Origin: an uncultured Opitutia bacterium
GTDB lineage: Bacteria > Verrucomicrobiota > Verrucomicrobiia > Opitutales > Opitutaceae
NCBI GenBank assembly: GCA_903900845.1
Contig: CAIUOU010000165.1
Location: forward strand, 1 to 33,040
Direction of reading: 5' to 3'
Length of the DNA stretch: 33,040 bases
The position numbers were made by a program, and so were the translations under genes. Below, piece after piece: positions 1-33,040 of the stretch; position 1 is the first letter of the stretch; the number at the start of each line of letters is the position of its first letter. The notes under the pieces are model-generated. The model was not told the DNA's origin, did not search any database, and was given only the letters and a program-made list of their open reading frames with translations.

Positions 1-86
1 GTCGGCGAAAGGGTCTGCGCCGCCAGCGGGCCGGCGAACGCGAGGGCGGCCGCCGCCGCGGCGAGGATGCGGAGCCAAGGTTTCAT
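1..86 (-). CDS. Exported protein, N-terminus only (cut by window edge)
   Basis: Only the first 28 codons are inside the window. They read as a signal peptide: MKPWLRILAAAAALAFAG, then a Pro-Leu-Ala-Ala-Gln stretch that looks like a signal peptidase I site. The start is supported by a clear GGAGG Shine-Dalgarno sequence about six bases upstream, which is unusual here because most genes in the window lack one. It begins 24 bases after the secretin stop codon on the same strand, so it is probably the next gene of the pilus/secretion operon. The product cannot be identified from this much sequence. Confidence 0.6.
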   Translation of the reverse strand, partial: MKPWLRILAAAAAALAFAGPLAAQTLSP

Positions 87-110
87 GGGTGCCTCCAGGG
101 TTGTCGGGGC

Positions 111-1922
111 TTACTTGGCGACGGGGGCCTTGGCGGCGGGAGTCTTCACGAACGGGTCGGACCCGTCGCGATGGCCGGGCAGTTCCTCGCGGCGGAGGTT
201 CATGCTGCGGACGCGCTCGGACTCGAACACCTTCTCCACCGGGGCGCCGTCGGCGCTGAGGGTTTTGGCGGTGATGAAGATGATGAGGTTGGTCATCTCC
301 TGCCGCTTGTTCTCGCTGCGGAAGAGCCGGCCGATCCCGGGGATGGCGCCGAGGAACGGCACGCGGTTGCCGCCGTCCGAGGACGAAGAGGTGAGCAGGC
401 CGCCGATGCCCATGGTGTAGCCGTCGGCGAGCGAGACGGTCGTCGCCGTCTTCCGCGTGTCGATGATCGGGATCTGGTTGCCGTTGAAGACGACGTTGTT
501 GATCGACTGGCTGACCTCGGGGGCGACGGTGAGCTTGATGCGCCCGGCGGCGTTCACCTGCGGCGTGACCTTCAGGATGACGCCGATGGGTTTGAAATCG
601 AACCCGTTGACCTCGAGGTTTCCGGTCTGCTGGTTGTACTGGTAACGAGGGATCGGGCGCTCCTGGCCCACGTTGATCACAGCCTCGGAGTTGTTGAGGG
701 TGACGACGGTGGGATTGGAGACGATCTTGACCTGCGTCTGCGACTGCAGGGCGCTGAGCACGAGGCGGAACTCGGTGGCGGAGAAGACGGCGTTGAGCGT
801 GCGCGCGGTGCCGTCGTTGTTCACGAGCGAGGCGAGCGAGTTGAAGGTGCTGTCGAGCGTGTTGGTGAGCGCGTTGTTCACGCCGTCGGTGACCGAATTG
901 GTCGCGCCCGAGGAGCTGGACGAGGTGCCGGTGGTCCCGAGCGTGCCGGTGGAGCCGGTGGTGGAGGTCGGGGTGACGACGCCGCCGGTGGAGGTGACGC
1001 TGCTGGAGTTGTTGGAGCCTGAGGACTGGTTGGAACCGCTGGTCGTGCCGGACTCGCTGGTGGTTCCCGTCGTGCCGCTGCGGGTGGTGCCGCGCGTGTC
1101 ATTCACGGTGTTGGCGTTGTTGCCGTTGAACCCGCCGCTGCCGACCTGGTCGCGGTTGCGACGGAAGGTGCCGCCGAGGCCACCGGCGGCGACCTCGTAG
1201 TTGGCGAGGGAAGACCAGTTGACGCCGAGGTTCTTCACGTCGCTGTCGGTCACCTCGATGAACTTGGTCTCGATCATCACCTGATCGGTGGCGCGGTCGA
1301 GCTGCTGGATGATGGCGCGGATGCGGTTCATGCGCGACGGCCGCTCGGTGACGACGAGGCTGTTGCTGCGGGCGTCGACGACGATCTTGCCGCCGGCGGC
1401 GGCGTCGACGAGCGATGTGACCGTGGCCATGATGTCGGCGGCGCGGGCGTCGTTGATCACAAACACCTCGGTGGAGACGGGCTCCTGCGCGAGGGTCTCG
1501 TTGCTGAGGATCTTGATGATGTTGCCCTCCTCCTTGTAGGTGTAGCCGACGGGCTGGAGGATGTTCTCGAAGATCTGGCGCCACGTGACATCGCGGAGCT
1601 TCACGGTCGTCTTCCCGCGCAGGGCCTCGGGCATCACGATGTTGAGCTCAAAGAGATCGGCGACGTTGCGAAGGATGGTGCGGATATCCTCGTCGGGAAA
1701 GTCGACCGAGAGCGTGTCGCGACCGGCGTCGCGGGATCGCGCGGAGGGATCGGTGACGGGCGCGGCGGCGGACTTGATCTCGACCGCGGGGGCGGCGGGA
1801 GCCGGCGCGGCGGGCGGCGGGGCATCCGGGGCCGGCGCGGGGGCGGGCTGCTGGGCGAGAAGACGGCCGACGGTGAGGGCAAGGGGGACGAAAAGGAGCG
1901 TCGGCGGGAACGGGCGTTTCAT
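111..1922 (-). CDS. Secretin (PilQ/GspD-type outer-membrane channel)
   Basis: This is an outer-membrane ring channel for type IV pili or type II secretion. Residues 1-23 form a signal peptide. A Pro/Ala linker follows to about 60, then an STN/N0-like domain (about 70-140), an N1-type ring domain (about 147-210), and the C-terminal secretin domain (about 212-555) with the family signature VPFLGAIPGIGRLF at 521-534. No AMIN domains are visible, so it is shorter than a typical PilQ. Residues about 261-350 are an almost pure Ser/Thr/Gly/Asn insertion between the first and later strands of the secretin domain. The gene starts one base after the pilP-like stop, which indicates translational coupling with pilMNOP. 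The pilMNOP context favours a type IV pilus-like role, but GspD-type function is possible. Confidence 0.93.
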   Translation of the reverse strand: MKRPFPPTLLFVPLALTVGRLLAQQPAPAPAPDAPPPAAPAPAAPAVEIKSAAAPVTDPSARSRDAGRDTLSVDFPDEDIRTILRNVADLFELNIVMPEALRGKTTVKLRDVTWRQIFENILQPVGYTYKEEGNIIKILSNETLAQEPVSTEVFVINDARAADIMATVTSLVDAAAGGKIVVDARSNSLVVTERPSRMNRIRAIIQQLDRATDQVMIETKFIEVTDSDVKNLGVNWSSLANYEVAAGGLGGTFRRNRDQVGSGGFNGNNANTVNDTRGTTRSGTTGTTSESGTTSGSNQSSGSNNSSSVTSTGGVVTPTSTTGSTGTLGTTGTSSSSSGATNSVTDGVNNALTNTLDSTFNSLASLVNNDGTARTLNAVFSATEFRLVLSALQSQTQVKIVSNPTVVTLNNSEAVINVGQERPIPRYQYNQQTGNLEVNGFDFKPIGVILKVTPQVNAAGRIKLTVAPEVSQSINNVVFNGNQIPIIDTRKTATTVSLADGYTMGIGGLLTSSSSDGGNRVPFLGAIPGIGRLFRSENKRQEMTNLIIFITAKTLSADGAPVEKVFESERVRSMNLRREELPGHRDGSDPFVKTPAAKAPVAK

Positions 1923-1923
1923 G

Positions 1924-2493
1924 TCAGCGGGCGGGTTTGATGGGCCGGGTGACGTCCTCGCCGCGGTAGCGCAGCGTGAACGTGGTGCGGTCGATGGCGA
2001 CGAGCTCGAGCTCGTAGTCCTCGTTGTTGTAGGTGGCGGTGAAGCGCGTCCCGACCTCGAAGGGACGGCCGGAGATGAGAAGGCGGGGTTTGCCGCGGAA
2101 GATCATGGTGCCGGAGGGCGTGATCTGGGAGGCGATGGCCTCGAGCGTCTCGCGCGGGGTGGCGGTCGCGGAAGTGGCGGCGGCGGCCGGAGCCGCAGGC
2201 GCGGGTGTGGGTGTGGCGGGATTCGTCGCGCCGGAGGCGGGTGTCGCCGGCGCCGGAGCGGGACGGGCGGCGGGCTCAGGCCGGTCGAAGCCGGGGGGAT
2301 TGAAAGGCGAGACGAGATCTCCCGGCAGCGGCCCGGGAGCGGGGCGCCGCGCGAGACCAGAGGCGAGATCCACGCTGGTCTGGCGTTTCGGGGCGGGCTG
2401 CAGATCGGAAACGACGCGCGACGCGGCGGGGAGCGCGGGAACGGCGGCGGCCGCGAGGAGCGCGGCGGCGAGGAGGCGGAGGCGCGGGTTCAT
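1924..2493 (-). CDS. PilP-like periplasmic protein of the pilus/secretion operon
   Basis: The 189-residue product starts with a hydrophobic signal segment (about residues 5-24), followed by a long Pro/Ala-rich, probably unstructured region (about 50-110). A small predicted beta domain (about 115-189) contains Gly-Thr-Met-Ile-Phe and a charged strand-rich tail. The pilP assignment rests mainly on position: it overlaps the pilO-like stop by four bases and ends one base before the secretin start. In known systems PilP links the PilNO inner-membrane complex to the secretin, and a Pro-rich linker plus C-terminal beta domain fits that. Sequence similarity to classical PilP is not obvious by eye, so a GspC-like linker is an alternative. 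Confidence 0.6.
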   Translation of the reverse strand: MNPRLRLLAAALLAAAAVPALPAASRVVSDLQPAPKRQTSVDLASGLARRPAPGPLPGDLVSPFNPPGFDRPEPAARPAPAPATPASGATNPATPTPAPAAPAAAATSATATPRETLEAIASQITPSGTMIFRGKPRLLISGRPFEVGTRFTATYNNEDYELELVAIDRTTFTLRYRGEDVTRPIKPAR

Positions 2494-3047
2494 GGCAGGC
2501 CGAGCAGCTCGACGCTCAGGGAAAGGGTCAGCGGGCTGTTGCGGTTGGCGAGCGAGCCGGAAAACGAGGCCGAGACGATGCGCGCGTAGCGCGGGCCGGA
2601 CTCGAGGCGGCGGAGCAGATCGAGCAGCTGCGCGTAGGATCCCTCGGCGGAAAGGGCGAAAGGCACCGGGATGAAAGGCGACTTCGCGCCCTTGGCCGGG
2701 GCGGGCACCGGGCCGGGACGCAGATCCTTCAGCTTCACTCCGGTCTCGCTCTCCAACTGGTAGAAGAACTGGGTGTTGGCGCCGACCTGGCCGGCGCGGA
2801 CCACCCTCGCGTCGATCTCCTTGTTGGCCGATTGGAGCGCGACCAGCTGCTCGTTGAGCTGCGCGGAGAACTTCACATTGTTGCCGAGTCGCAGCGCCTC
2901 GGTCTGGTGGCGGGAAAGCTCTTCCTCAAGCACCGTGCCCGCGTCCCCGCGGAAATACATCCAGCCCCCGAGCGCGAGGGCGACCGCGACCCCGGCCACG
3001 CCGACCGGGTTACGCTTGATGAACTGCAGCGCCTCCTCGTTGGACAT
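2490..3047 (-). CDS. PilO-like inner-membrane assembly protein
   Basis: The 185-residue product has a short cytoplasmic N-terminus, one transmembrane helix (about residues 15-31, ending in GGWMYF), a coiled-coil-prone helix (about 38-85), and a C-terminal alpha/beta domain (about 110-185). That is the architecture of PilO/GspM, which pairs with PilN in the inner-membrane platform. Its start codon shares one base with the pilN-like stop (TAATG arrangement), and its end overlaps the pilP-like start by four bases, so the genes are tightly coupled. The assignment is by architecture and gene order rather than by a diagnostic motif. Confidence 0.75.
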   Translation of the reverse strand: MSNEEALQFIKRNPVGVAGVAVALALGGWMYFRGDAGTVLEEELSRHQTEALRLGNNVKFSAQLNEQLVALQSANKEIDARVVRAGQVGANTQFFYQLESETGVKLKDLRPGPVPAPAKGAKSPFIPVPFALSAEGSYAQLLDLLRRLESGPRYARIVSASFSGSLANRNSPLTLSLSVELLGLP

Positions 3048-3676
3048 TACTTTTTCCCTCCCGTGGCGGCCTGGTAGCGCAGGCGGAATTGCACCGAGAT
3101 CCGGCCCGAGACCGGGTTGCGCTCCGGCGCCTGCGCGAAGATGAACTCGGAGAACTGCGCCAGCTCCTTGTCGGCCTTCAACTGCTCGAGATAGGCCGTC
3201 GCGCGGCCGCTCGCGGCCACCGCGTCGCCCCGCACCGCCAGACGCAGCACCACCCCGTCGGCCTGGAAATCCAGCGCGTCGATCGCGATGTCCGGCGGCA
3301 GCGTCTCGCCCAGGCGGCGGACCACCGGCGAGACCGCCGGACGCGACTTCACGAATGCGTCGACCTCCAGCGCCACCGCCTCCTCGGCCTGGAACTTCTT
3401 GAACGCCGCGACGGCCTGCCCGCTGCCTTTCTTCGCGCGGTCGATCTTCGCCTGCTCCTCGGCAATCTGCGTGTCCAGCGCGCGCAGGTGCAGCTCCTGC
3501 GTGGCGACGTAGACCGCGAGACCGAGCGCGAGAAAAACCGCCCCGCCGTTCACGAAGAACGCGGTGCGCACGACCTTCACGTCGGGCAGCTTCTGGTAAT
3601 CGCGGAAGTTGGGATGCCAGGCCGGCGTCACCGCCGCGGCCGCCTCCTCACTTTTTTTCCGGAGCAGGGACGGCAT
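3047..3676 (-). CDS. PilN-like inner-membrane assembly protein
   Basis: The 209-residue product has a cytoplasmic N-terminal tail containing Pro-Asn-Phe-Arg-Asp (about residues 21-26), which in PilN proteins docks onto PilM. A single transmembrane helix follows at about 39-60, then a coiled-coil segment (about 65-100) and a periplasmic ferredoxin-like domain (about 115-205). It overlaps the 3' end of the pilM-like gene by 29 bases and touches the pilO-like start. Architecture and order match PilN/GspL-C. The start at 3676 gives a full cytoplasmic tail; later starts would remove the docking segment. Confidence 0.78.
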   Translation of the reverse strand: MPSLLRKKSEEAAAAVTPAWHPNFRDYQKLPDVKVVRTAFFVNGGAVFLALGLAVYVATQELHLRALDTQIAEEQAKIDRAKKGSGQAVAAFKKFQAEEAVALEVDAFVKSRPAVSPVVRRLGETLPPDIAIDALDFQADGVVLRLAVRGDAVAASGRATAYLEQLKADKELAQFSEFIFAQAPERNPVSGRISVQFRLRYQAATGGKK

Positions 3677-4700
3677 CGGCGGCGTTGGTTTGAACCATCA
3701 GGGAAAGCAGACCGAACCAGCGCGGATCGCGCGCGGTGGCGGCCAGGGCTTCGGGCACGGTGATCCGCCGGCTGGCGAGCCATGGCAGTGGATCGGGACG
3801 GAAAACAGGGATGCCGAGCGAAGAGGCCAGGGCGCCCTCCAGCCACGCCAGCGGGCCCGGCAGCTGGCTGGTGAGCACCTGGCCGACCGACTGGCCCGTC
3901 TGGACCTCGTAGAAACCGATCGAGGACTGGAGATCGCCGACGAGCCGCTTGAGCAACGCGGGCCCTAGCCCCGAGAAGTCGAAGGTGTTTGAGAAAAGCA
4001 GCTTCCTCGCCGCCTCCTCATCCTTCAGGCCAAGCTCCTTCTGCACAATCGGCACCATCGCGGCGTGCCCGTGGGCGATGGGGCGCGAAGCCTCCACGCC
4101 GGAGGCGGTGACAATGAAAGAGTGGGTCGTGTCGGCGCCCACCTCGACCACCAGCACCGGCGTGCGAGCCCGCGCGTGGGAAAGGGAGTCGGCCAGCCCG
4201 CCAAGCGCGGCCACGGAGCCGAGCTCGAGGCGTTGCGGGTAAATCCCGGCCTCGAGCAGTTCCTCCTGGATGGAAACCACGTCGTCCGAGGGCAGCCCGC
4301 AGAAGATCACGTCCTTCACCGAAGCGACCGCGGGGTCGAATTCGGAGCCGTCGGCCGCGCTGATGACCGCGAGGGCGTACTTGTCGGTCTCGACGCGGAA
4401 CTGCTGCGCGCAAACCTCGGTGAGGTAACCGGGCTCCTTGGCGCGTTTGGGCTCGATCGTGTGGCGCCGTACCAACCGGCGCGCAGGGTGGGCGCCGACC
4501 ACGGCCGCCACGTAACCGCCGGCGGTGCGTCCGGCCTGCACCTGCTTGATCATCGCGTCCCGCGCGGCCGCGTCACCAGCGGCACACTCACGGAGTTCCT
4601 CGACCGCGAAGGGAGCCGTGGGTGAGGACGTCCGGGCGATCTGGATCCCATGCTCGTTCAGGCTGACGAAGAAACCTTTGGCCTTCCGGGAAAGAAACAT
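3648..4700 (-). CDS. PilM-like actin-fold cytoplasmic ATPase
   Basis: The 350-residue product is the first gene of the minus-strand pilus/secretion operon. Its length, lack of a signal peptide, and actin/FtsA-like alternation of strands and helices match PilM, the cytoplasmic partner that binds the PilN tail. Segments such as [16 protein letters not shown] (about residues 182-197) correspond to the second nucleotide-binding loop. The first phosphate loop near the N-terminus ([15 protein letters not shown]) has lost the usual Asp-Ile-Gly-Ser pattern, so nucleotide handling may be altered. The upstream 4701-4903 interval must hold the operon promoter, but I see no convincing -35/-10 pair; a CCCTAGGG palindrome lies at 4813-4820. 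Confidence 0.8.
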
Positions 4701-4903
4701 GCGCGCGGTTGGGGAGGAGAAGCGGAGAAAGGAAGGCGGAGGAGCGGGGGCTTGGCCGTCCCTTTCCCGCCCGCGAGATTTCGAGCCGTCCCGACCCCTT
4801 ACAAGTTCAAATCCCTAGGGGAATCCCCGAACGCCCGCCTGCTCGGCTGCCACTCCCTTGCGACGTGACGGGCGCGCGGCGTGCCGAAAGAGCGATACGG
4901 GCG

Positions 4904-4930
4904 AAAAAAAACCCGCCGGAGGGCGGGTTT
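4904..4930 (-). terminator. Rho-independent terminator after the bS22-like gene
   Basis: A nine-base-pair perfect stem pairs AAACCCGCC (4909-4917) with GGCGGGTTT (4922-4930) around a four-base loop. On the minus strand it is followed by a run of eight T (4904-4911 read in reverse, partly within the stem). It lies 29 bases beyond the stop of the 33-codon gene and closes the rpsT transcript. It may also insulate the pilM promoter region. Confidence 0.85.
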
Positions 4931-4959
4931 GCGGAGAGCGGTGGAAGCCGGGCGGAGGC

Positions 4960-5061
4960 TTACTTCTGCCACGTGCGCTTCTTGTGCCGGTTGGCCTTCA
5001 AGCGCTTGCGGCGCTTGTGCTTGTTCATCTTCAGCCGGCGTTTCTTCTTCAGGTTGCCCAT
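4960..5061 (-). CDS. 33-residue basic ribosomal protein, AURKAIP1/COX24 (bS22/mS38-like) family
   Basis: The reading frame starts at ATG 5061 and encodes 33 residues beginning [20 protein letters not shown] and ending in Thr-Trp-Gln-Lys. Twenty residues are Lys, Arg or His and none is acidic. The pattern MG..KKRR.KM.KHKRRK resembles the short bacterial AURKAIP1/COX24-domain proteins, related to mitochondrial mS38 and the actinobacterial bS22 that binds 16S rRNA in the small subunit. It lies 76 bases downstream of rpsT (bS20) on the same strand and is followed by a strong intrinsic terminator, so the two probably share a transcript. It is short enough for automatic gene callers to miss. The family assignment is from the visible motif; the ribosomal role is inferred. 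Confidence 0.85.
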
Positions 5062-5137
5062 GGTGTTCTAGGTTCCGACCGCGGCACCGTGCGGAGCGCG
5101 ATCAGGGGTGTAAAGTGGTTTTTCGGGGACCGACTGC

Positions 5138-5395
5138 TCAGGCGGCGAACGCCTTCGCGGCGTGGGCCTTGCCCCGGGAGGCGGCGTTGCGGTGCACGAC
5201 GCCGGACTTGACGGCGCGATCCATCGCGGAGGCGTAGGCCGCGGCGGCGGTCTTGGCGCCAGCGCCATCTTTTTTGGCCAGCAGCTCATCCAAGCGCTTG
5301 CGCAGGGTCTTGAGGCGGGTCTTCACGCCCCGGTTCCGGTCGGTGAGGCGCCGGGCCTTGCGGGCGGCTTTGATGGCGGATTTGGTGTTGGCCAT
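5138..5395 (-). CDS. rpsT: 30S ribosomal protein bS20
   Basis: This 85-residue small-subunit protein starts MANTKSAIKAARKARR, the hallmark N-terminus of bS20, and continues with Lys/Arg-rich helices. The C-terminal part carries the conserved pattern of an Asp-Arg-Ala-x-Lys-x-Gly-x-x-His-x-Asn-x-Ala-x-Arg-x-Lys helix. The frame is open upstream to 5590, but the start at 5395 is fixed by the family N-terminus. No Shine-Dalgarno sequence is visible; the leader reads CCGACC before the ATG. A TTGACT hexamer (complement of 5446-5451) could be a -35 element, but the matching -10 is poor. The gene is followed on the same strand by the 33-residue basic ribosomal-type gene and a terminator. Confidence 0.97.
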   Translation of the reverse strand: MANTKSAIKAARKARRLTDRNRGVKTRLKTLRKRLDELLAKKDGAGAKTAAAAYASAMDRAVKSGVVHRNAASRGKAHAAKAFAA

Positions 5396-5483
5396 GGTCG
5401 GTCTTAAGTACGAAAGCCGGCCAAGAACCCAGACGGCCCGAGGAGAGTCAACGGTTTTTTCGGAATCAGCCGAAGCGATAAGC

Positions 5484-5993
5484 TCACGGCTGCTCAGGCC
5501 AGAGCCCGTGACAGCGGTAACGCGCCCACAGCGGGGCCGTGCGGTCGTTGCGCCGGAACGCGATCGCCGCGATGCCCGCGACGACGCCACCGGCGCGCTC
5601 GACCAGCTCCGCCGCGGCGCGCGCCTGCGTGCCCGTCTCGATCCATTCGTCGACCAGCAGCACCCGGGTGCCGGGCGGCCACGGATCCGCCCGCAACTCG
5701 AGGGATTTTTCCTCGCCGGAGTAATCCCGGAAGACCGCGGTTTCCTTTTTCACGGGCAGCTTGCCGCCCTTGCGCACTGGCACGAAGCCCACCCCGAGCC
5801 GCAGCGCCGCCGCCGCGCCCACGATGAACCCCAGCGCGTCCGTACCGACCACGCGTTGCACACCGTCGTCGCGGAACGGCGCCACCAGATCCCCGACCAG
5901 CGCGACGAACGCCGCGGGATCCGCGAAGATGGGCGTCACATCGCTGCGTTTGTAGTGCAGCTTGCTGCGGTCGATCAGCGCCAGGTAGTCCAC
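5484..5993 (-). CDS. Adenine phosphoribosyltransferase-like enzyme
   Basis: The 169-residue cytosolic product belongs to the type I phosphoribosyltransferase fold, which transfers a purine base to PRPP to give a nucleotide. The PRPP-binding motif is VLLVDEWIETGTQA (residues 111-124); the usual second Asp of the Asp-Asp pair is Glu. GTDALGFIVGAAAALRLGVGFVPVR (about 50-74, quoted only for position) resembles the Apt strand-helix preceding the flexible loop, and the Arg-Lys-x-Gly-Lys-Leu-Pro segment at 74-80 is the Apt-type loop start. It diverges from a nucleoside hydrolase across 80 bases, consistent with recycling freed bases. The substrate could be adenine or another purine; the gene name apt is plausible but not proven. 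Confidence 0.82.
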   Translation of the reverse strand: MDYLALIDRSKLHYKRSDVTPIFADPAAFVALVGDLVAPFRDDGVQRVVGTDALGFIVGAAAALRLGVGFVPVRKGGKLPVKKETAVFRDYSGEEKSLELRADPWPPGTRVLLVDEWIETGTQARAAAELVERAGGVVAGIAAIAFRRNDRTAPLWARYRCHGLWPEQP

Positions 5994-6073
5994 GGCCCCA
6001 CTCTCCGCGGCCGCCGCGCCGGGCCAATTTCTTTCTTTGCGCCGGGCGCGCTTTTTGCGGCCATGCGCGCCGC

Positions 6074-7066
6074 ATGCGCCGCAAGGTGATCATCGACCAG
6101 GACACCCTCGGGCCCGCCGGTACCAACCTGCAGGCGGTCGCGCTGCTGCTGAACGCCCCTGAAATCGAGGTGCTCGCGATCACCGTCCCGACCGGCGACC
6201 ACTGGCGCGACCAGCAGGTGCGCCATGCCCTGCGGCTTCTCGAGATCATGGTGCGCACGGAAATCCCCGTCGCACCTGGCGCGGAGATGCCGCTCGCGAG
6301 CACGCCCGCGACGGTCGCCGCGTGGGAGGCCGTCCACGGCAAACTCGTCTACAACGGCGCCTGGGACCTCGCCCGCCCCGGTCGCTGGGCCGACCCGCGC
6401 GAAGTGTGCGACCTGCCGGAGGGCAACCCCAAGTCGCCACCCGCGGCCGAAGCGGCGTCCGATCTGATCGTGCGCCTCGCCCGCCGGCACCCGGGGGAGA
6501 TTTCACTCTGGTGCGGCGCGCCGTTCACCAACGTAGCCCTGGCGCTCGCCCTCGAGCCGCGGCTGCCGGAACTGATCCGCGAGGTTCACTTCATGGGCGG
6601 GTCCTTCGCGCCCGCCACGGCGGCACGCGAGTTCGTCCAGAACCCGCGCCGCGAGTTCAACCTGCGCTTCGATCCCGAGGCGGCGCGTACCGTCCTCCGC
6701 GCCCCGTGGCGCCGGCTCGTCTGCGCGCCGATCGATATCTCCCAGAACGAGCGCGCCACCCCCGACCTCTTCGCGCGCATCGCCCGCGCCGGCACGCCGC
6801 TCGCCGCGTACCTCGACCGCTTCGGCCGGCGCGATCGACCCATGTGGGACGAGGTCGCCGCCGCCACCTGGATCGACCCGACCCTCGTCACCCGCACCGA
6901 GCGCCATCACCTCGACGTCGAGACAATCCCGGACGCCGCCTGGGGTGAAACGCTGCACCGGCCCGCGGGTTCGCCCGGCGCGACCGGCACCGCGGCCGAA
7001 GTTCAGCTCGCGCTCGACGTCCCGCGTTTCCGCGACCTGTTTGTCGATCTCTGCTCTCGCCCATGA
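6074..7066 (+). CDS. Nucleoside hydrolase (IunH-like) with altered N-terminal metal motif
   Basis: The 330-residue product belongs to the inosine-uridine nucleoside hydrolase family, which cleaves ribonucleosides to base and ribose. Conserved parts include the core motif REFNLRFDPEAA (about residues 193-204) and the C-terminal aspartate in MWDEVAAATWIDP (Asp259). The N-terminal Ca2+/ribose site is unusual: the family pattern Asp-x-Asp-x-Gly-x-Asp-Asp is here DQDTLGPAGT (residues 8-17). It keeps two Asp but has no Asp-Asp pair. It may be a subfamily with changed metal ligands or substrate. The stop overlaps the next ATG by four bases (ATGA), so it is coupled to the amidohydrolase. No signal peptide is visible. 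Confidence 0.88.
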   Translation: MRRKVIIDQDTLGPAGTNLQAVALLLNAPEIEVLAITVPTGDHWRDQQVRHALRLLEIMVRTEIPVAPGAEMPLASTPATVAAWEAVHGKLVYNGAWDLARPGRWADPREVCDLPEGNPKSPPAAEAASDLIVRLARRHPGEISLWCGAPFTNVALALALEPRLPELIREVHFMGGSFAPATAAREFVQNPRREFNLRFDPEAARTVLRAPWRRLVCAPIDISQNERATPDLFARIARAGTPLAAYLDRFGRRDRPMWDEVAAATWIDPTLVTRTERHHLDVETIPDAAWGETLHRPAGSPGATGTAAEVQLALDVPRFRDLFVDLCSRP

Positions 7067-8460
7067 GAAATCTTTCGACGGCCGCCGTCATGATGCTCGC
7101 CGCCCTCCTCCCGACCCAGGCCGCCGCCCAACCCGAGCCCGCCGACCTGCTGATCGTACGCGGCCACGTGCTGACCCTGAACGAGCGCCGCGAGGTGATC
7201 CGCGACGGCGTGGTCGCCATCCGCGGCGAACGCGTCGTCGCGGTCGGTGGCGCCGAGCTCGCGGCGCGTTTCGCCGCGCGCCGCACCCTCGACGCACGCG
7301 GAGCCCTCGTACTGCCGGGCATGGTGAACGCCCACACGCACGCCTCCATGACCGTCTTCCGCGGGCTGGGCGACGACGTGCCCGACCGCCTGCGGCGCTT
7401 CATCTTCCCGCTGGAGAAGCACTTCGTCGACCGCGAGATCGTGCACTGGGGCGCGCTCCACGGCATCGTGGAAATGATCGAGGGCGGCGTGACGACCTTC
7501 GCCGACATGTATTATTTCGAGGAGGAGGTCGCCCGCGCCGCCCGCCTCGCCGGCATGCGCGGCGTACTGGGACAGACGATCGTCAACTTCCCCGCGCCCG
7601 ACGCCCCCGAGCCGTACGGCGGCATCGCCCGCGCGCGACGTTTCATCGCCGACCACCGCGGCGACCCGCTGATCACGCCGGCCTTCGCGCCGCACGCGCC
7701 CTACACCGTCGAGCCCGACCGCCTTCGCGAAATCGCCCGTCTGGCCGAGGAACTCGACGTACCGGTGCTGATGCACGTCGCGGAGATGACCGACGAGATC
7801 GCCAACCTGCGCCGTGACCACAACCGCACGCCGGTCCAGCACCTGGAGTCTGTCGGACTGCTCAACCGCCGGCTGGTCGCCGCCCACTGCATCTTCGTCG
7901 ATGACGCCGACATCGAGCTCCTCCGCGCGAGCGGCGCCGGCGTCGCCCACGCGTTGGTCGCCAATATAAAGTCCGCGAAGGGCGTCGCGCCCGTCACCAA
8001 GATGCTCGCGGCCGGCGTGCGCGTCGGCCTCGCGACCGACGGACCGATGAGCGGCAACACCCTCGATATCATCGGCCAGCTCGGTTACGCGGCGAAGGTC
8101 CACAAGCTCGACCGCCGGGACCGCAACGTGATGCCCGCCGTCGACGTGGTCGAAATGGCCACCCGCGGCGGCGCCCGCGCGCTGCACCTCGAGGACCGGC
8201 TGGGCTCGCTGGAGCCGGGCAAACTCGCCGACGTCATCCTCGTCGACACCGACAGCACCGCGATGGTGCCGCTGCACGACCCGTACGCGGCGCTGGTTTA
8301 CGCGGCCAGCCCGCGCGACGTGCGCACCACGATCATCCACGGCCGCATCGTGATGGAGGACCGGCGCGTCCTGACCGTCGACGCCGCCGCGGTGCGCGCG
8401 CGCATGCGGGCGATCACTGATCGCATCAACGCGGCGCTCGCCAAGGGCCTGCCGCCCTGA
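7063..8460 (+). CDS. Exported amidohydrolase, adenosine/SAH/MTA deaminase-like
   Basis: The 465-residue product starts with a signal peptide (about residues 1-22, ending AAAQ), so it probably acts in the periplasm. The rest is a metal-dependent amidohydrolase of the cytosine/guanine/S-adenosylhomocysteine deaminase group. Metal and catalytic residues are visible as HTH (His91, His93), His238 and Glu241 in MHVAEM, His275 in AAHC, and Asp326 in ATDGP. The spacing of the last four is the one I recall for the SAH/5'-methylthioadenosine deaminase group. The C-terminal GKLADVILVD is typical. The start overlaps the nucleoside hydrolase stop (ATGA). Together with that gene and the divergent phosphoribosyltransferase it suggests nucleoside salvage, though the exact substrate is not readable from sequence. 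Confidence 0.88.
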   Translation: MRNLSTAAVMMLAALLPTQAAAQPEPADLLIVRGHVLTLNERREVIRDGVVAIRGERVVAVGGAELAARFAARRTLDARGALVLPGMVNAHTHASMTVFRGLGDDVPDRLRRFIFPLEKHFVDREIVHWGALHGIVEMIEGGVTTFADMYYFEEEVARAARLAGMRGVLGQTIVNFPAPDAPEPYGGIARARRFIADHRGDPLITPAFAPHAPYTVEPDRLREIARLAEELDVPVLMHVAEMTDEIANLRRDHNRTPVQHLESVGLLNRRLVAAHCIFVDDADIELLRASGAGVAHALVANIKSAKGVAPVTKMLAAGVRVGLATDGPMSGNTLDIIGQLGYAAKVHKLDRRDRNVMPAVDVVEMATRGGARALHLEDRLGSLEPGKLADVILVDTDSTAMVPLHDPYAALVYAASPRDVRTTIIHGRIVMEDRRVLTVDAAAVRARMRAITDRINAALAKGLPP

Positions 8461-8512
8461 GCGACAGCGAGTCGCGACGCGGCTTCCGGCCGCCTACCTG
8501 ATTTATCCTCGT

Positions 8513-8572
8513 CCTCCGTTACCTCTGTTACCTCCTGTTGAAAAACAGGACTCAACAGGAGCAAACGGAGGG
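8513..8572. repeat. Gene-less inverted pair of 9-nt tandem words
   Basis: The left arm consists of three tandem words, CCTCCGTTA (8513), CCTCTGTTA (8522) and CCTCCTGTT (8531). The right arm (8552-8572) reads as the reverse complement of the outer words, with one word missing. CTCCTGTTGA at 8532-8541 pairs perfectly with TCAACAGGAG at 8552-8561. A competing hairpin, CCTGTT (8534-8539) with AACAGG (8544-8549), is also possible. It lies between the amidohydrolase and the PSCyt operon. There is no poly-T tract to make it an ordinary terminator. The style matches the arms of the four gene cassettes further along, but nothing is enclosed. Confidence 0.6.
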
Positions 8573-8687
8573 GAGAGAGAGGCGGAGTTCATAAACCGCG
8601 TCGAAGCGGGCTCAATCTGGCCGCTTGCGTACGACGTGGGAGCATCCTTTTTTCTTCCCCGCAGCCCCACCCCGCCGGATCCACCCC

Positions 8688-11564
8688 ATGACCGCGACCG
8701 CTTTTTCCCGACGCCTTGTGCGCGCCTGCGCGCTGCTCGCGGCGGCCGCGACGACGGGGAAGGCGGACGAGGCCGGGGTCGATTTCTTCGAAAAAAAGAT
8801 CCGTCCGGTGCTGATCGAACGCTGCCACGAGTGCCACGCGGCGGACAAAAAGGTGAAGGCCGGCCTGCGGCTCGACCACGCCGAGGGCTGGCTGCGCGGC
8901 GGTGACTCGGGGCCCGCCGTGATTCCCGGCAAGCCCGACGAGAGTCCGCTCATCAAGGCGATCCGGTACACGAAGCTGGAATTCGAGGCGATGCCACCGA
9001 AGTCGGCGCTCCCGAAGCAGGAAGTGGCGCTACTCGAGGAGTGGGTGCGCCGCGGCGCGCCCGCCCCGGCCACGCCGGCACCGGTCGCCGGGGTGACAGC
9101 GGGACGGCGCGCGATGACGGTCGAGGAAGGCCGGCGGTTCTGGAGCTTTATCCCGGCGGCAAGGCCCGCGACGCCGGCAACCGACGCCGCGGGCTGGGCC
9201 CGCACCGAGATCGACCGTTTCATCGCGGCGCGCTGGAAGGACAGGGACCTCGCGCCCGCGCCCGACGCCGCGCCCGCGGCGCTGCTGCGGCGCGCGTCGT
9301 TCGACCTGCTCGGCCTGCCGCCCTCGCCGGCGCAGATCACCGCGTTTGAGCGCGATCCCGGCCCCGCGGCCTTCGCGCGGCTGGTGGACGAGATGCTCGC
9401 GTCGCCGCATTTCGGCGAACGCTGGGGCCGGCGCTGGCTCGACGTCGCGCGTTTCGCGGAGTCGAGCGGCGGCGGGCGCACGCTTTTGTTCAAGGACGCC
9501 TGGCGCTACCGGGACTATGTGATCGACGCGGTGAACCGCGACCTGCCTTTCGACGAATTCATCCGCGAGCAGATCGCCGGCGACCTGCTGCCCGCCGCCA
9601 ACCCGGCGGAGCGTGCGCGGCGGCTCACGGCGACGGCCTTCCTCACCCTCGGGCCGACGAACTACGAGGAGCAGAACAAGGACCAGCTGCGCATGGACGT
9701 CGTCGACGAGCAGCTCGACACCCTGGGCAAGGCCTTCCTCGGCATGACGCTGAGCTGCGCCCGGTGCCACGATCACAAGTTCGATCCGGTCACGCTGCGG
9801 GATTATTACGGCCTCGCCGGCATCCTGCGCGGCACGCACACGCTTCATAATTACACCGACAACGTCGCCCGGTGGGTTGACGCCACGCTGCCGCTCGCCG
9901 CGGAGGAGGAGAAGGCCCTGGCTGCGCACGAGGCGAAGGTCGCCACATTGGAGAAACAGGCCGCCCGCCTCCGCGCGGCCACCAAGGCGCCCGCCGCGAA
10001 AAAGTCCCGCAGCATTCCGCCTGGCGACCTGCCGGGCCTCGTGCTCGACGAAACCCAGGCCCGTGTCGTGGGCGCGTGGAAAAACTCGCAGACCACCCCC
10101 GGCTATGTCGGTGAGGGCTACCTGTCCGACGCCAACGAGGGCAAAGGTGAGAAGACCATCTCCTTCACCCCCGCCGTGCCGAGCACGGGGCGATACGAAG
10201 TGCGGTTCGGTTACACCGCCGGCACCAACCGCGCGACCAACGTGCCCGTCACCATCCTCCATGCCGACGGCGAGGTCACGATCACCGTCAACCAACGAAA
10301 GGACCCGCCCGCCGGAGAACGCCTGCTCTCGCTCGGCCAGTTCCGTTTCGAGAAGGACGGCCAGGGTTACGTGCTGGTGTCCAACGAGGGCACCGACGGC
10401 TTCGTGGTCGTCGACGCCCTGCAGCTGCTGCCCATCGATGCCCGCACCGAAGCGGCTTCGCCCGCGGCGCCCGTAGCCGCGAAGGTTGATCCCGAAGCCG
10501 ACAAACGCGCCGCCGACCTGCGCCGGGTTGAAGCCGAGTTGAAAAAGCTCACCGCCTCCGGACCCAAGCGTCCGCTGACGATGAGCGTGCGCGAGGCCGC
10601 CGGGGAGATCGGTGACACCGAGATCCGCGTGCGCGGCATCGCGCGCAACCTAGGCCCCAAAGTGCCGCGCGGATTCCTGGCGGTCGCCCACCACGGCGAG
10701 GCCCCGCGGTTCCGGCCCGACGAGAGCGGCCGCCGGGAGTTGGCGGACTGGGTCGCGAGTGAACACAATCCCCTCACGGCGCGCGTCACGGTGAACCGCG
10801 TGTGGGCCTGGCTGCTGGGCGAAGGGCTGGTGCGCTCGGTGGACAATTTCGGCACGACGGGCGAGGCGCCGACGCATCCGGAGCTGCTGGACCATCTGGC
10901 GCTGCGGTTCACGGCGGGCGGCTGGTCGGTGAAGACCCTGGTGCGCGAGATCATGCTCTCGCGCGTCTACCAACTCTCCTCGCTGCCCGGGCCCGGGGCG
11001 TCGGAACGCGATCCCGACAACCGCCTGCTGTCGCACACCAAGCGCCGCCGGCTTGAGGCGGAGGAGATCCGCGACGCGCTGCTGCTGGCGGCCGGCCGGC
11101 TCGACCTAGCGCGCGGCGGCCCGAACTTCGGCGCAACCACGCCCGCGAGCGAATACGGCTACGTGTTCACCGACGTCCGCCGCAGCGTCTACACGCCGGC
11201 GTTCCGCAACCGCCGTCCGGAGCTCTTCGAAGTGTTCGACTTCGCCGACATCAACGCGCCGCTCGCCCGCCGTGGCGCGACCACGGTGGCTCCGCAGGCG
11301 CTGTTCATGCTGAACCATCCCTTCGTGATCGAGCACGCGCGCCACGCCGCCGAACGCACGCGGCGCGAGACGCCGGACGCGGCCGACGACGCGCGCGTGG
11401 CGCACGCGTACCGCACCGTCCTCGGCCGGCCCCCGCGGGAACAGGAGCGGGCCGTCGCGCTCGATTTCCTCGCCGGCGCGCCCGGCGGAGAGGCGCGAGA
11501 GGCGCAGTGGTCGCAATTGCACCAGGCGCTTTTCGCCAGCGCCGATTTCCGTTACCTCGATTGA
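8688..11564 (+). CDS. PSCyt1/DUF1549/DUF1553 (PSD1) c-type cytochrome protein
   Basis: The 958-residue exported product belongs to the family abundant in Planctomycetes and Verrucomicrobia. After a signal peptide (about residues 1-27) comes a cytochrome-type domain with CHECH heme motif (Cys46, Cys49, His50). The DUF1549 (PSCyt2) domain is at about 165-385 and holds a second CxxCH, CARCH (Cys357, Cys360, His361). At about 449-583 lies a beta-sandwich resembling golvesin/carbohydrate-binding domains. The DUF1553 domain occupies about 680-940. The start at 8688 is chosen because it directly begins a signal peptide; the frame stays open upstream to 8625. It heads a block with the DUF1501 gene ten bases downstream, the usual partner. 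The biochemical function of the family is unsettled; an extracytoplasmic redox role is inferred. Confidence 0.93.
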   Translation: MTATAFSRRLVRACALLAAAATTGKADEAGVDFFEKKIRPVLIERCHECHAADKKVKAGLRLDHAEGWLRGGDSGPAVIPGKPDESPLIKAIRYTKLEFEAMPPKSALPKQEVALLEEWVRRGAPAPATPAPVAGVTAGRRAMTVEEGRRFWSFIPAARPATPATDAAGWARTEIDRFIAARWKDRDLAPAPDAAPAALLRRASFDLLGLPPSPAQITAFERDPGPAAFARLVDEMLASPHFGERWGRRWLDVARFAESSGGGRTLLFKDAWRYRDYVIDAVNRDLPFDEFIREQIAGDLLPAANPAERARRLTATAFLTLGPTNYEEQNKDQLRMDVVDEQLDTLGKAFLGMTLSCARCHDHKFDPVTLRDYYGLAGILRGTHTLHNYTDNVARWVDATLPLAAEEEKALAAHEAKVATLEKQAARLRAATKAPAAKKSRSIPPGDLPGLVLDETQARVVGAWKNSQTTPGYVGEGYLSDANEGKGEKTISFTPAVPSTGRYEVRFGYTAGTNRATNVPVTILHADGEVTITVNQRKDPPAGERLLSLGQFRFEKDGQGYVLVSNEGTDGFVVVDALQLLPIDARTEAASPAAPVAAKVDPEADKRAADLRRVEAELKKLTASGPKRPLTMSVREAAGEIGDTEIRVRGIARNLGPKVPRGFLAVAHHGEAPRFRPDESGRRELADWVASEHNPLTARVTVNRVWAWLLGEGLVRSVDNFGTTGEAPTHPELLDHLALRFTAGGWSVKTLVREIMLSRVYQLSSLPGPGASERDPDNRLLSHTKRRRLEAEEIRDALLLAAGRLDLARGGPNFGATTPASEYGYVFTDVRRSVYTPAFRNRRPELFEVFDFADINAPLARRGATTVAPQALFMLNHPFVIEHARHAAERTRRETPDAADDARVAHAYRTVLGRPPREQERAVALDFLAGAPGGEAREAQWSQLHQALFASADFRYLD

Positions 11565-11574
11565 GCCCCGCCCC

Positions 11575-12999
11575 ATGACGTCACCCCTCCCCCTTTCCCG
11601 CCGGCAAGCCCTCAGCCGTGTCGCGTGCGGCTTCGGTTTCCTCGCCCTCGCCGGCATGGCGGCGCAGGCCGCGACCCGCGGCACGAACCCGGTCGCCGCC
11701 CGGGCCGGCCACCACCGCCCGCGGGCCAAGCGCGTCATCTTCCTCTTCATGGGCGGCGGCGTGAGCCACCTCGACAGCTTCGATTACAAACCCGCCCTTT
11801 ACGCCAACGACGGCCGGATGCTCGAGTTCCTCGACCAGCGCGCGATCGCGAAGACCGGCGCGGGCGCCACCGGCCGGGTGATGAAGCCGATGTGGGAATT
11901 CCGCCAACGCGGCCAGAGCGGGCGCTGGGTCTCGGAGCTGTTTCCGCACATGGCGCGCCACGCCGACGATTACTGCGTCGTGCGATCGATGCACACCGAG
12001 GGCGTCGCGCACGGTCCGGCCACCCTCTTTCTCCACACCGGCACGACGAACCAGATCCGGCCCTCGATGGGCTCGTGGGTGACGTACGGACTCGGGTCCG
12101 AGAGCGAGAACCTCCCGGCGTTCGTCGCCCTCAGCCCGACGATGGCGAACGGCGGGCCGCGCAATTACGGCAGCGGTTTCCTGCCCGCGGTTTTCCAGGG
12201 CACTGCGATCGGACGCTCGGGCCAAAAGGCCGTCGAGGCTGCCCTCCGCAACGTCCGGCACCCTGACCTCTCCGCCGCGGCCCAACAGCGTCAATTCGAG
12301 CTCATCCGCGCATTGAACGGCGAGCAGCTCCGCGCCCGCCCCGGCGACCGCGAGCTCGAGGCCCTCGCCAGTTCCTACGAGCTCGCGTGGCGCCTCCAGA
12401 ACCACGCGCCCGATGTCCTCGACCTTTCCCGCGAGTCGGCCGCCACGCTCGCCCTCTACGGGATCGGCGAGGAACCCACCGACGACTACGGCCGCCAATG
12501 CCTGATGGCCCGCCGCCTCGCGGAGGCCGGCGTGCGCTACATCCAGGTCAATTACTCCGACAACACCAACAACCCGGCCTGGGACCAGCACTCCAATCTG
12601 CCCAAGCATAAGGACCACGCCGTACGCGTCGACAAACCCGTCGCGGGTCTGCTCGCCGACCTGAAGGCGCGCGGGTTGCTGGAGGACACCATCGTGTGGT
12701 GGGGCAGCGAATTCGGCCGCACACCCTACGCCGAAAAGAACGGCACTGGCCGCGATCACAACCCGACCGGCTTTTCCGTCCTCCTCGCCGGCGGCGGTTT
12801 CAAACCCGGCTTCGCCTACGGCGAGACCGACGAGTTCGGCCACTTCGCCGTGGAGAACAAGGTCCACATGCACGACCTCCACGCGACCATCCTGCATCAG
12901 CTGGGCCTCGACCACGAGCGCCTCACGTTCCGCCACGACGGCCGCGACTACCGCCTCACCGACGTCCACGGCCGCGTCGTGCACGACATTCTGGTTTGA
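11575..12999 (+). CDS. DUF1501 exported protein (sulfatase/phosphatase-like fold)
   Basis: The 474-residue product begins with a Tat-like leader (Ser-Arg-Arg-Gln-Ala-Leu near residue 8, then a hydrophobic stretch to about 33). The DUF1501 core follows: KRVIFLFMGGGVSHLDSFDYKP (about 47-68, family signature, length given only as position), a Glu-Phe-Gly-Arg-Thr-Pro motif near residue 379, and the ending HDLHATILHQLGLDHERLTF (about 430-449). DUF1501 proteins are distantly related to alkaline phosphatase/sulfatase folds and are nearly always encoded next to PSD1-type cytochromes, as here with ten bases between the genes. The actual substrate is unknown. No Shine-Dalgarno sequence is seen; the leader is CCCCGCCCC before the ATG. 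Confidence 0.93.
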   Translation: MTSPLPLSRRQALSRVACGFGFLALAGMAAQAATRGTNPVAARAGHHRPRAKRVIFLFMGGGVSHLDSFDYKPALYANDGRMLEFLDQRAIAKTGAGATGRVMKPMWEFRQRGQSGRWVSELFPHMARHADDYCVVRSMHTEGVAHGPATLFLHTGTTNQIRPSMGSWVTYGLGSESENLPAFVALSPTMANGGPRNYGSGFLPAVFQGTAIGRSGQKAVEAALRNVRHPDLSAAAQQRQFELIRALNGEQLRARPGDRELEALASSYELAWRLQNHAPDVLDLSRESAATLALYGIGEEPTDDYGRQCLMARRLAEAGVRYIQVNYSDNTNNPAWDQHSNLPKHKDHAVRVDKPVAGLLADLKARGLLEDTIVWWGSEFGRTPYAEKNGTGRDHNPTGFSVLLAGGGFKPGFAYGETDEFGHFAVENKVHMHDLHATILHQLGLDHERLTFRHDGRDYRLTDVHGRVVHDILV

Positions 13000-13079
13000 T
13001 CTTCCAACGCCGGTCGCCGGCATGCGCCGGCAGATTGGTTTCGGGCGAAGATACCCCGCCGAAAGCTTTCACTTTTCCC

Positions 13080-14018
13080 ATGCGCACACCCCCTGCCCTG
13101 CTCGCGTTGTTCACCGCCCTCGTACCACTCGCCGCGGCACCGTCGTATGACCAGTCCGGCGTACCGCTCGAGGTCGATGCCCCGCGGCCGGGACTCGTCA
13201 AAATCGTGATCCTAGCCGGCACGCCCAGCAGCAAGCCGATGGCCCACGAGTATTTCGCGGGGTGCGCGCTGCTGATGGACTGGCTGCGCGCCCAGCCCGG
13301 CGTCTGGCCGGTCATGGCGCGCGGCTGGCCAAAGGATGAACGCGTCCTCGAGGGCGCGCGCTGCGTCGTCTATTTCGGCGACGGCGGCGGCAAACAGCCG
13401 TTCGCCGAACCGCGGCGCTGGGCCGGCCTCTCCCGCCTGATGGCCAGCGGCACCGGCCTCGTTTTACTTCACCAAGCCATGGATTTCCCCCTCGGGGCGG
13501 ACGGAACGGCGATCAAGGGCTGGCTCGGCGCGGTCTTCCACAGCGACATCGGCAGCCGCGGCCATTGGGACATGGAGTTCAACGACATCGCCGCGCACGA
13601 GGTGACCCGCGGTGTGAAACCCTTCGCGGCTCCCGCCGACGGCTGGCTTTATAACCTGCACTTCGCCCCCGCGGGAGTCACCCCGTTGCTGCGCGGCGCC
13701 GTGCCCGACAAGTCGCGCTCGACCGCCGACTCCCGCAAACATGCCGGCCGCGCCGAGGTGATCGCCTGGGCGCACCAGCGGCCGGACGGCGGCCGCGGCT
13801 TCGGGTTCACCGGCGCGGATCTTCATAAAAGCTGGTCCTACCCGAGCCAGCGCACGCTCGTCCTCAACGGCATCCTGTGGAGCGCCGGCCTGCCGGTCCC
13901 CGCGGGCGGCGTGCAGGTCGACCTCGACCCGGCCGCGCTAGAGCGAAACCTAGACGACAAACCCGCCCCCGCCCCGGCGAAACCCCAGGCGAAAACCCCG
14001 GCGACGAAGAAAGCATGA
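13080..14018 (+). CDS. ThuA-like (trehalose-utilisation) domain protein, exported
   Basis: The 312-residue product has a signal peptide (about residues 1-19) and a ThuA-like class I glutamine-amidotransferase-type fold. KIVILAGTPSSKPMAHEY (about 41-58) forms the first strand and loop, CVVYFGDGGGK (about 99-109) is a second, and GLVLLHQAMDFPLG (about 127-140) is the family's conserved loop. The tail is rich in Pro, Ala and Lys. Larger frames run upstream, but the start at 13080 begins the signal peptide, 80 bases after the DUF1501 stop. Its stop overlaps the next start by four bases (ATGA). In this lineage ThuA proteins commonly accompany PSCyt and sugar-metabolism genes; the molecular function here is unknown. 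Confidence 0.88.
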   Translation: MRTPPALLALFTALVPLAAAPSYDQSGVPLEVDAPRPGLVKIVILAGTPSSKPMAHEYFAGCALLMDWLRAQPGVWPVMARGWPKDERVLEGARCVVYFGDGGGKQPFAEPRRWAGLSRLMASGTGLVLLHQAMDFPLGADGTAIKGWLGAVFHSDIGSRGHWDMEFNDIAAHEVTRGVKPFAAPADGWLYNLHFAPAGVTPLLRGAVPDKSRSTADSRKHAGRAEVIAWAHQRPDGGRGFGFTGADLHKSWSYPSQRTLVLNGILWSAGLPVPAGGVQVDLDPAALERNLDDKPAPAPAKPQAKTPATKKA

Positions 14019-16387
14019 GCGGGGAACGCGCGGTTTCGCGCCGCCGCTTCCTGCGCGACGCCGGCGCCACGGCCGCCGCCAGCAGTGCGGTTACTTTGCT
14101 ACCCTCGGGCTGTTCCACGGCGCCGGCGCTTTCGTCCACGCCCGCCTCCCCGCCGCCGCACCGCGCCCTCGCCGTGCCCGGCGTGCACGCGTATCCGCTC
14201 GAACACTCGATCGCCGCCGGCGGGACACTCGAGCTGTGCGTGAGCACCAGCGTGCCGTACCGCCTGTCGATCTGCCGCCTCGGCCGCGACGTCGACGACC
14301 CCGCGGGCGACGAGGTGCTCACCGATCTCGGCTCCTTTCCGGCGAACCCGCAACCGGTCCATCCGGGTTCCTACGTTACTTGCGCCCGCGGCATCGAGGG
14401 CCCGCGGCGCGCGCTCACCCTCGAATGCTGGGTGCGGCCCTGGGACCTCAAGGTGCTGCAGGGCGTCATCACGCAGGAGGACAAGGACGCCGACGACGGC
14501 TTCGCGCTCGGCGTCGGACCAGACGGTTACGTCGGCTTCTTTCTCGGTGACGGCGTTTCGCCCGACGAGAAGGTCATCCACCGCACGGCCGCCGGCGTGC
14601 TGAAACGCAACGAGTGGCACCACGTCGTGGCGATCTGGGACGGCGCGACCAAACGCGTGCACGTCAACGGCCGCGAGGCGGGTGCATGGCCGTTCGCGGG
14701 ACAGTTGGTGCCCGGCCGGCATCCCCTGCGCCTCGGCGCGATGGGGCAGGCCGGCGCCGCGACGCGTTTCCTCGACGGCGACATCGCGCAGCCCGCGGTG
14801 TACGACCGCGCGCTGTCCACCGCGGAGATCGCCGATCGTTTCGCCGACGGCGGTCTCACCTCCGCCCGAGGCGCCGGCATGCTCGGGGCCTGGCCGCTCA
14901 CGGAGGAGCAGGGCGAGCGCGTGGCCGATGTCTCGGGTGCCGGCCGCCACGGCGTGATCGTCAACCAAGCCACCTGGATGATCGGCGGCCCCTCGTTCGC
15001 CGCCGAAGTTCCCCGCTTCGGACCGTACGACCCGGCAAAGGACGCGAGGCGCGGGCACGGCCTGAGGCTGGCTTCGGACGACCTGTACGATTGCCGCTGG
15101 AACGTGACGCACCGCTGGACCTCGCCGGCGGCCGCGCGCAGCGGGTTCTTCGTCGCCCGGTTCGACTTCGAGTGGGAGGGTAAGCCCCGCCAGTACCATT
15201 GCACCTTCATCGTGCGGCGCGCCGCGGGAAAGAAGCGCGCCCCGCTGCTGCTCATCGCGGCCACCAACACCTGGCGGGCCTACAGCGGCACGCCCTTCGC
15301 GCTCACCCCGGAGGCGCGCCACCAGATCTGGGGCACCGGCGGCATCGAGCGCGACGCCCGCGGGCTGCCGGCGTACAACTTTTACCGCGATCATGCCAAC
15401 GGGCAGGGCACCTACCAGATGGGCCTGCGCATGCCTTGGCCGGCGGCGGGGCCGTACGTGCTCTACGGCGGACCGACCAAGTACAGCCACCTCGCGCGCG
15501 CGGAGCGCTTCACGCAGGTCTGGCTCGAGGAGCAGGGCTACGCCTACGACCTCGTCAGCGACCTCGACCTTCACCGCGACCCATCCCTCCCGCGCGGCTA
15601 CGCCGCCATGCTCGTCACCGGCCACAACGAGTACTGGTCGCTCCCGATGTACCGGGGCACCGACGCTTACCTGCGCGCCGGCGGGAACCTCGTCGTGCTC
15701 AGCGGCAACTCGGTCTTCTGGCGCGTGTCGTTCAACGCCGCAGGCACCGTGATGGAGTGCCGCAAGGCCGACGCCGCCGGCCAGCGCGTGCCGGCCGCGC
15801 GGCGCGGCGAGACGTGGCACAGCCAGGATGGTTTGCGCGGCGGCATGCTGCGCGAGTGCGGATTCCCCGGGGTCGACCTCATCGCTCTCGACTGCCTCGG
15901 CTTCAATTCGCCGGGCGCGCCCGAGCAATTCGGCCCGTATGTTGTCAGCCAGCCCGACCATTTCCTGTTCCGCCAACCCGAGGACCTCGGCCTCCGCCCG
16001 GGCGACACCTTCGGTTCCGCCGGCGACGGAATCCGGCTCGCGAACGCCCACGAGTTCGACATCCGGCCGTCCACTTTCCTGCGCCTGCAGGAGGAACCTC
16101 CGCCCGAGGGTGGACGCGTGCCGCCAGACCCCGCCGGGATCACGCTGCTCGCGAACGGACAGGTCTTCTGGAAAAAAGGCGGCAGCGCGTTCGACTACTT
16201 CTTCCGCCGTATCAAGCCGCAGAGCGACCAAGGCGGCGAGATGATCTACTGGGAGCGCCCCGCCGGCGGCCGCGTCTTCAACGCCGCCGCGATCGGGTCC
16301 GGTTGGGTGCTCTCGGTCGACGCCAGGATGGCCGGGCTTCTGCGCAACGTGCTCGCGCATTTCGGCGTGAAAAGACGCGGAACCTGA
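14015..16387 (+). CDS. LamG plus N,N-dimethylformamidase beta-subunit-like exported protein
   Basis: The 790-residue product opens with a Tat motif (SRRRFLRDAG, residues 8-17) and a hydrophobic stretch ending LLPSGC, so it may be a Tat-exported lipoprotein. Residues about 131-276 are a LamG/concanavalin-like domain (LECWVRPWD, WHHVVAIWDG, YDRALSTAEIADRF). Residues about 349-787 match the large domain of the N,N-dimethylformamidase beta subunit family, with the conserved Gly-His-Asn-Glu-Tyr-Trp-Ser motif near residue 540. Characterised dimethylformamidases are cytosolic iron amidohydrolases; an exported homologue probably acts on another amide or glycan. The start overlaps the ThuA-like stop, so it is co-translated with that block. 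Function is inferred from the domain only. Confidence 0.88.
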   Translation: MSGERAVSRRRFLRDAGATAAASSAVTLLPSGCSTAPALSSTPASPPPHRALAVPGVHAYPLEHSIAAGGTLELCVSTSVPYRLSICRLGRDVDDPAGDEVLTDLGSFPANPQPVHPGSYVTCARGIEGPRRALTLECWVRPWDLKVLQGVITQEDKDADDGFALGVGPDGYVGFFLGDGVSPDEKVIHRTAAGVLKRNEWHHVVAIWDGATKRVHVNGREAGAWPFAGQLVPGRHPLRLGAMGQAGAATRFLDGDIAQPAVYDRALSTAEIADRFADGGLTSARGAGMLGAWPLTEEQGERVADVSGAGRHGVIVNQATWMIGGPSFAAEVPRFGPYDPAKDARRGHGLRLASDDLYDCRWNVTHRWTSPAAARSGFFVARFDFEWEGKPRQYHCTFIVRRAAGKKRAPLLLIAATNTWRAYSGTPFALTPEARHQIWGTGGIERDARGLPAYNFYRDHANGQGTYQMGLRMPWPAAGPYVLYGGPTKYSHLARAERFTQVWLEEQGYAYDLVSDLDLHRDPSLPRGYAAMLVTGHNEYWSLPMYRGTDAYLRAGGNLVVLSGNSVFWRVSFNAAGTVMECRKADAAGQRVPAARRGETWHSQDGLRGGMLRECGFPGVDLIALDCLGFNSPGAPEQFGPYVVSQPDHFLFRQPEDLGLRPGDTFGSAGDGIRLANAHEFDIRPSTFLRLQEEPPPEGGRVPPDPAGITLLANGQVFWKKGGSAFDYFFRRIKPQSDQGGEMIYWERPAGGRVFNAAAIGSGWVLSVDARMAGLLRNVLAHFGVKRRGT

Positions 16388-16643
16388 GCGGTCCCGCGCA
16401 CCAGCTGCCCGCAACCCGGCGTTTTCTCCGCGCCCGGGCAACCAAGGCCCAAGGAACCGCCGACCGCCGGCATCGCCCTCCCTGCCGCCGGCCGCAGGGA
16501 AATAAAAAATCGCGGCCGACCGCGTCGGGAGCCCGGGTGAACGCCCGCGACTTCTCCCAAGCGGGGGATTGATGACCGGCGGCGGCGCGGACGCGTTTTT
16601 CCGTCGCCATGCACGGGCGCAGGGTTTCGCCTTCCGCCAGCCT

Positions 16644-17744
16644 ATGCCGAACACGTTCGGGAAGATCTTCACCGTCACCACCTGGGGCGAGAGCCACGGC
16701 CCCGCCGTGGGAGCGGTGGTGGACGGCTGCCCGCCGCGGCTGCCGCTGGACGCGGCGGAGATCCAGACGGAGCTAGACCGGCGCCGGCCCGGCCAGAGCG
16801 ACATCGTGACGCCGCGCAAGGAGGAGGACCGCGTCGAGATCCTTTCCGGCCTCTTCGAGGGCCGCACCACCGGCACGCCGATCTCCGTGCTCGTGCGCAA
16901 CGCCGACCAGCGGCCTGGCGCGTACGACGAGATGCGCGACAAGTTCCGGCCGTCCCACGCCGACTACACCTACGAGGCCAAGTTCGGCATCCGCGACCAC
17001 CGCGGCGGCGGGCGCAGTTCCGCCCGCGAGACCGTCGGCCGCGTCGCCGCCGGCGCGATCGCCCGCAAGCTGCTCGCCCTCGGCGGCGGCGTGGAGCTGC
17101 GCGCCTACCTCACCGCCGTGCATGACATCGCCGTGCCCGCGGACGCCCTTGCGAAGTTCCCCTCGCTGGCCGAAGTCGAGGCCAACCCGGTGCGTTGCCC
17201 CCACGGACCCACCGCGGAACGGATGATCGAGCGCATCAAGCAGGTGCGCGCCGACGGCGACTCGGTGGGCGGCGTGATCGAATGCCGGATCCGCGGCGTG
17301 CCCACGGGTCTCGGGGAACCGGTTTTCGACCGCCTCGAGGCCGACCTCGCCAAGGCGATGCTTTCGCTGCCGGCGACCAAGGGATTCGAGATCGGCAGCG
17401 GTTTCGCCGGGGCCCGCCTCAAGGGCAGCGAGCACAACGACGCCTTCGAGCCCGGTTCCGCCGGCGCGGTGCGCACCCGCACCAACCGCAGCGGCGGCAT
17501 CCAGGGCGGCATCAGCAACGGCGAGGAGATTTTCTTCCGCGTGGCCTTCAAGCCCACCGCCACGATCATGCAGCCGCAGAGCACCGTCGACCGCACCGGC
17601 GCCGCCACGGAACTCACCGGGCGCGGCCGCCACGACCCGTGCGTCGTGCCGAGGGCCGTGCCCATCGTCGAGGCCATGGCCTCCCTTGTCCTCGCCGATC
17701 ACTGGCTGCGGCATCACGCCCAGAACCGCACGTTCGGATTCTGA
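16644..17744 (+). CDS. aroC: Chorismate synthase
   Basis: The 366-residue enzyme converts 5-enolpyruvylshikimate-3-phosphate to chorismate with reduced FMN, the last shared step of aromatic amino-acid synthesis. Family signatures are complete: [20 protein letters not shown] at the start, [13 protein letters not shown] (about 46-58), [20 protein letters not shown] (about 114-133), and near the end the Arg-His-Asp-Pro-Cys segment. The frame extends 25 codons upstream to 16569, but the family N-terminus fixes the start at 16644. No Shine-Dalgarno sequence is visible. The 256-base gap upstream holds no other gene; it contains an AT-rich patch at 16501-16510 between GGCCGC and GCGGCC, which may be part of its promoter. 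Confidence 0.98.
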
Positions 17745-17786
17745 GCGGACCTGCTCCGCTCGCCGGGCCCGACCGCCCGCTCAACG

Positions 17787-18575
17787 ATGTCTCCGGAAAA
17801 AACGCCCGTCTATCTTTTCCTCGGCTCCGCCGGCTCCGGCCGCCGGGAACTGCTCACCGACCTGATCACCGACGGGCTCGCGCCCGGGGACCAGCCGGCA
17901 GTGCTTCTTCCCGCCACCGAGGACCCGCATCCGCTCGACGCCAGCCTACCGCCGGGACCGCGGTGGACCTGGCAACCTGGCCCCCCGGCCCTGATCGCCG
18001 TGGAAAAGCCCTCGGTCTCGGGTCCCCTCTTCCTCGTCATGGACGGTCGCCGCAACCCCGTCGACCAACTCGAAGCGGTGAAGGCCTGGCTGGAGGGCAA
18101 CCACGCGGCCGTCGCCCGCGTTTTCTGCGTCATCGACTGCACCCTCGCCTCCCGCCACCCCGCGCTGCTCGCGTGGTACGATGCCTGCATCCATTTCTCC
18201 GATGTGGTTCTGCTGAACCGCCGCGAGGGCGTGGAGAACCGCTGGCTCAGCGGCTTTCTGGAACATTTCCGGACCCAGCACCTGCCCTGCCTGTTCGAGA
18301 CGGTGAAGGCGGGCCGGGTCAAGAATCCCGCCTTGCTGCTGGAGCCGCAGGCGCGGCGCCTGACGCAGATCTTCGACGACGAACAGGATTGGGTCGTGAC
18401 CGACCTGGAAGGCGGCGAAATCGAAGAAGGCGCGGAGGGGGATGAGGACGAGGAAGTGCTGGCGGCCCCCGCCGAGGACCCCTACCTCGCACGCCGCTCC
18501 GGCGGCCGGCGCGTGAAGGAGATTCCCGACCTCGCCGACTTTCTCGACCAACCGGAAAAGAAGAACGCCGGCTGA
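17787..18575 (+). CDS. Degenerate P-loop, CobW/GTPase-like protein
   Basis: The 262-residue product begins VYLFLGSAGSGRRELLTDLI (about residues 8-27), a Walker A-like loop in which the essential Gly-Lys-Ser/Thr is Gly-Arg-Arg. Phe-Leu-Val-Met-Asp-Gly (about 81-86) could be a Walker B strand, and the later Cys-Val-Ile-Asp and Ser-Asp-Val-Val-Leu-Leu-Asn-Arg-Arg segments resemble the base-recognition region of CobW/G3E GTPases (normally Asn-Lys). A very acidic stretch (about 208-228) precedes a basic tail. It lies 42 bases after aroC. I read it as a CobW-like protein that may have lost nucleotide hydrolysis; a specific function cannot be assigned. Confidence 0.65.
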   Translation: MSPEKTPVYLFLGSAGSGRRELLTDLITDGLAPGDQPAVLLPATEDPHPLDASLPPGPRWTWQPGPPALIAVEKPSVSGPLFLVMDGRRNPVDQLEAVKAWLEGNHAAVARVFCVIDCTLASRHPALLAWYDACIHFSDVVLLNRREGVENRWLSGFLEHFRTQHLPCLFETVKAGRVKNPALLLEPQARRLTQIFDDEQDWVVTDLEGGEIEEGAEGDEDEEVLAAPAEDPYLARRSGGRRVKEIPDLADFLDQPEKKNAG

Positions 18576-18611
18576 AAAAGCCCCTCCCCCGGGCCCTCTT
18601 AACGCACTGCG

Positions 18612-19028
18612 TTATTGGCCGGCGCCACGCCCGCCGCGAAACACGCGGTAGTTCAGGATCAGAAAGACGACGATGGTCGACGGCGGGATGGCCCAGAACG
18701 CGGCCCACATCACGCCGAGCCCGAGCCAGACGGTGCACGCTTTGAACGCGGCCAGATTGATCACGTAGCTGAGGCCGACCGCGACCAGGTATTCGCCGAA
18801 TTGCTTCCCCGCATCGGTCCGCGCGCTCGGCAGCGCCCAGAAGCGGTTGGCGAGGTAGTGGGTGGCGGTCGACACAACCCACGAGATCGAAAAGGCGGTC
18901 GTCTCACCCATCGCGTTGCGCAGCAACGCGAGCACCGCGAACTGCACGGCGGCCGAGCCGCCGCCCACGGCGAGAAAGCGCACGACGCGCCGGCGCGTCT
19001 CGGGAGCAGGCAGGGCGAAGCGAACCAT
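18612..19028 (-). CDS. GtrA-like membrane protein
   Basis: The 138-residue product has four predicted transmembrane segments (about residues 18-38, 44-62, 78-98 and 106-126). The GtrA-family pattern is visible in FLAVGGGSAAVQFAVLALL and in TATHYLANRFWAL. GtrA proteins are thought to help move lipid-linked sugars across the inner membrane for O-antigen or teichoic-acid decoration. The frame is open upstream to 19103, but that would add a Cys/Gly-rich tail and overlap the preceding gene; the start at 19028 gives the usual family length. It follows the large membrane glycosyltransferase-like gene by 40 bases on the same strand, so the pair may act together. It ends 36 bases from the convergent P-loop gene. 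Confidence 0.85.
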   Translation of the reverse strand: MVRFALPAPETRRRVVRFLAVGGGSAAVQFAVLALLRNAMGETTAFSISWVVSTATHYLANRFWALPSARTDAGKQFGEYLVAVGLSYVINLAAFKACTVWLGLGVMWAAFWAIPPSTIVVFLILNYRVFRGGRGAGQ

Positions 19029-19068
19029 GGTGGAGCGCAACCCGCCGAAGGGCCACCGGCAACCGCAA

Positions 19069-21576
19069 TCAAGGACGCGGCCGCCGGCCCCAGGCGACCG
19101 CATGCAATTGACCGGTGAACGCGGGGCCGCAGGAGGTACCGCCGATCGGATTCACTCCCACCGCCACCTCCACCGGATCGACCACGAAGAGTTCCGCCGG
19201 CTCGCGCCAGACCTCGCGGTCGTCGATCTCCACGCGCAAGTCGCCGCGCGTGACGTGACGGGGTTGCCACGAGGCGGAGGGCTCACGCAGGGATTGGGTG
19301 GTGATCCGCACCACCATCGGACGCCCCGCCGGCAACAGGACCGGCGGGCTGAAGCGTCCGGGCTGCCCCCAATGATCCACGAAGAAGCGGGCCAGGCCGC
19401 GCTCTCCGTACTCGATGCCGACGAAATCCCCACGGCCCGGCCGACCGGTCACCAAAAGGGGGTCCCGCGTCCCGGGCACAGGGGCCGACGGTGGCGTCAG
19501 GCGCAATTCCACGTCCCCGTGCGGGCTGAAACGCCGCGCGGCTTCACCCCCCGCGACCGCCGCGCCGGCCCGGAGGCCGGTTAGCGCCGCTCCGTCACGC
19601 ACAATCCCGACGACGCGCACCCGGCCGGCAGTCTTTTCCGCCGAGCCAAGCCGAACCGCAGCCCCCGGCTCGGTCCCGCCGAACCACGGCGAGACATCCA
19701 TCACCTCGACCGCGTCCCACGACAAACGGAGGCGCCGTAAAACGGCGGCTGTCCCGGCCGCGGAGAGCCGGCCCCAGACCGGATGCTCACCGGGCGGGAG
19801 CAAGGCACCGGTCTCCACGCGGACCGTGTGGATGCCTCCGGGCTTGAAGGCCAACGGCGGCGACGCCACGCGGCGACCGTGGGCTGCCTCCACCTCGACC
19901 GCGAGCTGCCGGTCACTCGTGTGCACCAACCAGAGACGCTCGAAGGACGGAGCGCGGCCAAACTCGGCGAGCAGCGAACGCGAGCCGGCCGGCGCCGTCT
20001 CGATCGTGACACGGATCTCGAGCGGCCCGTGCTTCACCCCGACCCAGCTTTCCCCAACCGCCGCGGGTGTGTTGAAACGGCGCGCCATTTCCCGCCAGGC
20101 GTCGGGGTTTCTCTCCTGGAAGAGACCGTCGAACTGCAGGCTGTAGAGGACCGCGAAAGCGCCCGATAAAACCGCGGCCCCGAAACCGGCGCCGGAGGCG
20201 ACCCCTGATCCCACGCGGGGCAGAACCGTTACCAGCCAGCGGTGAAAGCCCAACCCGCCGACCGCGGCGAGCAGGACGAACGGCGGTGCGAAGTCGCATT
20301 GGTAGCGAGCCAGCGAGCCGAAGAAATGGACCAGGGTGCCGGCGATCGCGACGAACAGCAGTGCCGCCGTCCCCAGCCAGGCAACCAACGCCACGCGTTC
20401 GTGCGGGGCGCGTCGCCAGAACGCCAGCGGGGCGGCGAGGACGAAAAGCGTGAACGGGAGATTCGTGAACAGGCCGTAGACATCACCGTGCCCGCCGTAA
20501 CCCGGCGGCTTCGGCGGCAGGTCAGCCGGACGGATGAACGGGAAAGCGGGCGCCCATTCCGCCGGCGACCAGAAGTAGCGCCATAGGTTCAAAGGGGCGT
20601 GCGTGAGTCGGAAGTGGGCCATCTTCGACTCGTAATCCAAACTGAACTGGTAGGCCTGGCCGAACTGGAGCGGATGGCCGAAGCGCGCGTGGTTATGCCA
20701 CGCCATCGCCGAACCGATCAGCAGCAACGGCACCAGCGCCGCCAGCAGGGGCGACCACGGCAACCGCCGCTCCTCCCGCCACCAAACGATGAGCGGGACC
20801 GCCAGCATCGGACCGGCGATCAGGTACGTGGGACGCGAGGCGATTGCCCATCCCAGGCATAACCCCGCGCCGGCGAACCACCAGGCGCGACTCCGCCGAT
20901 CGGCGGGAAGCAGCGGTCCCGCGCCCGGCGGGCCGTCCGGTCGGTCGCCCAACACGCGCACGAGCGCCGGACCCGCGCGGTGCAGGCTTCGCCACACGCA
21001 GAACAGCGCGAGGAGCGCGAAAAAGGAGCCCGCGCCGATCGGTAGCTCCCACATATGCGGGCGGCGCAGCAGCACCGGCCCCAGCCCCGCGAGCCCGACC
21101 GCGAGGATTCCCGAAGCGACGATCCCCGCCCCCGCTTCCGGAAAATAACGGCGGCGCACCTCCAGCAGCAGCGCGACGGAGGCAAGGAATCCGCCGAAAA
21201 CAAAAACCAGCACGGCCACCGCCAGCGGCAGGTCGATGCCGGCCAACAGACGGAAAGGCAGCATGAGCGTCACCACCGGCGCCGCACCGAAGTAAACGTA
21301 GTACTTCCCCCGGAAGAATGACGCGTCATGCAGCGCCAGCCCCGGCGGGCGCTGGGTCGGGTCGTAGGGATCCTTGATTTTGAGCAGCGCCTCCGGGACC
21401 TCGACCTTCAGGTGCAACTGGCCGTCGAGCCACCCGTCGATGAGCAGGTTGTAGTAATCGCGCTGCTCGAGCCCGAATCTCCACGGGTCCCCGCTGGAAC
21501 GCACCGTCCAGACGTAAAACCAACCCACCGCCGCGCACAGCGCGGCAACCAGCACGCGCTCGCGCCAGTTCCTCAT
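19069..21576 (-). CDS. Large polytopic membrane protein, glycosyltransferase-like, with C-terminal extracytoplasmic domain
   Basis: The 835-residue product has many hydrophobic helices in residues 1 to about 495 and a soluble strand-rich C-terminal part (about 500-835). The N-terminal layout has one helix, then a loop rich in Asp, Arg and Tyr (GLEQRDYYNLLIDGWLDGQL, about 35-54) and KYYVYFGAAPVVTLMLPFRL (about 91-110). It resembles GT-C fold glycosyltransferases and related verrucomicrobial membrane proteins. The downstream GtrA-like gene, 40 bases away, supports a role in lipid-linked sugar transfer. It is divergent from the Gfo/Idh gene across 84 bases. Activity and substrate are not identifiable from sequence. 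Confidence 0.7.
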   Translation of the reverse strand: MRNWRERVLVAALCAAVGWFYVWTVRSSGDPWRFGLEQRDYYNLLIDGWLDGQLHLKVEVPEALLKIKDPYDPTQRPPGLALHDASFFRGKYYVYFGAAPVVTLMLPFRLLAGIDLPLAVAVLVFVFGGFLASVALLLEVRRRYFPEAGAGIVASGILAVGLAGLGPVLLRRPHMWELPIGAGSFFALLALFCVWRSLHRAGPALVRVLGDRPDGPPGAGPLLPADRRSRAWWFAGAGLCLGWAIASRPTYLIAGPMLAVPLIVWWREERRLPWSPLLAALVPLLLIGSAMAWHNHARFGHPLQFGQAYQFSLDYESKMAHFRLTHAPLNLWRYFWSPAEWAPAFPFIRPADLPPKPPGYGGHGDVYGLFTNLPFTLFVLAAPLAFWRRAPHERVALVAWLGTAALLFVAIAGTLVHFFGSLARYQCDFAPPFVLLAAVGGLGFHRWLVTVLPRVGSGVASGAGFGAAVLSGAFAVLYSLQFDGLFQERNPDAWREMARRFNTPAAVGESWVGVKHGPLEIRVTIETAPAGSRSLLAEFGRAPSFERLWLVHTSDRQLAVEVEAAHGRRVASPPLAFKPGGIHTVRVETGALLPPGEHPVWGRLSAAGTAAVLRRLRLSWDAVEVMDVSPWFGGTEPGAAVRLGSAEKTAGRVRVVGIVRDGAALTGLRAGAAVAGGEAARRFSPHGDVELRLTPPSAPVPGTRDPLLVTGRPGRGDFVGIEYGERGLARFFVDHWGQPGRFSPPVLLPAGRPMVVRITTQSLREPSASWQPRHVTRGDLRVEIDDREVWREPAELFVVDPVEVAVGVNPIGGTSCGPAFTGQLHAVAWGRRPRP

Positions 21577-21660
21577 GGAGCCACGGGCCGAGGCGCCGGG
21601 GAAAACGTCACTTGCCTACCCGTCGCGCTTGGCTTCGCCTTCGACATCAATGCCGACGCA

Positions 21661-22713
21661 ATGAATCGCGCCGAAACCGAGCAACCCCAATTTGCCGTGA
21701 TCGGCTGCGGACTCATCGGCCGCAAGCGGGTACTCGCCCTCGGGCCCAAGGCGCCGCTGCTCTACACCTGCGATCTTGATGCCGCGCGCGCCACTGCCCT
21801 CGCAGCTGAAGTGCCCGGCTGCACCCCGGTCACCGAAGCCACGCGGGTGTTCGCCGATCCGCGCGTGACGGCCGTCATCATCTCCACGCTCAACGCGTCG
21901 CTCGCACCGCTGGCTCTCGCGGCGGTCCGCGCGGGCAAGCATGCGCTGGTGGAAAAACCGGGGGGCCTCAACGCGACGGAGCTCCGCGCGGTGGCCGAGG
22001 CAGCGCGGGCCACCGGGGCCAAGGTTCGTCTCGGCTACAACCACCGCTTTCACGGGGCGATGCTCAAGGCCCGCGAATTGGTCGACGCCGGCGCGCTTGG
22101 TCAGCTCATGTTCCTGCGTGGACGCTACGGACACGGCGGCCGCAAGGGTTATGACCGCGAATGGCGCGCCGACCCCGCCCTATCGGGTGGCGGCGAGCTG
22201 ATCGACCAAGGCGTACACCTGATCGATCTCGCCGGCTGGTTCCTGGGGGAATTCCCGACGGTCGAGGGCCACGCCGCGACGTACTTCTGGGACATGGCAG
22301 TCGACGACAACGCGTTCCTCTCGCTGCGCACCGCCGACGGCCGCACGGCGTGGCTGCACGCCAGCTGCACGGAGTGGAAGAACCTGTTCTCCCTCGAAAT
22401 TTACGGCCGCACCGGCAAGATCATCATCGACGGTCTGGGCGGAAGCTACGGCCCCGAGCGGCTTACCTATTACCCGATGCCGGTCGAGATGCTCGGTAAA
22501 CCGACGCCGCCCGAAATCCACGAGTTTCCCACCGACCGGTCATGGGCACTGGAGACCGAGGCCTTCGTCGACGACATCCGCCTCGGCCGTGAACCGTCCC
22601 CCGGCCTCCCCGAGGGGATCCGCACGCTGGAAGTGGTGGAGCGGATATATCGATCTTCAGTACGTGGGTCTGCACGCCCGCAGGGAGAAGGGAATGAGGG
22701 AAAGGGGGAGTGA
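21661..22713 (+). CDS. Gfo/Idh/MocA-family NAD(P)-dependent sugar oxidoreductase
   Basis: The 350-residue product carries a Rossmann fingerprint ([16 protein letters not shown], about residues 11-26), the family signature VEKPGG (about 98-103), and the substrate-domain segment [20 protein letters not shown] (about 178-197) with a catalytic-type His. It probably oxidises or reduces a nucleotide-linked or free sugar for the surface-glycan locus. The start at 21661 is fixed by the Rossmann strand; an unrelated upstream extension of the frame overlaps the divergent gene. The last residues ([11 protein letters not shown]) and the stop codon are encoded by the purine-rich left arm of cassette A, so the native C-terminus seems to have been replaced. 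The stop overlaps the next GTG by four bases. Confidence 0.92.
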
Positions 22714-22717
22714 GGGA
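22682..22717 (+). repeat. Cassette A left arm (8-nt tandem words)
   Basis: The arm is made of degenerate tandem words: AGGGAGA, AGGGAATG, AGGGAAAG, GGGGAGTG and AGGGA. The stretch GGGGGAGTGAGGGA (22704-22717) is an exact 14-base inverted match to 23096-23109 in the right arm. It supplies the C-terminal codons and stop of the preceding oxidoreductase gene, and also the ribosome-binding purines and GTG start of the four-helix gene. Confidence 0.85.
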
Positions 22718-23084
22718 GTTGGCCACGCACGACAAACTTCATCAGTTTGGCGGCTACCGTAAGGCATGTGAGCTGTTCGATCCGGTCGTGGCCGACCTTT
22801 CGCCACTGGCCCGCGAACCGCTTTGCATGCGATTGGTTTCGCAGCAGGTCGCCAGCGCTGACTCCGTATCCGCGAATATCGAGGAAGGCTACGGACGCTC
22901 ATCGCGGGCGGAGTACATTCGGTTTCTGGTCATAGCCCGCGGCTCCGCTCTCGAAACCCGCGGCCGCTACGAGCAACGCCTGCGACACTGGCTGCCGCCC
23001 GAAACCATCAGCGCCAGAGTCGCCCTATGCGAAGAGATCATAGCTATTCTGAGCGCATCCATCCGGAAATTACGTTCGGCCTGA
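22710..23084 (+). CDS. Four-helix-bundle protein (23S rRNA intervening-sequence family), cassette A
   Basis: The 124-residue all-helical product matches the S23/TIGR02436 four-helix family. The central signature is [19 protein letters not shown] (about residues 45-63), then Ser-Arg-Ala-Glu-Tyr-Ile-Arg-Phe-Leu and a Gly-Ser-Ala-x-Glu-Thr helix. The family was first seen encoded in intervening sequences of bacterial 23S rRNA and includes the Avd accessory protein of diversity-generating retroelements; its cellular role outside those is unknown. The start is GTG 22710 (four-base overlap with the previous stop) or TTG 22719, which has better Shine-Dalgarno spacing. It sits inside inverted 8-nt word arms between the oxidoreductase and hddA. 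The gene looks lower in GC than its neighbours. Confidence 0.85.
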
Positions 23085-23088
23085 GCCC

Positions 23089-23138
23089 CACTCAGTCCCT
23101 CACTCCCCCACTCCCTTCCTCACTCTCGTCCTCCCTCC
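23089..23138 (+). repeat. Cassette A right arm (inverted 8-nt tandem words)
   Basis: Read on the minus strand it gives words such as AGGGAGTG, GGGGAGTG and AGGGACTG, the same family as the left arm. The exact inverted 14-mer is at 23096-23109. The arm ends on the base before the hddA ATG, so it forms the whole leader of that gene and contains CCTCC-type sequence rather than a Shine-Dalgarno sequence. Confidence 0.85.
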
Positions 23139-24122
23139 ATGATCATCACCCGTTCCCCTCTGCGTGTGTCGCTCGGCGGCGGCGGCACCGACCTGCCGTC
23201 GTATTACCGCGAGCACGGCGGCTTCCTCGTCGCGGCGGCGATCGACAAGTACGTCTACATCACGCAGCACCGCACGTTCCAGGAGGAGATCATCGTCAAG
23301 TACTCGAAGCTCGAGCGCGTCGCCTCGGTCGACCAGATCGAGCACCCGATCATCCGCGAGGCGCTGAAACTGACCGGGGTGACCGATCCGCACCTTGAGC
23401 TGACCTCGATGGCCGACATCCCCGGCGGCACGGGCCTCGGTTCGAGCGGCAGCTTCACCACCGCGCTGCTCCGGGCGCTCCATGCGTACCGGAAGAACCT
23501 CGTCTCGCCGGCGGAGCTGGCCGAGCAGGCGTGCGACATCGAGTTGAACCGGCTCGGCGAGCCGATCGGGAAGCAGGACCAGTACATCGCGGCGATCGGC
23601 GGCATCACGGCCTTCACCTTCCACCGCGACGGCCGCGTCGAGTACCGCCCCTGCGCGATCTCGGAGGAGACCCTGTTCAACCTGGAGGATAACCTACTGC
23701 TTTTCTTCACCGGCTACAGCCGCAGCGCGTCGGCGATCCTGAAGGACCAGAACGACAAGTCGAAGCGCGCCGACCAGGCGATGCTCGACAACCTGCACTT
23801 CACCAAGGAGCTAGGGTTGAAGTCCCTCGCGGCGCTCGAAGGCGGTAACCTCGAGGAGTTCGCTCGCCTCATGGACGTGCACTGGCAGCGCAAGAAGGCA
23901 CGCAGCTCCGGCATGAGCAACGACCGCATCAACGAGTGGTACGACCACGCGATGGCGCACGGGGCTCTCGGCGGAAAGCTGATCGGCGCGGGCGGCGGCG
24001 GGTTCCTGATGTTCTACGCCGGCGACAAGAAACGCCTCCGCCACGCGATGCGCGAGAAGGGCCTGCAGGAAGTGCGCTTCCGTTTCGACTTCGAGGGGAC
24101 GAAGGTCGTCGCGCAAAACTAA
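23139..24122 (+). CDS. hddA: D-glycero-alpha-D-manno-heptose-7-phosphate kinase (GHMP family)
   Basis: The 327-residue product is a GHMP kinase. It starts MIITRSPLRVSLGGGGTDLP, typical of HddA, and carries the ATP-binding loop IPGGTGLGSSGSF (about residues 95-107) and the C-terminal motif KLIGAGGGGFLMF (about 281-293). HddA phosphorylates D-glycero-D-manno-heptose 7-phosphate at C1 in the GDP-heptose pathway. All other enzymes of that pathway lie within 3 kb downstream (hddC, gmhA, gmhB), which supports HddA over fucokinase or other GHMP kinases. It is bracketed by two four-helix cassettes: cassette A ends exactly at its start codon, and cassette B starts at its stop codon. Confidence 0.93.
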   Translation: MIITRSPLRVSLGGGGTDLPSYYREHGGFLVAAAIDKYVYITQHRTFQEEIIVKYSKLERVASVDQIEHPIIREALKLTGVTDPHLELTSMADIPGGTGLGSSGSFTTALLRALHAYRKNLVSPAELAEQACDIELNRLGEPIGKQDQYIAAIGGITAFTFHRDGRVEYRPCAISEETLFNLEDNLLLFFTGYSRSASAILKDQNDKSKRADQAMLDNLHFTKELGLKSLAALEGGNLEEFARLMDVHWQRKKARSSGMSNDRINEWYDHAMAHGALGGKLIGAGGGGFLMFYAGDKKRLRHAMREKGLQEVRFRFDFEGTKVVAQN

Positions 24123-24153
24123 GGAAGATAGGGAGAGTGCGAGATCGGAAGAC
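24121..24153 (+). repeat. Cassette B left arm (8-nt tandem words)
   Basis: Tandem words GGAAGATA (24123), GGGAGAGT (24131), GCGAGATC (24139) and GGAAGACC (24147) follow the hddA stop codon directly; the stop's last two bases already belong to the arm. The inverted counterpart lies at 24585-24637, where the minus strand reads GGGAGATTGCGAGACTTGG followed by AAGATAG. Confidence 0.75.
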
Positions 24154-24170
24154 CAACGAAAACTCGCGGC

Positions 24171-24533
24171 GTGAGTTCGTCCGAGGACAATCGCCGGCTT
24201 GAGGAAAGAACGCTGTGTTTCGCCGCGGCGACCGTGAACTTCAGCGTCACCTTGAAGCGTAACGATGCTGCGTCCGTGATCGCGCGCCAACTCGTACGCG
24301 CCGGAACCTCGATCGGGGCCAACTACCGCGAAGCCAACCGGGCAGAGTCCCGCGACGACTTTGTCCACAAGACCGCAATCGCCCTCAAAGAGGCTTCTGA
24401 GACCGTCTATTGGCTGGATTTATGCGAGCGGACTGCCCTCGGTGATAAGAACCTGCTGCAGGATCTGCGACAAGAGGCCGTGGAGCTTTTGGCAATCTTC
24501 TCGACCATAAACCGTCGCGCCAAGGGACGCTGA
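24171..24533 (+). CDS. Four-helix-bundle protein, cassette B
   Basis: The 120-residue helical product is a second member of the S23/TIGR02436 four-helix family, from a different subgroup than the other two here. The signature is ARQLVRAGTSIGANYREANR (about residues 38-57), then Ser-Arg-Asp-Asp-Phe-x-x-Lys and KEASETVYWLDL (about 72-83). The start is GTG at 24171, with no ATG alternative that keeps the first helix. It lies between hddA and hddC inside its own inverted word arms. The function is unknown; related proteins can bind nucleic acid and partner reverse transcriptases, but no such gene is in this window. Confidence 0.86.
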   Translation: MSSSEDNRRLEERTLCFAAATVNFSVTLKRNDAASVIARQLVRAGTSIGANYREANRAESRDDFVHKTAIALKEASETVYWLDLCERTALGDKNLLQDLRQEAVELLAIFSTINRRAKGR

Positions 24534-24584
24534 CTCGTTCAGTAACCGCCGGTCTCATCGTACCCTTCGCCGTACCTCCACGAA

Positions 24585-24637
24585 CCTTCTAAGTCTGTCT
24601 CCGACGTCTCTCTATCTTCCAAGTCTCGCAATCTCCC
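24585..24637 (+). repeat. Cassette B right arm (inverted 8-nt tandem words)
   Basis: The plus strand contains the repeated words CTTCTAAGTCT (24586) and CTTCCAAGTCT (24616), and ends AATCTCCC on the base before the hddC ATG. Read in reverse, its 8-nt words (GAGATTGC, GAGACTTG, GAAGATAG) match the left-arm word family. It is the entire visible leader of hddC. Confidence 0.75.
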
Positions 24638-25369
24638 ATGTCTTCCCACCTTCCCGTAGCGATCCTTGCCGGGGGTCTGGCCACGCGGTTGCGGCCGATC
24701 ACCGAAAAAATTCCCAAGCTCCTCGTGGAGGTCGCGGGGGAGCCGTTTTTCTCGCACCAGATCCGCCTGCTGAAGCGGCACGGGCTCGATCATCTGGTCC
24801 TGTGCGTCGGCTACCTCGGGGAGCAGGTCGTCGAGCGTTATGGCGACGGCTCGGCGTGGGGCGTGAAGATCGAGTACTCGTTCGACGGCCCGCGCCTGCT
24901 CGGCACCGGCGGCGCACTCATCGCCGCGCTGCCGAAATTGGGCGACGCGTTCTACGTGCTCTACGGCGACAGCTACCTGCCGGTGGATTACCGCGCGGTG
25001 GGCAACCATTTCCTTCACTCCGGCCGGCTCGGGCTCATGACCGTCTACGGCAACGAGGGTCGCTACGACACCAGCAACGTCGAGTTCACCGGCGGCGAAA
25101 TCCGCGTTTACGACAAGCGCCACCGCACGCCCGCCATGCGCCACATCGATTACGGGCTCGGGGTGTTCCGCGCGGCGGCGTTCGCAGGTTGCCCGCGCGA
25201 CGCGGTCGTCGACCTCGCAGCCGTTCAGACCGATCTCTGCCGGCGCGGCCAGCTCGCCGGGCACGAGATCAAGGAGCGCTTCTACGAGATCGGCTCCCAC
25301 GAGGGCCTGCAAGAACTGGACGCGTTGCTGAGAAGCGGCGGGTTCAACGGGGGCCCTAATCCAGCCTAG
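24638..25369 (+). CDS. hddC: D-glycero-alpha-D-manno-heptose 1-phosphate guanylyltransferase-like nucleotidyltransferase
   Basis: The 243-residue product is a sugar-phosphate nucleotidyltransferase. The N-terminus AILAGGLATRLRPITEKIPK (about residues 7-26) is the nucleotide-binding loop with the activating Lys, and Leu-Tyr-Gly-Asp-Ser-Tyr (about 108-113) carries the metal-binding Asp. It would join GTP and heptose-1-phosphate to form GDP-D-glycero-alpha-D-manno-heptose. Assignment as HddC instead of a generic mannose-1-phosphate guanylyltransferase depends on hddA, gmhA and gmhB beside it. It starts directly after the right arm of cassette B, and gmhA follows after 45 bases. Confidence 0.88.
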   Translation: MSSHLPVAILAGGLATRLRPITEKIPKLLVEVAGEPFFSHQIRLLKRHGLDHLVLCVGYLGEQVVERYGDGSAWGVKIEYSFDGPRLLGTGGALIAALPKLGDAFYVLYGDSYLPVDYRAVGNHFLHSGRLGLMTVYGNEGRYDTSNVEFTGGEIRVYDKRHRTPAMRHIDYGLGVFRAAAFAGCPRDAVVDLAAVQTDLCRRGQLAGHEIKERFYEIGSHEGLQELDALLRSGGFNGGPNPA

Positions 25370-25414
25370 CCAAGCGCACGCGGGACCGACACCGTCCCGG
25401 GACCAAACAAAGCC

Positions 25415-26020
25415 ATGTCCTACTCCGTCCAGCACCTGAAGGAGACCGCCGAGATCGTCGCCCGCATCGACGCGGCGGCGTGTGAGAAATGCGTCCAGGA
25501 ACTCGTCGCGGTGCGCGCGCGCGGCGGCCGGCTTTTCATCCTCGGTGTCGGCGGCAGCGCGGCCAACGCCGGGCACGCCGTGAACGACTTCCGCAAGATC
25601 GGCGGCCTCGAGTGCTACGCGCCGACCGACAATGTCTCGGAGCTCACCGCGCGCACCAACGACGAGGGTTGGGCGACCGTGTTCGCCGAGTGGTTGCGCG
25701 GCTCACGGCTGCGCAAGGAAGACGCCCTCCTCGTGCTTTCCGTCGGCGGCGGCAACCTCGAGAAGAATGTCTCACCCAACCTCGTCCTCGCCCTCCAGCT
25801 CGCGAAGCAGGTCGGCGCGCGAGTCATCGGAATCGTCGGCAAGGACGGTGGCTATACGGCACAGGTGGCCGACGCCTGCGTGATCGTGCCGACCGTCAAC
25901 CCGGGTAACATCACGCCGCACAGCGAGGCCTTTCAGGCGGTCATCTGGCATCTGTTCGTCTCCCATCCCTCGTTGAAGGCCCACCAAACGAAGTGGGAGT
26001 CGGTGGCCGCCAAGCCCTGA
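25415..26020 (+). CDS. gmhA: Sedoheptulose-7-phosphate isomerase (SIS domain)
   Basis: The 201-residue product is a single SIS domain. It contains the phosphosugar loop GVGGSAANAGHAVNDFRK (about residues 46-63), the second loop VLSVGGGNLEKNVSPNL (about 107-123), and the C-terminal helix with Glu-Ala-Phe-Gln-Ala-Val-Ile-Trp-His. GmhA converts sedoheptulose-7-phosphate to D-glycero-D-manno-heptose 7-phosphate, the first committed step of heptose synthesis. It lies between hddC and gmhB in one direction with short gaps. The GGSAANA loop is the GmhA/DiaA-type form, and the neighbours settle the choice for GmhA. Confidence 0.93.
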   Translation: MSYSVQHLKETAEIVARIDAAACEKCVQELVAVRARGGRLFILGVGGSAANAGHAVNDFRKIGGLECYAPTDNVSELTARTNDEGWATVFAEWLRGSRLRKEDALLVLSVGGGNLEKNVSPNLVLALQLAKQVGARVIGIVGKDGGYTAQVADACVIVPTVNPGNITPHSEAFQAVIWHLFVSHPSLKAHQTKWESVAAKP

Positions 26021-26056
26021 CGGCGCGGCGGAAAAGGAAACGCGGACGACCTTCGG

Positions 26057-26671
26057 ATGAACCAGCCCGGCACCGGCACCTCTCCCGCCGGACGACGCCC
26101 GGCGGTCTTCCTCGACCGGGACGGCACGCTTAACCGCCAGGTAATCCGCGACGGGCGGCCCTACCCGCCCGCCAACCTCGAGGAGTTCGTGCTTTTTCCC
26201 GACGTGGTGGAGGCGTGCGCGCGGCTGGCTGGGGCGGGCTACGCGCTGGTGGTAGCGACCAATCAACCCGACGTCGGCCGCGGAACCCAAGAACAGTCCG
26301 TCGTCGATGCGATGCATGCCCGCCTGCGTGCGTGGGTGCCGCAGATCGAACGCGTGGAAGTTTGTTACGCCCCGGGGCTCGATCGTTCGGCCCCGCCCGA
26401 CCGCCGACGGAAGCCGGAGCCGGGCATGCTGCTCGACGCGGCTACGGCGCTCGGTCTCGACCTCGGAAACTCGTGGATGGTCGGCGACCGCTGGCGCGAT
26501 ATCGACTGCGGCCAACGGGCGGGCGTGAGAACCGTCTTCATCGAATTCGGCTACGCCGAGGAGCTGCGCGCGCCGCCGGATTTCACCGTGAAGTCATTGG
26601 CCGAGGCGGCCGCGGTTATCCTGCGGGAGGGCGGGGCTGCGCGCTTGCCGAAGGACGGTGGGAGCCGCTGA
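26057..26671 (+). CDS. gmhB: D-glycero-manno-heptose-1,7-bisphosphate 7-phosphatase (HAD family)
   Basis: The 204-residue product is a HAD phosphatase with motif I VFLDRDGTLN (nucleophile Asp20, acid Asp22), motif II in VVATNQPDVGRG (about residues 64-75), Lys in RRKPEPGM (about 116-123), and Asp residues in MVGDRWRDIDCG (about 140-151). It removes the C7 phosphate from heptose 1,7-bisphosphate. The zinc loop of E. coli GmhB, with three Cys and one His, is reduced to a single Cys in this protein. The transaldolase gene begins 17 bases after its stop, so the two are probably co-translated. Confidence 0.9.
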   Translation: MNQPGTGTSPAGRRPAVFLDRDGTLNRQVIRDGRPYPPANLEEFVLFPDVVEACARLAGAGYALVVATNQPDVGRGTQEQSVVDAMHARLRAWVPQIERVEVCYAPGLDRSAPPDRRRKPEPGMLLDAATALGLDLGNSWMVGDRWRDIDCGQRAGVRTVFIEFGYAEELRAPPDFTVKSLAEAAAVILREGGAARLPKDGGSR

Positions 26672-26688
26672 CTGGCGGAAAACTCCCG

Positions 26689-27408
26689 ATGAAAACCGTC
26701 CAAGACCTTTCCATTCATCTGTACGCCGATGGCGCGGACCGCGCCGGCATCCTGGACCTTTACGCCAAGCCCTACATCAAGGGCCTGACGACCAATCCGA
26801 GCCTGATGAAGAAGGCCGGCATCAAGGACTATGAGGCGTTCGCCAAGGACATCCTCCAAACGGTGACGGCGAAGCCGATCTCACTGGAGGTTTTTACCGA
26901 CGACCTCGCCGATATGAAGCGGCAGGCGCTGAAGATCGCGTCCTGGGGTGCCAACGTTTACACTAAAATCCCGATCACCAACTCCCGCGGGGAATCGTGC
27001 CTGCCCCTCATCCGCGAACTCGGCCTGGCCGGGGTGAAGTTGAACGTGACCGCCCTGCTGACACTCCGCCAGGTCGCCGGCGTGGCGGAGGCGCTCAATC
27101 CCCAGGTGCCCTCGGTGGTTTCGGTCTTCGCGGGACGCATCGCCGATACCGGCGTGGACCCGATGCCCCTGATGCGCGCCTCGCTGGCCCTGCTGGAAGG
27201 GCAGCCGAAAGCGGAGCTGCTGTGGGCCAGCACGCGCGAGGTCATCAACATCCTGCAAGCGCAGGAGTGCGGCTGCCGTATTATCACCGTGCCGCACGAC
27301 ATCCTCGGCAAAGCCGTGAAGATGTTCGGGCAGGACCTCACCGAGCTTTCCCTCGACACCGTGCGCATGTTCGCCCGCGACGCCGCCGACTGCGGATACC
27401 GGATCTAA
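26689..27408 (+). CDS. Transaldolase / fructose-6-phosphate aldolase-family protein
   Basis: The 239-residue TIM-barrel product has the family entry IKGLTTNPSLMKKAG (about residues 30-44), the Schiff-base lysine in VYTKIPIT (Lys93), and GVKLNVTALLTLRQV (about 113-127). Size and motifs fit the short TalC/FSA group instead of the long TalB group. Placed directly after gmhB in the heptose run, a transaldolase would make sedoheptulose-7-phosphate, the GmhA substrate, from fructose-6-phosphate and erythrose-4-phosphate; this is inferred from context. The frame runs far upstream through gmhB, but 26689 is the start that begins the barrel. Cassette C starts at its stop codon. Confidence 0.9.
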   Translation: MKTVQDLSIHLYADGADRAGILDLYAKPYIKGLTTNPSLMKKAGIKDYEAFAKDILQTVTAKPISLEVFTDDLADMKRQALKIASWGANVYTKIPITNSRGESCLPLIRELGLAGVKLNVTALLTLRQVAGVAEALNPQVPSVVSVFAGRIADTGVDPMPLMRASLALLEGQPKAELLWASTREVINILQAQECGCRIITVPHDILGKAVKMFGQDLTELSLDTVRMFARDAADCGYRI

Positions 27409-27465
27409 GGGACGAGGGACTGAGGGACTAAGAGATTAAAGGACCAAGGGACTAAAGGACTGAGG
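27406..27465 (+). repeat. Cassette C left arm (8-nt tandem words)
   Basis: This is the clearest arm: seven consecutive words of seven or eight bases, AGGGACG, AGGGACTG, AGGGACTA, AGAGATTA, AAGGACCA, AGGGACTA and AAGGACTG. It begins at the TAA stop of the transaldolase gene. GAGGGACTAAG (27422-27432) is an exact inverted match to 28000-28010 in the right arm. Confidence 0.9.
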
Positions 27466-27479
27466 AACCACCGGCCACC

Positions 27480-27926
27480 ATGCGGGACTACCGAAAGATC
27501 GAGGCGTGGCAGCTGGCCGACGATCTCGCGGTCGCCATTTACAGGCTGAGTAACGTGCTTCCCCGTGAAGAAATATACGGACTCACCAGCCAAATGAGGC
27601 GTTCAGCCGTTTCTGTCGCAGCCAACATTGTGGAGGGATCGGCACGGGAGACCAAAGGGGACTACCTTCATTTTCTTCACATCGCCCGCGGTTCCCTGGC
27701 CGAGACCCGACATTTCATTCACCTCACCCGCCGTCTTGAGTACGTTCCCGAATCCGACGCCAACGCCGTGGAGGAACTCAGCCGCAGGGCCTATGCCTGC
27801 CTGCACGGCCTTATCAAGGCGGAGGAAAAAGACGCTGGAAAGCCCGACCGTTTAGCTGCGACGGTCAAAGCCTTGGCGGTTCTAGGTGCCGCGCACCTTT
27901 CACTCATTCCCGCTCACGATCTCTAA
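27480..27926 (+). CDS. Four-helix-bundle protein, cassette C
   Basis: The 148-residue product is the most typical family member of the three. It opens MRDYRKIEAWQLADDLAVAI and has the signature REEIYGLTSQMRRSAVSVAA (residues about 29-48), then Asn-Ile-Val-Glu-Gly-Ser-Ala-Arg and Phe-Leu-His-Ile-Ala-Arg-Gly-Ser-Leu-Ala-Glu. The S23/TIGR02436 assignment is secure; the function is not known. The C-terminal 30 residues extend beyond the usual bundle. It lies between the transaldolase gene and the large glycosyltransferase gene inside inverted 8-nt word arms. Its first codons contain GGGACTA, the same word as the arms. Confidence 0.93.
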   Translation: MRDYRKIEAWQLADDLAVAIYRLSNVLPREEIYGLTSQMRRSAVSVAANIVEGSARETKGDYLHFLHIARGSLAETRHFIHLTRRLEYVPESDANAVEELSRRAYACLHGLIKAEEKDAGKPDRLAATVKALAVLGAAHLSLIPAHDL

Positions 27927-27964
27927 ACCGCGCCCACCGATTCAGCGGCAACTTTCGCCCCTAC

Positions 27965-28013
27965 GTCCCGTGGTCCCTTAGTCCGTTAGTCCCTTTCTCC
28001 TTAGTCCCTCCCC
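27965..28013 (+). repeat. Cassette C right arm (inverted 8-nt tandem words)
   Basis: Read on the minus strand the arm gives AGGGACTA, AGGAGAA, AGGGACTA, ACGGACTA, AGGGACCA and CGGGACGT, the same word as the left arm in inverted orientation. It ends on the base before the TTG start of the glycosyltransferase gene. Confidence 0.9.
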
Positions 28014-31000
28014 TTGAATATACTCTTTGTTAACTACGGCGATTTCACGACCAACAGCCTGAACCACATCGGAGGGTTCGCGAACACGCTGTGCGCCTCG
28101 GGGCATGCGTGCGCCGTCGTGGTGCCGCACCGCAAGGAGACGCTGCAGCATATCGCCGGGCCGCTGTTCATCGCCGCGACCTACGAAGAGGCCCTTGCCC
28201 GCCCCAGGCTCTTTCCTGACGGACGCGCCGCCGACATCATCCACGCCTGGACCCCCCGCGAATGCGTCCGCGCCTTCACCCTGGCCTACCGCCGCGCGGC
28301 GCTCGCGGCAGGGGCGGGGCCCGGTGACGGACGCCTGCTGATCCATCTCGAGGACAACGAGCACTTCCTGCTGGAGAGCTACACCGGCCGCCCGCTCGAC
28401 CGCCTGCGCGCGTCTTCCGACTCCGAACTGGCCGCGCTACTCGACCCCAGCCTGCCGCACCCTGTGCGCAGCGAAACATTCCTCGGACTGGCCGACGGCG
28501 TGACACACATCATCGCGCCGCTCGCCGCGTCCGCTCACTCCGGCACGCCGACGCACCTGCTGTTCCCCGGAGTGGACTTCAAGCTGTACGGACCGGACCG
28601 TGCCAGCGCGTCCGAGACCGAGGTGCTGCGGAAGGAACTGGGGTTGGCGAACGACGAGAAGGTCATCGTTTTCACCGGCTCCAACACCTTCGCGAACGAG
28701 CCTGAGATGCGCGATCTGTACGTTGCGGTCGCGCTCCTGAACCAACGAGGAACCCGCGTGCGCCTCGTGCGTACCGGCTTCAACTCCCCCCGCTTTCTCG
28801 CCGGGCTAACGGACGACCTGAAGCGCCACGTGCTCGACCTCGGTTTCGTGGAGAAAGCGAAGCTGCCCCGCCTGCTCGCCGTCGCCGATGTCCTGGTGCA
28901 GCCGGGGAGGCCCGGGCCCTTCAACGACCTGCGGCTGCCCTCGAAGCTTCCTGAGTTTCTCGCTTCGGGCCGGCCGGTCCTCCTCCCGCCCACCAACCTC
29001 GCCGCCCTCATGCAGGACGGCAGGGATGCGGTCTTTCTGCCGGCAACCGGCACGCCCGAGGACATCGCGGCGGCCTGCACGCGCATTTTCAATGATCCGA
29101 GCCTCGCCAGCGCGCTCGGCGCGGCGGGCGCCGCCTTCGCCCGCGAACACTTCGACCTCGCCGCCAACACGCGCGGCCTGGCGGCGTTCTACGCCGACTG
29201 CCTCGAGCGCCCACCGGTGGCCGACTGGTCGTCCATCGCCGCGCCGACCACCTCCGACGCCACGTTGTTCTCAAGTTTACTCGCCGGCCGGCTCGGCGCG
29301 GCCGCCGCGGAACTGAACGACCCCTCCGCCCGGCAGCTCGCAGACCAGACGGCACTCCTCGCCGACGTCGTGCGGCAGCTTGAGCAAAGCGTGGAGACCT
29401 CCGCCCGCCAACGCATCGCCGCCGTCGAGGCCGACCGCGACGCCATCGCCGCGCGGGAGCAGCTCACGCAAAACCACGTCCGCAACATCGAGGGACTGCT
29501 CGCCGCCGCCCGCGAACACGCCGCCGGGCTCGAGAAGGCCCGCGACCTCACGCAGGTCTACGCCGACAACATCGCGAAGGAATGCGCGAAGCATAAGCTG
29601 CGGCGCGATCAGGCCGACACGCTGCTTTCCACCGCCCGTCGTCAGGTCACGGCCTACGAGAACGCCCTGCTCGGCGCCGACGCCGAGATCGCCGCGCTGA
29701 AGGCCGAGGTCGCCCGTCTTGAGGAGACGCTCGCCGCGTCCCGCACCGAGACCGCCGCCGGACTGGCCGAGCAGGCACGAATGCGCGCCGCCGCCGAGGC
29801 CGCCGAAGCCCACCTGCGGGCTGGCCACGCCGCCGAACTGGCGGTCGCCGCCGACCAGCTCGCGCAGGTCGAGGCCTTGGTACGCTCCCGCGACGAGAAG
29901 CTGGCGAAGATCCAGTCGTCATTCTCTTGGAAGGTCACCTCGCCGTTCCGCGCGCTGCGCCGGCGCTTTCTGGACCAACCCGCCCCCCCGGCCGCCTCCC
30001 CGGCGCTGCTGGGCAATATCGATTACCCGCAGGACTGGTCCGTCGTCGCGGAGACCCTGAGCATCCGCGGCTGGTCGCTGCACCGCGACCGTCGGCGCCT
30101 CAAGGCAATCCGCGCCCGGTTGGGCGAAACCCAGGCCCACGCCGTGTACGGAGACGAACGGCTCGATGTGCTCGACCATTTCCGCGACTACCCCGGCGCC
30201 GAGCGCTGCGGCTGGCAGGTAAAGGTAGAGGTGCCGCGGCGCGGCACCCACCTGCTCGTGATCGAGGTGCAGGACGAGGGCGGCGCGTGGCATGTGGCCC
30301 ACGCCCGGGCGGTCCGCCGCTCCGGCAAGGCCGCCCCGCCCCCTCCCAACTCCTACGGCGCCTGGGTCGCCGCCTACGACACCCTCACCCCGGAAAGCGC
30401 GGCCCAAATCCGCACCAAGCTCGCCAGCCTCACCCGCCGCCCGCTGATTTCCGTCGTCCTCCCGGTCTACAACACCCCGGAGAAACTGCTCGTCGCAGCA
30501 ATCGAGTCGGTGCGCCGCCAGCTCTACGAGAACTGGGAACTCTGCATCTCGGACGACGCGTCCAAGCAGCCTCACGTTCGCAAGGTGCTCGAGCGCTACC
30601 AGCGCAAGGACCCGAAGCGCATCAAGGTCATCCTGCGCGAGACCAACGGCCACATCTCCGCGAACTCCAACTCCGCCCTAGCTCTCGCCCACGGCGAATA
30701 CATCGCCCTGCTTGACCACGACGACGAGCTGCGCGCCCACGCCCTCGCCTGCGTGGCCCTCGAGCTCGACGCCCACCCCGAGGCCGACGTGGTCTACAGC
30801 GACGAGGACAAGATCGACGAGAACGGCCACCGCTACGACCACTACTTCAAGCCCGACTGGAATCCGGACCTGTTCAACGTCCAGAATTTCATCAGCCACC
30901 TCGGCGTCTACCGCACCCTGCTGGTGCGCGAGGTCGGCGGGTTCCGCGTCGGGTACGAGGGTTCGCAGGACTGGGACCTCGCGATGCGCGTCATAGAACG

Positions 31001-32087
31001 GAGCGGCCCCGACCGCATCCGCCACATCCCCCGGATCCTCTACCACTGGCGCAGCGTGCCCGGCTCCACCGCGATGCTGATCGGCGAGAAGCCGTTCGCC
31101 GCCGTCGCCGCGGAGAAGGTAATCTCGGAGCATTTCATCCGCACCGGCGTGGAGGCGACGATCTCCCCCACCAAGGGCTCCTATTGGCGCGTGCACTACC
31201 CGGTCCCCGATCCCGCGCCCCGCGTGACCCTCGTCATCCCCACGCGCAACCGCCTCGATGTCCTGCGGCCCTGTGTCGAGAGCCTGCTGGCGAAGACCAC
31301 CTACCCGAACTTCGAGCTCCTGATCGTCGACAACGACAGCGACGACGCCGAGACGCTCGCCTACCTCAAGGAGATCTCCTCCACCACCGGCACGGACGGC
31401 CGCGCGGCGGTCCGGGTGATCCGTTCACCGGGCGAGTTCAATTACTCCGCGCTCAACAATCTCGGCGTCGAGCACACCGACGCGCCGCTGGTCGGCCTGC
31501 TCAACAACGACCTCGAGGTCATCCACGGCGACTGGCTGCACGAGATGGTTTCCCATGCCCTCCGGCCCGAGATCGGGTGCGTCGGGGCCAAGCTCTACTA
31601 CCCCGACGACCGCATCCAGCACGCGGGCGTGATCCTCGGCATCGGCGGCGTGGCCGCCCACGCGTGGCAGACCCATCCGCGCGGAGCCGCGGGCCAAGCC
31701 CACCGCAATTACCTCCAGCAGAACCTCAGCGCCGTCACCGCGGCGTGCCTCGTGATCCGCCGGGAGACTTTCCTCCGCGTCGGCGGGCTGAACGCGGATC
31801 AGCTCAAGGTCGCCTTCAACGACGTCGACTTCTGCCTGAAGGTGCGCGCGGCGGGTTTCCGCAACCTCTGGACCCCCTACGCCGAGCTGTACCACCACGA
31901 GAGCGCGAGCCGCGGCAAGGAGGACACGCTGGAGAAGCGCGACCGCTTCCGCAGCGAGGTGGAGTACATGCGCGCGACCTGGGGCGAGCTGCTGGACAAC
32001 GATCCCGCCTACAACCCGAACCTCACGCTCACGATCAACGACTTCACCCTCGCCCTCCCCCCGCGCGACTGGCCGCCGCTGAAGTGA
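28014..32087 (+). CDS. Multidomain glycosyltransferase: GT-B, coiled coil, beta-sandwich, two GT2 domains
   Basis: The 1357-residue product combines several modules. Residues 1 to about 395 form a GT-B/GT4-like glycosyltransferase (start MNILFVNYGDF; KVIVFTGSNTFANEPEM, about 222-238). About 425-640 is Ala/Glu-rich coiled coil. About 669-772 is a beta-sandwich (LSIRGWSLHRDR). About 810-1045 is a GT2 domain (ISVVLPVYNTP; DHDDE; VVYSDEDKIDENG). About 1069-1320 is a second GT2 domain (VTLVIPTRN; LLNNDLEVI). With the GDP-heptose genes upstream it probably builds a heptose-containing surface glycan. TTG at 28014 is the only start that includes the complete first strand, and it abuts the cassette C right arm. 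Confidence 0.9.
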   Translation: MNILFVNYGDFTTNSLNHIGGFANTLCASGHACAVVVPHRKETLQHIAGPLFIAATYEEALARPRLFPDGRAADIIHAWTPRECVRAFTLAYRRAALAAGAGPGDGRLLIHLEDNEHFLLESYTGRPLDRLRASSDSELAALLDPSLPHPVRSETFLGLADGVTHIIAPLAASAHSGTPTHLLFPGVDFKLYGPDRASASETEVLRKELGLANDEKVIVFTGSNTFANEPEMRDLYVAVALLNQRGTRVRLVRTGFNSPRFLAGLTDDLKRHVLDLGFVEKAKLPRLLAVADVLVQPGRPGPFNDLRLPSKLPEFLASGRPVLLPPTNLAALMQDGRDAVFLPATGTPEDIAAACTRIFNDPSLASALGAAGAAFAREHFDLAANTRGLAAFYADCLERPPVADWSSIAAPTTSDATLFSSLLAGRLGAAAAELNDPSARQLADQTALLADVVRQLEQSVETSARQRIAAVEADRDAIAAREQLTQNHVRNIEGLLAAAREHAAGLEKARDLTQVYADNIAKECAKHKLRRDQADTLLSTARRQVTAYENALLGADAEIAALKAEVARLEETLAASRTETAAGLAEQARMRAAAEAAEAHLRAGHAAELAVAADQLAQVEALVRSRDEKLAKIQSSFSWKVTSPFRALRRRFLDQPAPPAASPALLGNIDYPQDWSVVAETLSIRGWSLHRDRRRLKAIRARLGETQAHAVYGDERLDVLDHFRDYPGAERCGWQVKVEVPRRGTHLLVIEVQDEGGAWHVAHARAVRRSGKAAPPPPNSYGAWVAAYDTLTPESAAQIRTKLASLTRRPLISVVLPVYNTPEKLLVAAIESVRRQLYENWELCISDDASKQPHVRKVLERYQRKDPKRIKVILRETNGHISANSNSALALAHGEYIALLDHDDELRAHALACVALELDAHPEADVVYSDEDKIDENGHRYDHYFKPDWNPDLFNVQNFISHLGVYRTLLVREVGGFRVGYEGSQDWDLAMRVIERSGPDRIRHIPRILYHWRSVPGSTAMLIGEKPFAAVAAEKVISEHFIRTGVEATISPTKGSYWRVHYPVPDPAPRVTLVIPTRNRLDVLRPCVESLLAKTTYPNFELLIVDNDSDDAETLAYLKEISSTTGTDGRAAVRVIRSPGEFNYSALNNLGVEHTDAPLVGLLNNDLEVIHGDWLHEMVSHALRPEIGCVGAKLYYPDDRIQHAGVILGIGGVAAHAWQTHPRGAAGQAHRNYLQQNLSAVTAACLVIRRETFLRVGGLNADQLKVAFNDVDFCLKVRAAGFRNLWTPYAELYHHESASRGKEDTLEKRDRFRSEVEYMRATWGELLDNDPAYNPNLTLTINDFTLALPPRDWPPLK

Positions 32088-32093
32088 GGGCTG

Positions 32094-32121
32094 AACCACG
32101 GATAACTCGGATGACACAGAT
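32094..32121 (+). repeat. Cassette D left arm (9-nt tandem words)
   Basis: Three 9-base words occur in tandem: ACCACGGAT (32095), AACTCGGAT (32104) and GACACAGAT (32113). The first is an exact inverted match to ATCCGTGGT at 32575-32583. The ATG at 32111 of the GxxExxY gene lies within the arm. The arm begins seven bases after the glycosyltransferase stop codon. Confidence 0.85.
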
Positions 32122-32542
32122 CAGACCAGAGGCTCCTCATCCGAATCCACACCGGGACGAGACGGGGGCAACTAGGGAGATCATCCACGCCGACATCAGC
32201 CAGATGATCATCGGGTCAGCGATGCAGGTTCTCAACACCCTGCGCCCCGGCCTCGACGAGAAACTCTATGAGAACGCACTCGTCCTCGAACTTTCGCGCC
32301 GCGGTTTGCGCGTGGAGCAACAAAAGCGTTTCCAAGTCTCCTATCTCGGCCAGCTGATCGGGAGCCTTCAGCCGGATCTGATCGTGAATGAAGCCGTGAT
32401 CGTCGACACCAAGGTGGTCAGCTCGTTCAATGATTCCCACGTCGCTCAGATGAACGGTTATCTTGCGATCACCGGATTGCGGCTGGCGCTGCTGCTGAAT
32501 TTTAAAACCACGAAACTCGAGTGGAAGCGGGTTGTGCGCTGA
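32111..32542 (+). CDS. GxxExxY protein (PD-(D/E)XK-like), cassette D
   Basis: The 143-residue product has the name-giving motif GLDEKLYENAL (about residues 47-57) and the segments SLQPDLIVNEAVIVDTK (about 87-103) and HVAQMNGYL (about 111-119). The Asp...Glu-x-x-x-x-x-x-Lys arrangement fits the PD-(D/E)XK nuclease-like fold to which GxxExxY proteins have been assigned. Function is undetermined. The frame is open far upstream through the glycosyltransferase gene; ATG 32111 lies in the left arm, and Met at about residue 32 is an alternative that still retains the motif. Like the four-helix genes it is enclosed by inverted short tandem words and is compositionally less GC-rich than its neighbours. 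Confidence 0.9.
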   Translation: MTQIRPEAPHPNPHRDETGATREIIHADISQMIIGSAMQVLNTLRPGLDEKLYENALVLELSRRGLRVEQQKRFQVSYLGQLIGSLQPDLIVNEAVIVDTKVVSSFNDSHVAQMNGYLAITGLRLALLLNFKTTKLEWKRVVR

Positions 32543-32560
32543 AACGCTACCATCCTCCCG

Positions 32561-32597
32561 CCTTTATCCGTTTAATCCGTGGTATCTGTGGTTAAAT
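32561..32597 (+). repeat. Cassette D right arm (inverted 9-nt tandem words)
   Basis: Words ATCCGTTTA (32566), ATCCGTGGT (32575) and ATCTGTGGT (32584) are the reverse complement of the left-arm word family. The arm ends nine bases before the ATG of the next gene at 32607. Confidence 0.85.
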
Positions 32598-32606
32598 CTC
32601 CCCGGC

Positions 32607-33040
32607 ATGCAGGCGTGTGTTGACGAACCAGTCACAGGGACGCCGGTCGATCCGCTGTGCTTCCGTGTGCGAGGGTGGGCGCGGCCGCCGGGCGGATTTG
32701 CGGCGGGAGACGTCGTTGAAGCCTGGGCAGGCGGGCAAGTGATCGGCGCGACGGCGGCGGTGCACGAGCGTCCCGACGTCACCGCGGCGTTGGGCTTGCT
32801 GCCAGGTACCCGCAGCGGGTTCGAGTTTTTCGCCCATCATCCGTCGACGACCGGCGCAGTCTTCGAACTCCAACTCCGCGTGCGCCACACCGACGGCAGC
32901 CGCTCGGAACCGCTGGCCGTCACACGCGTCACCTCCATCGCGCGCGACTACCGCACGAACCACTTTGGTATCCTCCTAGACCAGAACACGACCGCGATCC
33001 AGCGGCGCGCCAACATCTGGGCGGTGGGACCTTCGCAGCA
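32607..33040 (+). CDS. Beta-sandwich-containing surface-glycan protein, 5' part (cut by window edge)
   Basis: An open frame of 144 codons runs from ATG 32607 to the window end with no stop. Residues about 15-110 form a strand-rich domain starting CFRVRGWARPPGG, with Arg-Pro-Asp-Val, Gly-Thr-Arg-Ser-Gly-Phe and a closing Val-Thr-Arg-Val. This spacing parallels the beta-sandwich of the preceding glycosyltransferase (IRGW, RLDV, AERCGW, closing Ala-Val-Arg). The sequence then enters a segment RDYRTNHFGILLDQNTTAIQ (about 115-134) that looks like the beginning of another domain, possibly a methyltransferase or glycosyltransferase; this cannot be decided from the visible part. Confidence 0.6.
   Translation, partial: MQACVDEPVTGTPVDPLCFRVRGWARPPGGFAAGDVVEAWAGGQVIGATAAVHERPDVTAALGLLPGTRSGFEFFAHHPSTTGAVFELQLRVRHTDGSRSEPLAVTRVTSIARDYRTNHFGILLDQNTTAIQRRANIWAVGPSQ

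Follow-up and report, generated by a model that had tools for sequence, protein, structure and literature searches.

What kind of element places four short genes, each enclosed by mirrored arrays of short tandem words, between the genes of a biosynthetic pathway? The question is raised by the window, i.e. the whole stretch of 33,040 nucleotides of an uncultured Opitutia bacterium that was analyzed here. The neighbors of the four genes (A to D) are oxidoreductase, heptose-type kinase, nucleotidyltransferase, transaldolase and glycosyltransferase genes. Family matches confirm an earlier claim that three four-helix bundle genes and one GxxExxY gene are interleaved with these pathway genes (Table 1). 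By its family match, gene D belongs to the PD-(D/E)XK nuclease superfamily. It retains the D, K and Q residues, and the same residues are found at those columns in 58 of the 68 surveyed GxxExxY entries. Relatives with a solved structure are available for the four-helix proteins (2gsc, 2rld); the search for a solved structural relative of gene D gave nothing convincing. No transposase or integrase of a known kind was identified in A to D, the sole gene of each unit being a TIGR02436 or TIGR04256 member. No HUH/Y1 transposase family match to A to D was found in a test for REP/RAYT elements, and in a test for Avd proteins gene C scored 20.3 bits against DivGenRetAVD, for a cut-off of 80. The evidence assembled below indicates that each of A to D is very probably a small mobile DNA unit of about 400-600 bp, in which one short gene lies between mirrored short-repeat arrays that constitute the ends.

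Table 1. Genes and flanking arms of units A to D, with positions in the window.
Feature	Position	Strand	Description
Unit A left arm	22680..22719	+	Period-8 words of the AGGGAGTG type; read directly and by Tandem Repeats Finder
Gene A	22710..23084	+	Four-helix bundle protein; TIGR02436 (E 5.7e-18), PF05635
Unit A right arm	23088..23138	+	Mirrored words (CTCACTCC...); ends at the kinase ATG (23139)
Unit B left arm	24123..24153	+	GGAAGATA-GGGAGAGT-GCGAGATC-GGAAGA; directly 3' of the kinase stop (24120-24122)
Gene B	24171..24533	+	Four-helix bundle protein; TIGR02436 (E 6.7e-23), PF05635
Unit B right arm	24586..24637	+	Mirrored words; ends at the nucleotidyltransferase ATG (24638)
Unit C left arm	27405..27465	+	Period 8, 7.8 copies, AGGGACTA type; starts at the transaldolase stop
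Gene C	27480..27926	+	Four-helix bundle protein; TIGR02436 (E 1.9e-31), PF05635
Unit C right arm	27965..28009	+	Mirrored words, period 8, 5.8 copies; few bases 5' of the glycosyltransferase start (28014)
Unit D left arm	32093..32127	+	Period 9, ACCACGGAT type
Gene D	about 32195..32542	+	GxxExxY protein; TIGR04256 (E 5e-37), PF13366 PDDEXK_3 (E 5.5e-35)
Unit D right arm	32564..32596	+	Mirrored period-9 words

Read by eye, mirrored tandem-word arms surround each of the four genes with periods of 8, 8, 8 and 9, as the preliminary description had stated. Within the left arm of unit A fall both the oxidoreductase stop codon (22711-22713) and the GTG with which gene A starts. Tandem Repeats Finder reported period 8 in both arms of A and in both arms of C, and no repeat of the expected period in the arms of B and D. 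The individual units were compared with chance by local alignment of the left flank with the reverse-complemented right flank, using 200 dinucleotide shuffles. The alignment of unit C (27, for a shuffle maximum of 20) is beyond chance. Those of A, B and D (19, 20 and 17) exceed the shuffle mean but not the maximum (24, 22 and 19, respectively). With the survey threshold of 13.5, the arm scores were 21.0 for C, 16.0 for A and 13.0, just under the threshold, for D. Unit B, whose kept copy lies near the end of its locus, was not scored in the survey and reached 17.5 in the separate scoring of arms changing in step. Taken singly, the signal is strong for unit C and weak or modest for A, B and D; for the class as a whole it is overwhelming.

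The class was delineated by a survey of domain matches with E up to 1e-6 (loci L001-L211; 240 matches, 235 distinct), from which 14 with short flanks or N were excluded, unit B of the window being among the unscored. Arms were detected around 115 of the 153 four-helix genes (46/765 swapped-arm controls), the remaining 38 being below threshold, and around 65 of the 68 GxxExxY genes (47/340 controls), where the 68 entries count a frame-split gene of the window's own genome twice and do not include the C171 match. The right flank was taken from the end of the domain since some open reading frames run through the right arm; taken from the stop codon instead, it gave lower counts (97/152 four-helix and 48/68 GxxExxY genes). 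Most homologous genes elsewhere are thus framed by arms. Units are found in many bacterial phyla: in a multi-phylum set, from which 9 of 80 loci were left out because contig ends cut their flanks, arms framed 43 of 71 genes versus 1 of 60 controls, and 28 of the 71 were under threshold. Another survey lost 7 of 60 loci to contig ends in the same way. On viral contigs, arms framed 35 of 46 four-helix genes versus none of 38 controls, a count that overstates independence as some viral loci are near-copies of one another. They were also present in all eight plasmid loci looked at, two of which (L312 and L313) represent one unit on two plasmids. The units lie between the genes of operons, often near the points where one gene stops and the following one starts. 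Beyond the four, the window's own genome holds one further TIGR02436 gene and another six GxxExxY places, which belong to five genes, one gene being split over two frames. By eye and in flank alignments, mirrored word arms surround all of these except the weakest GxxExxY match (C171, 49 bits). On contig C1, the GxxExxY unit runs in the same direction as its neighbors.

The period of the words tracks the gene family, being 7-8 nt for four-helix and about 9 nt for GxxExxY units, and their sequence does not. The best lag was 7 or 8 in 111 of the 115 framed four-helix units and 8-10 in 54 of the 65 GxxExxY units. Words vary between units within one genome. Words are shared when the proteins of two units exceed about 80% identity, and partly shared at 60-80% identity. 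The words had been called cassette-specific, which holds insofar as their sequence differs among units and fails for closely related proteins, which share them; for the same reason the claim that the arms do not copy a single transposon end is only half correct. One fixed transposon end is nevertheless ruled out, as the words vary and go with the protein only where protein identity is high. Within a unit, the two arms change together. In a comparison of the same slot across species, a unit's own right arm outperformed the right arms of other species (0 of 100,000 joint permutations over four slots), the GxxExxY slot of the gyr locus being not significant when taken alone (p 0.18). The slot-A genes and the slot-B genes each form one clade (support 1.0). 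Sister species that inherited one slot vertically have left arms that are barely alike, yet each matches its own right arm. The suggestion that the ends are built by the addition of short repeats is a conjecture, even though the arms change in step.

Comparison of filled and empty sites and the finding of related units at unrelated sites bear out the proposal that accessory gene and arms together form a mobile unit. A unit (arms plus four-helix gene) is present on Trichormus plasmid C and on a Scytonema plasmid, and six Nostocales plasmids of 97.3-97.8% identity align in two pieces without it. These six are related to each other and do not represent six independent cases; three of them were read and each has a clean empty site. 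At plasmid slot 1, the empty sequence AAAAAGTAATTAAC corresponds to AAAAAGTAAT-unit-GTAATTAAC in the filled state, i.e. a clean 5-bp target duplication. Slot 3 shows the 5-bp repeat TTCTA, which however resembles an arm word, slot 4 shows TAATG nearly repeated (4 of 5, one base being different), and in slot 2 (L316 versus L325/L326) no duplication is readable. Orthologous sites with and without the entire unit were thus observed at plasmid slots 1, 3 and 4, and at lower identity for GxxExxY, where the empty site in genome G008 is about 81% identical. No near-identical filled and empty pair was found for GxxExxY; the plasmid search gave no second record, and phages gave no match. Additionally, two related units located at unrelated plasmid sites match, at 79%, only over positions 1445-1857, which correspond to the arms and the gene.

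Across related genomes, the occupant of a given operon slot varies: it can be a four-helix or a GxxExxY unit or a gene-less arm pair, and the slot can also be empty. Among 28 readable gyrB-gyrA spacers (30 loci fetched), seven contained four-helix and six GxxExxY units, and gene-less arm pairs were recognized by eye in at least five; the spacer of G020 measures 27 nt. In G026, a close relative, a GxxExxY unit occupies the slot of unit C, and part of a C-type left arm survives beyond its limits. Gene-less pairs are as common as gene-bearing ones: 10 were counted versus 7 gene-bearing pairs in 811 kb scanned, the 77 scan matches and the gene-less spacers having all been classed by eye. In the same scan, no arm pair enclosing any gene other than the four-helix and GxxExxY genes was found by eye. 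The words also occur in gene-less pairs and so are not exclusive to these two families. Gene-less units are shorter and can be multicopy: one has 69 matches in G026, many of which are a single palindromic copy matched in both directions, others have matches in 29 and in 33 plasmid records, and one lies inside a four-helix gene.

The leading candidate for the mover of the units is the protein that they encode. This protein would act on the ends by sensing their spacing or a hairpin and not any fixed sequence; the words would then be free to drift as long as both arms match. Gene-less units would be moved in trans. The matching of the arms may be upheld by the copying of one arm from the other, through hairpin formation or template switching or through recombination between the arms. 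The intervening sequences (IVSs) of 23S rRNA would be a special case in which a unit landed in an rRNA gene. More tentatively, the units could constitute a pan-bacterial new class of transposable elements, whose mover would be a four-helix or PD-(D/E)XK protein of 110-150 residues, unlike any known kind of transposase, reading the period or hairpin of ends that are rewritten in step. Members or relics of the class would include the 23S IVSs, the short tandemly repeated repetitive (STRR) hairpins of cyanobacteria and the heptamer pairs described in Xanthomonas and in Geobacter. This wider proposal is possible rather than probable.

Whether the enclosed gene is the mover or a passenger bears directly on the candidate. 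The arrays might serve as ends for a transposase or recombinase whose gene lies elsewhere, with the small genes as cargo or selfish helpers, a possibility that deserves serious consideration and is still somewhat doubtful. The gene-less pairs, by eye as common as gene-bearing ones in the scanned stretches and sometimes multicopy, speak for it, and so does a gene-less cyanobacterial family whose copies precede GATAA and show a duplication of no more than 2 bp. IS200/IS605-type single-strand transposons insert at such a site almost without duplication, and this family suggests another mechanism or mobilization by another element. Against passenger genes, the word period differs by gene family, so that a given kind of end accompanies a given gene; only the two families were found by eye inside such arms, whose words moreover look too variable for a single ordinary transposase site. 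The arrays could also have arisen in place, words and mirrored copies alike, by replication slippage or template switching and without any mobility. Within an arm, the words show point changes and differ in copy number, and slippage and template switching may well keep the arms alike. This origin is scarcely credible: pure slippage is ruled out by the clean empty sites at 97% identity, and the 5-bp duplication, the related units at unrelated sites and the gene-less unit inside a four-helix gene also contradict it.

Two further explanations assign a function to the arms themselves. Once transcribed, they could pair and leave the gene in the loop of a stem that RNase III would cut, pairing being under selection. 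The arms of A, B and C indeed extend to the stop of the preceding gene and the start of the following one, the arms change in step, their RNA duplex energies lie below the mean of 300 shuffles (z = -2.8 for A, -2.2 for B, -5.2 for C and -3.5 for D), and RNase III cuts in the arm of the Coxiella IVS, which contains the same gene family, according to the available passages of its description (PMC4990558). However, G-U was not favored over A-C among arm mismatches on the transcribed strand, neither in 25 slot units (22 vs 49) nor in 35 units co-oriented with both neighbors (58 vs 84). The counts were 4 vs 7 in four antisense units and, for the coding strand in the survey, 114 vs 122 and 59 vs 84. 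RNA pairing, which the preliminary description had raised as a possibility, is rejected on this ground as the main selective force; RNase III may still cut the arms. A unit of Nostoc edaphicum placed antisense between nrdB and nrdA points in the same direction, and an RNA-level element is unlikely overall. Alternatively, paired tandem words could be sites for nucleoid or regulatory proteins. A look-alike exists in Geobacter metallireducens, where the accessible text reports opposite-strand paired sites with tandem 7-9-nt repeats (PMC2700814). Such a role is very improbable for units that insert in one piece together with their gene, are found in operons and plasmids without relation to one another and differ in words within one genome.

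A mobile unit gives context to the widespread and so far 'hypothetical' four-helix and GxxExxY families, which in the cases examined are mostly genes of such units. The host operons include ones as central as gyrB-gyrA. The old proposal of a mobile 23S IVS becomes testable through the filled and empty plasmid sites, and repeat classes treated separately in cyanobacteria, Xanthomonas and Geobacter may be united. Ends of free sequence with a conserved period and mirror match would be an unusual mode of element recognition. No description of these units was found in a literature search performed at the level of passages and abstracts.

MITEs and REP/RAYT elements are small and mostly intergenic, with inverted ends and gene-less multicopy forms. 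The units resemble them in size, inverted ends and gene-less multicopy forms, and their gene-less form is, as a MITE, short, non-coding and multicopy with inverted ends; in contrast, they carry no transposase and their ends are word arrays that vary from copy to copy. Type II MITEs are reported for Anabaena sp. 90 in the passages available (PMC3542288). In filamentous cyanobacteria, the STRR usually consist of 7-nt words, can form hairpins and occur between operon genes (hupS-hupL); the passages at hand present them as repeats of unknown function and not as ends of a gene-bearing unit (PMC2670836). The Nostoc plasmid units also have arms of 7-nt words, a likeness in word length. The STRR of these organisms are reportedly the subject of a 1997 paper by Vioque. 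Xanthomonas arrays of the heptamer GGGAATC resemble the unit arms in forming inverted pairs, 70 and 75 in two genomes, and in the available passages are read as G-quadruplex formers, generally without a link to mobile elements (PMC4692102); the terms 'four helix', 'S23' and XCC0516 are absent from the text of that paper. The paired sites of G. metallireducens lie on opposite strands at variable distance and consist of tandem octa-, hepta- or 8-9-nt repeats. They are read as regulator binding sites in the accessible passages, where genes between the pairs are not mentioned, 'four-helix' being absent from the text (PMC2700814). One of these repeats, TCTCCGTSY in the part available (PMC2700814), belongs to the CACGGAGA type, which in the present units is found next to GxxExxY genes.

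Also among the closest known systems are the 23S IVSs, which lie in the 23S rRNA gene whereas A to D lie between protein genes. Five exact motifs, which we take to be conserved in 23S (four) and 16S (one) rRNA, were used to search for rRNA genes beside the survey loci and none matched. The IVS of Coxiella burnetii carries the S23p gene, complementary ends with a 28-bp stem and, beside the gene, tandem heptamers (GACAGAT) whose number varies among strains; in the passages available it is termed a selfish element and its mobile origin is cited as a hypothesis (PMC4990558). The likeness first noted between the window's genes and IVSs encoding the same four-helix family is supported and, in Coxiella, extends to the tandem words. 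Genes A, B and C belong to this family and D, as a GxxExxY gene, differs; complementary long-stem ends are common to all four, although weak for A, B and D taken singly. To the 23S IVSs, the class of units described here adds GxxExxY genes, gene-less forms, slot turnover and pairs of filled and empty sites.

The four accessory units of the window, A to D, are each placed between neighbouring consecutive genes of an operon that looks like a heptose/glycan type by its sequence, most of its enzymes matching profiles only below the curated cut-offs. Genes A, B and C match TIGR02436/PF05635, a four-helix bundle family named '23S rRNA-intervening sequence protein', and gene D matches TIGR04256/PF13366, the GxxExxY family of the PD-(D/E)XK superfamily. 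Each gene is flanked by an arm on either side, the left one made of tandem words and the right one of these words mirrored; the period is 8 for A, B and C and 9 for D. The left arms start at, over or a few bases from the stop codon of the preceding gene, and in A, B and C the right arm finishes at or a few bases from the start of the next one. Taken singly, the arms match far beyond chance in C and modestly in A, B and D. The framing by mirrored word arrays reported in the preliminary description is confirmed, and surveys of the class found it to be more extensive than was supposed there.

In the window's own genome, arms were seen by eye around all four TIGR02436 genes and every clear GxxExxY gene, the sole GxxExxY match without arms being the weakest one. 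Among the genomes searched around it, TIGR02436 is present in 65 of 95 and GxxExxY in 42 of 57. Sixty loci were taken from these genomes, of which 53 were scorable and 47 scored above the best of 53 displaced controls. An arm score of 13.5 was reached by 43 of the 71 loci scored in a multi-phylum sample of 80 (controls, 1/60) and by 35 of 46 loci on viral contigs, fetched regardless of arms (controls, 0/38). In a larger survey of 221 distinct genes, with left and right arms from different units paired as controls, it was reached by 115 of 153 four-helix genes (controls, 46/765) and 65 of 68 GxxExxY genes (controls, 47/340). Arms were present in all eight plasmid loci first inspected, out of 34 plasmid matches, including an armed unit between radA and a FAD-protein gene in Bacteroides finegoldii. 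On a plasmid of Anabaena sp. 90 (L314) a four-helix unit separates cas6 from cas4 in a type I-D CRISPR locus, and on one of Nostoc edaphicum (L315) another lies antisense between the two ribonucleotide reductase genes.

The arm period is conserved, the word sequence is not. The best repeat lag was 7 in 89 and 8 in 22 of 115 four-helix units, and 9 in 28, 8 in 13 and 10 in 13 of 65 GxxExxY units. Within the genes themselves the best lag was scattered for four-helix and mostly 12, 13, 6 and 9 for GxxExxY; because the latter interiors also cluster at few lags, 9 included, the clearer GxxExxY sign is the lag-9 match (arms 0.35, genes 0.26). Four-helix words range over GTAGCGA, GTTGAAA, CTAGAGG, AGGAGTC, GGGAACA, TTAGGCTG and AGGGACTA, and GxxExxY words over CACGGAT, CACAGAG, CGCGAAG and CACTAAT types. 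Arm similarity between units climbs mainly above 60% protein identity: at 60-80% it is 0.34 and 0.44 vs a within-unit arm match of 0.65 and 0.62, and above 80% it equals the within-unit level (0.68 and 0.61).

The content of a given slot, i.e. an operon position holding a unit, varies among relatives. Of thirty gyrA loci retrieved, 28 gave a readable gyrB-gyrA spacer: seven hold a four-helix unit (words mostly GTAGCGA-like), six a GxxExxY unit (CGCGAAG-like) and at least five, by eye, a gene-less mirrored word pair, the remainder being short or of other content. One spacer (L239, G031) contains two small genes that by eye resemble a VapBC-type toxin-antitoxin. Another (L237, G007) carries GxxExxY-type words (CGCCAAGCCGCGAAGG) upstream of a four-helix unit, which would fit one unit having inserted into the other or taken its place. 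At the slots flanking the window's kinase, A or B is missing or replaced in several genus members, and in three genomes (G012, G001, G025) the B position is taken by a gene-less pair of CACGGAA or CACGAAA words. In G026, 88-93% identical to the window's operon in alignable stretches, the unit in slot C is of the GxxExxY kind, and part of a C-type left arm persists outside it.

A blind scan for inverted matches at distances to about 875 bp covered 811 kb (the window, 378 kb of its own genome and 400 kb of G029) and returned 77, sorted by eye into 7 four-helix or GxxExxY units, 10 gene-less word pairs and, for the rest, GC-rich coding matches or other palindromes; nine clear units exist in this sequence, A and D falling below the scan threshold. 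By eye, no word pair surrounded any other gene within about 875 bp in these 811 kb. In G026 one such gene-less pair is matched 69 times, many of these hits being both orientations of a single copy. A further gene-less family, some 185-220 bp long and matched in 29 and 33 Nostocales plasmid records, has arm words in common with a four-helix unit; compared with four natural empty sites, one copy sits ahead of GATAA and shows a duplication of no more than 2 bp.

Positions of an apparently broken gene and of repeats of other kinds
Feature	Genome	Location	Observation
GxxExxY gene	Window's own (G000)	C166:5792-6134 (L009/L011)	Split over two frames, apparently broken; arms still well matched
Palindrome around AACGCCCTGACCCCTTT/AAAGGGGTCAGGGCGTT	Window's own (G000)	C110 and C1 (L292 ~4875, L294 ~5950, L297 ~12975, L306 ~11300)	Multicopy; without tandem words, separate from word arms
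Paired palindromes TTTCACGTAATACGTGAAA	G029	L282 ~200 and ~13200	Spacing 125-200 bp; different repeat kind

The two arms of a unit were compared for 25 units in four slots whose units are orthologous, each left arm being scored against its own and foreign right arms with a permutation test. Within a slot, the own right arm matched better than its counterparts from other species for the gyr four-helix slot (p 0.034), slot A (0.028) and slot B (0.0028); the gyr GxxExxY slot alone gave p 0.18. Jointly, the observed sum was reached in 0 of 100,000 permutations. In slot B, left flanks hardly match between species (mean score 11.2), and a left flank scores 18.4 against its own right flank vs 9.9 against cross-species ones. 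Among 164 proteins, those of slot A form a single clade (support 1.0, identity 0.61-0.85), as do those of slot B (support 1.0, identity 0.52-0.74) together with a sequence from G034 that, by its coordinates, occupies this slot too. On this evidence, slots A and B each appear to hold an old single insertion whose two ends have been rewritten together.

The preliminary description had proposed either a stem formed by the transcribed arms or a mobile unit. Arms selected for transcript pairing are expected to tolerate G-U above A-C mismatches. On the transcribed strand, G-U was not favoured in the 25 slot units (22 vs 49), in 35 units that share the orientation of both neighbours (58 vs 84) or in 4 antisense units (4 vs 7), nor on the coding strand of all scored units (114 vs 122 and 59 vs 84), counts that are dependent through sequence kinship and, where orientation enters, rely on a neighbour orientation guessed from ORF length, most units being unclassifiable. 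In the slot units A-C mismatches are in surplus over G-U. Because G-U is not tolerated above A-C, these comparisons count against the view that the arms are kept chiefly for RNA pairing, an argument that does not bear on RNase III cutting, and an RNA-level role appears unlikely to be the main function of the units.

Filled and empty sites argue for mobility. Plasmid C of Trichormus variabilis has a unit that six related plasmids (97.3-97.8% identity) lack; three of these were read. The empty slot is AAAAAGTAATTAACAAAT and the filled one AAAAAGTAAT-unit-GTAATTAACAAAT, a 5-bp target duplication. In a seventh relative (L323, 90.5%) the copy has decayed, its gene being truncated and its right arm missing. 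A second Nostoc-plasmid slot (L318 and L334 filled vs L332, L333 and L335-L337) has TTCTA at both ends, TTCT being also part of the arm words, a third (L337 vs L332, L334 and L336) has TAATG opposite TTATG, and a fourth (L316 and L327 vs L325, L326 and L330) shows no readable duplication. In one strain (L331) a four-helix gene is interrupted by a gene-less arm pair. Two related units at unrelated plasmid sites match at 79% strictly from the first through the last arm, and two related viral contigs (L418 and L421, 77-80% identity) carry units in reciprocal slots. The armed units are thus very probably mobile; that the encoded protein is the mover is a tentative proposal, which we hold to be somewhat doubtful.

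According to the published account (PMC4990558), the intervening sequence (IVS) of Coxiella 23S rRNA carries a gene of the S23p-type four-helix family, complementary ends and adjoining tandem heptamers, in two or three copies depending on the strain. The window's units are alike in gene family (A, B and C), complementary ends and tandem words. They differ in lying outside any rRNA gene, the defining location of an IVS, and for this reason are not filed as such; they are nevertheless built like one, and IVS might in turn be one particular form of armed unit. Judging by their published descriptions, the cyanobacterial STRR hairpins (PMC2670836), the Xanthomonas heptamer pairs (PMC4692102) and the Geobacter paired sites (PMC2700814) may belong to this class as well.
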